Shown: in pieces, positions 1 through 64,000 of the stretch | Layout: the number at the start of each line of letters is the position of its first letter | Position numbering within the stretch: the first letter of the stretch is position 1 | Assembly (NCBI RefSeq): GCF_004801855.1 | Contig: NZ_SSTC01000001.1 | Location: 1 to 64,000, forward strand | Source: Pseudomonas sp. A-1 | GTDB lineage: Bacteria; Pseudomonadota; Gammaproteobacteria; Pseudomonadales; Pseudomonadaceae | Direction: 5' to 3' | DNA length: 64,000 nucleotides | Position numbers and translations under genes: made by a program | Notes under the pieces: generated by a model | Database searches by the model: none | The model's input: the letters and a program-made list of their open reading frames with translations, nothing else | What the model was told of the DNA's origin: nothing

Positions 1-167
1 GGGGCGTCGAGGTCGCGCCACCAGGCCCGCAGGCGCCGGCGCTGGCGCCACAGCAGGGCGAGTCCGGCGAGCAGCAGGGCGACGAGCAGCCACCAGCCGG
101 GCGCCGGCGGCCAGAACGGCGGCGGCGCCGGCAGCAGCGGTTCGGCCAGGCGGTCGAGGGGGCTCAT
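1..167 (-). CDS. DUF4381-type membrane protein, partial
   Basis: Only the first ~55 codons are in the window; the C-terminus lies beyond base 1. The start reads MSPLDRLAEPLLPAPPPFWP, followed by one hydrophobic helix (about residues 22-40, WWLLVALLLAGLALLW) and a basic stretch rich in Arg and Trp. This proline-rich start, single membrane span and RR-rich tail are typical of the DUF4381 proteins that follow DUF58 in moxR operons. The ATG overlaps the DUF58 stop codon (ATGA), which indicates translational coupling. Its function is not established; in this context it is probably part of a MoxR/VWA-type chaperone or envelope-stress module. Confidence 0.75.
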   Translation of the reverse strand, partial: MSPLDRLAEPLLPAPPPFWPPAPGWWLLVALLLAGLALLWRQRRRLRAWWRDLDA

Positions 168-1111
168 GCCGGCTGCGCCTGCGGGTGTGGCAGCACCTGT
201 TCGCGCAGCTGCTCGATCAGGTCGCGCTGGGTGGACAGCGGCAGCAGCAGCACGCCGAGCTTCTGCGCCAGGCGCTGCCAGCGCAGCTGGCGCGCCTCGC
301 CGCGCTCGCGCCAGGCCTGGCGCAGCTCGGCGTCAGAGGTGTCCAGCTCGAGGCGCGCGTGCTCGTCGGTGAAGCGCAGCAGGCCGGCGGCCGGCAGGGC
401 GTGGTCGAGCGGGTCGGACAGCGGCAGCAGGATCAGGTCGCAGTGGCGGGCGAGCAGGGCGAACTGCTGCTCGGCGCTGTCCACCAGGCTGCGCTCGTCG
501 CAGATCGCCAGCACCAGGCTGCCCGGGCGCAGCACCTCGCGGGCGCGGCGCAGGGCCAGGCCGAGGCCGTCGCCGGCGCCGGGCTCGCTGTCGCGCGAGG
601 ACAGCTGCTGGTTGGCGCGCACCACCCGGCCGAGCAGCTGCAGCAGGCTCTGCTTGCTGCGCCGCGGGCGGATCTCGCTGCTGCCGGCGTCGTCGAACAC
701 CAGGCCGCCGATGCGGTCGTTGTGGGCCAGCGCGGCCCAGCCGAACAGCGCGGCGACCTGCGCGGCGAGCACCGACTTGAAGCACAGGCCGCTGCCGAAG
801 AACAGCCGCGGGCTCTGCTCGACGAGGAGGAACACCGGGCGCTCGCGTTCCTCGTGGAACAGCTTGGTATGCGGCTCCTGGGTGCGCGCGGTGACCCGCC
901 AGTCGATGTTGCGCACGTCGTCGCCGGCCTGGTAGACGCGCACCTGGTCGAAGTCGACACCGCGCCCGCGCAGCTTGGAGTGGTGCAGGCCGACCAGCGG
1001 GCTGCGCCGGCCGGGGCTGGAGAACAGCTGCACCTCGTCGAGGCGATGGCGCATCTCCAGCAGTTCGGCGAGGCTGACCATCACCCCCGGCGGCAGCATG
1101 TCGGCGTACAT
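164..1111 (-). CDS. DUF58 domain protein of moxR operon
   Basis: A 315-residue soluble protein with the DUF58 core seen in MoxR-associated operons: a 'GRGVDFDQVRVYQAGDDVRNID' region near residues 48-70 (the FxExRxYxxGDDxRxIdW-like signature) followed by a von Willebrand A-like fold ('FLLVEQSPRLFFG', 'LVLAICDERSLVD'). It starts 10 bases after the moxR stop and its stop overlaps the next start, so the three genes are one transcription unit. DUF58 proteins are thought to act with MoxR ATPases in assembly or metal insertion, but the specific client here is unknown. An alternative start four codons downstream (Met5) is possible. Confidence 0.85.
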   Translation of the reverse strand: MYADMLPPGVMVSLAELLEMRHRLDEVQLFSSPGRRSPLVGLHHSKLRGRGVDFDQVRVYQAGDDVRNIDWRVTARTQEPHTKLFHEERERPVFLLVEQSPRLFFGSGLCFKSVLAAQVAALFGWAALAHNDRIGGLVFDDAGSSEIRPRRSKQSLLQLLGRVVRANQQLSSRDSEPGAGDGLGLALRRAREVLRPGSLVLAICDERSLVDSAEQQFALLARHCDLILLPLSDPLDHALPAAGLLRFTDEHARLELDTSDAELRQAWRERGEARQLRWQRLAQKLGVLLLPLSTQRDLIEQLREQVLPHPQAQPA

Positions 1112-1121
1112 GGCCAGCGCC

Positions 1122-2081
<960 letters not shown>

Positions 2082-2257
2082 GTCCGGACTCGGCAGGGGG
2101 TTATCGGCGCAGGGCGCCGGCTCGGCCTCCACTTTAATCCATCTGCCCCCGCCTCGACCAACGCCGCGCGGTCGCCGGCCGAACGGGTGTGCCGGCGCCG
2201 GCAGCCCTGCTAACGTGTCAGAAGGCAGCGGCCGGTGGCGGCCAGCGGAGAACAGTC

Positions 2258-5200
2258 ATGGGTTTGTTCAGTGCAGTGGACCGGGACGATTTCCATCGCC
2301 AGTTGCACGAGGTGCTGGCGCGCCAGGTCGAGGAGCGCGGGCTCGGCCAGGTGGACCTGTTCGCCCGCCAGTTCTTCGCTAGCGTGGCCCTCGACGAGCT
2401 GGCCGAGCGGCGCCTGGCCGACCTGGCCGGCGCCTGCCTGTCGGCCTGGCGCCTGCTCGAGCGCTTCGACCCGGGCGAGCCGCAGGTGGTGCTGTTCAGC
2501 CCCGACTACGAACGCCACGGCTGGCAGTCGCCGCACACCGTGCTGCAGATGCTGCATGCCGACATGCCGTTCCTGGTCGACTCGCTGCACATGGAGCTGC
2601 GCCGCCGCGGCCACGCGGTGCACAGCCTGCAGAACTGCGTGCTGAGCCTGCGCCGCGGCGCCGACGGCGAGCTGCTCGAGCTGCTGGAGGCCGGCGCCGA
2701 AGGGCCGGAGGTGCGCCGCGAGGCGCTGCTGTGCCTGGAGATCGACCGCTGCGCCAACGCCGGCGAGCAGCACATGCTGGCCAAGGCGCTGCACGAGGTG
2801 CTCGGCGACGTGCGCCTGGCGGTGGGCGACTTCGCGCCCATGCAGGCGCGCGTGCGCGCCCTGCTGGACAATCTCGAGCCGGCCTGCCTGGCCGCGCACG
2901 TCGAGGACTGCGCCGAGGTGGCCGCGTTCCTCGACTGGCTGCTGGACAACCACTTCACCTTCCTCGGCTACGAGGAGTTCACCGTCGAGGCGCAGGCCGA
3001 CGGCAGCGGCCTGCTGGTCTACGTCGAGGATTCGCTGCTCGGCCTGTCGCGGCGCCTGCGCCCGGGCCTGCCGGCGGCGCAGCGCTGGGTGTCGGCGCAG
3101 GCCATGGCCTGGCTGCGTGCGCCCTGCCTGCTGTCGTTCGCCAAGGCCGACCAGCCGGCGCGGGTGCACCGCGCGGCCTACCCGGACTACGTGTCGCTGC
3201 GCCAGTTCAGCCCGGACGGCCAGGTGCTGCGCGAGTGCCGCTTCATCGGCCTGTACACCTCGCCGGTGTACGTCGAGAGCATGCGCCACATCCCCTGCGT
3301 GCGGCAGAAGGTGGCCGAGGTGATCCGCCGCGCCGGCTTCGCCCCCGGCGCTCACCTGGGCAAGAGCCTGGCACAGGTGCTCGAGGTGCTGCCGCGCGAC
3401 GACCTGTTCCAGACCCCGGTGGAGGAGCTGACCGCCACCGCGGTGGCGATCGTGCAGATCCAGGAGCGCAAGCGCCTGCGCGTGTTCCTGCGCCGCGACC
3501 CCTACGGCCACTTCTGCTACTGCCTGGTCTACGTGCCGCGCGACATCTACTCCAGCGAGATCCTCCAGCGCATCGAGCGGGTGCTGCGCGAGCGGCTGGG
3601 CGCCAGCGACTGCGAGTTCTGGACCTGGTTCTCCGAGTCGGTGCTGGCGCGCGTGCAGTTCATCTTGCGCGTCGACCCGCAGCGCCCGGCGGCGATCGAG
3701 GCGCGCGTGCTGGAGCAGGAGGTGATCCAGGCCTGCCGCGGCTGGCAGGAGGAGTTCGCCAGCCTGCTGGTGGAGAGCCTCGGCGAGGCGCGCGCCACCG
3801 ACCTGCTGGCCGCCGGCGGCTTCCCGGCCGGCTACCGCGAGCGCTTCGAGCCGCACGAGGCGGTGGTCGACCTGCGCCACCTGCTCGAACTGTCGCGCGA
3901 GCGGCCGCTGGTACTGAGGTTCTACCAGGCGCCGCTGGAGCGCGGCCGCAACCTGCACTGCAAGATCTACCACGCCGAGACGCCGCTGGCGCTGTCGGAC
4001 ATGCTGCCGATCCTCGAGAACCTCGGCCTGCGCGTGCTCGGCGAGTTCCCCTTCCGCCTGCGCCGCCACGACGGCAGCCAGTTCTGGATCCACGACTACA
4101 ACTTCACCTACGCCGAGGGCATCGACGTCGACCTGGTGCAGCTCAACGACATCCTCCAGGACGCCTTCATCCACATCGTCCAGGGCGACGCCGAGAACGA
4201 CGGCTTCAACCGCCTGGTGCTCGGCGCCGGGCTGCCCTGGCGCGAGGTGGCGGTGCTGCGCGCCTACGGCCGCTACCTCAAGCAGATCCGCCTGGGCTTC
4301 GACCTCGGCTACATCGCCGCCACCCTGAGCAACCACGCCGACATCGCCCGCGAGCTGATCCGCCTGTTCAAGACCCGCTTCTACCTGGCGCGCAAGCTGC
4401 CGGTCGAGGAGCTGGCGGACAAGCAGCAGCGTCTGGAACAGGCCATTCTCGGCGCGCTGGAGCAGGTCCAGGTGCTCAACGAGGACCGCATCCTGCGCCG
4501 CTACCTGGAGCTGATCCGCGCCACCCTGCGCAGCAACTTCTACCAGAGCGGCGCGGACGGCGCGGCCAAGGACTACCTGAGCTTCAAGCTCGACCCGCAC
4601 CTGATCAGCGAGATGCCGCGGCCGGTGCCGCGCTACGAGATCTTCGTCTACTCGCCCAGGGTCGAGGGCGTGCACCTGCGCGGCGGCAAGGTGGCGCGCG
4701 GCGGCCTGCGCTGGTCGGACCGCGAGGAGGACTACCGCACCGAGGTGCTCGGCCTGGTCAAGGCGCAGCAGGTGAAGAATGCGGTGATCGTGCCGGTCGG
4801 CGCCAAGGGCGGCTTCGTGCCGCGGCGCCTGCCGCTCGGCGGCACGCGCGACGAGATCCAGGCCGAGGCGATCGCCTGCTACCGCATCTTCGTCAGCGGC
4901 CTGCTCGACCTGACCGACAACCTGGTGGAGGGCGCCGTGGTGCCGCCGCCGGGCGTGGTGCGCCATGACGAGGACGATCCCTACCTGGTGGTGGCCGCCG
5001 ACAAGGGCACCGCGACCTTCTCCGACATCGCCAACGCGCTGTCCGCCGACTACGGCTTCTGGCTGGGCGACGCCTTCGCCTCCGGCGGCTCGGCCGGCTA
5101 CGACCACAAGGGCATGGGCATCACCGCGCGCGGCGCCTGGGTCGGCGTGCAGCGCCACTTCCGCGAGCGCGGCATCGACGTGCAGCGCGATCCGATCACC

Positions 5201-7117
5201 GTGGTCGGCATCGGCGACATGGCCGGCGACGTGTTCGGCAACGGCCTGCTGCGCTCGGAGCAGCTGCTGCTGATCGGCGCCTTCAACCACCAGCACATCT
5301 TCCTCGACCCGAATCCCGATCCGGCGGCGAGCTTCGCCGAGCGCCAGCGCCTGTTCGCCCTGCCGCGCTCGAGCTGGGCCGACTACGACGCGGCGCTGAT
5401 CTCGCCCGGCGGCGGGGTGTTCCCGCGCAGCGCCAAGAGCATCGCCATCAGCCCCGAGGTGCGCGCGCGCCTGGCGATCGACGCCGAGCAGCTCCCGCCC
5501 AACGAGCTGATCAGCGCGCTGCTGCGCGCGCCGGTCGACCTGTTGTGGAACGGCGGCATCGGCACCTACGTCAAGTCCAGCCACGAGAGCCACATGGACG
5601 TCGGCGACAAGGCCAACGACGCCCTGCGCGTCGACGGCCGCGAGCTGCGCTGCCAGGTGGTGGGCGAGGGCGGCAATCTCGGCATGACCCAGCTGGGGCG
5701 GGTCGAGTACTGCCTGCGCGGCGGCGCCTGCAACACCGACTTCATCGACAACGCCGGCGGGGTGACCTGCTCGGACCACGAGGTCAACATCAAGATCCTC
5801 CTCGGCGAGGTGGTGCGCGCCGGCGATCTGACCCTCAAGCAGCGCAACGAGCTGCTGCGCGAGATGACCGAGGCGGTGGCCGGCCTGGTGCTGGGCATCA
5901 GCTACCGCCAGGTGCAGGCGCTGTCGCTGGCCCAGCGCCACGCGCGCGGGCGCCTCGGCGAGTTCCGCCGGCTGATGCTCGACCTGGAGAGCCGCGGGCG
6001 CCTGGACCGCGCCTTGGAGTTCCTGCCCGGCGACGACGAGCTCAACGCGCGGGTCGCCCAGGGCCAGGCGCTGACCCGTCCGGAGCTGGCGCTGCTGCTG
6101 TCCTACAGCAAGTTCGACCTCAAGGAGGCGCTGCTGCACTCGCCGCTGGTGGACGATCCCTACCTGCGCGAGGAGCTCGACCACGCCTTCCCGCCGCAGC
6201 TGCTGGCACGCTTCCCGCAGGCCCTGGAGCACCACCGCCTGCGCCGCGAGATCATCAGCACGCGCATCGCCAACGACCTGGTCGACCACATGGGGGTGAC
6301 CTTCGTCCAGCGCCTCAACGAGTCCACCGGCCTGTCGGCGGCGCACATCGCCGGCGGCTGGGTGGTGGTGCGCGACCTGTTCGACCTGCCGCACTGGTGG
6401 CAGCAGATCGAGGCGCTCGACCATCAGGTCGACGCCGAGCTGCAGCTGGCGCTGATGGAGGAGCTGATGCGCCTGGGCCGCCGCGCCACCCGCTGGCTGC
6501 TGCGCAACCGGCGCAGTGAGCTGGACATGGCGCGCGCCGTCGAGCACTTCGCGCCCTGCGTGAAGGCGCTGATCGACAACCTCGAGGAGCTGCTCGAGGG
6601 GCCGGCGCGCGCCGCCTGGCTGGCGCGCCGCGAGGAACTGGAAGGCGCCGGGGTGCCGGCCGGGCTGGCGCGCCGGCTGGCCAGCTGCGGCGACCTGTAC
6701 ACCCTGCTGCCGATCATCGAGGCCGCCGACGTCACCGGCCAGCCGCCGATGCGGGTGGCCGCCTGCTACTTCGCGGTGGGCGCCGAGCTGGAGCTGGGCT
6801 GGTACCTGCAGCAGCTCAACGCCCTGCCGGTGGAGAACAACTGGCAGGCGCTGGCCCGCGAGTCGCTGCGCGACGACCTCGACTGGCAGCAGCGGGCGAT
6901 CACCATCGCCGTGCTGCAGATGCCCGAGGGGCCGGTGGAGATCGACAACCGCCTGACCCTGTGGCTGGCCCACCACCAGCCGCTGGTGGGGCGCTGGCGC
7001 CACCTGCTGGCCGAGCTGCGCGCCGCCAGTGGCAGCGACTACGCGGTGTACGCGGTGGCCAACCGCGAGCTGCAGGACCTGGCGCAGAGCGCCCAGGCGG
7101 GGGTGGGCATCCCGTAG
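2258..7117 (+). CDS. gdhB: NAD-specific glutamate dehydrogenase, large type
   Basis: Oxidises L-glutamate to 2-oxoglutarate and ammonia with NAD+, the catabolic route for glutamate and arginine-derived carbon. The predicted protein is 1619 residues, matching the ~180-kDa L-GDH of Pseudomonas. An N-terminal half with ACT-like regulatory regions precedes the catalytic domain at about residues 800-1200, where 'GGLRWSDREEDYRTEVLGLV', 'NAVIVPVGAKGGFV' (substrate Lys), 'DKGTATFSDIAN' and the nucleotide-binding 'VVGIGDMAGDVFGNG' are read. The ATG at 2258 is chosen over an upstream in-frame start because it follows a purine-rich GCGGAG and gives the usual 'MGLFSAVDRDDFHRQL' N-terminus. No frameshift or missing catalytic block was seen. 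Confidence 0.97.
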   Translation: MGLFSAVDRDDFHRQLHEVLARQVEERGLGQVDLFARQFFASVALDELAERRLADLAGACLSAWRLLERFDPGEPQVVLFSPDYERHGWQSPHTVLQMLHADMPFLVDSLHMELRRRGHAVHSLQNCVLSLRRGADGELLELLEAGAEGPEVRREALLCLEIDRCANAGEQHMLAKALHEVLGDVRLAVGDFAPMQARVRALLDNLEPACLAAHVEDCAEVAAFLDWLLDNHFTFLGYEEFTVEAQADGSGLLVYVEDSLLGLSRRLRPGLPAAQRWVSAQAMAWLRAPCLLSFAKADQPARVHRAAYPDYVSLRQFSPDGQVLRECRFIGLYTSPVYVESMRHIPCVRQKVAEVIRRAGFAPGAHLGKSLAQVLEVLPRDDLFQTPVEELTATAVAIVQIQERKRLRVFLRRDPYGHFCYCLVYVPRDIYSSEILQRIERVLRERLGASDCEFWTWFSESVLARVQFILRVDPQRPAAIEARVLEQEVIQACRGWQEEFASLLVESLGEARATDLLAAGGFPAGYRERFEPHEAVVDLRHLLELSRERPLVLRFYQAPLERGRNLHCKIYHAETPLALSDMLPILENLGLRVLGEFPFRLRRHDGSQFWIHDYNFTYAEGIDVDLVQLNDILQDAFIHIVQGDAENDGFNRLVLGAGLPWREVAVLRAYGRYLKQIRLGFDLGYIAATLSNHADIARELIRLFKTRFYLARKLPVEELADKQQRLEQAILGALEQVQVLNEDRILRRYLELIRATLRSNFYQSGADGAAKDYLSFKLDPHLISEMPRPVPRYEIFVYSPRVEGVHLRGGKVARGGLRWSDREEDYRTEVLGLVKAQQVKNAVIVPVGAKGGFVPRRLPLGGTRDEIQAEAIACYRIFVSGLLDLTDNLVEGAVVPPPGVVRHDEDDPYLVVAADKGTATFSDIANALSADYGFWLGDAFASGGSAGYDHKGMGITARGAWVGVQRHFRERGIDVQRDPITVVGIGDMAGDVFGNGLLRSEQLLLIGAFNHQHIFLDPNPDPAASFAERQRLFALPRSSWADYDAALISPGGGVFPRSAKSIAISPEVRARLAIDAEQLPPNELISALLRAPVDLLWNGGIGTYVKSSHESHMDVGDKANDALRVDGRELRCQVVGEGGNLGMTQLGRVEYCLRGGACNTDFIDNAGGVTCSDHEVNIKILLGEVVRAGDLTLKQRNELLREMTEAVAGLVLGISYRQVQALSLAQRHARGRLGEFRRLMLDLESRGRLDRALEFLPGDDELNARVAQGQALTRPELALLLSYSKFDLKEALLHSPLVDDPYLREELDHAFPPQLLARFPQALEHHRLRREIISTRIANDLVDHMGVTFVQRLNESTGLSAAHIAGGWVVVRDLFDLPHWWQQIEALDHQVDAELQLALMEELMRLGRRATRWLLRNRRSELDMARAVEHFAPCVKALIDNLEELLEGPARAAWLARREELEGAGVPAGLARRLASCGDLYTLLPIIEAADVTGQPPMRVAACYFAVGAELELGWYLQQLNALPVENNWQALARESLRDDLDWQQRAITIAVLQMPEGPVEIDNRLTLWLAHHQPLVGRWRHLLAELRAASGSDYAVYAVANRELQDLAQSAQAGVGIP

Positions 7118-7218
7118 GGCGAGAGTGGTTGAAATTGTGCACGGGCAGTGAGAGATTCTGCACGGATGAGGGTGGTGATGCGCAGGGCATCGGTGTCGAG
7201 GCGTCAGGGAGGGAAACG

Positions 7219-8562
7219 ATGAAGAGTCCGGAAGAGTTGCTGCAGTTCGCCGAGCGTCTGGCGGCGGTCGAGGAAATCGAGTGCGTGACGCCGGACCTCA
7301 ACGGCATCCCGCGCGGCAAGGTGATGACCGCCGAGGGCTTCCTCTCCGGGCGGCGCCTGCAGTTGGCCCGTGGCGTGCTGCTGCAGTGCCTGATGGGCGG
7401 CTATCCGCCGGCCAGCTTCTACGGCGGCGACGACGGCGACCTGGCGCTGCGCGCCGACCCGCAGCAGGTGCACATCCTGCCGTGGAGCGACACGCCGCGC
7501 GCGCTGGCGATCTGCGACGCGCTGGAAGTCGACGGCCGGCCCTGCGGGCTGTCCACCCGCGGCCTGCTGCGGCGGATCCTCGCCGAGTACGCGGCACTGG
7601 GCATCACCCCGGTGGTGGCCACCGAACTGGAGTTCTTCGTCTTCGCGCCCAACCCCGATCCGCGCGAGCCGTTCCTGCCGCCGGTGGGCCTGGACGGGCG
7701 CCGCGAGGTCGGCGCCTCGGCCTTCAGCGTCGCCTCGAGCAACGGCCTGCGGCCGTTCTTCGCCGAGGTCTACCGCTGCATGGCGGCGCTCGGCCTGCCG
7801 CGCGACACCTTCATGCACGAGATGGGCGTCAGCCAGTTCGAGATCAACTTCCCCCACGGCGACGCTTTGCGGATCGCCGACCAGACCTTCCTGTTCAAGC
7901 ACCTGCTGCGCGAGGTGGCGCTCCGCCACGGGCTGATCGTGGTGTGCATGGCCAAGCCGCTGGGCGGCGTGCCGGGCAGCTCGATGCACATCCACCAGAG
8001 CCTGGTCGACGAGCGCGGGCGCAACCTGTTCAGCGATGCCGCCGGCGAGCCGACCGCGGCCTTCGCCCAGTTCATCGGCGGCCTGCAGGCGGGGCTGGCC
8101 GAACTGACCCTGCTGCTGGCGCCCAACGTCAACTCCTACCACCGCCTGGCGCACCCCTACGCCTCGCCGAACAACGCCTGCTGGGCCTACGACAACCGCG
8201 CCGCCGGCCTGCGCATCCCGGCCAGCGGCCCGGAGGCGCGGCGGGTGGAGAACCGCCTGCCGGGCGCCGACGCCAACCCCTACCTGGCGCTGGCCGCCAG
8301 CCTCGGCGCCGGCCTCTATGGCCTGCTGCGTGGCCTGCAGCCGTCGCTGCCGGCGCGCGGCGAGTTCCAGGTGCCCGATGCGCTGCGCCTGCCCACCAGC
8401 ATGAACGAGGCGCTGCACCGCCTGCAGCGCAGCGGCCTGGCCCGCGAACTGTTCGGCGACGAGTTCATCGACGGCTACCTGGCCAGCAAGACCCTGGAGC
8501 TGGCCGATTTCCTCGCCGAGATCACGCCCTGGGAGCGCCGCGTGCTGGCGCCGCAGTTGTGA
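7219..8562 (+). CDS. glutamine synthetase family protein (gamma-glutamylpolyamine synthetase-like)
   Basis: A 447-residue type-I glutamine synthetase fold. The N-terminal beta-grasp begins 'ECVTPDLNGIPRGKVM', the form typical of PuuA/SpuI-type enzymes that ligate glutamate to polyamines or other amines rather than ammonia. Catalytic-domain motifs are 'TELEFFVF', 'EMGVSQFEINF', 'GSSMHIHQSL' and 'NRLPGADANPYLALAA'. The ATG at 7219 follows a strong AGGGAGGG about 6 bases upstream. It sits 101 bp after gdhB and just before an MFS carrier, which suggests amine or glutamate catabolism. No aminotransferase or aldehyde dehydrogenase of a polyamine pathway is in the window, so the substrate is not determined. 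Confidence 0.85.
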   Translation: MKSPEELLQFAERLAAVEEIECVTPDLNGIPRGKVMTAEGFLSGRRLQLARGVLLQCLMGGYPPASFYGGDDGDLALRADPQQVHILPWSDTPRALAICDALEVDGRPCGLSTRGLLRRILAEYAALGITPVVATELEFFVFAPNPDPREPFLPPVGLDGRREVGASAFSVASSNGLRPFFAEVYRCMAALGLPRDTFMHEMGVSQFEINFPHGDALRIADQTFLFKHLLREVALRHGLIVVCMAKPLGGVPGSSMHIHQSLVDERGRNLFSDAAGEPTAAFAQFIGGLQAGLAELTLLLAPNVNSYHRLAHPYASPNNACWAYDNRAAGLRIPASGPEARRVENRLPGADANPYLALAASLGAGLYGLLRGLQPSLPARGEFQVPDALRLPTSMNEALHRLQRSGLARELFGDEFIDGYLASKTLELADFLAEITPWERRVLAPQL

Positions 8563-8643
8563 ACCCCGGCGGCGGGACGGGGCGGCGCTGCTGCCGATCC
8601 CGCCCGCCGCCCGCCGGCGCGCCGGCCAACCCCCGGAGGATGC

Positions 8644-10038
8644 ATGCCCCGCTCGATTTTCGCCTTCCCCTCGCTGTTCACCGCGACCCTGCTGATGCTG
8701 CTCGGCTCGGGCCTGCTGACCACCTACCTGGCCCTGCGCATGGCCGCCGAGGGCGCCGCCGGCCAGGCCGGCTGGCTGATGGCGGCGCACTATGCCGGCC
8801 TGGTGCTGGGCGGCAAGTTCGGTCACCTGATGATCAGCCGGGTCGGCCATGTGCGCGCCTATGTGGCGGCCGGCGGCATGGTCAGCGCCGCGGTGATCGC
8901 CCATGGCCTGCTGCCCTGGCTGGCCGCCTGGCTGCCGCTGCGCTTCCTGATCGGCCTGGGCATGATGACCCAGTTCATGGTGGTGGAAAGCTGGCTCAAC
9001 GAGCAGGCCGAACCGCGCAAGCGCGGCCGGGTGTTCTCCATGTACATGACCGCCAGCTACCTCGGCCTGGTGCTCGGTCAGCTGGTGCTGGTGGTGCGCC
9101 CGGCGCTGGGCCTCGAGCCGCTGCTGCTGGTGGCGCTGTGCTTCTCGCTGTGCCTGGTGCCGGTGGCCACCACCCGGCGCATCCACCCGGCGCCGCTCAA
9201 GCCGGCGCCGCTGGAGCCGCGCTTCTTCCTCAAGCGGGTGCCGCAGTCGATGACCACGGTGGCCATGGCCGGCCTGGCGATCGGCGCCTTCTACGGCCTG
9301 GGGCCGGTCTACGCCGGCGCGCAGGGCCTGGAAACCCGCGAGGTCGGCCTGTTCATGACCACCTGCGTGCTCGCCGGGCTGGTGGTGCAGGCGCCGCTCG
9401 GCCGCCTGTCCGACCGCTTCGACCGCAGCCTGCTGATCCGTCTGATCGCCGTCGCCCTGGCGCTCAGCGTGCTGCCGCTGGGCCTGCTGCCGCGTCCGCC
9501 GCTGGCGCTGATGCTGGCGGTGGGCTTCGTGGTCAGCCTGCTGCTGTTCGCCCTCTATCCGCTGGCGGTGGCGCTGTCCAACGATCACGTCGAGCAGGAG
9601 CGCCGCGTCGCCCTGTCGGCCATGCTGCTGCTGGTGTTCGGTGTCGGCGCCTGCCTCGGCCCGCTGATCGCCGGCGAGCTGATGAGCCGTGGCGTGCCCC
9701 GGCTGCTCTACCTGTTCATCGGCGCCTGCGCGCTGGTGCTGGTCTGGCGGGTGCGACCGCAGGATGTGCATGGCCTGCACCGTGTCGAGGAGGCGCCGAT
9801 CCAGCACGTCGCCGTGCCGGTGGCGATGGCCGGCTCGCCGCTGTCGGTGGCGCTCGACCCGCGCGTCGACGAGGCGGTGGTGCAGGAGCAGATGCAGGGC
9901 GGGGCCGCCGGCGCCGGCAGCCCGCCGGAGCAGGAGGATGCAGCCGCCGTGGATACGGCCGCCGGGGATGCCGCCACCGGGGAGTCGGCGGGCAAGGGGG
10001 ATGACGGAATATCGACGCAGCGCGAGGCGGCTAGCTAG
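8644..10038 (+). CDS. MFS transporter (YcaD-like)
   Basis: A 464-residue integral membrane protein with about twelve hydrophobic segments and the MFS loop 'GRLSDRFDRSLLIR' between helices 8 and 9. The N-terminal half ('GLLTTYLALRMAAEG', 'AGLVLGGKFGHLMISRVGHVRAYV') resembles the YcaD/PA-type MFS group. The last ~80 residues form a hydrophilic tail: 'HRVEEAPIQHVAVPVAMAGS' and a Glu/Ala-rich end, probably cytoplasmic. It lies 81 bp after the glutamine-synthetase-like gene with a GGAGG site before its ATG, so co-transcription is plausible. The transported solute cannot be told from sequence. Confidence 0.88.
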   Translation: MPRSIFAFPSLFTATLLMLLGSGLLTTYLALRMAAEGAAGQAGWLMAAHYAGLVLGGKFGHLMISRVGHVRAYVAAGGMVSAAVIAHGLLPWLAAWLPLRFLIGLGMMTQFMVVESWLNEQAEPRKRGRVFSMYMTASYLGLVLGQLVLVVRPALGLEPLLLVALCFSLCLVPVATTRRIHPAPLKPAPLEPRFFLKRVPQSMTTVAMAGLAIGAFYGLGPVYAGAQGLETREVGLFMTTCVLAGLVVQAPLGRLSDRFDRSLLIRLIAVALALSVLPLGLLPRPPLALMLAVGFVVSLLLFALYPLAVALSNDHVEQERRVALSAMLLLVFGVGACLGPLIAGELMSRGVPRLLYLFIGACALVLVWRVRPQDVHGLHRVEEAPIQHVAVPVAMAGSPLSVALDPRVDEAVVQEQMQGGAAGAGSPPEQEDAAAVDTAAGDAATGESAGKGDDGISTQREAAS

Positions 10039-10070
10039 CGGCTCGCAGTCTCGGGGTGATGGGAAAACGC

Positions 10071-10084
10071 CACATAAAATTGAC
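10071..10084 (+). promoter_or_regulatory. FleQ-box-like sequence
   Basis: The 14-base string CACATAAAATTGAC lies 109 bp before the fleQ-like start. It agrees at about 10 of 13 defined positions with the published FleQ consensus as I recall it (GTCAnTAAATTGAC). A GACTGgcgtCAGTC inverted repeat overlaps its right end (10082-10095). The paralogue's DNA-binding helix is nearly the same as that of FleQ, so autoregulation or control by a true FleQ is plausible. Inference only. Confidence 0.35.
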
Positions 10085-10192
10085 TGGCGTCAGTCTTTTG
10101 GCTTTACTGCGTGCAATTTTCCGGTGCCAGCACCGGCGGGGCGCTTCGTTTTCGTCCCCGTGGCCCCTTTCTGCCTCCCCAGCCGAGCAATC

Positions 10193-11647
10193 ATGTGGCG
10201 TGAATCCCGAATCCTGCTGATCGACGACCTCCCCCAACGCCGCCATGATCTGGCGGTGATCTTCGACTTCCTCTGCGAGCCCTGCAGCGCTTGCACCAGC
10301 AGCGACTGGGCCGTCCAGCTCGAAGCGCAGCCGGATGTGCGTCTGTCCTGCGTGCTGCTCGGTCAGATCGACAGCAAGGGCGGCGCCCCGCGCCTGCTCA
10401 AGCAGCTCGGCGCCCGGGTGGATAACCTGCCGCTGCTGCTGTTCGGCGAGCAGAGCTGCGCCGACTGGCCGGAGGAGCTGCGCCGCCGCGTGCTGGCGCG
10501 TCTCGACATGCCGCCGAGCTACAACCAGCTGCTCGACGCCCTGCACCGCGCCCAGGTCTACCAGCAGGCCTTCGACGCCGCCCGCGAGCGCGGTCAGCAG
10601 CGCGAGTCCAACCTGTTCCGCAGCCTGGTCGGCACCAGCCGGGCGATCCAGCAGGTACGCCAGCAGATGCAGCAGGTCGCCGGCACCGAGGTCGGCGTGC
10701 TGCTGCTCGGCGAGCCCGGCAGCGGCAAGGAAGTGGTGGCGCGCAACCTGCACTACCATTCCAGCCGTCGCGAGTTTCCCTTCGTGCCGATCAGCTGCAC
10801 GGCCATCGATCCGGAGCTGCTGGAAAGCGAGCTGTTCGGCTGCGAGGCCGGCGCGCTGCCCGGTGCCATCGGCAGCCGGCAGGGCCGCCTGGAACTGGCC
10901 GCCGGCGGCACCCTGTATATCGACGAGATCGCCGACCTGCCGGCCGAGCTGCAGGTGCGCCTGCTGCGCGTGCTGCAGGAGGGCAGCTTCAAGCGCACGG
11001 GCAGCGACCTGGCGCGGCCGGTCGACGTGCGGGTGATCGCCGCCACCCGTCACGACCTCGAGCAGCGGGTGGCCGATGGGCGGCTGCGCGACGATCTCTA
11101 CTACCGGCTCAACCAGTTCTCCATCGAGCTGCCGCCGCTGCGCGAGCGGGTCGAGGACATCCCGCTGCTGATCAACGAACTGATCGCGCGCATGGAGCAC
11201 GAGAAGCGCGGCTCGATCCGCTTCAGCTCGGCGGCGCTGATGTCGCTGTGCCGCCACGACTGGCGCGGCAACGTGCGCGAGCTGGCCAACCTGGTCGAGC
11301 GCCTGGCGATCATGCATCCCTACGGGGTGATCGGCGTCGCCGAGCTGCCGAAGAAGTTCCGCCACCTCGACGGCGAGGAAGGTCAGGCCGAGGAGGGCCC
11401 GCAGCGCGAGCCGGGCGGCGCCCTGCCGGGCATCGACGCCCCGGCGCTGCTGCCGATCGGTGGCCTGGACCTCAAGGACTATCTCAACAGCCTGGAGCGC
11501 TCGCTGATCCAGCAGGCGCTGGACGATGCCGGCGGGGTGGTGGCGCGCGCCGCCGAGCGCCTGCGCGTGCGCCGCACCACCCTGGTGGAGAAGATGCGCA
11601 AGTACGGCATGGGCCGGCGCGACGACGAGGAAGGGGGCGAGCTGTGA
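10193..11647 (+). CDS. FleQ-like enhancer-binding protein with altered GAFTGA (GALPGA)
   Basis: A 484-residue protein collinear with Pseudomonas FleQ, the c-di-GMP-responsive regulator of flagella and exopolysaccharide: receiver-like N-terminus without an obvious phospho-Asp, AAA+ domain, Fis-type helix-turn-helix. Retained are the c-di-GMP contacts LFRS (141-144), RN (184-185) and EHEKR (335-339), Walker A GEPGSGKE (173-180) and Walker B DE (244-245). The C-terminal helix 'ERLRVRRTTLVEKMRKYGM' is almost the FleQ sequence. The sigma54-contact loop GAFTGA is replaced by GALPGA (220-225), losing the Phe and Thr essential in sigma54 activators. It therefore looks like a paralogue that may bind FleQ sites and c-di-GMP without opening sigma54 promoters. 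It overlaps the fleN-like gene by four bases. Confidence 0.85.
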   Translation: MWRESRILLIDDLPQRRHDLAVIFDFLCEPCSACTSSDWAVQLEAQPDVRLSCVLLGQIDSKGGAPRLLKQLGARVDNLPLLLFGEQSCADWPEELRRRVLARLDMPPSYNQLLDALHRAQVYQQAFDAARERGQQRESNLFRSLVGTSRAIQQVRQQMQQVAGTEVGVLLLGEPGSGKEVVARNLHYHSSRREFPFVPISCTAIDPELLESELFGCEAGALPGAIGSRQGRLELAAGGTLYIDEIADLPAELQVRLLRVLQEGSFKRTGSDLARPVDVRVIAATRHDLEQRVADGRLRDDLYYRLNQFSIELPPLRERVEDIPLLINELIARMEHEKRGSIRFSSAALMSLCRHDWRGNVRELANLVERLAIMHPYGVIGVAELPKKFRHLDGEEGQAEEGPQREPGGALPGIDAPALLPIGGLDLKDYLNSLERSLIQQALDDAGGVVARAAERLRVRRTTLVEKMRKYGMGRRDDEEGGEL

Positions 11648-12510
11648 GCCCGCACATCGCGTCGCTGCGCGCGCAGCCGAGCGCCGTCGCGCCGGTACAG
11701 GTGATCGCGGTCGCCAGCGGCAAGGGCGGCGTCGGCAAGACCCAGGCGGCGATCAACCTGGCCTGGGCGCTGGCCGCCCGCGGCCGGCGGGTGCTGCTGC
11801 TCGACGCCAGCTTCGCCCTGCCCAACGTCGATGCGGCCCTGGCCCTGAATCCGCCGCGCACCCTCGCCGACGTGCTGGCCGGGCGCTGCCGCCTGGCCGA
11901 TGCGCTGGTCGGCGGACCGGGCGGCATCCAGCTGATCGCCGGTTCGCCGGGCGAACCCCGCGAGCCGGACGCCCTGCAGCTGGGCGGGTTGATCCGCGCC
12001 TTCAGCGAGCTGCCGCGCGCGCCGGACGTGCTGCTGGTCGACTGTGCGCCGGGCATCGGCCGCGGCGTGACCACCCTGCTGCATGCCGCCAGCGAGGCGC
12101 TGCTGGTGGTCAACGATGAGCCGGCCGCCCGTGCCGATGTCCTGGCGCTGATCACCCGGCTGAACCGCGAGCACGGCATGAACCGTTTCCGCCTGCTGGC
12201 CAGCATGACCTTCGCCGCCCAGGAAGGGCCGGCCCTGCACCAGCAGCTGCTGCGTCTTACCGAGCCGCTGGGCGGGGTGTCGCTCGACTATGTCGGCGCC
12301 ATTCCCTTCGACGACTCGCTGCGCCGGGCGGTGCAGCGCCAGCGTCCGCTGCTCGAGGTGTTCCCGCGCAGCCGTGCCGCCCAGGCCTACACGGCGCTGG
12401 CGGAAAAGATCGACGGCTGGCCGTTGCCGGCCAATCCGCGCGGCCATCTGGAGTTCTTCGTCGAGCGGCTGGTCGCGGCGCAGGGGCAGGGGCGTCAGCC
12501 CCGGCCTTGA
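11644..12510 (+). CDS. FleN-like MinD/ParA family ATPase paralogue
   Basis: A 288-residue MinD-type protein that aligns along its length with FleN, the FleQ antagonist: 'QVIAVASGKGGVGKT' (deviant Walker A, 27-33), 'DVLLVDCAPGIG' (Walker B) and the FleN C-terminus 'WPLPANPRGHLEFFVERL'. The A' motif normally reads LLDAD, as in FleN; here it is LLDAS (52-56), replacing the Asp used for ATP hydrolysis in MinD (Asp40 of E. coli MinD). It starts at a GTG inside the fleQ-like stop (GTGA), a coupled arrangement not seen for fleQ and fleN, which are unlinked in P. aeruginosa. No flagellar gene is nearby. It probably forms a complex with the upstream FleQ-like protein. Confidence 0.83.
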   Translation: MSPHIASLRAQPSAVAPVQVIAVASGKGGVGKTQAAINLAWALAARGRRVLLLDASFALPNVDAALALNPPRTLADVLAGRCRLADALVGGPGGIQLIAGSPGEPREPDALQLGGLIRAFSELPRAPDVLLVDCAPGIGRGVTTLLHAASEALLVVNDEPAARADVLALITRLNREHGMNRFRLLASMTFAAQEGPALHQQLLRLTEPLGGVSLDYVGAIPFDDSLRRAVQRQRPLLEVFPRSRAAQAYTALAEKIDGWPLPANPRGHLEFFVERLVAAQGQGRQPRP

Positions 12511-12599
12511 AGTCGGGGCTGCGACAGCCGGTCGCATCTCCTCCTTAAGCCGGTCATAAGCTGTCGAAAATACGATCCACGGCCCTTCGGGGGCATATG

Positions 12600-12637
12600 T
12601 ATAATGCCGCCCGACCTGGCCGGGACTAGTCCCGGCC
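12600..12637 (+). promoter_or_regulatory. ccm promoter -10 and 20-bp perfect palindrome
   Basis: A perfect TATAAT hexamer lies at 12600-12605. Thirteen bases after it, 12618-12637 is an exact 20-bp palindrome, GGCCGGGACT/AGTCCCGGCC. It ends 37 bases before the ccmA start codon. The position fits either an operator just after the transcription start or a hairpin at the 5' end of the mRNA. No good -35 hexamer is visible, which would suit an activator-dependent promoter. Confidence 0.5.
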
Positions 12638-12674
12638 GACGTTTTCGATCGCTCTGCCGACGGGTAGCCATGCA

Positions 12675-13322
12675 GTGACCAGTCCCTTCCTCGAAGCCGT
12701 TGCGCTCGCCTGCGAGCGGGACCTGCGCATGCTGTTCGAGCGGCTCGACTTCGCCCTGCATCCCGGCGAGATGCTGCAGATTTCCGGCCCCAACGGCAGC
12801 GGCAAGACCAGCCTGCTGCGCCTGCTGGCCGGGCTGATGCAGCCGACCGAGGGCGAGATCCGCCTGGCCGGCAAGCCGCTGAGCGAACAGCGCGGTGAGC
12901 TGACCCGCAACCTGCTGTGGATCGGCCATGCCGCCGGCATCAAGGGCCTGCTCAGCCCCGAGGAGAACCTCGCCTGGCTGTGCGCCCTGCACACCATGGA
13001 AACCCGCGACGCCATCTGGCAGGCGCTGCACGCGGTCGGCCTGCGCGGCTTCGAGGACGTGCCCTGCCATACCCTGTCCGCCGGCCAGCAGCGCCGCGTC
13101 GCCCTGGCCCGCCTGTACCTCGATCCGCCGCCGCTGTGGGTCCTCGACGAGCCCTTCACCGCCCTCGACAAGCACGCCGTGGCCCAGCTCGAGGAGCATC
13201 TGGCCCGCCACTGCGAGCAGGGCGGCATGGTGGTGCTGACCACCCACCACAGCCTGACCCGCAAGCCGGCCGGCTACCGCGAGCTGGACCTCGCCCGCGC
13301 AGGAAGCGTCGCCGATGAGTAA
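12675..13322 (+). CDS. ccmA: cytochrome c maturation ABC ATPase CcmA
   Basis: A 215-residue ABC ATPase that powers release of holo-CcmE from the CcmABCD complex. Walker A is GPNGSGKT (38-45), the signature is '[14 protein letters not shown]' and Walker B is '[13 protein letters not shown]'. Translation starts at GTG; the ATG five bases upstream is followed at once by a stop. The 3' end overlaps ccmB by eight bases. It is the first gene of the nine-gene ccm operon. Confidence 0.96.
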
Positions 13323-13986
13323 CGTGTTCACCCAGCTGCTGGTGCGCGAGGCGCGCCTGCTGTGCCGCCGCCCGGCCGAGCTGCTCAACCCGCTGGTGTT
13401 CTTCGGCATCGTGGTGGCGCTGTTCCCGCTGGCCGTCGGACCGGAGAGCAAGCTGCTGGAAACCCTGTCGCCCGGCCTGGTGTGGGTCGCCGCGCTGCTC
13501 GCCGTGCTGCTGTCGCTGGACGGCCTGTTCCGCAGTGACTTCGAGGACGGCTCGCTGGAGCAGTGGGTCCTTTCGCCGCACCCGCTGCCCCTTCTGGTGC
13601 TGGCCAAGGTACTGGCACACTGGCTGTTTTCCGGCCTGGCGCTGGTCCTGCTGGCGCCGCTGCTGGCGCTGATGCTCGGCCTGCCGGCGCGCTGCCTGCC
13701 GGTGCTGCTGCTCTCCCTGCTGCTCGGCACGCCGATCCTCAGCCTGCTCGGCGCGGTCGGCGCGGCGCTGACCGTGGGTCTCAAGCGCGGCGGCCTGCTG
13801 CTGGCGCTGCTGATCCTGCCGCTGTACATCCCGGTGCTGATCCTCGGCAGCGGCGCCCTGCAGTCGGCCCTGCAGGGCCTGCCGTCGGCCGGCCACCTGC
13901 TGTGGCTGGCCAGCCTCACCGCCCTGGCGGTGACCCTGACCCCCTTCGCCATCGCCGCCGGCCTGAACATCAGTGTCGGCGAATAA
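13315..13986 (+). CDS. ccmB: heme exporter subunit CcmB
   Basis: A 223-residue membrane subunit with six hydrophobic helices, the usual size for CcmB. The N-terminus '[23 protein letters not shown]' and the loop '[20 protein letters not shown]' are characteristic of the family. It is the permease-like partner of CcmA in the complex that frees heme-loaded CcmE. It overlaps ccmA and is followed after 17 bp by ccmC. Confidence 0.96.
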
Positions 13987-14003
13987 GAAGTGAGCATCCT
14001 TCG

Positions 14004-14747
14004 ATGAACTGGACGTGGTTTCACAAGCTCGGCTCGCCCAAATGGTTCTACGAGATCAGCGGCCGCTGGCTGCCCTGGCTGAGCGTGGCCGCGGCGCTGC
14101 TGCTCGCCGTCGGCACCGTGTGGGGGCTGGCCTTCGCGCCGCCGGACTACCAGCAGGGCAACAGCTTCCGGATCATCTACATCCACGTGCCGGCGGCGAT
14201 CCTCGCCCAGTCCTGCTACATCATGCTGGCGGTGGCGGGGGTGGTCGGCCTGGTGTGGAAGATGAAGCTGGCCGACGTCGCCCTGCAGTGCGCCGCGCCG
14301 CTCGGCGCCTGGATGACCTTCATCGCCCTGGTCACCGGCGCGGTGTGGGGCAAGCCGACCTGGGGCGCCTGGTGGGTGTGGGACGCGCGCCTGACCTCGA
14401 TGCTGATCCTGCTGTTCCTCTACTTCGGGGTGATCGCCCTCGGCCAGTCGATCAGCAACCGCGACAGTGCGGCCAAGGCCTGCGCCGTGCTGGCCATCGT
14501 CGGCGTGATCAACATCCCGATCATCAAGTACTCGGTGGAGTGGTGGAACACCCTGCACCAGCCGGCGACCTTCAAGATCACCGAGAAGCCGGCGATGCCG
14601 CCGGAGATGTGGGTGCCGCTGCTGATCATGGTCATCGGCTTCTACTGCTTCTTCGCCGTCAGCCTGCTGCTGCGCATGCGCCTCGAGGTGCTCAAGCGCG
14701 AGGCGCGGGCCAGCTGGGTCAAAGCCGAAGTGGAGCGCAGCCTGTGA
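14004..14747 (+). CDS. ccmC: heme-handling protein CcmC
   Basis: A 247-residue six-helix membrane protein of the heme-handling family that presents heme to CcmE in the periplasm. The conserved WWD segment reads '[17 protein letters not shown]' and is followed by helix '[13 protein letters not shown]'. Conserved His residues occur on either side ('YIHVPAA' and 'WWNTLHQP'). The ATG at 14004 gives the normal '[16 protein letters not shown]' start. Its stop overlaps the GTG of ccmD. Confidence 0.97.
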
Positions 14748-14920
14748 GTTTCGAGTCCTTCGCCGATTTCCTCGCCATGGGCAAGCATGGCCTGTACGTA
14801 TGGACTTCCTACGGCATCAGCCTGGCGGTCCTGGCCCTCAACGTCGCGCTGCCGATCCTGGCGCGCCGCCGTTACCTGCAAGACGAGGCGCGCCGTCTGC
14901 GCCGGGAGAGCAAGCAATGA
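14744..14920 (+). CDS. ccmD: heme exporter small subunit CcmD
   Basis: A 58-residue protein beginning at a GTG that overlaps the ccmC stop (GTGA). It has the CcmD pattern: a short N-terminus containing '[16 protein letters not shown]', one membrane helix ('[14 protein letters not shown]') and a basic, charged cytoplasmic tail ('[18 protein letters not shown]'). CcmD joins CcmABC and is needed for release of holo-CcmE. Its stop overlaps the ccmE ATG (ATGA). Confidence 0.93.
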
Positions 14921-15396
14921 ATCCTGTCCGCAAGAAGCGCCTGTTCATCATCCTCGGCATCCTCGCCGGCGTCGGCGTGGCCGTCGGCCTGGCGCTCAGC
15001 GCCCTGCAGCAGAACATCAACCTGTTCTACACGCCGACGCAGATCGCCGCTGGCGAGGCGCCGCAGGACACCCGCATCCGCGCCGGCGGCATGGTCAAGG
15101 AGGGCTCGGTGAGCCGCTCGGCCGACTCGCTGGACGTGCAGTTCGTGGTCACCGACTATGCCAAGGACGTGACCATCCAGTACCGCGGCATCCTTCCCGA
15201 CCTGTTCCGCGAGGGGCAGGGCATAGTCGCCCTCGGCCGCCTCAACGCGAGCGGCGTGCTGGTCGCCGACGAGGTGCTGGCCAAGCACGACGAGAACTAC
15301 ATGCCGCCCGAGGTGACCAAGGCGCTCAAGGACAGCGGCAAGCTGCCGGCCGGCATGCCGCCGGCGGCCATGGGTAGCGCGGAGGGCAAGCAATGA
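14917..15396 (+). CDS. ccmE: heme chaperone CcmE
   Basis: A 159-residue periplasmic heme chaperone anchored by an N-terminal helix (about residues 9-30) after a basic 'MNPVRKKR' start. The OB-fold domain carries the heme-binding motif HDENY, with His124 the residue that binds heme covalently and Tyr128 the axial ligand. The C-terminal tail is flexible and Gly/Pro/Ala-rich. CcmE takes heme from CcmC and hands it to CcmF. Starts and stops overlap both neighbours by four bases. Confidence 0.97.
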
Positions 15397-17366
15397 TTCC
15401 CGAGCTCGGCCATCTGGCCATGATCCTCGCCCTGTGCCTGGCCGCGGTGCAGGCGACCCTGCCGATGATCGGCGCCTGGCGCGGCGACGCGCAGTGGATG
15501 AGCCTGGCCCGCCCGGCGGCCTGGGGCCAGTTCGCCTTCCTGCTGTTCTCCTTCCTGTGCCTGACCCAGGCGTTCCTGGTCGACGACTTCTCGGTGGCCT
15601 ACGTGGCCAGCAACTCCAACAGCGCGCTGCCCTGGTTCTACAAGTTCAGCGCGGTGTGGGGCGCCCACGAGGGCTCGCTGCTGCTGTGGGCGCTGATCCT
15701 CGCCAGCTGGACCTTCGCCGTGTCGGTGTTCTCCCGCCAGCTGCCGGAGGTGATGCTGGCCCGCGTGCTCGGCGTGATGGGGATGATCAGCGTCGGCTTC
15801 CTGCTGTTCCTGATCGTCACCTCCAACCCCTTCGCGCGCCTGCTGCCCAACGCGCCGCGCGACGGTGGCGACCTCAACCCGCTGCTGCAGGACTTCGGCC
15901 TGATCGTCCACCCGCCGATGCTGTACATGGGCTACGTCGGATTCTCGGTGGTGTTCGCCTTCGCCATCGCCGCCCTGCTCGGCGGCCGCCTCGACGCCGC
16001 CTGGGCGCGCTGGTCGCGGCCGTGGACCATAGTCGCCTGGGCCTTCCTCAGCATCGGCATCGTGCTCGGCTCCTGGTGGGCCTACTACGAGCTGGGCTGG
16101 GGCGGCTGGTGGTTCTGGGACCCGGTGGAGAATGCCTCGTTCATGCCCTGGCTGGTCGGCACCGCGCTGCTGCACTCGCTGGCGGTGACCGAGAAGCGCG
16201 GCGTGTTCAAGAGCTGGACGGTGCTGCTGGCCATCGCCGCCTTCTCGCTGAGCCTGCTCGGCACCTTCCTGGTGCGCTCCGGCGTGCTGACCTCGGTGCA
16301 CGCCTTCGCCGCCGATCCCGAGCGCGGCACCTTCATCCTGATCTTCCTGCTGTTCGTGGTCGGCAGCTCGCTGACCCTGTTCGCCCTGCGCGCGCCGGTG
16401 GTCAAGAGCGTCATCGGCTTCGGCCTGTGGTCGCGCGAGACCCTGCTGCTGGCCAACAACCTGATCCTGGTGGTGACCTGCGCCATGATCCTGCTCGGCA
16501 CCCTCTATCCGCTGGTGCTCGACGCCCTGTCCGGCGCCAAGCTGTCGGTCGGCCCGCCGTACTTCAACGCGCTGTTCCTGCCGCTGATGGCCATCCTCAT
16601 GGTCGCCCTGGGCGTCGGCGTGCTGGTGCGCTGGAAGGACACCCCGCTGGGCTGGCTGGGCGGCATGCTGCTGCCGGTGCTGGTCGCCAGCGGCGTGCTG
16701 GGCGTCGCTGCCGCCTTCCTGCTCGGCGACTTCCACTGGGCGGTGCTGGCCGCCTGCCTGCTGGCCGCCTGGGTGGTGCTCGCCGGGCTGCGCGACCTGC
16801 TCGACAAGACCCGCCACAAGGGGCTGGTCAAGGGCATCGCCGGCCTGTCGCGCAGCTACTGGGGCATGCAGCTGGCGCACTTCGGCATCGCGGTGACCGC
16901 CCTCGGCATCGTGCTGTCCAGCCAGTACAACGTCGAGCGTGACCTGCGCATGGCGCCCGGCGAGTCGGTGGAAGTCGGTGGCTACCGCTTCGCCTTCGAC
17001 GGTACCCGTCACCACGAAGGCCCCAACTTCACCTCCGATCGCGGCACCGTGCGCGTGCTGGAGGATGGCGAGGAGATCGCCGTGCTGCATCCGGAGAAGC
17101 GTATCTACCAGGTGCGCGGCATGCCGATGACCGAGGCCGGCATCGATCCGGGCTTCACCCGCGACCTCTACGTCGCCCTCGGCGAGCCGCTGGAGAACGG
17201 CGCCTGGGCCGTGCGCCTGCACGTCAAGCCGTTCGTGCGCTGGATCTGGCTGGGCGGCCTGCTGATGGCCTGCGGCGGCCTGCTCGCCGCGCTCGACCGT
17301 CGCTACCGGGTCAAGGTGACCACCAAGGCCCGCGAGGCGCTGGGCATGACTGGAGTGCAAGCATGA
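15393..17366 (+). CDS. ccmF: cytochrome c heme lyase subunit CcmF
   Basis: A 657-residue polytopic membrane protein that, with CcmH and CcmI, attaches heme to apocytochrome c. Visible features are the WWD domain '[19 protein letters not shown]' (about residues 230-250), the early '[15 protein letters not shown]' and '[14 protein letters not shown]' motifs, and a periplasmic domain near the C-terminus before the last helix. Length and motif order are normal for CcmF. It overlaps ccmE and ccmG by four bases each. Confidence 0.97.
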
Positions 17367-17893
17367 AACGGGCAATCCTGCTGCTGCCGCTGCTCGGTTT
17401 CCTGGTGCTGGCCGGTTTCCTCTACAAGGGCCTGTTCCTCGATCCGCGCGACATCGGCACGACCATGATCGGCAAGCCGCTGCCCGGCTTCGCCCTGCCG
17501 TCGCTGGAAGACCCGGCGCGCACCGTCAGCTCCGGCGACCTCAAGGGGCCGGCGCTGGTCAACGTCTGGGCGACCTGGTGCCCGACCTGCCGCGCCGAGC
17601 ACGCGATGCTCAACCAGCTGGCCGGGCAGGGCGTGGTGGTCTACGGCGTCAACTACAAGGACAACGGCGAGGCGGCGCGCAAGTGGCTCAACGATCTGGG
17701 CAATCCCTACCGCCTCAACGTCGAGGACCCGCAGGGCAGCCTGGGCATCAACCTCGGGGTCTACGGCGCGCCGGAAACCTTCCTGATCGACAAGGACGGC
17801 ATCATCCGTCACAAGTACGTCGGCGCCATCGACGAGCGCGTCTGGCGCGAACAGCTGGCCCCGCTGTACCAGCAACTGGTGGACGCGCGCTGA
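17363..17893 (+). CDS. ccmG: thiol:disulfide interchange protein CcmG/DsbE
   Basis: A 176-residue membrane-anchored thioredoxin-fold protein that keeps apocytochrome c or CcmH thiols reduced. An N-terminal anchor helix (about residues 4-25) precedes the thioredoxin domain with active site WCPTC (Cys73, Cys76). The acidic patch 'VNYKDNGEAARKWL' and 'GVYGAPETFLIDKDGII' (cis-Pro loop) are family hallmarks. Its stop overlaps the start of ccmH by one base (TGATG). Confidence 0.96.
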   Translation: MKRAILLLPLLGFLVLAGFLYKGLFLDPRDIGTTMIGKPLPGFALPSLEDPARTVSSGDLKGPALVNVWATWCPTCRAEHAMLNQLAGQGVVVYGVNYKDNGEAARKWLNDLGNPYRLNVEDPQGSLGINLGVYGAPETFLIDKDGIIRHKYVGAIDERVWREQLAPLYQQLVDAR

Positions 17894-18384
17894 TGAAACG
17901 ACTGCTCTCCGCAGCCCTGCTGGGCCTGACCCTGTCGCTGGGCGCCCAGGCGGCCATCGACACCTACGAGTTCAAGGACGAGGCGGCGCGCGAGCGCTAC
18001 CGCACCCTCACCGAGGAGCTGCGCTGCCCGAAGTGCCAGAACCAGAACATCGCCGACTCCGACGCGCCGATCGCCATGGACCTGCGCCGCGAGATCCACC
18101 GCATGCTCGGCGAAGGCAAGAGCAACCAGGAGATCGTCGACTTCCTGGTGGCCCGCTACGGCGACTTCGTACGCTACAACCCGCCGGTCGATGCGCGTAC
18201 CTGGCTGCTCTGGTACGGCCCGTGGCTGCTGCTCGGCGGCGGTCTCGGCGTGCTGGCGCTGATCGTCCTGCGTCGCCGCCGTCCCGCTGCATCCGGCCAG
18301 GGCGCCGACCTCTCCGCCGAGGAGCGCACGCGCCTCGACCAACTGCTGAAGAACGCTTCCGACAAGAGCAAGGCTGACCAATGA
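17893..18384 (+). CDS. ccmH: cytochrome c maturation protein CcmH
   Basis: A 163-residue periplasmic thiol oxidoreductase with a cleavable signal peptide (residues 1-20, ending AQA) and the conserved LRCPKCQNQ motif (Cys45, Cys48) that reduces or holds the apocytochrome CXXCH site. A C-terminal membrane helix ('WLLWYGPWLLLGGGLGVLAL') anchors it. This is the short, single-domain CcmH; the TPR part is a separate protein, CcmI, next in the operon, as is usual for Pseudomonas. Confidence 0.96.
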   Translation: MKRLLSAALLGLTLSLGAQAAIDTYEFKDEAARERYRTLTEELRCPKCQNQNIADSDAPIAMDLRREIHRMLGEGKSNQEIVDFLVARYGDFVRYNPPVDARTWLLWYGPWLLLGGGLGVLALIVLRRRRPAASGQGADLSAEERTRLDQLLKNASDKSKADQ

Positions 18385-19583
18385 CCGCTTTCTGGCTTGC
18401 TGCCGCGGTGCTGCTGCTGGCAGCGCTCGCCTTCCTGCTGATTCCGCTGCTGCGCGGCCGCCGCGCCCAGGCCGAGGAAGACCGCACCGCCCTCAACGTC
18501 GCCCTGTATCAGGAGCGCATCGCCGAGCTGGACGCCCAGCATGCCGCCGGCAGCCTGGATGCCGCCCAGCTGGAGGCCGGGCGCAGCGAGGCCGCCCGCG
18601 AGCTGCTGGACGACGCCGAGCAGGCCGAGGCGGCGCGTCGCCCGCTGGGCCGCTGGCTGCCGCTGACGCTGGCCGTGCTGGTGCCGGTCGCCGGCCTCGC
18701 CCTGTACCTGCACTGGGGCGCCAGCGATGCGCTGAAGCTGCGCGAACAACTGGCCGTGGCGCCGAAGAACATGGACGAGGTGATCGCGCGCCTCGAGGAA
18801 ACCGTGCGCCTGCAGCCGGACCAGGCCGAGGCCTGGTACTTCCTCGGTCGCAGCTACATGGCCCAGCAGCGTCCCGGGGACGCCGCCCCGGCCTTCGCCC
18901 GCGCCGCCGAACTGGCCGGCCGCCAGCCGGAGCTGCTCGGCCAGTGGGCGCAGGCGCTGTACTTCGCCGAGGGGCAGAAGTTCACCGAGCAGGTGCGCAG
19001 CCTCGGCGAGGAGGCGCTCAGGCTCGATCCGCAGGAGGTCACCACCCTCGGCCTGCTCGGCATCGCCGCCTTCGAGGAGCAGCGCTATGGCGACGCCATG
19101 GGCTACTGGCAGCGTCTGGTGGCGGTGCTGGAGCCGAACGATCCGTCGCGCCAGGCCATCGAGGGCGGCATCGAGCGCGCCCGCGAGCAGCTGGTCGCCC
19201 GCGGCGAGAAGGTGCCCGAGGCGCCGGTCGCGCCGGCCGCGGTGGAGCTCAAGGTCCGGGTCAGCCTGGCCCCGGAACTGGCCGGCAAGGTGCAGCCGGA
19301 CGACACGCTGTTCGTCTTCGCCCGTGCCGCCTCCGGTCCGCCGATGCCGCTGGCCGCCAAGCGCCTGAAGGTCTCCGACCTGCCGGTGGAGGTCAGCCTC
19401 TCCGATGCCGATGCGATGATGCCGCAGCTCAAGCTGTCCAACTTCGCCGAGATCCAGCTGGTGGCGCGCATCTCCCGTGCCGGCAGCCCGATGCAGGGCG
19501 AGTGGATCGGCCAGAGCGGCGTGCTCAAGACCCTCGAGGCGGGCGAGCAGGCGCTGGTGATCGACAAGGCGGAGCAGCCCTGA
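18381..19583 (+). CDS. ccmI: apocytochrome c chaperone CcmI (CycH)
   Basis: A 400-residue bipartite protein: two N-terminal membrane helices (about residues 2-24 and 92-110) flanking a cytoplasmic charged coiled region, then a periplasmic TPR domain (about 125-260) with repeats such as 'AEAWYFLGRSYMAQQRPGDA' and 'VTTLGLLGIAAFEEQRYGDAMGYW'. CcmI binds the C-terminus of apocytochrome c and delivers it to CcmFH. It overlaps ccmH by four bases and ends the ccm operon. A GC hairpin (19591-19599 with 19607-19615) follows, without a T-tract. Confidence 0.93.
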   Translation: MTAFWLAAAVLLLAALAFLLIPLLRGRRAQAEEDRTALNVALYQERIAELDAQHAAGSLDAAQLEAGRSEAARELLDDAEQAEAARRPLGRWLPLTLAVLVPVAGLALYLHWGASDALKLREQLAVAPKNMDEVIARLEETVRLQPDQAEAWYFLGRSYMAQQRPGDAAPAFARAAELAGRQPELLGQWAQALYFAEGQKFTEQVRSLGEEALRLDPQEVTTLGLLGIAAFEEQRYGDAMGYWQRLVAVLEPNDPSRQAIEGGIERAREQLVARGEKVPEAPVAPAAVELKVRVSLAPELAGKVQPDDTLFVFARAASGPPMPLAAKRLKVSDLPVEVSLSDADAMMPQLKLSNFAEIQLVARISRAGSPMQGEWIGQSGVLKTLEAGEQALVIDKAEQP

Positions 19584-19759
19584 CCGCCACGGCCGCTCCC
19601 CTCGGCGGAGCGGCCAGGCTCCCTGCGGCCGTCCTGGCCGGCTCGCGGCACTGCAACCAGTGGTCGGACCCGTTGTCTGAAGGATGACCCGGCTGCGACT
19701 GTCGCGCCGGGCGTCGACCAATGTCCGAGCAGGCCCGCGCCTGCCGTGGAGGCTAGCAA

Positions 19760-20650
19760 ATGAGGCGTTGTGCCGTGGGGATCCTGATGGCCCTGATCCT
19801 GCCGCTGACGGCCTGCACCGTCGTCGAGGGGGATTACGGCTACGACGACTATCCCCGCTATGGCGACTATCCCCGCCATGGCGGCTACTACCCGCCGCCC
19901 CGCGATGGCCGCTGGCGCTGGGACGACGACCTGCGCGTCTATGTGAGCACGGGCTATCCGCGCACCTACTACCATGACCACACCTACTACCGCTGGAACG
20001 ACAACCACTGGTCGTCGGGACGGCAGTTCAACGGCCCGTGGCGGGTGATCGAGCATCGCCATGTCCCGCCGCGGCTGGGGCAGCGCTACCATTCGCAGCC
20101 GCGCTACGACAATCGCCACTACGACAACCGCCGCCACGACGACCGTGGTGACGGCCAGTGGGAGCGCCGCGACCAGGGCCGCTACTACGGCCCCGGCACG
20201 CCGCAGCGCGAATGGCGCAACCCGAGCGAGGGCGAGCAGCGCCTGCGCGCATGGCAACAGGAGCAGGAGCGGGAGCGGGACTGGCGCCGCCAGCGCGAAC
20301 TGCAACAGCAGCAGCGTCAGTGGCAGCAGCAGCGTCTGGACGTCCGCCAGGAGCGCCAGTGGCCGCAGCAGCGCATCGAGACGCGCCCGCAGCGGCAGTG
20401 GCAGTCGCAGCGCCCCGAGCGCCAGCAGGAGCACCAGTGGCAGCAGCGTCCGCAGCGTCAGTGGCAGCAACGCGAACAGCATCGCCAGCAGCAGGTGGGC
20501 GAGCAGCGCTCGCAGCGCCATGAGCGGCGCATGGCTTCGCCGTCCTCCTCGTCGCCGGATGACGCGGGCGGTCAGCGCATGGGGCCGGCGCGTCAGCGCG
20601 ACGGCGGCCGTCAGTGGCAGGAGCGGGGCGAGAGTCGCGGCGAACGCTGA
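19760..20650 (+). CDS. lipoprotein with Gln/Arg-rich low-complexity tail
   Basis: I do not recognise a named family. The 296-residue product starts with a lipoprotein signal (residues 1-18, lipobox LTAC, Cys19). The first ~90 residues after it are rich in Tyr, Trp, Asp and Arg ('DGRWRWDDDLRVYVSTGYP', 'YYRWNDNHWSSGRQFNGPWR'), similar to envelope proteins carrying a 'GPW...V...VPP' module. From about residue 155 onward it is Gln/Arg low complexity with repeating RQWQQQR-like units. The charge is strongly basic, which would suit binding to acidic polymers such as LPS, exopolysaccharide or DNA. It stands alone between ccmI and a convergent channel gene. Confidence 0.75.
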   Translation: MRRCAVGILMALILPLTACTVVEGDYGYDDYPRYGDYPRHGGYYPPPRDGRWRWDDDLRVYVSTGYPRTYYHDHTYYRWNDNHWSSGRQFNGPWRVIEHRHVPPRLGQRYHSQPRYDNRHYDNRRHDDRGDGQWERRDQGRYYGPGTPQREWRNPSEGEQRLRAWQQEQERERDWRRQRELQQQQRQWQQQRLDVRQERQWPQQRIETRPQRQWQSQRPERQQEHQWQQRPQRQWQQREQHRQQQVGEQRSQRHERRMASPSSSSPDDAGGQRMGPARQRDGGRQWQERGESRGER

Positions 20651-20669
20651 GGCGCTCCGGCGGTGGAAC

Positions 20670-20698
20670 GGGCGCGGCGGCCTGCGGGCCCCGCGCCC
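20670..20698. terminator. bidirectional terminator-like hairpin
   Basis: An 8-bp stem GGGCGCGG/CCGCGCCC (20670-20677 with 20691-20698) enclosing an inner GGCC/GGCC pair lies between two convergent genes, the Q/R-rich lipoprotein and the channel. It is followed by TTCTT on the plus strand. The position between convergent stops supports shared termination. Confidence 0.55.
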
Positions 20699-20722
20699 TT
20701 CTTGTGCGGGCGGCGCCGGGGC

Positions 20723-21559
20723 TCAGTCCGCACGAGGGAACAGCGGGTGACCGCAGCGGCAGCAGAAGCTGGCGCCAGCCTCGTGGCTGGGCTTGCCGCA
20801 GGTCGGGCATGGCCGCTGCAGGCCGCCCTCGCCGCTGCGCATGGCGTTGGCCAGTTCGGCGGTGAAGATGCCGGTCGGCACGGCGATGATCGAATAGCCG
20901 GTGATCATGATCAGGCTGGCCAGGCCCTGGCCGAGCGGCGTCTTCGGCGTGATGTCGCCGAAGCCGACGGTGGTCAGGGTCACCACCGCCCAGTAGATGC
21001 TGGTGGGGATGCTGCTGAAGCCGTGGGCCGGCCCCTCGATCACGTACATCAGGGTGCCGAACACGATGACCAGGGTGCTGACGGTGAGCAGGAACACGAT
21101 GATCTTCTGCCGGCTGCCCCGCAGCGCCACCAGCAGGAAATTCGCCTGGCTGAGGTAGGGCGTCAGCTTGAGCACGCGGAACACCCGCAGCATGCGCAGC
21201 ACGCGGACGATGATCAGGAACTGGGCGTCGGCGAAGACGAGGGCGAGGATGCCGGGCAGCACGGCGAGCAGGTCGATCAGCCCGTAGAAGCTGAAGGCGT
21301 AGCGCAGCGGCCGGGGCGAGCAGTACAGACGGGCCAGGTACTCGACGGCGAACAGGGCGGTGAAGCTCCATTCCAGCATGCCGAGCAGGGCGCCGTGCTC
21401 GCGGCCGACCGACTCCACGCTGTCCAGCATCACCACCACCAGGCTGGCGAGGATGGCCAGCAGCAGGAACTCGTCGAAACGCCTCCCGGCCGGGGTGTCG
21501 ACCTGGAAGATGATCACGTACAGGCGGTGGCGCCAGCCGGACGGCGGGTGAGGGGACAT
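20723..21559 (-). CDS. voltage-gated-like K+ channel with C-terminal zinc ribbon
   Basis: A 278-residue six-helix cation channel. The selectivity filter is TTVGFGD (196-202) and the S4 helix has regularly spaced arginines ('RVLRMLRVFRVLK', 119-131), as in KvAP-like prokaryotic Kv channels. After the pore helix the cytoplasmic tail carries Cys251-x2-Cys254 and Cys266-x2-Cys269, a probable zinc ribbon ('CPTCGK' and 'CCRCG'). The start Met before SPHPPSGWRHRLY is chosen because AAGGAG lies just upstream; a longer in-frame start 24 codons earlier lacks support. It is divergent from smc. No regulator or accessory subunit is adjacent. Confidence 0.88.
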   Translation of the reverse strand: MSPHPPSGWRHRLYVIIFQVDTPAGRRFDEFLLLAILASLVVVMLDSVESVGREHGALLGMLEWSFTALFAVEYLARLYCSPRPLRYAFSFYGLIDLLAVLPGILALVFADAQFLIIVRVLRMLRVFRVLKLTPYLSQANFLLVALRGSRQKIIVFLLTVSTLVIVFGTLMYVIEGPAHGFSSIPTSIYWAVVTLTTVGFGDITPKTPLGQGLASLIMITGYSIIAVPTGIFTAELANAMRSGEGGLQRPCPTCGKPSHEAGASFCCRCGHPLFPRAD

Positions 21560-21791
21560 GGGCTGCTCCTTGGTCTGTCGCCAGATTAGCAGCGTCCCCT
21601 GCGCCCTGTCCGCGTGCCGTGGCGCACACATCCGCGCGAGGTCGGTGGCGCTCCGTCCGCGCCCCTCCTGAGCCGCCCGGCCCCTGTGCTAGACTGCCGC
21701 GCCGCGCAACCCCGGTCAGACGCCCGCCCATGATTCCGCCGTCCGCCCCTCTTCGTCGCCCGTCTGGCCGCCGTGCCCGGAGCCTCCCGCC

Positions 21792-24700
21792 ATGCGCCTG
21801 AAGTGCATCCGCCTGGCCGGCTTCAAGTCCTTCGTCGACCCGACCACGGTCAGCTTTCCCAGCAACATGGCCGCGGTGGTCGGTCCCAACGGCTGCGGCA
21901 AGTCCAACATCATCGACGCCGTGCGCTGGGTGATGGGCGAGAGCTCGGCGAAGAACCTGCGCGGCGAGTCGATGACCGACGTCATCTTCAACGGCTCCAA
22001 CACCCGCAAGCCGGTGGGGCAGGCGTCCATCGAGCTGGTGTTCGACAACGGCGACGGCAGCCTGGGCGGCGAGTACGCGAGCTGGAGCGAGATATCCATC
22101 CGCCGCCGGGTGACCCGCGAAGGGCAGAACACCTATTTCCTCAACGGCACCAAGTGCCGTCGGCGCGACATCACCGACATCTTCCTCGGCACCGGCCTGG
22201 GGCCGCGCAGCTACTCGATCATCGAGCAGGGGATGATCTCCAAGCTGATCGAGGCGCGCCCGGAGGATCTGCGCAACTTCATCGAGGAGGCGGCGGGCAT
22301 CTCCAAGTACAAGGAGCGCCGCCGCGAGACCGAGAGTCGCATCCGCCGCACCCAGGAGAATCTCGAGCGCCTGGCCGACCTGCGCCAGGAGCTGGAGCGC
22401 CAGCTCGAGCGCCTGCAGCGCCAGGCCCAGTCCGCCGAGAAGTACCAGCAGTACAAGGCCGAGGAGCGCCAGCTCAAGGCCGAGCTGGCCGCCCTGCGCT
22501 GGCTGGCGCTGGACGAGCAGGCGCGGGCGCGGCAGAGCGTGATCGGCGACCAGGAAGTGGCCATGGAGGCGCTGGTCGCCGAGCAGCGCAACGCCGACGC
22601 CAGCATCGAGCGCCTGCGCGACGGTCACCACGAGCTGGCGGAAACCTTCAACCAGGTGCAGGCGCGCTTCTACTCGGTGGGCGGCGACATCGCGCGCATC
22701 GAGCAGAGCATCCAGCACGGCCAGCAGCGCCTGCGCCAGCTGCAGGACGACCTGCGCGAGGCCGAGCGTGCCCGCGCGGAAACCGAGGCGCACCTGGGCA
22801 ACGACCGCGACCTGCTGGCCAGCCTGGCCGAGGAGCTGGCGATGCTCGAGCCCGAGCAGGAGCTGGCCCGGGCCGCCGCCGAGGAGGGCGCTTGCGCGCT
22901 GGAGGAGGCGGAGGCCGCCATGCACGCCTGGCAGGAGCAGTGGGACGCCTTCAACCAGCGCAGCGCCGAGCCGCGCCGCCAGGCCGAGGTGCAGCAGGCG
23001 CGCATCCAGCAGCTGGAGCAGAGCCTGGAGCGCCTGGTCGAGCGCCAGCGCCGTCTCGAGGACGAGCGCCGCCAGCTGGCCGGCGATCCCGCCGATGCGC
23101 GCATGGAGGAGCTGGCCGAGCAGCTGGCGGCCGGTGAGCTGGAGCTGGAGGAGCTGCAGGCCGGCGACGAACAACTGGCCGAGCGCCTGCAGCAGCTGCG
23201 CGACGAGCTGCAGCAGGCCGGGCGCGAGCAGCAGCAGGCGCAGGGCGAGCTGCAGCGCCTCAACGGCCGCCTCGCCTCGCTGGAGGCGTTGCAGCAGGCC
23301 GCGCTGGACCCGGGCGCGGGCGCCGCCGCCTGGCTGCGCGAGCAGAACCTGCAGGGTCGGCCGCGCCTGGCCGAAGGCCTGCGCGTCGAGCCCGGCTGGG
23401 AGCTGGCGGTGGAGACCGTGCTCGGCGCCGACCTGCAGGCGGTGCTGCTCGACGACTTCGCCGGTCTGGCGCTGGACGAATTCGAGCAGGGCGAACTGCG
23501 CCTGGCCTGCGCCGCGGCCGGCGGAGCGCTGCCCGGCAGCCTGCTGGACAAGGTGCAGGCACCGCTCGACCTTTCCCCCTGGCTGGGCCGGGTGCGCCCG
23601 GTCGAGTCGCTGGGGGCCGCGCTGGCGGCCCGCGACGGGCTGGCCGAGGGCGACAGCCTGATCAGCCGCGACGGCTACTGGGTCGGCCGGCACTTCCTGC
23701 GGGTGCGCCGTGGCGGCGAGACGGACGGTGGCCTGCTGGCCCGCGGCCAGGAGCTGGAGCGCCTGGCCGGCGAGAGCGCGGAGCGCGAGGCCGCCCTGGC
23801 CCTGCTGGAGGAGCGCCTGCTCGAGCTGCGCGAGCGGCAGCAGACGCAGGAGCAGGCCCGCGAGCAGCAGCGCCGGCGCATCCAGGACGAAGGCCGCCGC
23901 CAGGGCGAGCTGCGCGCCCAGCTGTCGGCGCTGCAGGCGCGCCACGAGCAGTTGGCCCTGCGCCGCCGGCGGCTGGAAGAGGAACTGGCCGAGCTGGCCG
24001 AGCAGCGCGCCCTGGAAGTGGAGCAGCTCGGCGAGTCGCGCCTGTACCTGCAGGACGCCCTGGACGCCATGGCCAGCGACACCGAGCAGCGCGAACAGCT
24101 GCTGTCCGCCCGCGATGCCCTGCGCGAGGGGCTCGACCGCATGCGTCAGGAGGCGCGCCGGCACAAGGACCATGCCCACCAGCTGGCGGTGCGGTTCGGC
24201 GCGCTGCGCGCCCAGCACGACTCCACCCGCCAGGCCCTGGAGCGTCTCGAGCTGCAGGCGGCGCGCCTGTTCGAGCGCTGCGAGCAGCTCGCTCTCAACC
24301 TGGAGGAGGGCGACGAGCCGCTGCAGGAATTGCGCATGCAGCTGGAGGGGCTGCTCGAGCGGCGCATGGCGGTGGACGAGGAAATGCGTCTGGCGCGCCT
24401 GGCCCTCGACGACGCCGACCGCGAGCTGCGCGAGGCCGAGAAGCGTCGCGGCAGCGCCGAGCAGCAGGCCCAGCTGCTGCGCAGCCAGCTCGAGCAGCAG
24501 CGCCTCGACTGGCAGACCCTCAGCGTGCGCCGCAAGGCGCTGGAGGACCAGCTGGCCGAAGACCGGCACGAGCTGTCGACCCTGCTGGCCGAACTGCCCG
24601 AGGCCGCCGCCGAGCGCGAGTGGGAGAGTCGGCTTGAGCAACTGGCCGCGCGTATCCAGCGCCTGGGGCCGATCAACCTGGCTGCCATCGAGGAATACCA

Positions 24701-25277
24701 GCAGCAGTCCGAGCGCAAGCGCTATCTGGATGCGCAGAACGACGACCTGGTCGAGGCGCTGGACACCCTGGAAAACGTCATCCGCAAGATCGACAAGGAA
24801 ACCCGCAACCGCTTCAAGGAAACCTTCGAGCAGATCAACGCTGGCCTGCAGGCGCTGTTCCCCAAGGTGTTCGGCGGCGGTCAGGCCTATCTGGAACTTA
24901 CCGGCGAGGATCTGCTCGATACAGGGGTGGCGATCATGGCGCGCCCGCCGGGCAAGAAGAACAGCACCATCCATCTGCTGTCCGGCGGCGAGAAGGCGCT
25001 GACCGCACTGGCCCTGGTATTCGCGATCTTCCAGCTCAATCCGGCGCCGTTCTGCATGCTCGACGAGGTGGATGCGCCGCTGGACGACGCCAACGTTGGC
25101 CGTTATGCGCGGCTCGTCAAGGAAATGTCGGAAAAGGTGCAGTTCATCTATATCACCCATAACAAGATCGCCATGGAAATGGCGGATCAATTGATGGGCG
25201 TGACCATGCACGAGCCGGGTTGTTCGCGTCTGGTGGCGGTAAATGTCGAGGAGGCCGTCGCATTGGCTGAAGCCTGA
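21792..25277 (+). CDS. smc: chromosome partition protein SMC
   Basis: A 1161-residue SMC ATPase. Walker A is GPNGCGKS (31-38) in the N-terminal head. Two long coiled-coil arms rich in Glu, Gln, Arg and Leu flank a hinge domain at about residues 500-640 (around '[21 protein letters not shown]'). The C-terminal head has the ABC signature '[11 protein letters not shown]' and Walker B '[13 protein letters not shown]'. It organises and segregates the chromosome. The order smc-zipA-ligA is the usual one in Pseudomonas. An upstream TAGACT (21690-21695) may be part of its promoter. Confidence 0.97.
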
Positions 25278-25421
25278 CAGGAGCAACGGTGTATAGTTTG
25301 TGTCGACATGTTAATTTATGGGCTATTACAAGCCGCTCCGGTATATAAACGGTTCCAACCGACTGGAATGGCTGCAAGGCAATTGATTTACCCGGATTCT
25401 GATTAGGGGATTGTGTCTTTC

Positions 25422-26333
25422 ATGGACATCGGTTTGCGCGAATGGCTGATCGTCATCGGCATCATTGTGATCGGCGGTATCCTGTTCGATGGCTGGCGCC
25501 GCATGCGCGGCAGCAAGGGACGGTTGAAGCTCAAGCTCGACCGCAGCGTCGCCAGCCTGCCGGATGACGACGAGGAAGATCCGAGCCTGCTCGGCCCCTC
25601 TCGCGTGGTCAACAAGCACCAGGAGCCTTCGCTCGATGAGGAGGAACTCCCGGCCACGCGCGCGCAGCGCCGCGAGGAGCCTTCGGCCGGCGACCTGGAG
25701 CTCGATCTCAACGAGCCGGGCCTCGCCGCCGAGCCGGCGGGTGTGCGGGTCGAGGAGCGCGAGGCGCCGCGCGGCCGGGACAAGAGCCGCGACAAGGCTG
25801 CCGAGAAGACCGGCGAGAAGATCGTGGAAAAGCCGCTGGAGAAGAGCGGCAAGGCGGCCGACAAGGCCCCGGCGGCCAAGGCCGAGCCGCGCGAGCTGCC
25901 GCCGTTCGACGAGGTGCTGGTGATCAACGTGGTTGCCCGCGACCCCAACGGCTTCAAGGGCGCGGCGCTGGTGCAGAGCATCCTCGAGAGCGGCCTGCGC
26001 TTCGGCGACATGGACATCTTCCATCGCCACGAGAGCATGACCGGCAATGGCGAGGTGCTGTTCTCCATGGCCAACGGCGTCAAGCCGGGCACCTTCGACC
26101 TCGAGGACCTCGACCACTTCAGCACCCGTGCGGTCAGCTTCTTCCTCGGCCTGCCCGGTCCGCGCCATCCCAAGCAGGCCTTCGACCTGATGGTCGCCGC
26201 CGCCCGCAAGCTGTCCCACGAGCTCGACGGCGAGCTGAAGGACGAGCAGCGCAGCGTGATGACCGCGCAGACCATCGAGCACTACCGCCAGCGCATCGTC
26301 GAGTTCGAGCGCCGGGCGCTGATGAAGCGTTGA
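25422..26333 (+). CDS. zipA: cell division protein ZipA
   Basis: A 303-residue bitopic inner-membrane division protein that tethers and bundles FtsZ. An N-terminal helix (about residues 6-24, '[19 protein letters not shown]') is followed by a charged linker with Lys/Glu repeats ('[20 protein letters not shown]') and the C-terminal FtsZ-binding domain (about 170-300, '[12 protein letters not shown]' onward). The ATG at 25422 gives the usual 'MDIGLREWL' start and is 11 bases after AGGGGA; an in-frame GTG nine bases earlier sits too close to that site. Confidence 0.95.
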
Positions 26334-28790
<2,457 letters not shown>

Positions 28791-28801
28791 TCACACTCGA
28801 T

Positions 28802-28895
28802 CGTGCCCATGCTCCGAGTGGGCACGTGCGTTCAGCCGCTCCTGCGGCTGGACGCGGAGCGTCCATGGCTCGGACTCCCACGCGGAGCGTGGGAG
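28802..28895. repeat. cluster of three stem-loop (REP-like) repeats
   Basis: Between ligA and prfB are three consecutive inverted repeats: CGTGCCCA/TGGGCACG (28802-28809, 28819-28826), CAGCCGC/GCGGCTG (28833-28839, 28844-28850) and CTCCCACGC/GCGTGGGAG (28875-28883, 28887-28895). The outer two share the 'CCA..CTCCG/CGGAGCGTGG' style of dispersed Pseudomonas repeats. They may mark the 3' end of ligA mRNA or be mobile REP units; no T-tract follows. Confidence 0.6.
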
Positions 28896-28996
28896 CCATC
28901 AGGTCCTGTGCTTTGTCGCGGCGCTGCTGCCAGCGCGCGCCGACTGACGTATACTTTTGCGCTTTTCTCCAGTTCCGCCCGCGAGTGACGCCAGCC

Positions 28997-30092
28997 ATGG
29001 AAATCAATCCGATCCTCAACGCCATCAAGGACCTGACCAGCCGCACCCAGTCTATTCGGGGGTATCTTTGACTACGATCAGAAGCATGACCGTCTGACCG
29101 AAGTCAACCGCGAGCTGGAAGACCCGAACGTCTGGAACAATCCGGAGTACGCGCAGAATCTCGGCCGCGAGCGCGCCATGCTGGCGCAGATCGTCGAGAC
29201 CCTCGACGAGCTGACCGGTGGCCTGGCCGACTGCAGCGACCTGCTGGAGATGGCCGTCGAGGAGAACGACGAGGGCGCCGTGGCCGACGTCGAGGCCGAA
29301 GTGGCCCGCCTGCGCGAGATCCTCGAGAAGCTCGAGTTCCGCCGCATGTTCAGCGGCGAGATGGACGCCAGCAACTGCTACCTGGACATCCAGGCCGGCT
29401 CCGGTGGTACTGAGGCCCAGGACTGGGCCAACATCCTGCTGCGCATGTACCTGCGCTGGGCCGACAAGCACGGCTTCGACGCCGAGATCGTCGAACTGTC
29501 CGAGGGCGAGGTCGCCGGCATCAAGAGCGCCACCGTGCACGTGCGCGGCGAGTACGCCTTCGGCTGGCTGCGCACCGAGATCGGCGTGCACCGCCTGGTG
29601 CGCAAGAGCCCGTTCGACTCCGGCAACCGCCGCCACACCTCGTTCTCCGCGGTGTTCGCCTCGCCGGAGATCGACGACAACATCGAGATCGACATCAATC
29701 CGGCCGATCTGCGCACCGATACCTACCGCTCCTCCGGTGCCGGTGGCCAGCACGTCAACACCACCGACTCGGCGGTGCGGATCACCCACATCCCGACCAA
29801 TACCGTGGTCAGCTGCCAGAACCAGCGCTCCCAGCACGCCAACCGCGACACCGCGATGAAGATGCTGCGCGCCAAGCTGTACGAGCTGGAGATGCAGAAG
29901 CGCCGCGAGGCCTCCCAGGCGCTGGAGGAAACCAAGTCGGACATCGGCTGGGGCCACCAGATCCGCTCCTATGTGCTCGACCAGTCGCGGATCAAGGATC
30001 TGCGCACCGGCGTCGAGCGCAGCGACTGCGACAAGGTGCTCGACGGCGATCTGGACGAGTATCTGGAAGCCAGCCTCAAGCAGGGCCTGTAA
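28997..30092 (+). CDS. prfB: peptide chain release factor 2, with +1 programmed frameshift
   Basis: RF2 releases peptides at UGA and UAA. The first 24 codons (28997-29068) end CGG GGG TAT CTT before an in-frame TGA at 29069-29071. Skipping the T at 29069 continues at GAC (29070) for 340 codons, giving 364 residues, close to E. coli RF2 (365). The slippery CTT-TGA-C and the Shine-Dalgarno-like GGGGG three bases before CTT are the known autoregulatory signals. The specificity tripeptide SPF ('[16 protein letters not shown]') and catalytic GGQ ('[10 protein letters not shown]') are both present; the residue matching E. coli Thr246 is Ser. It should not be read as a broken gene. Confidence 0.96.
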
Positions 30093-30099
30093 TGCACGG

Positions 30100-30122
30100 C
30101 GCCCCCGCCGATCGCGGGGGCG
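30100..30122 (+). terminator. GC hairpin between prfB and lysS
   Basis: A 9-bp stem CGCCCCCGC/GCGGGGGCG (30100-30108 with 30114-30122) with a 5-base loop begins seven bases after the prfB stop. It is followed by only two T residues, so it is a weak terminator or an mRNA 3'-end stabiliser in the 94-bp gap before lysS. Confidence 0.4.
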
Positions 30123-30186
30123 TTCGATCCACCGCGCAAATCCCGGATGTGGCGCGAGCCACGCCAAATTTGGAAAGACGACGACC

Positions 30187-31692
30187 ATGAGCGAACAACC
30201 GCTGAACGAGCACGCCATCCACGAGGAAGAGAACAAGCTGATCGCCCAGCGCAAGGAAAAGCTTGCCGCCGTGCGCGAGAGCCAGGCGATTGCCTTCCCC
30301 AACGACTTCCGCCGCGACAGCCAGGCCGGCGACCTGCAGAAGCAGTACGCCGAGGCCGGCAAGGAAGAGCTGGAAGGCAAGCAGATCAAGGTCAGCGTGG
30401 CCGGTCGCATCATGCTCAACCGCGGCGCGTTCATGGTCCTGCAGGACACCAGCGGGCGCATCCAGTTGTACGTCAACCGCAAGACCCTGGCGGCCGAGAC
30501 CCTGGAAGCCATCAAGCACTGGGACCTGGGTGACATCGTCGGCGTCAGCGGCGTGCTGGCCCGCTCCGGCAAGGGCGACCTGTACGTCGACATGCAGGAA
30601 GCCCGCCTGCTGACCAAGTCGCTGCGTCCGCTTCCGGACAAGTTCCACGGCCTGACCGACACCGAGACCCGCTACCGCCAGCGCTACGTCGACCTGATCG
30701 TCAACGAGGAAGTGCGCGAGACCTTCCGCGTGCGCTCCCAGGTGATCGCCCACATCCGCCGCTTCCTCAACGACCGCGGTTTCCTCGAAGTGGAAACCCC
30801 GATGCTGCAGACCATCCCCGGCGGTGCCGCGGCCAAGCCGTTCGAGACCCACCACAACGCGCTGGACATGCCGATGTTCCTGCGCATCGCGCCGGAGCTG
30901 TACCTCAAGCGCCTGGTGGTCGGCGGCTTCGAGAAGGTCTTCGAGATCAACCGCAACTTCCGCAACGAAGGCGTGTCGACCCGGCACAACCCCGAGTTCA
31001 CCATGCTCGAGTTCTACCACGCCTACGCCGACTACGAAGACAACATGGACCTCACCGAGGAACTGTTCCGCGAGCTGGCGCAGGCGGTGCTCGGCACCAC
31101 CGATGTGCCCTACGGCGACAAGGTGTTCCACTTCGGCGAGCCTTTCGCGCGCCTGTCGGTGTTCGACTCGATCCTCAAGTACAACCCGGAAATCACCGCC
31201 GCCGACCTGCAGGACATCGACACCGCCCGCGCCATCGCCAAGAAGGCCGGCGCCAAGGTGCTCGGCTTCGAGGGCCTGGGCAAGCTGCAGGTGATGATTT
31301 TCGAGGAGCTGGTCGAGCACAAGCTGGAGCAGCCGACCTTCATCACCAAGTACCCGTTCGAGGTGTCGCCGCTGGCGCGCCGCAACGACGAGGACCCGAG
31401 CGTCACCGACCGCTTCGAGCTGTTTATCGGCGGCCGCGAGATCGCCAACGCCTACTCCGAGCTGAATGACGCCGAGGACCAGGCCGAGCGTTTCCACGCC
31501 CAGGTGCGCGACAAGGACGCCGGCGACGACGAGGCCATGCACTTCGACGCCGACTTCGTGCGCGCCCTCGAGTACGGCATGCCGCCGACCGCCGGCGAAG
31601 GCATCGGCATCGACCGTCTGGTCATGCTGCTGACCGATTCGCCGTCGATCCGTGACGTGATCCTGTTCCCGCACATGCGTGCCGAGCAATAA
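30187..31692 (+). CDS. lysS: lysyl-tRNA synthetase, class II
   Basis: A 501-residue class II LysRS that charges tRNA-Lys. It has an N-terminal OB-fold anticodon-binding domain (about 60-150, '[19 protein letters not shown]') and the class II catalytic core: motif 2 '[20 protein letters not shown]' and motif 3 '[20 protein letters not shown]'. The ATG at 30187 gives the usual short charged N-terminus ('[19 protein letters not shown]'). The prfB-lysS pairing is conserved in many gammaproteobacteria. Confidence 0.97.
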
Positions 31693-31832
31693 GATGCTGG
31701 TGTGAGCGCACGTTGAATCAGGCGCCGCCTGCCGTGGTCGAACCCGGCAGTGCGGCGCCCGCGTGCGTCGTCACCACCTGCCCTGGCCGGGTCGCTGGCA
31801 GCAGGACCTTCAGTCGAAACAAGGAGTGCTCG

Positions 31833-32384
31833 ATGAACGCAATGCGTGTGCTTGTTGTGCTGTCCTTCCTGCTGCTCGGCGGTTGCCTGGCCACCTTCAA
31901 GGAGCCGATCCCTCTCGGCGAAACGGCGCCGAAACACCTGCTCGGCACCTGGGCCGGCATGGACGAGTGGGGCGAGGAGCGTTTCCTCGAGATCACCCGC
32001 AAGGCCGATGGCGGCTACCACGCCGAGGCCTGGCGCGAGCGCCCGGACAACCGCGCCAAGGCGCGCGGCTACGACTTCACCGTCGCCCGGCATGGCCGCC
32101 GCTGGTACCTGTCGGTAGCGGCCCCGCAGCGGCTGGGCGGCAACTTCGCCTTCGGCGGCTTCGAGCTGACCGACGATGACGAACTGGTGCTCTACAGCCT
32201 GGACATCGAGCAGCTGCAGGACGCCCTGGCGCGCGGCGAACTCGCCGGGCAGACGGTCGAGACCGCGGAGGGCGATGGCGTGCTGATCGCCAGCGAACTG
32301 CCCAGGGTCTACCGTTTCCTCGACGATCCGGCCAACAGCGACGTGTTCAGCGAGGTGGCCCGCTTCGCGCGGGTCACCGAGTAA
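31833..32384 (+). CDS. predicted lipoprotein of unknown function
   Basis: A 183-residue product with a lipoprotein signal (residues 1-17, lipobox LGGC, Cys18). The rest is hydrophilic with a beta-rich look ('LLGTWAGMDEWGEERFLEI', 'YDFTVARHGRRWYLSVAAP', 'NFAFGGFELTDDDELVLYSL'), like a lipocalin or calycin-type fold. An AAGGAG precedes the ATG. The stop is 12 bp before the DUF1704 gene, so the two are probably co-transcribed. I do not recognise a characterised homologue. Confidence 0.8.
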   Translation: MNAMRVLVVLSFLLLGGCLATFKEPIPLGETAPKHLLGTWAGMDEWGEERFLEITRKADGGYHAEAWRERPDNRAKARGYDFTVARHGRRWYLSVAAPQRLGGNFAFGGFELTDDDELVLYSLDIEQLQDALARGELAGQTVETAEGDGVLIASELPRVYRFLDDPANSDVFSEVARFARVTE

Positions 32385-32396
32385 CGGGGCGGGGCG

Positions 32397-33689
32397 ATGA
32401 GCCGCAGCAAGGCGAATACCGAATACCGGCAGACCATCCGCGCGCTGTCCGACCGCCTGGTCGAGGCGCAGACGCCGATCCGCGTGCTGGATGCCATCAA
32501 GTGGGACGACGGCATCCGCGAGGGCTTCCTCAAGGCGCGCGGGCAGAAGCTGCCGGCGGTGGACCGGGCCTACTACCAGGGCCGTCCGCTGTCGTTCGAT
32601 CCCGACGACAAGAAGCAGCAGTTCCAGCAGATCGAGCGCGACATCACCCGCCAGCTCGGCCAGTTCAGCCCGGTCGGGCAGATCATGCGGCGCATGTGCA
32701 AGGAATACCGCATGGTGATCCGCATGCTCGAGGCGCGCGGCACGCCCGACTTCGGGCTGATCTCCCAGGAGCTGTACGGCTCGGCCTCCGACGCCTTCCA
32801 TGCCGGCGACCCGACCCTGGCCGACCTCGGCGTGATGTTCTCCACCTACCTCGACAACATCGCCGACCGCAGCGACCTCAGGGACGAACCCAAGACCCTC
32901 AACGCGACCGAGGCGGTGGCCCTGCTGCAGGGCCAGCTCAACGGCGTGTTCGGCGACGAGGCGGTGGTGCGGGTGTTCGAATCCGACGGCATCCTCGCCG
33001 ACGCCGCCGCCGGCGCCGACTACATCAAGATCCGCGCCGACGCGCTGTTCAACCGGCGCGACATCCGCGCGCTGGCGGTGCACGAGGGGCTGGTGCACGT
33101 CGGCACCACCCTCAACGGCCTCAACCAGCCGATCTGCACTTTCCTGGCCAAGGGCCCGCCGTCGTCGACCATCACCCAGGAAGGCCTGGCCATCCTCATG
33201 GAGGTGATCGCCTTCGCCTCCTATCCGACCCGGCTGCGCAAGCTGACCAACCGCACCCGTGCCATCCACATGGCCGAGGAAGGCGCCGATTTCCTGCAGA
33301 TCTACGAGTTCTACCGCGAGCAGGGCTACACGGCCGAGGACAGCTATTCCAACGCCATCCGCGTGTTCCGCGGCTCGACGCCGGACGGCCTGCCGTTCAC
33401 CAAGGACCTGTCCTACCTCAAGGGCTTCATCCTGATCTACAACTACATCCAGCTCGCGGTGCGCAAGGGCAAGCTGGAGCAGATCCCGCTGTTGTTCTGC
33501 GGCAAGGCCACCCTCGAGGACATGCGCACCCTGCGCCAGCTGGTCGACGAGGGTCTGGTGGTGCCGCCCAGGTACCTGCCGCCGCAGTTCAGCGACCTCA
33601 ACGCGCTGTCGGCGTGGATGTGCTTCTCCAACTTCCTCAACCACCTGAGCCTGGATCGCGTCGAGGCCGACTACGCCAACATCCTCTGA
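32397..33689 (+). CDS. DUF1704 QEGLA-motif protein, putative metallopeptidase (MATCAP-like)
   Basis: A 430-residue protein of the family annotated 'flavohemoglobin expression-modulating QEGLA motif protein'. It carries HEGLVH (229-234), an HExxxH zinc-binding pattern, and QEGLA (261-265), whose Glu262 would be the third ligand. The same two motifs define the eukaryotic MATCAP/KIAA0895 tubulin carboxypeptidases that share DUF1704, so a zinc carboxypeptidase activity is a reasonable inference. Bacterial substrates are not known. The N-terminal third is helical and charged. A GGGGCGGGG ribosome site lies before the ATG, just after the lipoprotein gene. Confidence 0.82.
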   Translation: MSRSKANTEYRQTIRALSDRLVEAQTPIRVLDAIKWDDGIREGFLKARGQKLPAVDRAYYQGRPLSFDPDDKKQQFQQIERDITRQLGQFSPVGQIMRRMCKEYRMVIRMLEARGTPDFGLISQELYGSASDAFHAGDPTLADLGVMFSTYLDNIADRSDLRDEPKTLNATEAVALLQGQLNGVFGDEAVVRVFESDGILADAAAGADYIKIRADALFNRRDIRALAVHEGLVHVGTTLNGLNQPICTFLAKGPPSSTITQEGLAILMEVIAFASYPTRLRKLTNRTRAIHMAEEGADFLQIYEFYREQGYTAEDSYSNAIRVFRGSTPDGLPFTKDLSYLKGFILIYNYIQLAVRKGKLEQIPLLFCGKATLEDMRTLRQLVDEGLVVPPRYLPPQFSDLNALSAWMCFSNFLNHLSLDRVEADYANIL

Positions 33690-33708
33690 CGGGCCGTGCC
33701 GGCCCGTC
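33688..33708 (+). terminator. hairpin at end of the DUF1704 gene
   Basis: The stem GACGGGCC/GGCCCGTC (33688-33695 with 33701-33708) with a 5-base loop overlaps the stop codon of the DUF1704 gene and is followed by GTGCCTTTCC. It may end transcription or attenuate it before the small membrane-anchored gene downstream. Confidence 0.4.
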
Positions 33709-33743
33709 GTGCCTTTCCTCCCGATTGTTCCGGAACCATCTGC

Positions 33744-34064
33744 ATGAGCGAGCGCAATCCCATCCCCCTGATCCTCACCGCCATCGGCAGCGTCGCCGGC
33801 ACGGTCGCCGTGCTCGGCTACTACGGCTACCTGCACATCGCCAAGCCCGAGGACGCGCTGCTGCTGAGCGACTACACCATGCTCAAGACCATCCCCGGCG
33901 AGGACTACAAGGTGTCGCTCAAGCCGGCCGACCAGGTCGCCCAGTGCATCGACGGCGTGCTGGTGCTGTTCGACATCAACCAGAAGGGCCTGACCGGCGT
34001 GCTGGTCGACAACAAGAAGCGCGCCGTGCGCTGCATGGGCCAGGAGACGCCGCAGGCCGAGTGA
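33744..34064 (+). CDS. small membrane-anchored hypothetical protein
   Basis: A 106-residue protein with one N-terminal hydrophobic helix (about residues 8-28, 'LILTAIGSVAGTVAVLGYYG') and a soluble domain of about 75 residues ('VSLKPADQVAQCIDGVLVLFD'). Two Cys residues (in 'AQCID' and 'VRCMG') could form a disulfide if the domain is periplasmic. The start was taken as the Met of MSERNPIPL, close to the membrane helix. It has no recognised family and lies between the DUF1704 gene and a DUF488 gene, in the same direction. Confidence 0.7.
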   Translation: MSERNPIPLILTAIGSVAGTVAVLGYYGYLHIAKPEDALLLSDYTMLKTIPGEDYKVSLKPADQVAQCIDGVLVLFDINQKGLTGVLVDNKKRAVRCMGQETPQAE

Positions 34065-34119
34065 ACCCCGCGCGCTGGTCTATCCTTGCCCGGACCAGCA
34101 GGAGCGGGAGGGTGGCGCG

Positions 34120-34482
34120 GTGATCGTCTGCAAGCGGGTCTATCAGCCGGCGGCGGCGGATGACGGCTATCGGGTTCTGGTCGACCGGCTGTGGCCGCGC
34201 GGCTGTCGCAAGGCCGAACTGGCGCTGGATGCCTGGCTGCGCGAGCTGGCACCTTCGGACGGCGTGCGCCGCGCCTTCGCCCACGAGCCGCAGCATTTCG
34301 ACGCCTTCCGCGCGGCCTACCGGGCCGAGCTGGCGGCTGCGCCGGCGCTCTGGCAACCGCTGCTGGAGCGGGCGCGCTCCGGCACCCTGACCCTGCTGTA
34401 CGCCGCCCACGACGAGCGGTTCAACAATGCGCAGGTGCTGGCCGAGTTTCTTGCCGAGCGGCTGGCCGCCCCCGCCCCCTGA
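34120..34482 (+). CDS. DUF488 family protein
   Basis: A 120-residue protein of the DUF488 (YeaO-like) family. The signature segments are 'VYQPAAADDGYRVLVDRLWPRG' (about residues 7-28, including the conserved LVDRLWPRG), 'AFAHEPQHFDAFRAAYRAEL' and 'LTLLYAAHDERFNNAQVLAEFL'. Translation begins at GTG, after GGAGCGGGAGGG. The biochemical function of the family is not settled. The stop is 14 bp before the sugar dehydrogenase gene. Confidence 0.87.
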   Translation: MIVCKRVYQPAAADDGYRVLVDRLWPRGCRKAELALDAWLRELAPSDGVRRAFAHEPQHFDAFRAAYRAELAAAPALWQPLLERARSGTLTLLYAAHDERFNNAQVLAEFLAERLAAPAP

Positions 34483-34496
34483 CAGGGAGAGGTTCG

Positions 34497-35648
34497 ATGA
34501 GTGTTCGTGCATCCATCCTGCGCGCCGCCGGAGCGCTGTGGCTGGTCGCGCTGCTGGAGACCGCGCAGGCCGCTCCGCTGCCGGACAGCGAGCATGGCCC
34601 GCTGGTGCTGGCGGAGGTCGCCGGCGGCCTAGAGCATCCCTGGGCGCTGGCCTTCCTGCCGGACGGCCAGGGCATGCTGGTCACCGAGCGCCCCGGCCGG
34701 CTGCGCCGGGTGAGCGCCGCGGGCGAGTTGTCGGCACCGCTGGCCGGAGTGCCGGCGGTGTTCGCCCAGGGGCAGGGCGGCCTGCTCGACATCGCCCTGT
34801 CGCCGCAGTTCGCCACGGATCGCCTGGTCTACCTGAGCTACGCCGAGCGCGGCGTGGACGGGCTGGCCGGCACCGCGGTCGGTCGCGGCCGGCTGTCCGT
34901 CGATCTCGGGGCACTGGAGGACTTCCAGGTGATCTTCCGCCAGCAGCCCAAGCTGTCCAGTGGCGTGCACTTCGGCTCGCGGCTGGTGTTCGACCGTGCC
35001 GGCTACCTGTTCGTCACCCTCGGCGAGAACAACCAGCGCGCCACCGCCCAGGACCTCGACAAGCTGCAGGGCAAGATGGTGCGCCTGCACCCGGACGGGC
35101 GCATTCCGGCGGACAATCCCTTCGTCGGCCGTGCGGGCGCGCGGGCGGAGATCTGGTCCTACGGCCACCGCAACCCGCAGGGCGCGGCGCTCAACCCGTG
35201 GACCGGCCGGCTATGGATCCACGAGCATGGGCCGCGCGGCGGCGACGAGATCAACATCCCGCAGCCGGGACGCAACTACGGCTGGCCGCGGGCAACCCAC
35301 GGCATCAACTACAGCCTGCTGCCGATCCCCGAGGCCGAGGGCGAGAGGGTGCCGGGCACCGAGCCGCCGCACCACGTCTGGAAGAAGTCGCCGGCGCTCA
35401 GCGGCATGGCCTTCTACGACGCCGAGCGCTTCCCGGCCTGGCGGCACAGCCTGTTCATCGGCGCGCTGGCCCAGCAGGCGCTGATCCGCCTGAGCCTCGA
35501 TGGCGACCGGGTGGTGGGCGAGGAGCGTCTGCTGGAGCCCCTGGACAAGCGTATCCGCGACGTGCGGGTGGGGCCCGATGGCTGGGTGTATGTGCTCACC
35601 GACGAGCGCGATGGCAAGCTGCTGCGCCTGGGGCTGGCGCAGCCGTAG
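34497..35648 (+). CDS. PQQ-dependent aldose sugar dehydrogenase-like, exported
   Basis: A 383-residue secreted six-bladed beta-propeller of the YliI/soluble glucose dehydrogenase family, which oxidises aldoses with PQQ in the periplasm. A signal peptide (1-25, 'AGALWLVALLETAQA') precedes the propeller. Family motifs are 'GLEHPWALAFLPDGQGMLVT', 'GSRLVFDRAGYLFVTLGE', 'WSYGHRNPQGAALNP' and 'WIHEHGPRGGDEIN'. The His in the GHRNPQG loop is the likely catalytic base of the family. GGGAGAGG precedes the ATG. No PQQ biosynthesis genes are in the window. Confidence 0.9.
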   Translation: MSVRASILRAAGALWLVALLETAQAAPLPDSEHGPLVLAEVAGGLEHPWALAFLPDGQGMLVTERPGRLRRVSAAGELSAPLAGVPAVFAQGQGGLLDIALSPQFATDRLVYLSYAERGVDGLAGTAVGRGRLSVDLGALEDFQVIFRQQPKLSSGVHFGSRLVFDRAGYLFVTLGENNQRATAQDLDKLQGKMVRLHPDGRIPADNPFVGRAGARAEIWSYGHRNPQGAALNPWTGRLWIHEHGPRGGDEINIPQPGRNYGWPRATHGINYSLLPIPEAEGERVPGTEPPHHVWKKSPALSGMAFYDAERFPAWRHSLFIGALAQQALIRLSLDGDRVVGEERLLEPLDKRIRDVRVGPDGWVYVLTDERDGKLLRLGLAQP

Positions 35649-35696
35649 GCCTGGCGGGGCGGCTGATCGGGTGGCGCACGCCTGCTCGGCGTACTG

Positions 35697-36407
35697 TCAG
35701 AAGCGTTCGCTGGCGCCCAGGTAGCGCCACTGCCCCGATGGCAGCTTGCCCATGGCCAGCCGGCCGATGCGGATGCGGCGGATGCCCAGAACCTGCAGGC
35801 CGACGCTGCGGCAGACATGGGCGATCTGTCCCGGCTGCGGTGCCTTGAGGGCGAAGCGCAGGCGGGTCTCGCTCTGCCAGCTGACCTTGCACGGTGCCAG
35901 CGCCCGGCCCTGATAGCTCAGGCCGTGATTGAGCTGGGCGAGCTGCTGCGGTTCGAGAGTGCCGGCGACCTCGACGATGTATTCCTGCTCGATCTTGCTG
36001 AAGTCGTCGGTCAGCTTGCGGATCACGCCCCAGTTCTGGGTCAGCACCAGCAGGCCGGAGGCTTCCGGCTCCAGTGCCAGCGGCACGCTGAGGCGCTGCA
36101 GGTGGCGCCTGAGCAGACGCATCCCGGAGGCATCGTCCGCGGCGCGGCTGGCGGCGCCGAGCAGTTCGCTGGCCTGCTCGCAGCTCACGCCGGCCGGCTT
36201 GTGCAGCAGCAGGGTCGCCGGCGGCTGGGATTCGGCGCGGGCGCCGGGGAGCAGGGCGATGGCCTGTCCCGTCACCTTGAACTGCGGTTCCTCGACCACC
36301 TGCCCGTCGACCGCCACCCAGCCGCCCTCGATGTACAGCTCGGCCTCGCGGCGCGAGCAGGGCAGCAGTTCGGCGAGGCGCTTGGACAGGCGGACGGGAT
36401 CGGTCAT
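35697..36407 (-). CDS. RsuA/RluF-type pseudouridine synthase homologue with Glu at catalytic position
   Basis: A 236-residue protein with an N-terminal S4 RNA-binding domain (about 5-50, 'RLSKRLAELLPCSRREAELYI') and the RsuA/RluB/E/F catalytic fold ('LLLHKPAGVSCE', 'EQEYIVEVAGTLEPQQ', 'CRSVGLQVLGIRRIRIG'). The active-site motif GRLDxxTxGL should contain the catalytic Asp; here it reads ALEPEASGLL (111-120), with Glu113 aligned to that Asp. The remaining fold is well conserved, so it may be an RNA-binding protein with little or altered isomerase activity. It begins four bases after the 61-residue gene upstream. Confidence 0.82.
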   Translation of the reverse strand: MTDPVRLSKRLAELLPCSRREAELYIEGGWVAVDGQVVEEPQFKVTGQAIALLPGARAESQPPATLLLHKPAGVSCEQASELLGAASRAADDASGMRLLRRHLQRLSVPLALEPEASGLLVLTQNWGVIRKLTDDFSKIEQEYIVEVAGTLEPQQLAQLNHGLSYQGRALAPCKVSWQSETRLRFALKAPQPGQIAHVCRSVGLQVLGIRRIRIGRLAMGKLPSGQWRYLGASERF

Positions 36408-36411
36408 GGGG

Positions 36412-36597
36412 TCACTTCTTGCTGATGGTGATCTGGCGCGAGCTGCCGTAGGTCTGGCCGCTGACGCCGCGGGGGATCTGCTGGACTTCGCCGCCGGCCT
36501 TCAGGAAGGCGGCCATCTGCTCTTCGAGCTGGCGGCGGGCTTCGGCGGAGGGGACGGGGACGGTCTTCTGCTTGGATGAGCCGGGTTTGCTTTGCAT
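36412..36597 (-). CDS. small conserved basic protein, unknown
   Basis: A 61-residue basic protein (MQSKPGSSKQKTVPVPSAEA...) with a short helix 'EARRQLEEQMAAFLKAGGEV' and a C-terminal 'IPRGVSGQTYGSSRQITISK'. It follows an AGGAG site and its stop is four bases before the pseudouridine synthase homologue, so the two form an operon. On the minus strand a TATAAT (plus-strand 36633-36638) lies about 35 bp upstream of its start and is a likely -10. Lys/Arg content and its partner suggest a link to RNA, but I do not recognise the family. Confidence 0.72.
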   Translation of the reverse strand: MQSKPGSSKQKTVPVPSAEARRQLEEQMAAFLKAGGEVQQIPRGVSGQTYGSSRQITISKK

Positions 36598-36632
36598 GAG
36601 GAGTCTCCTGCCTGAAGCGAAAAAGGCCGCCC

Positions 36633-36638
36633 ATTATA
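36633..36638 (-). promoter_or_regulatory. -10 element for the small gene/pseudouridine synthase operon
   Basis: A perfect TATAAT on the minus strand, 35 bp before the start codon of the 61-residue protein. No convincing -35 hexamer was found at 16-18 bp. Confidence 0.45.
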
Positions 36639-36742
36639 CACGGATCGGCGCTCATTTTTTGCGCAACATGCCGGGATCCGCAAAACATTGCCCGAACATC
36701 CGCCGGCGAACGGCTGCAGCGTGCGCCGTCCGCCGGTCGGGC

Positions 36743-37750
36743 TCAGCGCGCCGCTGCCAGCAGGCGGTAGCTGTTCAGGCGGTCGGCGAAGCTGTGGGTC
36801 ACGGTGACCAGGCCCAGTTCGTCGAGCTGGTAGTCGCGGGCGTGGGCGTGGAACTGTTCCCAGCACTGCTCCGGGGTGCCGACCACCATGGCGTCGCGGG
36901 TGGCGTCCAGCTCGGCCAGGTCGCCGGGGCTGAGCTGGCGGCGACGCTGGTCGATCTCCTCGGGGCTGAGCAGCGGCTCGCGGGCGCCGCGGCCGGTCAT
37001 CATCTTGCGCCAGGCGGCGGTGCTGGCGATGCGCCTGGCTTCTTCCTCGGTCTCGGCGCAGATCACCGCCAGCGCCAGCATGCGCGCGGGCTTGTGCTCG
37101 TGCCCGGCCTCGCGGAAGTGGCGCTCGTAGTTGGCGAAGATCGCCGGCGAGCAGGCCTGCGGGGCGATGAACTTGGCCACCGACAGGCCCATGCCCAGGT
37201 AGCCGGCCAGCGACGAGCTGCCGCCGCCGGAGCCGAGCATCCACAGCTGCGGCGCCGGGTCGTTGTCCGGCAGGCAGCGCAGGCGGCTGTAGGGATGACG
37301 CTCGGGATACTCGTTGCGCAGGAAGGCGCACAGCTCGGCGGCCTGCTGCGGGAAGGTATCTTCCTCGAGCTGCTCGTAGGGGGCCGCGAGGGCGGCGGAG
37401 GCCAGCGGGGTGCCGCCCGGGGCGCGGCCGATGCCGAGGTCGATGCGCTCGGGGAACAGGCTGGCGAGCATGCGGAACACCTCGGCCACCTTGTACGGGC
37501 TGTAGTGGGTGAGCATCACGCCGCCGCTGCCGATGCGCATGTTGCGGGTGGCGCTGGCCACGCGGGCGACCATGATCTCCGGGCAGGGGTTGGCGAACTG
37601 GATGCTGTTGTGGTGCTCGGCCAGCCAGTAGCGGTGGTAGCCCAGCTCGTCGCAGGCGCGGGCCAGCTCGACCGAGCTGTTGGGCGCCTCGCGGACCGGG
37701 CGGTCGCCGTGGACGGGCGTCTGGTCGACGATGGTGAGTTTCAGCGACAT
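36743..37750 (-). CDS. LLM class (luciferase-like) flavin-dependent oxidoreductase
   Basis: A 335-residue TIM-barrel FMN-dependent monooxygenase of the bacterial luciferase family, close to the MsnO8-type group: 'LTIVDQTPVHGDRPVREA', 'RYWLAEHHNSIQFANPCPEI', 'RIGSGGVMLTHYSPYKVAE' and 'RIDLGIGRAPGGT'. The AEHH segment and SGGVMLxHY loop are typical of flavin and substrate binding in these proteins. The Met before SLKLTIVD was taken as start; a longer in-frame start adds 12 residues without family similarity. The substrate is unknown. It is downstream of the cold-shock gene but separated by a terminator. Confidence 0.9.
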   Translation of the reverse strand: MSLKLTIVDQTPVHGDRPVREAPNSSVELARACDELGYHRYWLAEHHNSIQFANPCPEIMVARVASATRNMRIGSGGVMLTHYSPYKVAEVFRMLASLFPERIDLGIGRAPGGTPLASAALAAPYEQLEEDTFPQQAAELCAFLRNEYPERHPYSRLRCLPDNDPAPQLWMLGSGGGSSSLAGYLGMGLSVAKFIAPQACSPAIFANYERHFREAGHEHKPARMLALAVICAETEEEARRIASTAAWRKMMTGRGAREPLLSPEEIDQRRRQLSPGDLAELDATRDAMVVGTPEQCWEQFHAHARDYQLDELGLVTVTHSFADRLNSYRLLAAAR

Positions 37751-37801
37751 GGCAGGTCTCTCGCGGAAATCGGTGGTGCGCGGCAAAAGAGCCGGAAAAG
37801 C

Positions 37802-37828
37802 AAAAGCCCCGCACGGGGCGGGGCTTTT
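37802..37828 (-). terminator. Rho-independent terminator of the cold-shock gene
   Basis: AAAAGCCCC (37802-37810) pairs with GGGGCTTTT (37820-37828) around a GC-rich loop. Read on the minus strand the hairpin follows the cold-shock gene stop by 19 bases and ends in a T-run. It isolates that gene from the luciferase-like gene. Confidence 0.85.
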
Positions 37829-37847
37829 GGCGAGGCGGGAAGCCGGA

Positions 37848-38057
37848 TCAGATGATCTGGACTTCGTCGGCCTGCAGGCCTTTCTGGCCCTGGACGACCA
37901 GGAAGGAAACGGCTTGGCCTTCCTTCAGGGTCTTGAAGCCGTCGGCCTTGATGGCGCGGAAGTGCACGAACACGTCCGGACCGCTCTGCGGGGTGATGAA
38001 GCCGAAGCCCTTCTCATCGTTGAACCACTTGACGGTGCCGGTTTGACGGTTGGACAT
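37848..38057 (-). CDS. cold-shock protein, CspA family
   Basis: A 69-residue single cold-shock domain, an RNA/DNA chaperone. RNP1 is KGFGFIT and RNP2 is VFVHF; '[16 protein letters not shown]' and '[13 protein letters not shown]' are standard. AAGGAGACA precedes the ATG. Pseudomonas has several paralogues (CspA/CapA/CspD types), and I do not assign one. The upstream gap is over 400 bp, which leaves room for a structured, cold-regulated 5' leader as in other csp genes. Confidence 0.95.
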
Positions 38058-38466
38058 GATTGTCTCCTTGGACGGTGTTGACTACGACGCCGGAACTGCC
38101 CGGAGTCGGAACTGAGTGCAAGGAGCCAGTAAAACCGAGGTTTGATTGGATCAAGATCTGAATCAGTCGATTACGATGACACAAGCAACACAGTGCGAAG
38201 CACCCTACGCGGTAATGCGTCCGGGTGCAAATCCTTTCTGCAGGCGCGGACCTAGCCTTTTGTCTGAGAGTCGTCCGGCGGCGTCTGGAAACAGCCTCAA
38301 TAACCTGGTTATTTCCTTGAAAATCAATGGCTTGTCATGGGGTGTCGGCGGTGGCGGGTAACCTGTGGCGCCTGTCGGGAAAAACGCTGCATCTGGGCGT
38401 CGGGCGGGCACGATCGGGCCGGCGAACTCGGCTAGAATGCCCGCCCTGGCAATCAAGGTACGCGAC
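38058..38466. other. 409-bp divergent intergenic region between csp and cvfB
   Basis: No gene is supported here. It contains the upstream region of the cold-shock gene (minus strand, AT-richer segment 38130-38360), a perfect 15-bp palindrome at 38299-38313, and a TAGAAT (about 38434) that could be the -10 for the plus-strand CvfB-like gene. A short plus-strand open frame across 38146-38361 has codon use unlike the genes and no clear ribosome site. Confidence 0.6.
38299..38313. promoter_or_regulatory. 15-bp perfect palindrome, possible operator
   Basis: AATAACC-T-GGTTATT, two exact 7-bp half sites around one base, sits in the intergenic region between the divergent csp and cvfB genes. This is the size expected for a homodimeric regulator. 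No regulator gene is next to it, so the protein is unknown. Confidence 0.4.
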
Positions 38467-39303
38467 ATGGCACTGATCGGGCGGTTCAATTCTCTGCAGG
38501 TGGTCAAGCACACCGACTTCGGCCTCTATCTGGACGGCGGTCCGGATGGCGAAATCCTCCTGCCCAGGCGCTACGTGCCCAAGGGCGAACCGAGCGAGAT
38601 CGGCGACTGGCTCAACGTGTTCGTCTACCTGGACAGCGAGGACCGCATCATCGCCACCACGCAGAAGCCGAAGGTGCAGGTCGGCGGTTTCGCCAGCCTC
38701 AAGGTGGTGGCGATCAACCACGTCGGCCTGTTCCTCGACTGGGGGCTGCCCAAGGACCTGTTCCTGCCGCATTCCGAGGAGAAGCGCCCGCTGCAGGTCG
38801 GCGACTACGTCGTGGTGCACGTCTACCTCGACCCGCGCACCCGGCGGATCACCGCCACCGCGCGTCTGGACCGCTACCTGGACAACGCCCCGGCCAGCTA
38901 CCAGAGCGGCCAGGCCGTCGACCTGCTGGTGGTCGAGCGCACCGACCTGGGCTTCAAGGCCATCGTCGACGGCAAGCACTGGGGGCTGATCCACAAGAAC
39001 GAGCTGTTCAAGTTCCTCCGCAGCGGCATGCAGGAAACCGGCTACATCAAGGAAGTGCGCGCCGACGGCAAGATCAGCCTGAGCCTGCAGCCGGTCGGCC
39101 GCCAGGCGGGCGACCAGCTGGGCGAGCAGATCCTCGCCCAGCTGCGTGCGGCCGGCGGCCGCCTGGCGCTCTCCGACAAGAGCCCGCCGGAGGAAATCGC
39201 CCGCCTGTTCGGGGTGAGCAAGGGCAACTTCAAGAAGGCCATCGGCGGCCTGTACAAGCAGGGCCTGATCGTCATCCACGAGCAGGGCATCGAGCTGCGC
39301 TGA
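38467..39303 (+). CDS. CvfB-like S1 RNA-binding protein
   Basis: A 278-residue protein of the CvfB/YitL family: tandem S1-like OB domains ('RFNSLQVVKHTDFGLYLDGG', 'ASLKVVAINHVGLFLDWGLP', 'AVDLLVVERTDLGFKAIVDG') and a C-terminal winged helix ('LFGVSKGNFKKAIGGLYKQG'). In Firmicutes CvfB affects virulence gene expression by binding RNA; the Pseudomonas role is not established. The Met of MALIGRFNSL was preferred because family members start there; an upstream Met would add ten residues. The stop is four bases from that of convergent msrA. Confidence 0.9.
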   Translation: MALIGRFNSLQVVKHTDFGLYLDGGPDGEILLPRRYVPKGEPSEIGDWLNVFVYLDSEDRIIATTQKPKVQVGGFASLKVVAINHVGLFLDWGLPKDLFLPHSEEKRPLQVGDYVVVHVYLDPRTRRITATARLDRYLDNAPASYQSGQAVDLLVVERTDLGFKAIVDGKHWGLIHKNELFKFLRSGMQETGYIKEVRADGKISLSLQPVGRQAGDQLGEQILAQLRAAGGRLALSDKSPPEEIARLFGVSKGNFKKAIGGLYKQGLIVIHEQGIELR

Positions 39304-39307
39304 GCCC

Positions 39308-39943
39308 TCACCGTGACGAGCCCCACAGCTCCTGCAGGCGGGCGTCGCGGCCGCAGCGGCTGCGGTAGAAGTGGTAGCGCAGCGGATTGCGACGCGCGTA
39401 GTCCTGGTGGTATTCCTCGGCCGGATAGAAGGTGCCGGCGGGGAGGATCTCGGTGACGATGGGCCGGTCGAAGCGCGCGGAGGCCTGCAGCGCCGCCCTG
39501 GAGGCCTCGGCCTGACGTCGCTGCTCGGCGTCGGCATAGAAGATCGCGCTGCGGTACTGCGCGCCGATGTCGCAGAACTGGCCGGTGGCGGTCAGCGGGT
39601 CGATGTTCGGCCAGAAGGCATCCAGAAGCCTGGCGTAGCTGGTCCGCGTCGGGTCGTAGCGCACCAGCACCGCTTCCAGATGGCCGCTGCCGCCGGTCGA
39701 GACCTGCTCGTAGCTCGGGTTGGCCAGCGTGCCGCCGGTATAGCCCGAGGTGGTGGACAGCACTCCCGGCACCTTGTCGAAATCCGCTTCCAGACACCAG
39801 AAGCAGCCGCCGGCGAAGATCGCCGTGGCGCCCGCCTCGGGCGTCGCCGTGGGCGTCTCGCCTGCGCTCGCCAGCGACAGGGCGCCGAGCAGGACGGCTC
39901 CCGTCAGCAGGGCGCGCAGCCCCACTCTGGCCTGTCTGCGCAT
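39308..39943 (-). CDS. msrA: peptide methionine sulfoxide reductase MsrA, exported form
   Basis: A 211-residue MsrA that reduces Met-S-sulfoxide. An N-terminal signal or anchor (1-27, 'VGLRALLTGAVLLGALSLASA') precedes the catalytic domain with GGCFWC (Cys47 nucleophile, Cys50). Also present are 'GYTGGTLANPSYEQVSTGGSGHLEAV' (its residues in the usual order) and 'EYHQDY'. The single domain plus a signal peptide indicates a periplasmic enzyme. It starts two bases after the msrB stop, so msrB-msrA is one operon. Confidence 0.93.
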   Translation of the reverse strand: MRRQARVGLRALLTGAVLLGALSLASAGETPTATPEAGATAIFAGGCFWCLEADFDKVPGVLSTTSGYTGGTLANPSYEQVSTGGSGHLEAVLVRYDPTRTSYARLLDAFWPNIDPLTATGQFCDIGAQYRSAIFYADAEQRRQAEASRAALQASARFDRPIVTEILPAGTFYPAEEYHQDYARRNPLRYHFYRSRCGRDARLQELWGSSR

Positions 39944-39945
39944 GC

Positions 39946-40464
39946 TCAGCTCCTCAGCTCCGGCAGGGGTTCCTCGCGCGGCACGAAGTGCAGCGCCAGG
40001 CCGTTGTTGCACCAGCGCTCGCCGCGCGGCGGCGGGCCGTCGTCGAACACATGCCCCTGATGCCCGCCGCAGCGCGCGCAGTGGTATTCGCTGCGCGGCC
40101 AGAACAGCCTGAAGTCGCGCCGGCGGCCGATGTGCGCGAGGTCGAGCGGCTGGGTGAAGCTCGGCCAGCCGGTGCCGCTGTCGTACTTGTGGCGGCTGTC
40201 GAACAGCGGCAGGTAGCAGGCGGCGCAGACGAAGGTGCCGTCGCGGTGTTCGTCGTTCAGCGGGCTGCTGCCGGCCGGCTCGGTGTCCTCCTCGAACAGC
40301 ACGCGCCAGGCTGCCGGCGGCAGCAGGGCACGCCACTCCTCGGGCGGCTTGTCCAGCCGGGCAACCGTGGCGAGGGGCGTTGCCCGCGCCGGGCGGATGC
40401 CGCGCTCCAGCAGTGCCCAGGCGGGCAGCAGGGCGATGGCCCGCAGCAGATGGCGGCGATGCAT
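39946..40464 (-). CDS. msrB: peptide methionine sulfoxide reductase MsrB, exported form
   Basis: A 172-residue MsrB that reduces Met-R-sulfoxide. The N-terminus MHRRHLLRAIALLPAW resembles a twin-arginine or Sec signal ending near ARA (28). The catalytic domain has two zinc CxxC pairs (Cys80/Cys83 and Cys129/Cys132), 'YDSGTGWPSF' and the catalytic Cys152 in RWCNNG. Family members usually read R(Y/W)CxNS; Ser is Gly here. With msrA it would repair oxidised methionines in the periplasm. The start at 40464 follows GGAGGTGTCGCC. Confidence 0.9.
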   Translation of the reverse strand: MHRRHLLRAIALLPAWALLERGIRPARATPLATVARLDKPPEEWRALLPPAAWRVLFEEDTEPAGSSPLNDEHRDGTFVCAACYLPLFDSRHKYDSGTGWPSFTQPLDLAHIGRRRDFRLFWPRSEYHCARCGGHQGHVFDDGPPPRGERWCNNGLALHFVPREEPLPELRS

Positions 40465-40970
40465 GGCGACACCTCCGGGAGGATGCTCTGTGCAAATATT
40501 AGACAGCCTGGCGCGGCGCCGTTCCCGCTTGCGGGCCGGCGGCATCCTCGGCTGCCGATGGACGGTCGCCGACCGGGCCGAGATTCGCCCGGCAGCACGA
40601 CGCTCGCCGTGATTTGTGCAAGCCATCCCGGGAGGAGGCTCGTCAGCGCCTGGCCGGATGCGCAGCCCTGCAACCATCTCGTGCGAAATCAGCTGCTTGC
40701 GGCGGGATCGCAGAGGTTTCCACCTGCCCCGCGGCGTGGTCGAAGGGCCGGCAGGTGCCGGGCGGTTCCATGAAAAATGCAATCTTGTCTATGAAAGGTG
40801 CATTCTGTCACCGTCGATGCCATCACATAATGCGCCCCGGATTGCTGGAAGCATGCAGGCAGAGTGCCTGCGGATCGACCAGACTGAATTGATCCTGGCA
40901 GTTGGGCATTTGCCGCGACCCGCAGGTGGCGGCAGACACAATAAGTATCGACCGGTATAGACAGACAGCC
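40465..40970. other. 506-bp intergenic region upstream of the flavin monooxygenase
   Basis: Divergent gap between msrB (minus) and the flavin monooxygenase (plus). Small open frames exist on the plus strand but have no ribosome site or recognisable protein. The notable content is a tandem repeat with a possible promoter at 40770-40831, described separately; nothing else was recognised. Confidence 0.6.
40770..40831 (+). promoter_or_regulatory. tandem 21-bp-spaced activator sites and -10
   Basis: Two direct repeats, ATGAAAAATGCAATCT (40770-40785) and ATGAAAGGTGCATTCT (40791-40806), match at 13 of 16 positions and are exactly 21 bp (two helical turns) apart. Each contains TGCA. The second abuts the -35 position of a CATAAT hexamer (40826-40831). 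This is the arrangement of AraC/XylS-type activator sites. A leader of about 130 bases would run to the monooxygenase ATG. The activator is not in the window. Confidence 0.45.
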
Positions 40971-42140
40971 ATGAAAAGAGCGAACCCCCTTCTCGAGAAA
41001 CTGCAAACCATCCTGCCGGCCATCGCAGCCAACGCCGCCCGTGCGGAGCTCGAGCGCAAGGTCCCGGACGAGAACATCGCTCTGCTGAAGAGCATCGGCA
41101 TGCACCGCGCCTTCCAGCCCAAGGCCTACGGCGGTCTGGAAATATCCCTGCCGGAATTCACCGACTGCGTGGCCGCGCTGGCCGGCGCCTGCGGCGGCAC
41201 CGCCTGGGCCTTCAGCCTGCTGTGCACCCACAGCCACCAGTTGGCCATGTTCCCCAAGCAGCTGCAGGACGAGATCTGGGCTGACAACCCCGATGCCACC
41301 GCCAGCAGCAGCATCGCGCCGTTCAGCACCATCGAGGAAGCCGAGGGCGGCGTGCTGCTCAGCGGCGAGATGGGCTGGAGCAGCGGCTGCGACCACGCCG
41401 AGTGGGCCATCGTCGGCATGCGCCGCAAGAACGCCGAGGGCGAGCTGGTGTACAGCTTCGGCGTGCTGCCGCGCAGCGACTACGAGATCCGCGACGACTG
41501 GTTCTCGGTCGGCATGCGCAGCAGCGGCTCGAAGACCCTGGTGATCAAGAACGCCTTCATCCCCAACCACCGCATCCAGGCGGCCAAGGACATGATGGAA
41601 GGCAAGTCCGCCGGCTTCGGTCTGTACCCGGACAGCAAGATCTTCTATACCCCGTACCGCCCGTACTTCGCCTGCGGCTTCGCCGCCATCAGCCTGGGCG
41701 TCGCCGAGCGCATGCTCACCGCGTTCAAGGAGAAGCAGAAGAACCGCGTGCGCGCCTACACCGGCGCCGCCGTCGGCGCCGCCACCCCGGCGCTGATGCG
41801 CCTGGCCGAGTCGACCCACCAGGTCGCCGCCGCCCGCGCCTTCCTCGAGAAGACCTGGGAAGAGCACGCCGAGTACGGCGAGCGCCACGAGTACCCGAGC
41901 CGCGAGAAGCTGGCCTACTGGCGCACCAACCAGGCCTACGCGGTGAAGATGTGCATCGCCGCCGTCGACCGCCTGTTCGAGGCCGCCGGCGCCACCAGCT
42001 GGTTCGAGAACAGCGAGATCCAGCGCCTGTTCCGCGACTCGCACATGACCGGCGCGCACGCCTACACCGACTACGACGTCTGCGCGCAGATCCTCGGCCG
42101 CGAGCTGATGGGCCTGGAGCCGGACCCGAGCATGGTCTGA
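40971..42140 (+). CDS. flavin-dependent monooxygenase, acyl-CoA dehydrogenase fold (HsaA/HpaH-like)
   Basis: A 389-residue protein with the acyl-CoA dehydrogenase fold of two-component flavin monooxygenases (HsaA, p-hydroxyphenylacetate hydroxylase C2, DszC-like): 'IGMHRAFQPKAYGGLEISLP', 'ACGGTAWAFSLLCTHSHQLA', 'GEMGWSSGCDHAEWAIVG', 'DWFSVGMRSSGSKTLVI' and a C-terminal helix with 'DSHMTGAHAYTDYDVCAQIL'. These enzymes hydroxylate aromatic or heterocyclic substrates with reduced flavin from a separate reductase, which is not adjacent. No catabolic genes surround it. The ATG at 40971 is preferred; an upstream extension is unlike the family. Confidence 0.82.
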   Translation: MKRANPLLEKLQTILPAIAANAARAELERKVPDENIALLKSIGMHRAFQPKAYGGLEISLPEFTDCVAALAGACGGTAWAFSLLCTHSHQLAMFPKQLQDEIWADNPDATASSSIAPFSTIEEAEGGVLLSGEMGWSSGCDHAEWAIVGMRRKNAEGELVYSFGVLPRSDYEIRDDWFSVGMRSSGSKTLVIKNAFIPNHRIQAAKDMMEGKSAGFGLYPDSKIFYTPYRPYFACGFAAISLGVAERMLTAFKEKQKNRVRAYTGAAVGAATPALMRLAESTHQVAAARAFLEKTWEEHAEYGERHEYPSREKLAYWRTNQAYAVKMCIAAVDRLFEAAGATSWFENSEIQRLFRDSHMTGAHAYTDYDVCAQILGRELMGLEPDPSMV

Positions 42141-42157
42141 GTCGCTCCGCAATGAAC

Positions 42158-42190
42158 AAAGGGGGATTGCCGCAAGGCAATCCCCCTTTT
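42158..42190 (+). terminator. strong Rho-independent terminator
   Basis: A perfect 14-bp stem AAAGGGGGATTGCC/GGCAATCCCCCTTT (42158-42171 with 42176-42189) with a GCAA tetraloop and a T-run follows the monooxygenase stop by 17 bp. Because the stem begins with A residues it can also act on the minus strand. Confidence 0.93.
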
Positions 42191-42228
42191 GCTTGCCTGC
42201 GCCACCCGCGGGTGGTGCCGCCCAAGGT

Positions 42229-42561
42229 TCAGTCGATGCGGGTGAAGGTGGCGGTGCCGATGCCTTCGATCTGCTGGATCAGGGTGTCGCCGCCGTCCTC
42301 GACGCGGGCGTGCAGCAGGGTATTGCCCTTGCCGTCGCGGGCGGTGACGTAGCCATCGCGGTGGACCCATTCGGCGATGGCCAGCTTGTTGTCGCCCTCG
42401 CGGATGTACTCCGGGGTCAGCTCGACGGTCGTGCTGCGGACCTTCACGCCCATGGCCTCGGTGGTCATGTCGTAGGTGCCCTCGACGACATTGCCGGCCA
42501 CGGCCGAGCCGGCCAGGGCCGCCAGCAGGAGGGAGAGGGGGGCGAGGGTGCGAATGTGCAT
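42229..42561 (-). CDS. small secreted hypothetical protein
   Basis: A 110-residue protein with a clear Sec signal peptide (1-22, 'LAPLSLLLAALAGSAVAG'), giving a mature periplasmic protein of about 88 residues that looks all-beta ('VEGTYDMTTEAMGVKVRSTT', 'AIAEWVHRDGYVTARDGKG', 'GIGTATFTRID'). No Cys in the mature part and no recognised domain. It is monocistronic, divergent in spirit from its convergent neighbour upstream and separated from the haemoglobin gene by a terminator. Confidence 0.78.
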   Translation of the reverse strand: MHIRTLAPLSLLLAALAGSAVAGNVVEGTYDMTTEAMGVKVRSTTVELTPEYIREGDNKLAIAEWVHRDGYVTARDGKGNTLLHARVEDGGDTLIQQIEGIGTATFTRID

Positions 42562-42732
42562 GGGCGTACCTTCCTGGTCGTTGGCATCTCGTGTCGTGCG
42601 GCCCGCCAGCGGGCAGCGGCGACTGACGAGTCCAGACTAGGCAACGCCATGCAGGGTTTTGTTGATGCAAGTCGTGAAAAAGCCTGCAGTTCGATGAATT
42701 TTCCGTGACAGTCGCGTTTCTTCGGCCAAAGA

Positions 42733-42763
42733 AAACCCCGCGCAGCCAGGCTGGGCGGGGTTT
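42733..42763 (-). terminator. terminator of the truncated haemoglobin gene
   Basis: AAACCCCGC (42733-42741) pairs with GCGGGGTTT (42755-42763); read on the minus strand it follows the haemoglobin stop codon and runs into TTTTC. The T-run side supports minus-strand termination. Confidence 0.85.
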
Positions 42764-42779
42764 CGGGGCGATCCGCGGC

Positions 42780-43175
42780 TCAGGCGCTCGCGGAGCTCTC
42801 GCGGTTGCGGATCATGTCGGCGATGGCATGCATCGGCCGCTCGAGCATCGCCTTGACCTCGTCGCTGGCGCCGACCCGCTCCAGCGCCCGGTTCATGCAC
42901 AGCAGCCACTGGTCGCGCTCCTTCGGGCCGATGGCGTACGGGCGGTGCGGGCCGGTCATGCAGATGCTGCCGTACTTCTGCGCATACAGGGGCGGCCCGC
43001 CCAGCCAGCCGGAGAGGAACTCGAACAGCTTCAGGCGGATCCCCGACAGGTCCTCGCCGTGCATGCGCCGGATGTCCGCCGCCTCCGGCAACTGATCCAT
43101 GCAGTCGTAGAAGGCATCGCACAGGCGGCGCACGCCTTCCTTGCCGCCGAGCAGTTGGTAGGGGGTATGGTTCAT
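42780..43175 (-). CDS. group II truncated haemoglobin
   Basis: A 131-residue 2-over-2 globin. The start 'MNHTPYQLLGGKEGVRRLCD', proximal heme His in 'TGPHRPYAIG' and Trp in 'RDQWLLCMNRAL' (position G8) mark group II (TrHbO-like). These proteins bind O2 or NO and take part in redox or nitrosative protection. Length is normal. It is monocistronic with its own terminator. Confidence 0.92.
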   Translation of the reverse strand: MNHTPYQLLGGKEGVRRLCDAFYDCMDQLPEAADIRRMHGEDLSGIRLKLFEFLSGWLGGPPLYAQKYGSICMTGPHRPYAIGPKERDQWLLCMNRALERVGASDEVKAMLERPMHAIADMIRNRESSASA

Positions 43176-43326
43176 GGCACGACTCCGCCGGGTTGTTCTT
43201 GTGGACGGAGCCGATGGTGCCTGAGTGCCGTGCTGGGGATTTGACCCAGATCAGTGGCCGGCATGCCGCCGCGGAGCGCCCGCGCCCTGGTTGCGCGCGG
43301 ATGTCCCTGGCGGGCGATCGAGGCAG

Positions 43327-43683
43327 CTACTGCTGCGCCGGCAGCCTGCGGGTCATGGGCACCGCCAGCAGATAGCCGATCAGCATGCCGGTCACGTCCG
43401 CCAGCAGATCCTGGTATTCGCCGAAGCGGTAGCCGGTCATCAGCTGCAGGTTCTCGATCAGCACGCCATAGCCCAGCAGGCCGAGCAGCAGGAGCAGGCG
43501 CTGTCCGGGAAAGGCCATGCGCCCGAGGAAGGTGAGCACGGCGAAGGCCAGGACATGATTGCCCTTGTCCCAGCCGGTGCTGAACATTGCCGAAGGATTC
43601 TTCATCAGCGCCAGGACCAGCACGCTCGCCGTGCAGACGGCGAAGGCCAGGATCCAGAGCGCGCGGGGAATACGGAAGAGCAT
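43327..43683 (-). CDS. VanZ-like membrane protein (copy 1)
   Basis: A 118-residue protein with about four membrane helices and the VanZ-like pattern: 'WDKGNHVLAFAVLTFLGRMA' then 'ENLQLMTGYRFGEYQDLLAD'. The role of stand-alone VanZ-like proteins is unknown. It shares about a third or more of its core residues with the second copy at 45.2-45.5 kb. It is divergent from the O-antigen-ligase-like gene, whose start is 113 bp away. Confidence 0.82.
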   Translation of the reverse strand: MLFRIPRALWILAFAVCTASVLVLALMKNPSAMFSTGWDKGNHVLAFAVLTFLGRMAFPGQRLLLLLGLLGYGVLIENLQLMTGYRFGEYQDLLADVTGMLIGYLLAVPMTRRLPAQQ

Positions 43684-43795
43684 CGTGTACCAGTCGGTTG
43701 GTGGAGGAAGGGATGTTCCTTATACTGCCGTGCCTTTCTCAGACCCTGGCAGGTCGGCGAACGAGCCGGCCGCCGCGTACGGATGATCCCGCACA

Positions 43796-45151
43796 ATGCT
43801 TCAGAATTCCAATCGCCTCGAGCGCGTCCTGGTCGCCTCGATCCTGATCCTGCTGGTGTGGCTGCCGCTGCCGCTGGGCAGCAATCGCGAGTGGGCGATG
43901 GGGCTGTTCGTCGCGCTGGTCGGCTTGCTCTCCGGCATCTGGGGATTCGCCAGCCTGCGCAATATCCTGCCGGCGGGCAGGGCCTTCCGGCCGGCACTGC
44001 CGATGTTCGCTTTGTTGCTGTCGAGCCAGGCCTGGGTGGCAGTGCAGTGGCTCGGCGGGCTGACGGTCGACGTCGGCGCCACTATCCAGTATCTGCTGCT
44101 CGGCCTCGCCTACAGCCTGCTGTTCCTGATGGTCGTCAGCCTGTTCCATACCCGCCGGCGCCTGACCCTGCTGCTCAGCGTCGTGGTGATCAGCGGCACC
44201 TTCCAGGCCTTCCACGGCGCCTTCATGACCCTGTCGGGCATCGAGTGGCACCTGCTCACGGCCAAGACCAGCTATACCGGCGATGCCACCGGCACCTACG
44301 TCAACCGCAATCACCTGGCGGGCTATCTGGAACTCACCCTGGCGTGCGGCATCGGTCTCCTGCTGGCGCTGCGGGACGGTCGGCCGTTCCGCTGGCTCAA
44401 CCTGCTGGAGATGCTCATGGGGCCCAAGGCGCGGCTGCGCCTGGCACTGGTGATCATGGTGATCGCCCTGGTGATGACCCACTCGCGCGGTGGCAATGCG
44501 GCCTTCTTCACGGCGCTGATGCTCGTCGGTGGTGTGTTCGTCCTGCGCGACAAGGGCAACCGTCTGCGCAACGGCCTGATCCTGGCCAGCATCCTGGTCA
44601 TCGACGTGCTGGTGATCAGCCAGTACTTCGGCCTGGAGCGACTCAAGGACCGTGTGCTGAATACCCGGCTGACCGACGTGGTGGTGGATGGCGAAGTGGT
44701 GCAGCAGGCCAACGAGGTGCGCGACGACGTGTTCCTCTACGCCATCCCGCTGGCCCAGGACCGGCCGCTGACCGGCCAGGGTGCGGGCAGCTTCGAGTCG
44801 GTGTTCCCCAAATACCCGGGAGAGGACATCCGCCTGCACTTCGACCATGCGCACAACGACTACCTGCAGTTCTTCATCGAGTATGGCGTGCTCGGCTGCC
44901 TGCCGCTGCTGGCCTTCGTGCTGCTGGCGCTGTGGCGGGCGCTGCAGGCGCTGTGGCGGCGCGAGTCGCTGTACCGCAGCGGGGTGGGTTTCGGCGCGGC
45001 GATGGGCATAGTCGCCCTGGCCATCCACTCGCTGACCGACTTCAACCTGCAGATCCCGGCCAATGCCGCGACCCTGGTGGTGCTCTGCGCCATCGCCGTG
45101 CTGGCCAACCAGCACAGCAATCCGCGGCGCCGCTCCGCAGCGCTCGAATGA
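43796..45151 (+). CDS. O-antigen ligase/polymerase family protein (Wzy_C)
   Basis: A 451-residue polytopic membrane protein with ten or more helices. The Wzy_C/WaaL features are a large periplasmic loop and the 'YVNRNHLAGYLELTLACGIG' and 'FDHAHNDYLQFFIEYGVLG' segments; the His-rich HAHNDYLQ motif is the hallmark of O-antigen ligases. It would join or polymerise undecaprenyl-linked glycans at the periplasmic face. Unlike the polymerase candidate at 58.9 kb it has native high GC, so it probably belongs to the core genome. It is flanked on both sides by opposite-strand VanZ-like genes. Confidence 0.88.
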   Translation: MLQNSNRLERVLVASILILLVWLPLPLGSNREWAMGLFVALVGLLSGIWGFASLRNILPAGRAFRPALPMFALLLSSQAWVAVQWLGGLTVDVGATIQYLLLGLAYSLLFLMVVSLFHTRRRLTLLLSVVVISGTFQAFHGAFMTLSGIEWHLLTAKTSYTGDATGTYVNRNHLAGYLELTLACGIGLLLALRDGRPFRWLNLLEMLMGPKARLRLALVIMVIALVMTHSRGGNAAFFTALMLVGGVFVLRDKGNRLRNGLILASILVIDVLVISQYFGLERLKDRVLNTRLTDVVVDGEVVQQANEVRDDVFLYAIPLAQDRPLTGQGAGSFESVFPKYPGEDIRLHFDHAHNDYLQFFIEYGVLGCLPLLAFVLLALWRALQALWRRESLYRSGVGFGAAMGIVALAIHSLTDFNLQIPANAATLVVLCAIAVLANQHSNPRRRSAALE

Positions 45152-45164
45152 GCCGGGGAGTGGC

Positions 45165-45512
45165 CTAGGACGAAGGGGCGAGTCGCCGGCACACGGCCTG
45201 CGTGCCGCGCCAGACCAGCCAGGCCAACCCCACCCCCATCAGGTTGGCGGCGATGTCCAGCGCGCTGAACTGGCGGGCGGGTTGCAGGTAGTGCTGCAGC
45301 CACTCCAGCGAGGGTGCCAGGGCCAGCAGGAGGAGCCACAACAGCCAGCCCGGCAGCCGCTGGAAGGCCTGCCGGGCGGTCAGCGCCAGGCAGGCGAAGG
45401 CCAGCAGGTGCAGGACCTTGTCCGACTCATCGAACAGCTGCGGCGGCGATTCCGGGCGGAACAGGCCATAGGCAAGCGCCAGGCAGCAGCTTGCGAACAA
45501 AATTAGTCTCAA
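45165..45512 (-). CDS. VanZ-like membrane protein (copy 2)
   Basis: A VanZ-like membrane protein, 115 residues from a TTG start preceded by GAAGGG, or 139 if an upstream TTG is used. The shorter form avoids overlap with the next gene's 3' end and begins at the first membrane helix ('LRLILFASCCLALAYGLF'). It shows 'DKVLHLLAFACLALTARQAF' and 'LEWLQHYLQPARQFSALDIAAN', matching copy 1. It is convergent with the ligase-like gene (13 bp between stops). Confidence 0.75.
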   Translation of the reverse strand: MRLILFASCCLALAYGLFRPESPPQLFDESDKVLHLLAFACLALTARQAFQRLPGWLLWLLLLALAPSLEWLQHYLQPARQFSALDIAANLMGVGLAWLVWRGTQAVCRRLAPSS

Positions 45513-45549
45513 GCGGATATACCCTTCGTGAGGGGCGGCATGCGCACGG

Positions 45550-47109
45550 CTATGCGCATCCGGACTGCAGGGTCTGCGTGGCAAAGCCCACCACGCTGCG
45601 GCTGTCGCGGCAGAATTCCACGCCGATCAGGTGGATGGGCTCGCCGCGGGCGCGGTACTTGTCGGCGTAGCCGCGCGCCCTGAGCTGCTCCAAAGCATGG
45701 CCCTCGGGCACCAGCTCGACCACCTTGAATTCGAACAGGTAGACGTTGCCGTTGAACAGTACAGCCATGTCGATGCGCCCGCGGTTGGTGGAGTCCTCCA
45801 GGCGGATATCAAGGCCCAGCGCGGCGAAGTGACTGTAGAACACGCTGGCGTAGTAACCCTCGTACTGGGCGATGGGGTTGTTGCGGTACCAGTCGTGGGG
45901 AATGCTGGCGAAGAAGGCGCTGAACAGCGCCTGCAGACCAGCGAAATCGTTGGCCAGCAGCAGATCGTACAGCTGCGGCACATGGATGCCGTGGCGCGCC
46001 GGATCGTCCGACCAGGCCTGCAGCAGAGCCCCGTTCAGGCTGCTGCGCACTTCCTGGTTGGGGTAGCGCAGGCGCATCTGCATCAGGCCCGGCAGGCGGC
46101 GCACCGAGTCGATGGTCAGGTAGCCCGCCTGGAACATCAGCGCCTCGGTCGGGATGTGGTCGACATCGAAGCTCGACAGCAGCGACTCCAGCGCCACCAT
46201 CTGCTCCAGATCCGGGGTGAAGGTCTGCCGCTGGGTGAGCAGGTCGACCAGAAAGGTCGGCGTGCCCGTCTCGAACCAGAACGGGCGGAACTCGCGCTTC
46301 TGGAACAGCAGCAGCAGGTCGAAGGGGTTGTAGACCGACTCGCCGGTCCAGTTGTAGCCGTTGTACCAGACGCGGATCTCGTCGCGATCCAGTCCCGGCA
46401 GCTCCGGTGCGAACACCTGGTCCACATCGGCGTCGGTATAACCGCAGATCGCCGAATAGCGGCCATCGATGGTGATGTCGTTGAGGTTGTTCAGCCCGGA
46501 GAACAGGCTGACCTTGCTGAACTTGGACACGCCGGTGAGCATGGCGAAGCGGATATGGGCGTCGCTGTCCTTGATCACCGAATACAGGTTGCGCAGCTCG
46601 TCGCGGATCTCGCGGGCAATCTCCGGGCGGCCGAGGTTGTCGAGGATCGGCTTGTCGTACTCGTCGACCAGCACCACCACCCGCTCGCCGGCCGCGGTGC
46701 AGGCGTGGCGGATCAGTTCGGCGAGGATGCCAGCCAGCGACTGGCTGCGGCAGACGATCCCCAGGCGCTCCTGCTGCTCCTGCAGCAGTTCGCGGCTACG
46801 CTGCTCCAGCGCGGCCAGGCTGGTCAGCACGCCGCCCCCGAAGCTGATGCGGATCACCGGATGGCGCCGGCTCCAGTCCCACTGGTCATGCGCCGCCAGG
46901 CCGCGAAACAGCGGCTCGTTGCCGGCGAACAGTTCGGCCAGGGTATCGATGAACAGGCTCTTGCCGAAGCGGCGCGGGCGGGAGAGGAAGTAGTACTTGC
47001 CCTCGTCGATCAGTTGCAGTGCTATCGCGGTCTTGTCGACGTAGTAATAGCCCTCCTCGCGGATCTCGCGGAAGGTCTGGATGCCGATGGGCAGTTTCTT
47101 GCGTTGCAT
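45550..47109 (-). CDS. AAA-ATPase-like/PD-(D/E)XK nuclease family protein (DUF1703)
   Basis: A 519-residue protein of the AAA-ATPase_like plus DUF1703 type. The N-terminal P-loop is RPRRFGKS (44-51), followed by 'VVVLVDEYDKPI' (Walker B) and 'FAMLTGVSKFSKVSLFSGLN'. The C-terminal domain has a PD-(D/E)XK nuclease core: Asp447 in GRIDMAV and Glu460-x-Lys462 in LFEFKV. These proteins are widespread, often multicopy and laterally transferred; a role in mobile-element biology or defence is suspected but unproved. The ATG at 47109 starts the conserved 'MQRKKLPIGIQTFREIREEG'. Its base composition matches the core genome. Confidence 0.87.
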   Translation of the reverse strand: MQRKKLPIGIQTFREIREEGYYYVDKTAIALQLIDEGKYYFLSRPRRFGKSLFIDTLAELFAGNEPLFRGLAAHDQWDWSRRHPVIRISFGGGVLTSLAALEQRSRELLQEQQERLGIVCRSQSLAGILAELIRHACTAAGERVVVLVDEYDKPILDNLGRPEIAREIRDELRNLYSVIKDSDAHIRFAMLTGVSKFSKVSLFSGLNNLNDITIDGRYSAICGYTDADVDQVFAPELPGLDRDEIRVWYNGYNWTGESVYNPFDLLLLFQKREFRPFWFETGTPTFLVDLLTQRQTFTPDLEQMVALESLLSSFDVDHIPTEALMFQAGYLTIDSVRRLPGLMQMRLRYPNQEVRSSLNGALLQAWSDDPARHGIHVPQLYDLLLANDFAGLQALFSAFFASIPHDWYRNNPIAQYEGYYASVFYSHFAALGLDIRLEDSTNRGRIDMAVLFNGNVYLFEFKVVELVPEGHALEQLRARGYADKYRARGEPIHLIGVEFCRDSRSVVGFATQTLQSGCA

Positions 47110-47254
47110 GATCAAGACCGGGGCAGGAAGCGATTGTCGCGATTGTAGCCCTTCGCGCAGGTCCGGCCGAGCGCCTGGCCGCAAACGCAATGGCCGCCGG
47201 CAGCGGTTGTCCTGCTGCCAGCGGCCATGCGTCTGCGCGGCGAGTGTGTGGCCG

Positions 47255-48631
47255 TCAGCCCGGCTCGCCGCCGATCAGCTCCAGCAGTTCGGTGGTCCTG
47301 GCCTGCATCAGCGCGCTATCGCCGCGGCTTTCCACGTTGAGGCGGATCACCGGCTCGGTGTTCGAGGCGCGCAGGTTGAAGCGCCAGTCGGCGAAGGCCA
47401 CGCTGAGGCCATCGGTGTAGTCCAGCGCGGCGCCGTCGGTGGCGTAGACGGACTCGACGCGCTGGATCACCTCGGCGGCGTCGGCCACCTTGCGGTTGAT
47501 CTCGCCGGAGGAGGGGAAGGCGGCGATGCATTCGCCGACCAGGCTGGACAGCGACTGGCCGCGGCTGCACATCAGCTCGGCCACCAGCAGCCAGGGGATC
47601 ATGCCGCTGTCGCAGTAGGCGAAGTCGCGGAAGTAGTGGTGCGCGCTCATCTCGCCGCCGTAGATGGCGTCGACCTCGCGCATCTTCTGCTTGATGAAGG
47701 CGTGCCCGGCCTTGCACTGCACCGCCTCGCCGCCGTTGTGCTCGACGAGGGCCAGGGTGTTCCAGGTCAGGCGCGGGTCGTGGATGATGCGTGCGCCGGC
47801 TTCCTTGCGCAGGAAGGCCTCGGCGAGCAGGCCGACGATGTAGTAGCCCTCGATGAACTGGCCCTGCTCGTCGAACAGGAAGCAGCGGTCGAAGTCGCCG
47901 TCCCAGGCGATGCCCAGATCGGCACCGTGGGCCAGCACCGCATCGCGGGTGGCGGCGCGGTTATTCTCCAGCATCGGGTTGGGGATGCCGTTGGGGAAGC
48001 TGCCGTCCGGCGTGTGGTTGACCTTGATGAACTCGAAAGGCACGCCGCGCGCCTGCAGGGCTGCCTCGATGGCGTCCAGCGCCGGGCCGGCTGCGCCGTT
48101 GCCGGCGTTGACCACCAGCTTCAGCGGCTTGAGTGCGCCGCAGTCGATGTAGGACAGCAGGTGCTCGACGTAGGCGGGGCGGCAGTTGACCTGCTGCAGC
48201 TCGCCCGGCTGCGCGGCCGGGGCGGCGAACTCGGCCTTCTCGGCGAGCAGACGGATGTCTTCCAGGCCGGTGTCGCGGCTGATCGGCTGCGAGCACTCGC
48301 GCACCAGCTTGAAGCCGTTGTAGTCGATCGGATTGTGCGAGGCGGTGACTTCGATGCCGCCATCGGCGCCCAGGTGCCAGGTGGCGAAATACACTTCCTC
48401 GGTGCCGGTCATGCCCAGGTCGAGCACCTTGACGCCGGCCTCGGTGAGGCCGCGGGCCAGGGCCGCCTTGAGGACCGGAGAGGTCTCGCGGATGTCGCCG
48501 CCGAGCACCACGGTCTGCGGCTTCAGCCATTCGGCATAAGCGCGGGCGATGCGATAGGCGATGTCTTCGTTCAGCTCGCGGCCCAGCTGGCCGCGGATGT
48601 CGTAGGCTTTGAAGCAGGTCAGTTTCGTCAT
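47255..48631 (-). CDS. phosphomannomutase, CpsG/ManB type
   Basis: A 458-residue phosphohexomutase that converts mannose-6-P to mannose-1-P for GDP-mannose. The active-site phosphoserine is Ser98 in TASHNP, the metal loop is DGDFDR, the sugar loop '[10 protein letters not shown]' and the phosphate-binding '[12 protein letters not shown]'. Length and sequence ('[20 protein letters not shown]') follow E. coli CpsG (456 residues) more than the bifunctional AlgC. It lies between the polysaccharide genes and galU. Confidence 0.9.
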
Positions 48632-48852
48632 TAGCGTCGATTCGGCGGCTTCCTGCCGCATGGGGGAATGATCGGGCGCGGGATTATCCGGCAGTACAGG
48701 AGATTGCTGCACGAGAATTTCGCGGGCGGTTGCAGGGCTGTGGGGGCTGTGTGGCGATGGCCGCCGTTGCGCCTGAAAGCGGCGCCGCGCGGCGACCTGG
48801 GTACCTCGGGAGGGGCGTAACCGAGGGGGCGTGTCCCTGCGGAGACCGACGC

Positions 48853-49686
48853 TCAAAGCCCCTTCAGATACAGGTTGTCGAAGCAGTAGTTGGTCGCCTC
48901 GACGTAGCCCTCGGCGCTGCCGCAGTCGAAGCGCTGGCCCTTGAACTTGTAGGCCAGCACGCAACCGCTCTGCGCCTGCTTCATCAGCGCGTCGGTGATC
49001 TGGATCTCGCCACCCTTGCCCGGCTCGGTGTCGGCGATCAGGTCGAAGATGTCCGGGGTGAGGATGTAGCGGCCGATGATCGCCAGGTTGGACGGCGCGT
49101 CCTCCGGCCTGGGTTTCTCCACCATGGTGTTGACCCGGTAGATGTCGTTGCGGATCAGTTCGCCGGCGATCACCCCGTACTTGTGGGTCTGGTCGCGCGG
49201 TACTTCCTGGATGGCGACGATCGAGCAGCGGAACTGCTTGTACAGCTTGACCATCTGCTCCAGCACGCCGTCACCGCCGAGGTTGAGGCACAGATCGTCG
49301 GCCAGCACCACGGCGAACGGCTCGTCGCCGATCAACGGCTGGCCGCAGAGGATCGCATGGCCGAGGCCCTTCATCTCCACCTGGCGGGTGTAGGAGAAGG
49401 TGCACTCGTCGATCAGTTCGCGGGTGCCGGCCAGGTACTTCTCCTTGTCGGTACCCTTGATCTGATGCTCAAGCTCGTAGCTGATGTCGAAGTGGTCCTC
49501 CAGTGCGCGCTTGCCGCGGCCGGTGACGATGGCCATGTGCTGCAGCCCGGCATCGCGGGCTTCCTCGACCGCGTACTGGATCAGCGGCTTGTTGACGATG
49601 GGGAGCATTTCCTTGGGCATCGCCTTGGTGGCCGGCAGGAAGCGGGTGCCGTAGCCGGCGGCGGGGAACAGGCATTTGCGGATCAT
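48853..49686 (-). CDS. galU: UTP-glucose-1-phosphate uridylyltransferase
   Basis: A 277-residue nucleotidyltransferase making UDP-glucose, the precursor for LPS core, exopolysaccharides and UDP-galactose. The N-terminal nucleotide loop is '[20 protein letters not shown]', and '[10 protein letters not shown]', '[20 protein letters not shown]' and '[16 protein letters not shown]' are all GalU signatures. It has its own upstream gap and is read in the same direction as the polysaccharide genes. Confidence 0.96.
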
Positions 49687-49831
49687 GAGTTCATCCTTGG
49701 TTTGGAAAAATAGCGCATTGCTGCGCCATGCAAGAGCGCGCCGCGTAGCACAGCCGCGCGGTTGGAAAGCGACCAGCGTTTGAGGCCAGCCGGCTTGTGC
49801 GTAGCGTCACCACGCCCACGGAGAGCGGGAC

Positions 49832-50641
49832 TTACTGGGCGACGCAGTCTGGCCAGTCTTCGCCAATCCCCAGGCTGGAGGCCAGCCGCCGGTTGATCGC
49901 GTTGTAGGTGGCCACGAAGTGCGGCACCAGTTGGCGCGCCGCCTGCAGGGCCTGCAGCAGATCCTCGGGTGCCGGTTGATACTCATGCACCATGCGATTG
50001 CGCAGCGTGCGTGCCGCCAACCAGTCCTGGGTCGACCACAGCAGGCCGAGCTTTTCCGCGCGGTTGAGATTGTCCAGCGCGCTGCCCGTCCGCTCTGCCA
50101 AGGCGCGCAGGCAGGCCGGAATCAGTTTGTCGCCGAGGTTTTCCTGCAGCCTGGCGAAGCGCGAAACGAAGGCTTCCAGCGTTTCCGACGCCGCATCATC
50201 ATGCTCGAGACCGGCAAACCATGCTGTGTCTAGCGGATAGGCGAACAGGCGCTTTTCCGCACGCAATAGCCAGACGGCTTCACGCCGTACCACTTCCAGC
50301 AAGTTGAGTAGTCGCAGTTGTTCCGGGTTTTGCGCGGCGGTGGTCAATTCGATACCTTCTGTCCGGGCAATGGCATGGATCGGTTGAGGCTCGCTGGAGG
50401 GGTCGAGCAGCAGTACATCGAACTTTTGTGCGCCCAGCGCCATTTGCAATGCGGCATCGAACCTGGCAGCCGCGAGCATCCGATTGTCCAAGGCATGGCC
50501 GACCACGACCAGCAAGTCGATATCGCCACCTCGCTTGCTGTCATCGGTTCGCGAGCCGAATAGCCAGACCCGCACCTCAGGCCCGAACTGCTCACGGGCC
50601 AGCTTGACGATGGTTTCGGCGTGGGGTTGTGCAAGGTGCAT
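49832..50641 (-). CDS. fused MNT nucleotidyltransferase-HEPN protein
   Basis: A 269-residue polypeptide joining two domains that usually form a two-gene toxin-antitoxin pair. Residues 20-90 are a minimal nucleotidyltransferase: GS29-30, then Asp40-x-Asp42 (GSX9DXD) and Asp75. Residues 105-245 form an all-helical HEPN domain with Arg214-x4-His219-x-Tyr221, the RX4HXY motif of HepT toxins (also RNxxxH). In the studied MntA-HepT pair, MNT AMPylates the Tyr of this motif and silences the RNase. Both active sites look intact here, so the fusion may be self-inhibiting. It lies alone between galU and galE; the ATG at 50641 follows weak ribosome-site sequence. Confidence 0.82.
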   Translation of the reverse strand: MHLAQPHAETIVKLAREQFGPEVRVWLFGSRTDDSKRGGDIDLLVVVGHALDNRMLAAARFDAALQMALGAQKFDVLLLDPSSEPQPIHAIARTEGIELTTAAQNPEQLRLLNLLEVVRREAVWLLRAEKRLFAYPLDTAWFAGLEHDDAASETLEAFVSRFARLQENLGDKLIPACLRALAERTGSALDNLNRAEKLGLLWSTQDWLAARTLRNRMVHEYQPAPEDLLQALQAARQLVPHFVATYNAINRRLASSLGIGEDWPDCVAQ

Positions 50642-50750
50642 GGAGTAGAGCTCAGTACCGAGAGTTAGTAGAGGCGGGCAGTATAGCCACGGCTGCAGCG
50701 ATTCACGCCGCGCACCATACCCAATGCATGCTCCTACGTGTGTATGGCGG

Positions 50751-50855
50751 GTAGGAGCGAATTCACTCGCGACCCGTGCCGAAGGCGCGGCAAGTGGGTG
50801 GCAGCTTCGCCCCTGGCTGGGGTGGCCGCTACGGGAGCGGTAGCGAAGCCGTAGC
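50751..50855. repeat. REP-like repeat and hairpin downstream of galE
   Basis: GTAGGAGCGAATTCACTCGCGA (50751-50772, in two halves: TAGGAGCGAATTC and ACTCGCGA) resembles the dispersed Pseudomonas REP element. Next to galE, GCTACGG (50828-50834) pairs with CCGTAGC (50849-50855) around a second REP-like GGGAGCGG/GCTACC motif. On the minus strand this hairpin immediately follows the galE stop and probably marks the operon 3' end. Confidence 0.6.
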
Positions 50856-51878
50856 TTACTCCCCATACCCCCGCGGATTCCCCACCTGCCAGCGCCAGGT
50901 ATCCGCCATCATCGCCTCGATGCCACGCTCGGCCCTCCAGCCCAGCTCGTGCGCGGCCTTGCCCGGATCGGCCCAGCACTCGGCGATGTCGCCGGCGCGG
51001 CGCGGGGCGATGCGGTAGGCCACTGGCCGGCCGGAAGCTTTCTCGAAGGCGCGGAGCATCTCCAGCACGCTGTAGCCGGTGCCGGTGCCGAGATTCCAGA
51101 CGTGTACGCCGTTCCCGTCAGAGATCGACCGCAGCGCCTTGAGGTGGCCGTCGGCGAGATCGACCACATGGATGTAGTCGCGCACCCCGGTGCCGTCGCG
51201 GGTCGGGTAGTCGTCGCCAAATATCGACAGCTCCGCGAGCTTGCCGATGGCCACCTGGGCGATGTAGGGCAGCAGGTTGTTGGGGATGCCGTTGGGATCC
51301 TCGCCGATCAGCCCGCTCTCATGGGCACCGACCGGGTTGAAGTAGCGCAGCAGGGCGATGCTCCAGCGCGGGTCGGACTTCGCCAGGTCGCCCAGCACCT
51401 CCTCGACCATCAGCTTGGAACGGCCGTAGGGATTGGTCGGCGTTCCTGTGGGGAAGTCCTCGCGGATCGGCATCCGCTCCGGCTCGCCGTAAACGGTGGC
51501 TGACGAGCTGAATACCAGGCGGAACACTCCGGCGCGGGCCATCGCCTGACACAGCGTCACGCTGCCGGCGACGTTGTTCTCGTAGTAGGCCAGTGGCTCG
51601 CGCACGCTCTCGCCGACCGCCTTGAGGCCGGCGAAGTGCAGCACGGCGGTGATGTCATGCGCTCCGAACAGTCGGTTCAGCAGGACGTGGTCGCGGATAT
51701 CGCCTTCGACGAACAGCGGCGCCTTGCCGCAGATGCGCTCGACGCGATGCAGCGACTCGGCCGAGCTGTTGCTCAGGTTGTCCAGCACCACCACCTCGAA
51801 GCCGGCTTCCAGCAGGGCCAGGGTGGTATGCGAGCCGATGTAGCCGGCGCCTCCGGTAACCAGGATCTTTTCAGTCAC
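50856..51878 (-). CDS. galE: UDP-glucose 4-epimerase
   Basis: A 340-residue short-chain dehydrogenase-type epimerase interconverting UDP-glucose and UDP-galactose (or the N-acetyl forms). NAD+ binding loop GGAGYIGS (9-16), catalytic Ser126 in SSSATVYG and Tyr151-x3-Lys155 in NPYGRSK are all present. It is the last gene of the minus-strand polysaccharide operon, three bases after the WecG-like gene. Confidence 0.95.
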
Positions 51879-51881
51879 GGA

Positions 51882-52637
51882 TCAGCTCCCTGCACGTTTG
51901 CCCGTCAACTGGGCGAATTTTCCCTTGAGCAGCAACCAGGCGAACTTGCTGTTGGTCGTCAGATAACGCTTCCACATGCGGCCCGGCTCCTGGATCACCC
52001 GATACAGCCACTCCAGGCCCCATTTCTGCATCCACAGCGGTGCCCGTTTGACCTTGCCGGCGACCACGTCGAAGGTGCCGCCCACGCCCATCACGAAGGT
52101 TACGCCCAGCTGGTCGCGCCAGCGGTTGATGAAGTTTTCCTTCTTTGGCGAGGTGATGGCGACGAACAGTAGCTGGGCACCAGAGGTGCGGATCTTCTCG
52201 ACCATCGCCGCCTCGTCGCCCCAGAAGTAGCCGTGGTGATAGCCGGCGATCTGCAGGCCCGGATAGAGCGCCTCGACCTTACGCGCGGTGGCGGTGACCA
52301 CTTCGTCCTGCGCGCCGAGCAGATAGACCGACAGTCCCTCGCGGGCACTCATGGCCAGCAGCTCATGGAACAGATCGACGCCGGCAACGCGCTCGCGCAC
52401 GTCATGGCCGAGGAAGCGCGCGCCGGCCACCACGCCCATACCGTCGATATTGATGATGTCGCACGACTCGACCGACTCCCGCAGCTGGGCGTCGTCGCGC
52501 ATGTGTACCAGCTTGGCGACGTTGACCACCACATGCTGGGTGAAACGCCCGGCAATCACGGCCTTGCGTATGCTTTCGACGGTTTCGCCCATGCTGGCCA
52601 CATCCATCGGGCAGCCCATAACTTCAATCCGTCGCAT
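51882..52637 (-). CDS. WecG/TagA/CpsF family glycosyltransferase
   Basis: A 251-residue GT26 enzyme that adds a second sugar to an undecaprenyl-PP-linked saccharide (WecG, TagA, GumM type). Motifs are 'QHVVVNVAKLVHMRDDAQLR', 'NIDGMGVVAGARFLG', 'GLSVYLLGAQDEVV', 'AITSPKKENFINRW' and the C-terminal 'APLWMQKWGLEWLYRVIQEP'. The ATG at 52637 follows GGGGGG seven bases away. It is downstream of asnB (15 bp gap). Confidence 0.92.
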   Translation of the reverse strand: MRRIEVMGCPMDVASMGETVESIRKAVIAGRFTQHVVVNVAKLVHMRDDAQLRESVESCDIINIDGMGVVAGARFLGHDVRERVAGVDLFHELLAMSAREGLSVYLLGAQDEVVTATARKVEALYPGLQIAGYHHGYFWGDEAAMVEKIRTSGAQLLFVAITSPKKENFINRWRDQLGVTFVMGVGGTFDVVAGKVKRAPLWMQKWGLEWLYRVIQEPGRMWKRYLTTNSKFAWLLLKGKFAQLTGKRAGS

Positions 52638-52652
52638 CAGAATCCCCCCCAC

Positions 52653-54500
52653 TTAAAAACCATGCTCTTGACGCCAAAGCGCAAGCATCATCAAAGCAAA
52701 AACCTGCCGGCTTCGATCAGGTTTACAGGCCAAATGTTGTCGCCAGAGACGCTCGACCCCCTCTCTACGCAACAGCCCATCCAACCCCTCCAGCAGAAGG
52801 GGCTCAAGCCAGGCTCGCCACTCATTGCGCGACCAAGTACCGAAAGGCACTTGAAAGCCTTTCTTGGGGCGATGAACGATATCTGCAGGCAAATAGCGCT
52901 CCGCCATGGCCTTGTGGACAATCTTGCCCTTGCCCCAGCGCAAGCGGTACTCGATAGGTAAGGATTCTACAAACTGAACCAAATCGGTATCGAGCATCGG
53001 CACCCGAGCTTCCAGGGATGCGGCCATGGATATCTTATCCGCATACAGCAACAAGTCATCGGCCAGGTTCATGCGCGTATCCACACGCATCATCCTCTCA
53101 GCACCGCTCAGGCAAGGTGCTGGAGCCAACCATTGCAGCCAGTGCCCTAGCTGCTCAGATGCCCCGCCATCATCGGTCAGTCCCGTCAGAGTCTCTCGTT
53201 CCGCAGCAGTGAACAAACACGCCGCCTCGATGATCTGGCTGACGGATTCGCCCGCCGACAGTGAGCGAAACCCTCTTTCCAGAGCCTCTGGCTTTCTTTT
53301 CCAGAAAGACAGCATTGCCCCACCAGCCCGCCACAATGCAGGCCAGCCCACAATGTTGCGAAGCAGTTCTACCTGATAACGGTAATAGCCCCCCCAAGGC
53401 TCATCGGTACCTTGGCCAGTCAATACTACGGTTACATCTTCACGCGCGCGCCTGACCAACTCCCACATGGGCATCACCGAAGTTGTCCCCAACGGCTCCT
53501 CGATGCTCTTTACTATGGATGGTAAAGACGACCTGAGATGTTCCGGGGTAATAAGAACCTTATTGAACGGAAGCCCTAAGACTCTCGCGGTGTGAGCAGC
53601 ATCATCAATCTCACACTCCCGGTGTCCGCCACCAAAGCCGACCGTGAAGCAGGGAGCCAATATCCCCGCACCCTTGGCCATGGCCGCGACCAGTGCCGAG
53701 TCGATTCCTCCTGAGAGCAGGATGCCGACTGGTACATCGGACAGCAATTGCCGCTCGACAGCTTGAGAAAGCTTACTTTGATAGGTCTCTATAGCCTCTT
53801 CCATGGTTCCAGTAAAACGCTCACTCGTTGCCTGAACAAAACAGGTCTGGCTACTAGTACCTGAATTCAGATCAAAACTGAGTAAATGACCTGGAGCCAA
53901 CCGCTCCACACCCTGCCAAAGCGTAAAAGGGGATGGTGTATATCTGAGCGTGAGAAATTGCTGCAAGACCGAGCGGTCGAGGCCTGGAGCAGGAAGGCCG
54001 GCGGATTGCAGTGCTGACTTGACGGCACGCACTTCGGAGGCAAACACCAGCTTTTCATCGGTGTTAACAAAGTACAGGGGTTTAATACCAAAAGGATCGC
54101 GGGCCAGGAACAGCTTGCCCTTCAAGGTATCCAAGGCGGCAAAGGCAAACATGCCATTCAGTCGACGCAGAGCTGATGCCACCCCGTGAGCTGCGATCAG
54201 CTCGACCAGCGTTTCCGTATCAGAGTGCCCACGAAACGGGCCAGGTAACATTTTTCGCAGCTCAAGATGGTTGTAGATTTCACCATTGAACGTTACCCAC
54301 CAACGCCTGTCCCGGCTTTGCATTGGCTGGTGTCCCGCAGGGGAAAGATCAAGGATCGATAACCGTGCATGTGCCAACCGCACGGTTCGGTTGGCACAGT
54401 TAACGACTTCAAGTCCATGCCCATCAGGCCCGCGGTGTTGCAGCGAAGACAATGCTGTCTCGTTAATCGGAAGATCAACAGATCCCAGTACACCACACAT
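52653..54500 (-). CDS. glutamine-dependent asparagine synthase-like amidotransferase
   Basis: A 615-residue AsnB-type protein: N-terminal Ntn glutaminase domain with nucleophile Cys2 ('MCGVLGSVDL'), then 'HRGPDGHG', and a C-terminal synthetase domain with the PPi loop 'VGILLSGGIDSALVAAMA'. The start is fixed by the need for Cys at position 2; the preceding TTG would add a residue before it. In polysaccharide clusters such enzymes (for example WbpS) are thought to amidate uronic acids, which fits the sugar dehydrogenase at the cluster's other end. Its ATG overlaps the upstream stop (TGATG). GC is about 53% in the line counted. Confidence 0.88.
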   Translation of the reverse strand: MCGVLGSVDLPINETALSSLQHRGPDGHGLEVVNCANRTVRLAHARLSILDLSPAGHQPMQSRDRRWWVTFNGEIYNHLELRKMLPGPFRGHSDTETLVELIAAHGVASALRRLNGMFAFAALDTLKGKLFLARDPFGIKPLYFVNTDEKLVFASEVRAVKSALQSAGLPAPGLDRSVLQQFLTLRYTPSPFTLWQGVERLAPGHLLSFDLNSGTSSQTCFVQATSERFTGTMEEAIETYQSKLSQAVERQLLSDVPVGILLSGGIDSALVAAMAKGAGILAPCFTVGFGGGHRECEIDDAAHTARVLGLPFNKVLITPEHLRSSLPSIVKSIEEPLGTTSVMPMWELVRRAREDVTVVLTGQGTDEPWGGYYRYQVELLRNIVGWPALWRAGGAMLSFWKRKPEALERGFRSLSAGESVSQIIEAACLFTAAERETLTGLTDDGGASEQLGHWLQWLAPAPCLSGAERMMRVDTRMNLADDLLLYADKISMAASLEARVPMLDTDLVQFVESLPIEYRLRWGKGKIVHKAMAERYLPADIVHRPKKGFQVPFGTWSRNEWRAWLEPLLLEGLDGLLRREGVERLWRQHLACKPDRSRQVFALMMLALWRQEHGF

Positions 54501-55606
54501 CAATTCGACCCCGCGTTAAGATGTTGCAAACGGTACCTTTGATAAAGGTAAGGGGTGATTCCCCAGCGACGAAAACCCTTGCCCCAAGGCCGCCCAAAAA
54601 TATCAATGCGGCAAAACCATTCGCTATTACGCTGAAAACGTGACTCGACACGCGAAGCGAAATTTTGTGCCTCATCAAGAAGTTCGAAGTCTATCAGTAA
54701 TCCAAGATATTCAGCCTGGTCATATAAGTCCCAGCGAAATGGATCCCTGTGTGAGCGGTGACTAAATCGGCGGCACAGATTGTGTTGAGGGTCATATAGG
54801 TAATTTCGAACATATAGCCATCCATTGTTGATTGCTGGCTGGGTGAGCGCTTCCAGATTAGGTAGTAATTTTTGTGTTTTTAAGAGATTTTTTATTACAA
54901 AGCAGGAGTGAAAGCCATCGATAAAATTGCCGGGAGCGTCATCAGCGTAATAGAACCAACTCCCATTTTCCTGCTGCTGAGCCAGAACCCAGTTAATCAG
55001 GCGCTCGGCACGCTCCGTGGCCAATGCTCTGATCTCATCATTCCCATAAACGGCATGCAGTGCGTAAGCAAGTGCGGCGTAACTGTTCGCGTTGACTACC
55101 ATCCGGGGCTCTCGAATAGGCGCATAGGAAAGCGCCAACTCCGAACTGGTTGAATGCATGACCTCCAGAGTTTCAAGAAAATCCCAAGTCTGCTCAAAAA
55201 GCCGATCCGCCTTAACTTTAAACTCTGGTAGGCACGCTATGTCGAGAAGTGCCTCCATTACATAAGGCGTATTGGTGATGTAAGGAGTATTCGCTGGATA
55301 GACGCCATTCTTTGAGAACCAGGAGAATGGCAAGCCCCAAGCACAGTCACGTACTCTTGTGGTAGTGAATACATCAAGTGTTTCGCGTGGCGTGAGGTCG
55401 CCGGATAAATATCGCATTGCCTCGACATGCGCAAATATATTAGGCTTAACGCTCATGTATTTACGCAAGTGATTGGGGGCTATGATCTCCAGGATCCCTA
55501 TCAAGGGAACAATCACTGATGACTTCTTTTTTCCCTGCGTCCACTTGATTTTGAGATCACCCAGGCTGGGCAATGACCAAATATCGTAAGGGTCGTAGTA
55601 TTTCAT
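54500..55606 (-). CDS. alpha/alpha-barrel protein of polysaccharide cluster, unknown
   Basis: A 368-residue protein with a repeated helical pattern typical of alpha/alpha toroids ('NTPYVMEALLDIACLPEF', 'NSYAALAYALHAVYGNDEIR', 'ENGSWFYYADDAPGNFIDGFH', 'RWDLYDQAEYLGLLIDFELL'). The GSWFYY...DGFHSCF stretch resembles the aromatic clefts of glycan-processing enzymes of this fold. No catalytic residue can be named with confidence. No signal peptide, so it is cytoplasmic. It overlaps the acetyltransferase by four bases and asnB by one. Confidence 0.75.
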   Translation of the reverse strand: MKYYDPYDIWSLPSLGDLKIKWTQGKKKSSVIVPLIGILEIIAPNHLRKYMSVKPNIFAHVEAMRYLSGDLTPRETLDVFTTTRVRDCAWGLPFSWFSKNGVYPANTPYITNTPYVMEALLDIACLPEFKVKADRLFEQTWDFLETLEVMHSTSSELALSYAPIREPRMVVNANSYAALAYALHAVYGNDEIRALATERAERLINWVLAQQQENGSWFYYADDAPGNFIDGFHSCFVIKNLLKTQKLLPNLEALTQPAINNGWLYVRNYLYDPQHNLCRRFSHRSHRDPFRWDLYDQAEYLGLLIDFELLDEAQNFASRVESRFQRNSEWFCRIDIFGRPWGKGFRRWGITPYLYQRYRLQHLNAGSN

Positions 55607-56247
55607 TCAATATCCTTGCGGTAGCGTATAATCTTGGCTGGCACGCCAGCCGCAATACTCCAATCAGGTAGGTCTTTGGTAACTACCGATCCAGCCCCAA
55701 CAATTACGCCGGTGCCAATATTGATCCCCGGCATCACGATGACGTTTTGACCAATCCAGACATCGTCTGCAATTACTGTAAGTTTTCGTAAAGTATCGCC
55801 CTGCTGTGCCATCGGTATGTCGGTGCGAGCATAATTGTGCTGCCTGTCAAGTAAAACTACTCCTGGCGCAATCATTACATCGTTACCAATCCGGGCGGAT
55901 TTAATCGAAGTGTTCTGATTGATCTGGCAGCGATCTCCGATATGCAAATCGGGTCGAAAGCCAACATCGATACCAGGCTCCAGCTCACAGTTAATACCAA
56001 TGCGACAGCCCATTCCGATCAGGATGTAGCGGCGCAAATTGCTAAATAAAAAACCACCCGGCCAAAAGCTATGAGGAAGCCTCATTGCAATCAGTCTATA
56101 AAAGCATATGAAAAGAACAGATAAAGGCTTCACAATACTTGCCTGCTTCGTCTGGTAAGATTTAATGTTATATAAAATTTGAATTGGCGTGGAATAAACT
56201 TGTCGAATAAGCTCTATAGGATTTTTGATGTGCCTCAAGTGTTTCAC
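55603..56247 (-). CDS. hexapeptide-repeat acyltransferase
   Basis: A 214-residue left-handed beta-helix transferase of the serine/galactoside acetyltransferase type. An unusual N-terminal ~70 residues containing a hydrophobic stretch ('LSVLFICFYRLIAM') precede hexapeptide repeats ('IGMGCRIGINCELEPGIDVG', 'IGDRCQINQNTSIKSARIGN'). The catalytic His lies in 'RQHNYARTD', and 'GQNVIVMPGINIGTGVIVGA' ends the coil. It probably acetylates a sugar of the polymer. GC is low compared with the flanks. Confidence 0.88.
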   Translation of the reverse strand: MKHLRHIKNPIELIRQVYSTPIQILYNIKSYQTKQASIVKPLSVLFICFYRLIAMRLPHSFWPGGFLFSNLRRYILIGMGCRIGINCELEPGIDVGFRPDLHIGDRCQINQNTSIKSARIGNDVMIAPGVVLLDRQHNYARTDIPMAQQGDTLRKLTVIADDVWIGQNVIVMPGINIGTGVIVGAGSVVTKDLPDWSIAAGVPAKIIRYRKDIE

Positions 56248-56274
56248 GCGCGAGCGCAGCGCCAGCTATCAGGT

Positions 56275-57351
56275 TTACTTGCTCTGATGATGCTTAGATT
56301 TTTCTTCTAATGTGGAGTAAAATATCGACTCTAAGCTTCGTGCAACTTTTGAAGCGGCAAAGTGGTCGCGCGCAAAGCTTTTGTTGAATTCAGATGTTTC
56401 TTGTAATAGTACATCGCTTTCTAGGAATTTACGTATAGCTAGGGCGAAGTCCTCAGGGTTCTTGCTGCTAATCAGTTCGCCCATGTCTCCGTCAATAAAG
56501 AAATCGCAAATTCCTCCGACTGGTCGTGTAATAACGGGCAAGCCAAAGGCCATCGCCTCCAATATAGAAGTAGGCATGCCTTCCCCGTGCCACGTTGGTA
56601 GTAAGTAAATGTCAGACTGCGTGAAGGCCTCCGATAGCGCTGAGCCAGAGAGTACTCCACAGAACTCGACGTGATCTATTCTCTTGTCAATTACGAAGCG
56701 CTTTGCATCTTCCAAAGCACCTCCGTTACCCACGACTTTAAATCGCAAATCAGGAAAATCCGATTGCAGAATTTGAAATGCCGAGAGAGCAACAAAAATT
56801 CCTTTTTCCTCCTCTATTCGGGCGAGAAAAAGCAAACTTTCAACATGGTGTCTCGCTCGAATATCTCGGCCCACTATCAAACGATCATCGAATTTCGTGG
56901 TCGTTAAAAATGTCGGCGTGTGGATACCCCATTCCAGTAACTGCCTCTTAAAGGATGAGGCAAGCACTATGAAGCAATCAGCTCTTCCATAAATCCAAGA
57001 AAAAAGTTTCGGGCTACGGGATATTTTCTCGGCAAATTCCGATTCCCAGCCATGGAAAAAAACTATCTTTTTGACCGAGAAAAAACAGGATATCATCAAG
57101 AATAGTCCGTCCCTTATTGTTGCGTTTGCTATTAGGGATGGATTTAAAACAACTGCGTCGTAGCGGCCGAATGATAGTTTAATTGCAAACTTTACGAGGT
57201 CAAATGGGAGGCAAAATATTCCAGGGAGTCGCTTTCGCGATCCAATGTAATTGTAGTGAATTGTGTTTTTCCAGTAAGGAAAAAGCCCTTTGTAATGATT
57301 TGCAACTCCGCCGAGCAGGCTGGTGTCAGGTGTGTTGATTAGTACTTTCAA
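56275..57351 (-). CDS. family 4 glycosyltransferase (first)
   Basis: A 358-residue GT-B retaining glycosyltransferase (GT4). The N-terminal loop is 'TSLLGGVANHYKGLF', the C-terminal donor-binding region 'LFLARIEEEKGIFVALSAFQ' and the E-x7-E motif 'EGMPTSILEAMAFGLPV'. It is read 27 bp before the acyltransferase gene. GC is low and codons AT-rich, a sign of transfer. Donor and acceptor sugars cannot be inferred. Confidence 0.92.
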   Translation of the reverse strand: MKVLINTPDTSLLGGVANHYKGLFPYWKNTIHYNYIGSRKRLPGIFCLPFDLVKFAIKLSFGRYDAVVLNPSLIANATIRDGLFLMISCFFSVKKIVFFHGWESEFAEKISRSPKLFSWIYGRADCFIVLASSFKRQLLEWGIHTPTFLTTTKFDDRLIVGRDIRARHHVESLLFLARIEEEKGIFVALSAFQILQSDFPDLRFKVVGNGGALEDAKRFVIDKRIDHVEFCGVLSGSALSEAFTQSDIYLLPTWHGEGMPTSILEAMAFGLPVITRPVGGICDFFIDGDMGELISSKNPEDFALAIRKFLESDVLLQETSEFNKSFARDHFAASKVARSLESIFYSTLEEKSKHHQSK

Positions 57352-57740
57352 AATTACCTACCATGAGTCAGTCATCGTTTGGCTTAAAGTGGTTGTGAAG
57401 CGCTATTGGTTGATAGATAAGGTTTTTGATGCAGGGTGATCGCAAGGGCTAAGAAGCTTTATGTTGATTAAGTTTAGTGATATTTACGTCTTGGTTTGTT
57501 GTCATATTTTTAACGAGTAATCACGAAAAGCAGCGCTGACACAGAAGTCAGAACTTAATTTATTATAAGTTATTCATGTCGCTTTTCAGACTATCTCTAA
57601 AAACTTACATCTGCACTGTGCCAGACAGCGACAAAGGCTGCTTCTGGCATTCATGCGCCGGGCTAAGTGCTCGCAGGGCATCCCGCATGGCAGGTCGCGG
57701 GATGTGACCGATCAGGCCATTTTCAGCAGGCACCCCGGTA
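57352..57740. other. 389-bp gap inside the polysaccharide operon
   Basis: Gap between the two GT4 genes. 57352-57595 is AT-rich with nothing recognisable except possible promoter-like sequence. From about 57600 to 57740 GC jumps to 53-65% in the lines counted and contains a short minus-strand open frame described separately. The contrast suggests an inserted or leftover fragment. Confidence 0.6.
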
Positions 57741-57760
57741 TCAATAGGATGTGAGCTCAT
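57605..57760 (-). pseudogene. short GC-rich open frame, possible gene remnant
   Basis: A 51-codon frame (MSSHPIDTGVPAENGLIGHI...) starts within the 3' end of the second GT4 gene and ends at TAA (57605-57607). Its GC content (about 60%) is far above that of the AT-rich flanks. I do not recognise the sequence, and the ribosome site is weak (GAAAG). It may be the edge of a replaced native gene or an insertion-sequence scrap rather than a functional gene. Confidence 0.3.
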
Positions 57761-58889
57761 ATAGTCTTTCGTATTTTTTTACTACTGAAGAAGATGATAG
57801 ATATTCCTTCAGATGCGGATATGGGATTTTACTTTTCGCGGTTGATAGACTTTTTAAAAACTCGACAACGGGGGGGGTGCTACCGTCAAAATATAAAACA
57901 CCGCGACCTTCAAAAATATGCTTATTTTCACCGAGATAGCCAACAGGTGATGCAATAATAGGCAAGTTGGCTGCGAGCATCTCCAGTGGCGCCAAGCCAA
58001 ATGTTTCTTCTTCGGACAGAAAAATACCCGCGTGGTGAGTACTGTAGAGTTCGGCTATTTCAATGGGAGGGGTCTGGCCAAGAAAACGAACACAGGAGTT
58101 TAGATCGTATCTTTCAATTATATTTCTTAGCTGATTATAGTGCTCTTTGTTGTTGATAGGGCCAGCAATAGATAGGCAGGCATCAATGCCATGGTCTCGC
58201 AATGATCGTAGTAAAAGCAATATTAGATCTATTCTTTTTTTTGGATTAACAACAGAGCAAGTGATTAAACTTATCTGGTCGGTAGGCTTAGGTTCAAAGC
58301 TATTTACCTTAAAAAAAACCTCATTCAGAGGGTTGTCAATAATAATCGTTGGTGTATTTGTTTCGCCAGTCAGGGCCTTCTTCAAGATATTGCCTACACA
58401 TGTAAACTGATCGACAAAGCGTTTTGCTATGGCAGGTAAAATATTTACATACAGTAAGTCATTTAAAAGACTTTCCTTTTTTCGGCCTATCCATTTATAG
58501 GCGTGTAGAGTAGCTATACGAAAATACTTGCTGCTAACGCCTATAAGCCATACCAATTGGTGTGAATGCACGATGTCTGGTTGAAAATTTTTTATTTGCT
58601 GATGAACTCGGTATAGCTGAGAGAGAATTCCAGGTGCGAAGAGTTTTCCCAGATTTTCATTGGTGGGCGCCATAACTATACTTATATTTTTCGTTAGCTG
58701 AAGAGGCAGCTCGTTATACGTTGATTTTGAGGTAGGGTCGAAGGCCAGGACGCGGTATTCATACTTTTCAACCGGATCCTTGATCATCGTCTTGAGTAAT
58801 TCCTGACAGACAGAGTCAACGCCGCCAGCATTTTTTTTTCCAAAATCTAATGTGGATATCGGCATTATCAGCAATATTTTCTTTTTCAC
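57741..58889 (-). CDS. family 4 glycosyltransferase (second)
   Basis: A 382-residue GT-B fold protein: N-terminal 'FGKKNAGGVDSVCQELLKT' acceptor loop, 'DIVHSHQLVWLIGV', then the donor domain 'SLITCSVVNPKKRIDLILLL' and E-x7-E in 'SEEETFGLAPLEMLAANLPI'. It is unlike the other GT4 in sequence, so they should act at different linkages. AT-rich like its neighbours. Its stop is followed by the GC-rich islet. Confidence 0.91.
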   Translation of the reverse strand: MKKKILLIMPISTLDFGKKNAGGVDSVCQELLKTMIKDPVEKYEYRVLAFDPTSKSTYNELPLQLTKNISIVMAPTNENLGKLFAPGILSQLYRVHQQIKNFQPDIVHSHQLVWLIGVSSKYFRIATLHAYKWIGRKKESLLNDLLYVNILPAIAKRFVDQFTCVGNILKKALTGETNTPTIIIDNPLNEVFFKVNSFEPKPTDQISLITCSVVNPKKRIDLILLLLRSLRDHGIDACLSIAGPINNKEHYNQLRNIIERYDLNSCVRFLGQTPPIEIAELYSTHHAGIFLSEEETFGLAPLEMLAANLPIIASPVGYLGENKHIFEGRGVLYFDGSTPPVVEFLKSLSTAKSKIPYPHLKEYLSSSSVVKKYERLYELTSY

Positions 58890-58923
58890 ATCATGAACCT
58901 TTTATGGCCAACGGTCGGATGCA

Positions 58924-60204
58924 TCACCTGGCGCTTACTGTCTGAAATTCGTGCATCTTTTTAGTTAGATACAAGGACAGAAGGAATACAGCCAGTGCTG
59001 CAGTCTTAACGCTCAGTGAATTATTGGTGCTTGCCGCCAGAAGAAAAGTCAGAATGACGATTTTATATTGTAAAGATGAACCTTCAGCAAGCCATTTCGT
59101 GAGCGAAAAAAAGCCATAAATTAAAACACCAAAAACCGGCAAGCCCAAGGTAACAATTAACTGAATCCAGAAATTTTCAATAATTGAAACTGACGAAAGC
59201 CTTGCCACAAGCTGCGAGAAACCTTCCGATCCGGCTCCTAATAAATAGCTCCCGGCATCGACGCGAAGCAGGAAGTCAACAGCATCTAGTCGAGCCATAG
59301 CAGACGCATCAAAAGTGAGTCTGGATGCAATGCCAAAGCCTATATGGGTATGGAAAATTGCAAGATAAAATCCGATAACCAGTAAGACGACTAAAAAAGG
59401 AAGAATAACCACATACAACAGCCTGTTTTTTTTGCTCAGTTTTCCTGTGAATGCATAAGTCCAGAGTATCAAAAAAGTGGCTAAAATATATACTGCAAGA
59501 GAAGCTCTAGTCGCGAAAGCCAATAATGCCAAAAGACACAGGATGAATATATTCCATCGCCAGAAACGGCTAATAGGTGAGATAAGAGCCACCAAGGCAA
59601 CGGAAATCGTTATTAAAGCATTATTCAGGGGGTGAGCCATAAGCGCATTGGCCCGAAAAAACCAGTATGTTCCCGTTAAAGGGTTAGGAACAAGGTGGCT
59701 TCTGGTTGTGTACTCATAGATGGCAATTGAAGAGTTTAGGGTGATGATGTAAATAATAGCTTTGAATAGCTGCGTTGTGTGTTTTTTGTTTAGGTGGGCT
59801 GCAAGGATTAATGCTATCAATGAGTAGAGGTAAGTGTCGATGAAGTAAGCTGCCCCACCTATGCCCCACATGATAACTGTGTATAACATGGTAATGCAGG
59901 TGCATATGGTGGCTATAAAAATGGACTTGTTATTTATTGCGAAGTTAGATAGGAGTTTTCCGTAGCCGATGGCCCCACCAAGGATCAGCAGCGACGCAAT
60001 TATCACCCAAGTGCCAGGGTGGATTTTTAAAACCGGATTTCCGCCTTCGCTTGTGTAGGGGTATATGTTGTTAAGAATCGTGTCGCCCAGTACCAATCTG
60101 AGACTTATAGATAATGCCAGTAGGTAAAAGGCAAGTGCAGAAGCAGATATTGTGTGGCGAGATATATTCAACTCTAAGGCCCAGTCAAAGTCTAACGAAC
60201 GCAA
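58924..60204 (-). CDS. Wzy-like polysaccharide polymerase
   Basis: A 426-residue, Ile/Leu-rich membrane protein with about ten to twelve helices and a central periplasmic loop, as expected for a Wzy polymerase or O-antigen-ligase-like protein. 'IYEYTTRSHLVPNPLTGTYW', 'RANALMAHPLNNALITISV' and 'LLGAGSEGFSQLVARLSSVS' fall at the places where polymerases carry the catalytic loops. Low sequence conservation is normal in this family. About 35% GC in the line counted. It overlaps the GT2 gene by 13 bases. Confidence 0.82.
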   Translation of the reverse strand: MRSLDFDWALELNISRHTISASALAFYLLALSISLRLVLGDTILNNIYPYTSEGGNPVLKIHPGTWVIIASLLILGGAIGYGKLLSNFAINNKSIFIATICTCITMLYTVIMWGIGGAAYFIDTYLYSLIALILAAHLNKKHTTQLFKAIIYIITLNSSIAIYEYTTRSHLVPNPLTGTYWFFRANALMAHPLNNALITISVALVALISPISRFWRWNIFILCLLALLAFATRASLAVYILATFLILWTYAFTGKLSKKNRLLYVVILPFLVVLLVIGFYLAIFHTHIGFGIASRLTFDASAMARLDAVDFLLRVDAGSYLLGAGSEGFSQLVARLSSVSIIENFWIQLIVTLGLPVFGVLIYGFFSLTKWLAEGSSLQYKIVILTFLLAASTNNSLSVKTAALAVFLLSLYLTKKMHEFQTVSAR

Positions 60205-61193
60205 TCTGTAAGGCGTAATAAAGTTCTTTTAAATAGGTTTTTTGCCAGCATTTTTATTGGCAAGTTGGTGATTTTCATTGGTCGGCAGCAAAGTAGTCCC
60301 AGCCCGTTTGAATAAATTCCAATTATCAGGTTGGTGGCTTCAGTCAGTTCCTCAGAGTGATGAGTGCTTATAAAGTCAATGTCGTCAAATCTGCACGGGG
60401 GGCTATCAAGCTGGTTTCGGTATAGCTGGGTAATGTTCAGCAAGGAAATATCATCAAAATTTTTATATATTTGTAGTGCGGCGGCGTAAGCGCGGAATGT
60501 ATCAACGTAAGCTGAGTCATTTCTATTGTTGGCTGTCACGCTATGGGGGTTGACGACGTACTCATGAAGCATGTCTTTCATTAAATAGATTGATCGTGCT
60601 TTTTGGAATACGCCAATGTTGGTTATCATGTCTTCGTTGATTTTTTGCCTCCATGGTATATTGTCTAAAGGTAAGTTTTTAAGTATTTCGGCTCGGTACA
60701 GTTTGTTCCATAATGCACCATCACCAAACTCGAGGTTACAAAAACGGCTAAATATATCTTGGTTGATTCGCTGATTTTTTTTAAAAGACGTCCTCTTTCT
60801 TAGTCTTTTTCTCTCTGGGCTTACTTGGTACGATCCGCATATGACCACATCAACGCTCTGAGAAATTGCTGCGGTATGCAGTTTTTCGAACATGTGCTCC
60901 GTTGCTATGTCATCTGCGTCTAGAAAGCCAATCCAAGGTGAAGAGGCTACTTTAATGCCAGCCAATCTTGCCTGATAAACGCCTCTATTTTCGTTAAATC
61001 TTATGGTCTTTATATTTTTGTTTTTTGTTGCCAAGATTTCAATTTTTTTCCAAGAGTCATCTCTTGATGAGTCGTCGACCAAAATAATTTCTAATGCAAT
61101 ATTTTTTTGCCTCAATAGTGAAGTTATTGAGGCTTCAATTCGGTTTGTTGCGTTGTATATTGGTACAATAACTGAAATATTTGGGGTTGTCAT
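60192..61193 (-). CDS. family 2 glycosyltransferase
   Basis: A 333-residue GT-A inverting glycosyltransferase. 'ISVIVPIYNATNRIEASITS' and 'EIILVDDSSRDDSWKKI' form the nucleotide-binding region and 'WIGFLDADDIATEHMFEKLH' contains the DxD-type metal site. The C-terminal 100 residues are divergent and hydrophobic near the end. It starts two bases after the pyruvyltransferase stop. AT-rich. Confidence 0.92.
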   Translation of the reverse strand: MTTPNISVIVPIYNATNRIEASITSLLRQKNIALEIILVDDSSRDDSWKKIEILATKNKNIKTIRFNENRGVYQARLAGIKVASSPWIGFLDADDIATEHMFEKLHTAAISQSVDVVICGSYQVSPERKRLRKRTSFKKNQRINQDIFSRFCNLEFGDGALWNKLYRAEILKNLPLDNIPWRQKINEDMITNIGVFQKARSIYLMKDMLHEYVVNPHSVTANNRNDSAYVDTFRAYAAALQIYKNFDDISLLNITQLYRNQLDSPPCRFDDIDFISTHHSEELTEATNLIIGIYSNGLGLLCCRPMKITNLPIKMLAKNLFKRTLLRLTDCVR

Positions 61194-61195
61194 TT

Positions 61196-62332
61196 TTAGT
61201 TATTCGTGGTGCTGTGTTTTAGGAAATTTATTCCAAAGTAGGACGCAGAATTTAATTTTTCAGTTAGATTTTTTGGGGCTTCTTCAAGAATGAATTTTTC
61301 ATTTTTAAAGGGCATTTTTTTGTTTGATAATAGCTTTTCGCATTCAAAACTTCTGGATAGGGATTCAATTCTCGCCTGGCCGCGTCCCTCATTCCTTATG
61401 ACGAAAAATGGCTTCCCAAATATAATTGAGAAAACCATTCCGTGAAAAGAATCAGTTACCACATAGCGGCAATTGGCAAACCCAGCTAACCAGTCCAGGC
61501 AGCTCGGCATAATGAAGCTATCTAGGCTGCCTTGGAATTCATCAGTCACACTTAGTCGTGCCTGACAGGAATAAACCGGCTCATCCAACTGCTCGCTGGC
61601 TTGCTGTGCTAGAGTCTGTTTGGCCGGTGTTTTATCGAGGAAGTAGGTGTAAACGCCGTAGGGTTTGCTGCTCAGCCGCTCGGGGCCGATCAGTTGCTGG
61701 TAATCGGCCTTATCCAGCAGCAGGGTGGGGTCAAGTACGTGGCTGGCTTCTACACCAAGGTGTTTGCGGCACAGCTCGACGCCTGAGTCCTCGCGCACGC
61801 TGATGGAGTCGAACCGTTTGGCCAACGCCGCGCAGCGTCGGGTCTGCTCTTCGGTAAACTCCCATTCGTCCACGCCGAAGGATGATGCGTAGGCAATACG
61901 CTTAATTTCGAAGCCTTCAAGAAAATCGAGAAAGAAGTTTTCAATGTTCGGTGAATATTGGGGGCGCCAAGTTTGGTCGCTACCGACGATCACTGCGTCG
62001 TATTCCTCGCGGACAAAATGCGCCTTGAGTTTTGCAGTGCTGCCAAGTGGTTCAGATATGCTGAGGTTTTGGTCAATAAACGCTCGGGTGTGCTGCAGAA
62101 TGGTCGGCAGATGGCGCTCGAAATTGATCGGGGCTTTGCGTTTGCCCAGTGCCTTTTGCAGTGTGCGATAGCCAAGGCGGGCAGCATGGTAAGCTAGACC
62201 TTTAGCATCCGGTTGGCGGTCAATAGTAACTGGGTTATGCCCCATGCGTTTAAGCACCTGCTGCAGCGCCCAAGCTTGCATGATGCCACCGTAGTTTGTT
62301 CCCAGAGGCTGGGTCATGATTGCTATTTTCAT
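61196..62332 (-). CDS. polysaccharide pyruvyltransferase family protein, composition mosaic
   Basis: A 378-residue GT-B-like protein of the CsaB/WcaK pyruvyltransferase family, which puts ketal pyruvate on sugars. Motifs: 'TQPLGTNYGGIMQAWALQQV' at the N-terminus, 'DAVIVGSDQTWRPQY', 'RIAYASSFGVDEWEF', 'ISVREDSGVELCRKHLG' and 'VTDSFHGMVFSIIFGKPFFV'. The first two thirds of the gene (about 61560-62332) are GC-rich (65% in the line 61741-61800), but the end (61201-61320) is about 30% GC, so a recombination joint lies inside the reading frame without breaking it. Confidence 0.88.
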   Translation of the reverse strand: MKIAIMTQPLGTNYGGIMQAWALQQVLKRMGHNPVTIDRQPDAKGLAYHAARLGYRTLQKALGKRKAPINFERHLPTILQHTRAFIDQNLSISEPLGSTAKLKAHFVREEYDAVIVGSDQTWRPQYSPNIENFFLDFLEGFEIKRIAYASSFGVDEWEFTEEQTRRCAALAKRFDSISVREDSGVELCRKHLGVEASHVLDPTLLLDKADYQQLIGPERLSSKPYGVYTYFLDKTPAKQTLAQQASEQLDEPVYSCQARLSVTDEFQGSLDSFIMPSCLDWLAGFANCRYVVTDSFHGMVFSIIFGKPFFVIRNEGRGQARIESLSRSFECEKLLSNKKMPFKNEKFILEEAPKNLTEKLNSASYFGINFLKHSTTNN

Positions 62333-62364
62333 GCTTATTGATGCTCTACATTTTTCTGCTTTTT

Positions 62365-63903
62365 TTAATTTGTAGAAAAATTAAAAAATTTTCTACATGA
62401 CTTGGTTGTAATTTTGGATAAATACTTCTTTTCCAGGTTGTCAAGCCCAAGCAGGTAAATCGTAATAATCGTGCTGGTGACATTAATAAGTAGCCCAAGA
62501 AAAAGAGTCAGGCCGCTCGCGCTTTCAAAAACCATAAGATAATTAATTGTCCCAGCAGTAGAGGAAACCATAATGACGCGACTGATAGTTAGTTTCAGGT
62601 AACGGACCACGGCCATACCTGTCAGACGCCGCAAGATAATCAGGCGAGCGAATAATGCAGTCGCTTCAAAAATGATGCTCGTCCAGAGCACCAGAGTCGG
62701 CTTTTGCCAAATAGTCAACGCTAGGAAGGATAGTGGCACATTGCAAAGCAATAACCCACCGACCACGGTCTGGTATAAGCGGATCTTCCCTGTGGCTTGG
62801 GCTAAGGTCATCATGGGCCGTGATAGGGATTCGATCAGTGAAGCGATGATTGTTAGTCTCAGAAATACTGCAGCGTATTCTGGGGGTGCCGCCAGCCAGA
62901 TACCCAGCAGTTGCTCGGTATAAAGAAGTACCGGCATAGCGAGGGTGAGCAACAGAAAGAAGTTGTATTTCGATGCTTTCTGAACCAGTTCGTGCATCTG
63001 CTGATGCTGCCCGGCAGCGTATTGCTTGATAATCTGCGGATTGATAGCTGCTTGGACGTTCGACACGAATTGATTCAATGCACCATTGGCCTGAGAAGCG
63101 ATGCTACGACCAGCATTGACGGCAGGGCCAAAGAAGATATTAAGCAGGACGTTATTACCATGCCCGGACATGGCTGCCGCCAGGTTTCCCCAGGTGCTCC
63201 AAGCGGTAAAACCGAGCATGCTGCGAAATCGCTCGCCATCCCAACCCCACTGCAACCGCACCGCCGGGAAGAGGGTGTGGTTGATCAGCAGGTAGCCGCT
63301 GAAGCTGATCAGTGCCACGCCCAACAACAGCGCGGCGTAGGTGCTCAGTTTGTCAGAGGCCAAGTATGACAATAGCAATACCGCCACCAGCTTGAGCAGT
63401 ACATCGGTCATGCTCATCAGAGCAAACAGTCCCATGCGTTCGTTGGCCATGAGCATTGCGGTCAGGGGAACTGTCATCACGCTGACGGCAAATGCAGCGA
63501 TCGACAGGTGATAGGCCGTGAGCGCGGCATCCAGCCGGTCGGGTGGGATGGTCAGTTGGGTACTGACGAACCAGTAACCAGCCGTTTCGGCCAGCAGCGC
63601 GATGCACATTGCCATCAGTGCGTGAATCTGCAGGCTGGTATTGAACAGACTGCGCAGATTGCTGCCCTCGTTCTGCCCGAGGTCAAAGGCAAAATAACGC
63701 TGGGTAGCAGTGGTCATCGCGCCTTGCATGAAGCCCAGCAGGGCCACAAAACCGGCCACCACATGGTAGGTACCAAAATCCTCGATACCGAGCACCTCCA
63801 ATACAACGCGGGAGGTATAGAGGCCGACGGCCATGGCCAACAGCATGCGCATGTACAGCATGGCCGTGTTGCGCAATATGCGCTTGTGGTTGCTGGCTAG
63901 CAT
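62365..63903 (-). CDS. Wzx-type polysaccharide flippase
   Basis: A 512-residue MATE/MOP-superfamily membrane protein with about 12-14 helices, the right size for a lipid-linked oligosaccharide flippase. N-terminal 'RILRNTAMLYMRMLLAMAVG' and 'TSRVVLEVLGIEDFGTYHVV' are typical of Wzx/RfbX-like proteins. It would move undecaprenyl-PP-linked repeat units to the periplasm for the Wzy-like polymerase. It begins four bases after the stop of the upstream dehydrogenase gene. Confidence 0.9.
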   Translation of the reverse strand: MLASNHKRILRNTAMLYMRMLLAMAVGLYTSRVVLEVLGIEDFGTYHVVAGFVALLGFMQGAMTTATQRYFAFDLGQNEGSNLRSLFNTSLQIHALMAMCIALLAETAGYWFVSTQLTIPPDRLDAALTAYHLSIAAFAVSVMTVPLTAMLMANERMGLFALMSMTDVLLKLVAVLLLSYLASDKLSTYAALLLGVALISFSGYLLINHTLFPAVRLQWGWDGERFRSMLGFTAWSTWGNLAAAMSGHGNNVLLNIFFGPAVNAGRSIASQANGALNQFVSNVQAAINPQIIKQYAAGQHQQMHELVQKASKYNFFLLLTLAMPVLLYTEQLLGIWLAAPPEYAAVFLRLTIIASLIESLSRPMMTLAQATGKIRLYQTVVGGLLLCNVPLSFLALTIWQKPTLVLWTSIIFEATALFARLIILRRLTGMAVVRYLKLTISRVIMVSSTAGTINYLMVFESASGLTLFLGLLINVTSTIITIYLLGLDNLEKKYLSKITTKSCRKFFNFSTN

Positions 63904-63907
63904 GGTT

Positions 63908-64000
63908 TCAGCACGACTCGATCACGCCGCGGGTATCCACCAGAGCTTTCTGGCTGAGTGCCGTCTTGCTCATGGTCCTGAATTCCTTGTGATCTACCAG
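63908..64000 (-). CDS. C-terminus of nucleotide-sugar dehydrogenase, partial
   Basis: Only the last 30 codons are in the window. They read LVDHKEFRTMSKTALSQKAL then VDTRGVIESC and a stop. The 'VDHKEF' and 'LVDTRGVI' pattern is that of the C-terminal domain of UDP-N-acetylglucosamine/galactosamine 6-dehydrogenases (WbpO, TviB type), which make UDP-HexNAcA from UDP-HexNAc. It is the upstream gene of the same minus-strand operon. The assignment rests on a short stretch. Confidence 0.65.
   Translation of the reverse strand: MVDHKEFRTMSKTALSQKALVDTRGVIESC

Follow-up and report, generated by a model that had tools for sequence, protein, structure and literature searches.

In toxin-antitoxin (TA) systems the toxin is ordinarily set free once its antitoxin is lost, a logic that no longer holds when an antitoxin enzyme and its toxin are fused. 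How can a toxin live permanently tied to its own off-switch? The question is raised by a gene of Pseudomonas sp. A-1 which lies between galU and galE in the window (here, the whole stretch of 64,000 nucleotides analysed), and the clade to which this gene belongs is useful for asking it. A first-pass annotation read the gene as a one-gene MNT-HEPN fusion of 269 residues; its coordinates, strand and length are correct, and both active-site motifs are present as described. The gene is a conserved MNT-HEPN fusion, related to two-gene operons with overlapping genes. In each genome it is one gene, and its place on the chromosome varies. On balance, we favour the view that it is a one-polypeptide HEPN-MNT (type VII-like) TA module. 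Its parts and its flanking genes are as follows.

48853..49686, minus strand: galU (UTP-glucose-1-phosphate uridylyltransferase), flank, outside the unit; ORF, with copies 84-99% identical in congeners
49832..50641, minus strand: MNT-HEPN fusion gene, 269 aa plus stop; single open frame, with four more fused orthologues at 72-75% identity
49871..50326, minus strand: HEPN domain helices, residues 106-257; AlphaFold/DSSP, and Foldseek (8xdj, 8xeh, 1jog, 5yep, 7ae6)
49979..50002, minus strand: RX4HXY motif RNRMVHEY, R214/H219/Y221; R, H and Y the same throughout the five-member fused clade, motif present in 59 of 61 units
50327..50341, minus strand: inter-domain linker, residues 101-105; lowest model confidence (block 101-110, pLDDT 64)
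50342..50641, minus strand: MNT (minimal nucleotidyltransferase) domain, residues 1-100; weak Pfam Polbeta/NTP_transf_2 matches, phmmer (5yep, 1no5), Foldseek (1no5, 8xeo) and DSSP
50417..50419, minus strand: third catalytic Asp, D75; invariant in 61 of 61 units
50516..50557, minus strand: GSX9DXD active-site motif, residues 29-42; invariant in 61 of 61 units
50856..51878, minus strand: galE, flank, outside the unit; ORF

Translation of the minus-strand ORF gives G29-S30-X9-D40-I-D42 and D75 in the MNT half and R214-NRMV-H219-E-Y221 in the HEPN half. R214 and H219 are putative RNase residues, and Y221 is the putative AMP-acceptor Tyr. A promoter and terminator scan at the gene found nothing, and a Pfam PF01934 search found no second HepT-like gene in the window's own genome.

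Predicted fold and family assignment

AlphaFold2, given a 12-row alignment, models the 269-residue protein with a mean pLDDT of 87.6 and a pTM of 0.61, a value at which neither the domain-domain arrangement nor the reach of Tyr221 in cis is to be trusted. Residues 1-100 adopt an alpha/beta fold and the joint near 101-106 has low confidence; DSSP places the helices of the HEPN half at residues 106-132, 139-143, 149-180, 188-197, 204-218 and 225-257. The MNT half ends at strand 97-99 and lacks a C-terminal alpha4 helix; the next helix, 106-132, belongs to HEPN. A HEPN fold had been proposed to follow residue 105, and the helical domain at 106-257 bears this out. Foldseek against the PDB gives matches for each domain: the MNT half matches HI0073 (1no5), MntA (6m6u/7bxo) and Legionella MNT (8xeo). 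The HEPN half matches the AMPylated HEPN toxin 8xdj (target-normalised TM 0.73-0.77), the HEPN-MNT complex 8xeh (TM 0.76), HI0074 (1jog, 0.76) and the di-AMPylated 7ae6 (0.66). These matches have a probability of 1.00 with E-values of only 1e-3 to 1e-2 (best 1.3e-3), probably a consequence of the two-domain query and of low sequence identity.

The protein falls below the cut-off of every curated Pfam, NCBIfam and PADLOC model and gives sub-threshold matches only. Measured against the Pfam gathering scores, it obtains 20.6 vs 21 bits for NTP_transf_2 (PF01909), 22.1 vs 26.9 for Polbeta, 12.8 vs 23.5 for HepT-like (PF01934) and 12.0 vs 31.8 for PF08780. The NCBIfam MntA model gives 18.1 vs 60 bits, and the aminoglycoside nucleotidyltransferase model ANT_9 gives 10.7 vs 340. 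There is no PADLOC family for the fusion; the best match (PDC-S09, E=0.0063) extends across the MNT part only. Among the relatives described below, the two-gene unit L048 exceeds the HepT-like cut-off (24.4 vs 23.5 bits) and the fusion L029 exceeds that of NTP_transf_2 (25.2 bits). Searches of the PDB with phmmer matched the first half of the protein to MntA (5yep, E=0.0026) and HI0073 (1no5, E=0.0086); a match to the HEPN toxin 7ae9 is insignificant (E=0.87), and its aligned stretch includes RNRMVHEY.

In S. oneidensis, MntA (GSX10DXD) puts three AMPs on Tyr104 of HepT (RX4HXY), and the RNase is silenced (PMC7641770). This type VII pair (SO_3166/SO_3165, PF01934/PF01909; 5yep, 6m6u, 7bxo) has in common with the fusion the MNT and HEPN folds, the RX4HXY motif with its acceptor Tyr, and DXD with a third Asp. 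HepT and MntA are encoded by two genes, with MNT usually upstream, whereas the fusion is one ORF whose nearest relatives keep the two-gene layout. The published signature is GSX10DXD (PMC7641770), so the GSX9DXD of the window's family has one residue fewer; the fusion also lacks the alpha4 docking helix of MntA, removal of which weakens adenylylation and neutralisation in S. oneidensis (PMC7641770). Because of its gene layout, its motif spacing and its scores below the NCBIfam and Pfam cut-offs, the fusion is not filed as a strict HepT/MntA system.

The Legionella pneumophila HEPN-MNT system (8xdj, 8xeh, 8xeo) also combines an MNT without alpha4 with RX4HXY, and its HEPN is among the closest fold matches to the HEPN half. 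It differs in consisting of two proteins, a HEPN tetramer binding one MNT; its Tyr105 is modified inefficiently (PMC11586414). The RNase centre of the Legionella HEPN has been assigned to Q44/E47, a Mg site on helix alpha2, and the RX4H residues are dispensable (PMC11586414); an intact RX4HXY is therefore no proof of RNase activity. In the family of the window protein Q166, K172 and P175 are invariant on the long helix 149-180, so that a Legionella-like alpha2 site is possible, its counterpart being putative. HI0073/HI0074 (1no5/1jog) provides the best single structural match to the MNT half and a strong fold match to the HEPN half; it is encoded by two genes, and the original interpretation was of a substrate-binding subunit, not a toxin.

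An MNT-HEPN fusion was mentioned in 2009 on plasmid pAgK84 (PMC2701414). In 2013, HEPN-M was described as occasionally joined to MNT, with MNT-fused HEPN domains typically devoid of RNase residues (PMC3710099). The fusion as such has therefore already been reported, and the window's clade, which has the RNase residues, is an exception to the published description. The pAgK84 fusion, which we take to be WP_011199109, also has MNT and HEPN in one protein; its HEPN is of the PF05168 type and its similarity to the window protein is marginal. It was rejected as a precedent for an active fusion since it has no RX4HXY. No report of a one-gene form with its catalytic residues intact turned up in a search of the open-access literature.

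Fused and two-gene relatives

The full-length fusion is found in four of 248 Pseudomonadaceae genomes: that of the window, one of the same genus (G003), Azomonas agilis (G031) and G443. It is absent from the same-species genome G442. Among 84,980 species genomes, a scan revealed a further fusion in Rhodocyclus purpureus, together with records from Azomonas and from the Pseudomonadaceae MAG UBA5811, whose protein reads identical to that of G443. An assembly or frameshift artefact is ruled out by the recurrence of the fusion in independent genomes.

The closest relatives at 50% identity or less have two genes, MNT first and HEPN second. A total of 61 complete MNT/HEPN units was scored, comprising 54 two-gene and seven fused units; these were drawn from best-scoring loci, so 7/61 is not an estimate of fusion frequency. 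The first-pass annotation is right that MNT and HEPN usually occupy separate genes, but fusions were already in print (PMC2701414, PMC3710099). GSX9DXD and the third Asp are present in every unit, and RX4HXY in all except two, where the His is replaced by Y or Q. The first-pass annotation had named loss of R214/H219 or DXD in homologues as a refutation of its reading; these residues are conserved. The two-gene HEPN relatives L016 and L022 read RNQMVYEY and RNQMVQEY, retaining the Tyr with the His of RX4H substituted, which is consistent with the dispensable His of the Legionella enzyme.

In 33 of 37 two-gene units with a placeable start, the HEPN ATG overlaps the MNT stop, mostly by 4 bases, and HEPN is in a different frame from MNT. 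One small indel at the overlap thus suffices for fusion. The joint in the fusion is about five residues long, and linker 101-105 occupies the position of the MNT stop/HEPN start overlap of the two-gene relatives. In a maximum-likelihood tree the window, congener, Azomonas, UBA5811 and Rhodocyclus proteins form one clade (support 99/100), and the expectation that the fusion would be conserved in homologues is borne out by these five. The tree needs three changes between the fused and two-gene states overall; its well-supported branches alone are compatible with fewer. The two remaining fusions, L029 and L019, lie outside the clade and look independent. L029 (1462-2241, minus strand) carries RNHIAHEY and is 93% identical to L100, a copy in another genome from its family. 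L019 is perhaps damaged at its 5' end, where a TAG lies inside the matched stretch.

Within the fused clade, nonsynonymous distances range from 0.21 to 0.37 in MNT and from 0.14 to 0.20 in HEPN; synonymous distances are 1.1 or more and often saturated. G29, S30, D40, D42, D75, R214, H219 and Y221 are all invariant, and residues 181-200 are identical in all five members. Purifying selection maintains both halves of the protein.

Other arrangements were also observed. In a Pseudomonadaceae genome, L004 (1295-1839) has an MNT shortened after about 46 matched residues and a HEPN reading RNLLTHEH, in which the acceptor Tyr has become His; it is probably a decaying unit. Fused and two-gene forms coexist in G443, which carries the fused protein and a separate, divergent MNT/HEPN pair (L038, L040). 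Several tandem MNT genes, a number of them paired with HEPN, are packed into a few kilobases at L009, L014, L017 and L020, a pattern that looks like accumulation of MNT/HEPN modules at hot spots.

Genomic surroundings

In G002 the gap between galU and galE measures about 145 bp, and in G442 it is close to 180 bp; in the window it is 1,169 bp and contains the fusion. The gene is inserted at a site which stands empty in congeners. Its third-position GC is 73%, compared to 92% for galU and 88% for galE, consistent with later arrival. Upstream, positions 51882-63903 hold a polysaccharide cluster, so that the location assigned by the first-pass annotation, between galU and galE and beside a polysaccharide locus, is right. 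Pfam identifies a WecG-type transferase, an asparagine synthase and a hexapeptide acetyltransferase in this cluster; glycosyltransferases, polymerase-like and flippase-like proteins are read from the translations only. Just past pgm, at 45550-47190 (minus strand), there is a gene for a PF09820 AAA-ATPase-like/PDDEXK_9 protein, the flanks of which are nearly adjacent in G442; it looks like another insertion.

Except where Pfam was used, neighbours are named here and elsewhere by reading their sequences. The UBA5811 fusion has an rmlB-like gene on one side and a galE-like gene on the other, and rmlD/A/C-like genes come next. Those of Azomonas and G003 border on sugar-nucleotide gene clusters close to der-hisS, and that of Rhodocyclus comes after a gene for a cadherin/RTX-repeat protein. 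All four Pseudomonadaceae fusions are thus in or beside polysaccharide loci, with neighbours that differ from host to host. Around the two-gene relatives a modest number of neighbouring ORFs (7 of 115) match sugar-epimerase families. A fixed functional link to galU/galE is rejected because neighbours vary among hosts. Polysaccharide loci are subject to frequent exchange, and hitch-hiking is therefore enough to account for the location. No conserved gene for a trigger or a de-AMPylating partner was found beside the fusion among the neighbourhoods examined. In Azomonas agilis the adjacent dCTP deaminase gene (L045, 6906-8066, minus strand) reads ...YARC-FRGDTRVAL...VHNC-GIIVN..., and on this reading appears to carry an intein-like insert.

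Proposed mechanism and alternatives

From homology we infer that the fusion may be an RNase and that Tyr221 may be AMPylated. With ATP as its substrate, the MNT half would AMPylate Tyr221 in the HEPN half, either in-chain or across a HEPN dimer or oligomer, and the RNase would be kept silent from the moment of synthesis. The constitutive silencing in cis suggested by the first-pass annotation is thus plausible, and modification inside an oligomer would have the same effect. Known HEPN toxins are active as dimers or tetramers. More loosely, the covalent join may replace the alpha4 docking helix of MntA-type antitoxins and allow efficient modification during synthesis. The RNase might become active once AMP is lost (by a phosphodiesterase, by failed re-AMPylation at low ATP or by a binding trigger), or once the chains rearrange, and growth would then be slowed. 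The unit would probably serve as a maintenance or stress/defence element carried in exchangeable surface-polysaccharide regions. A narrower proposal, which we advance tentatively and which may well prove wrong, is that of a self-silencing RNase. Each chain would AMPylate its own or its dimer partner's active-site Tyr while folding and would have no separate antitoxin; release would come only with AMP removal or chain opening, for example upon infection or falling ATP. To our knowledge this would, if true, be the first cis-working type VII system to be shown. The fusion also raises the matter of AMPylation reversal, a question for type VII systems generally, for which as yet unidentified phosphodiesterases have been postulated (PMC7641770).

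The fusion could instead be a domesticated enzyme which modifies proteins or small molecules, the HEPN half being a substrate-binding or regulatory part as in GlnD/GlnE or aminoglycoside nucleotidyltransferases, possibly with a role in sugar-nucleotide or polysaccharide metabolism. In the judgement of Anantharaman et al., MNT-HEPN fusions are for the most part domesticated enzymes without activity (PMC3710099), and the position of the four Pseudomonadaceae members within or bordering polysaccharide loci agrees with domestication. However, such fusions typically lack the RNase residues which all members of the window's clade retain, the neighbouring enzymes vary by host, and the gene is missing from nearly all Pseudomonadaceae genomes searched. 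Nor is the two-domain arrangement of full-length AadA/ANT matched in Foldseek (TM about 0.2-0.26, rmsd at least 17), a comparison in which the model's own arrangement is uncertain. We consider domestication unlikely. The view that these fusions are mostly inactive can be tested directly on a conserved clade in which neither site has been lost.

Less probable again is an immune sensor whose autoinhibition would be lifted when a bound phage product opens the protein. A fused toxin-antitoxin protein is able to act in this way, as CapRel demonstrates, and by analogy a phage trigger is possible (PMC9712102). CapRel resembles the fusion in having toxin and antitoxin domains in one chain and in its autoinhibition, which is presumed for the fusion; its domains and chemistry are unrelated, and its antitoxin domain works by binding, not AMPylation. 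Another HEPN protein, Tha, is reported to be a phage-activated effector (PMC11087260), and a patchy distribution and a polysaccharide-locus site would suit defence. Against this, no variable sensor region was identified in the fusion, PADLOC has no family for it, and no relatives were found in the viral contigs or phages searched; the phage-defence role suggested by the first-pass annotation gains no support from these searches. Its other suggestion, a stabilising element, fares no better if stabilisation of the plasmid type is meant, as the plasmid search gave one stray match only, an MNT-like protein in Parabacteroides adjoining rplU/rpmA.

It is very improbable that the gene is a functionless remnant or passenger, left when a frameshift joined the two genes of a TA pair and activity was lost: a single indel at the 4-base overlap would be enough to fuse the genes, and some relatives look damaged (L004) or have the His replaced (L016, L022), but the fused orthologues share 72-75% identity with the window protein, nonsynonymous change is far below synonymous in both domains, the active-site residues are invariant, and the second fusion is likewise kept in two genomes.
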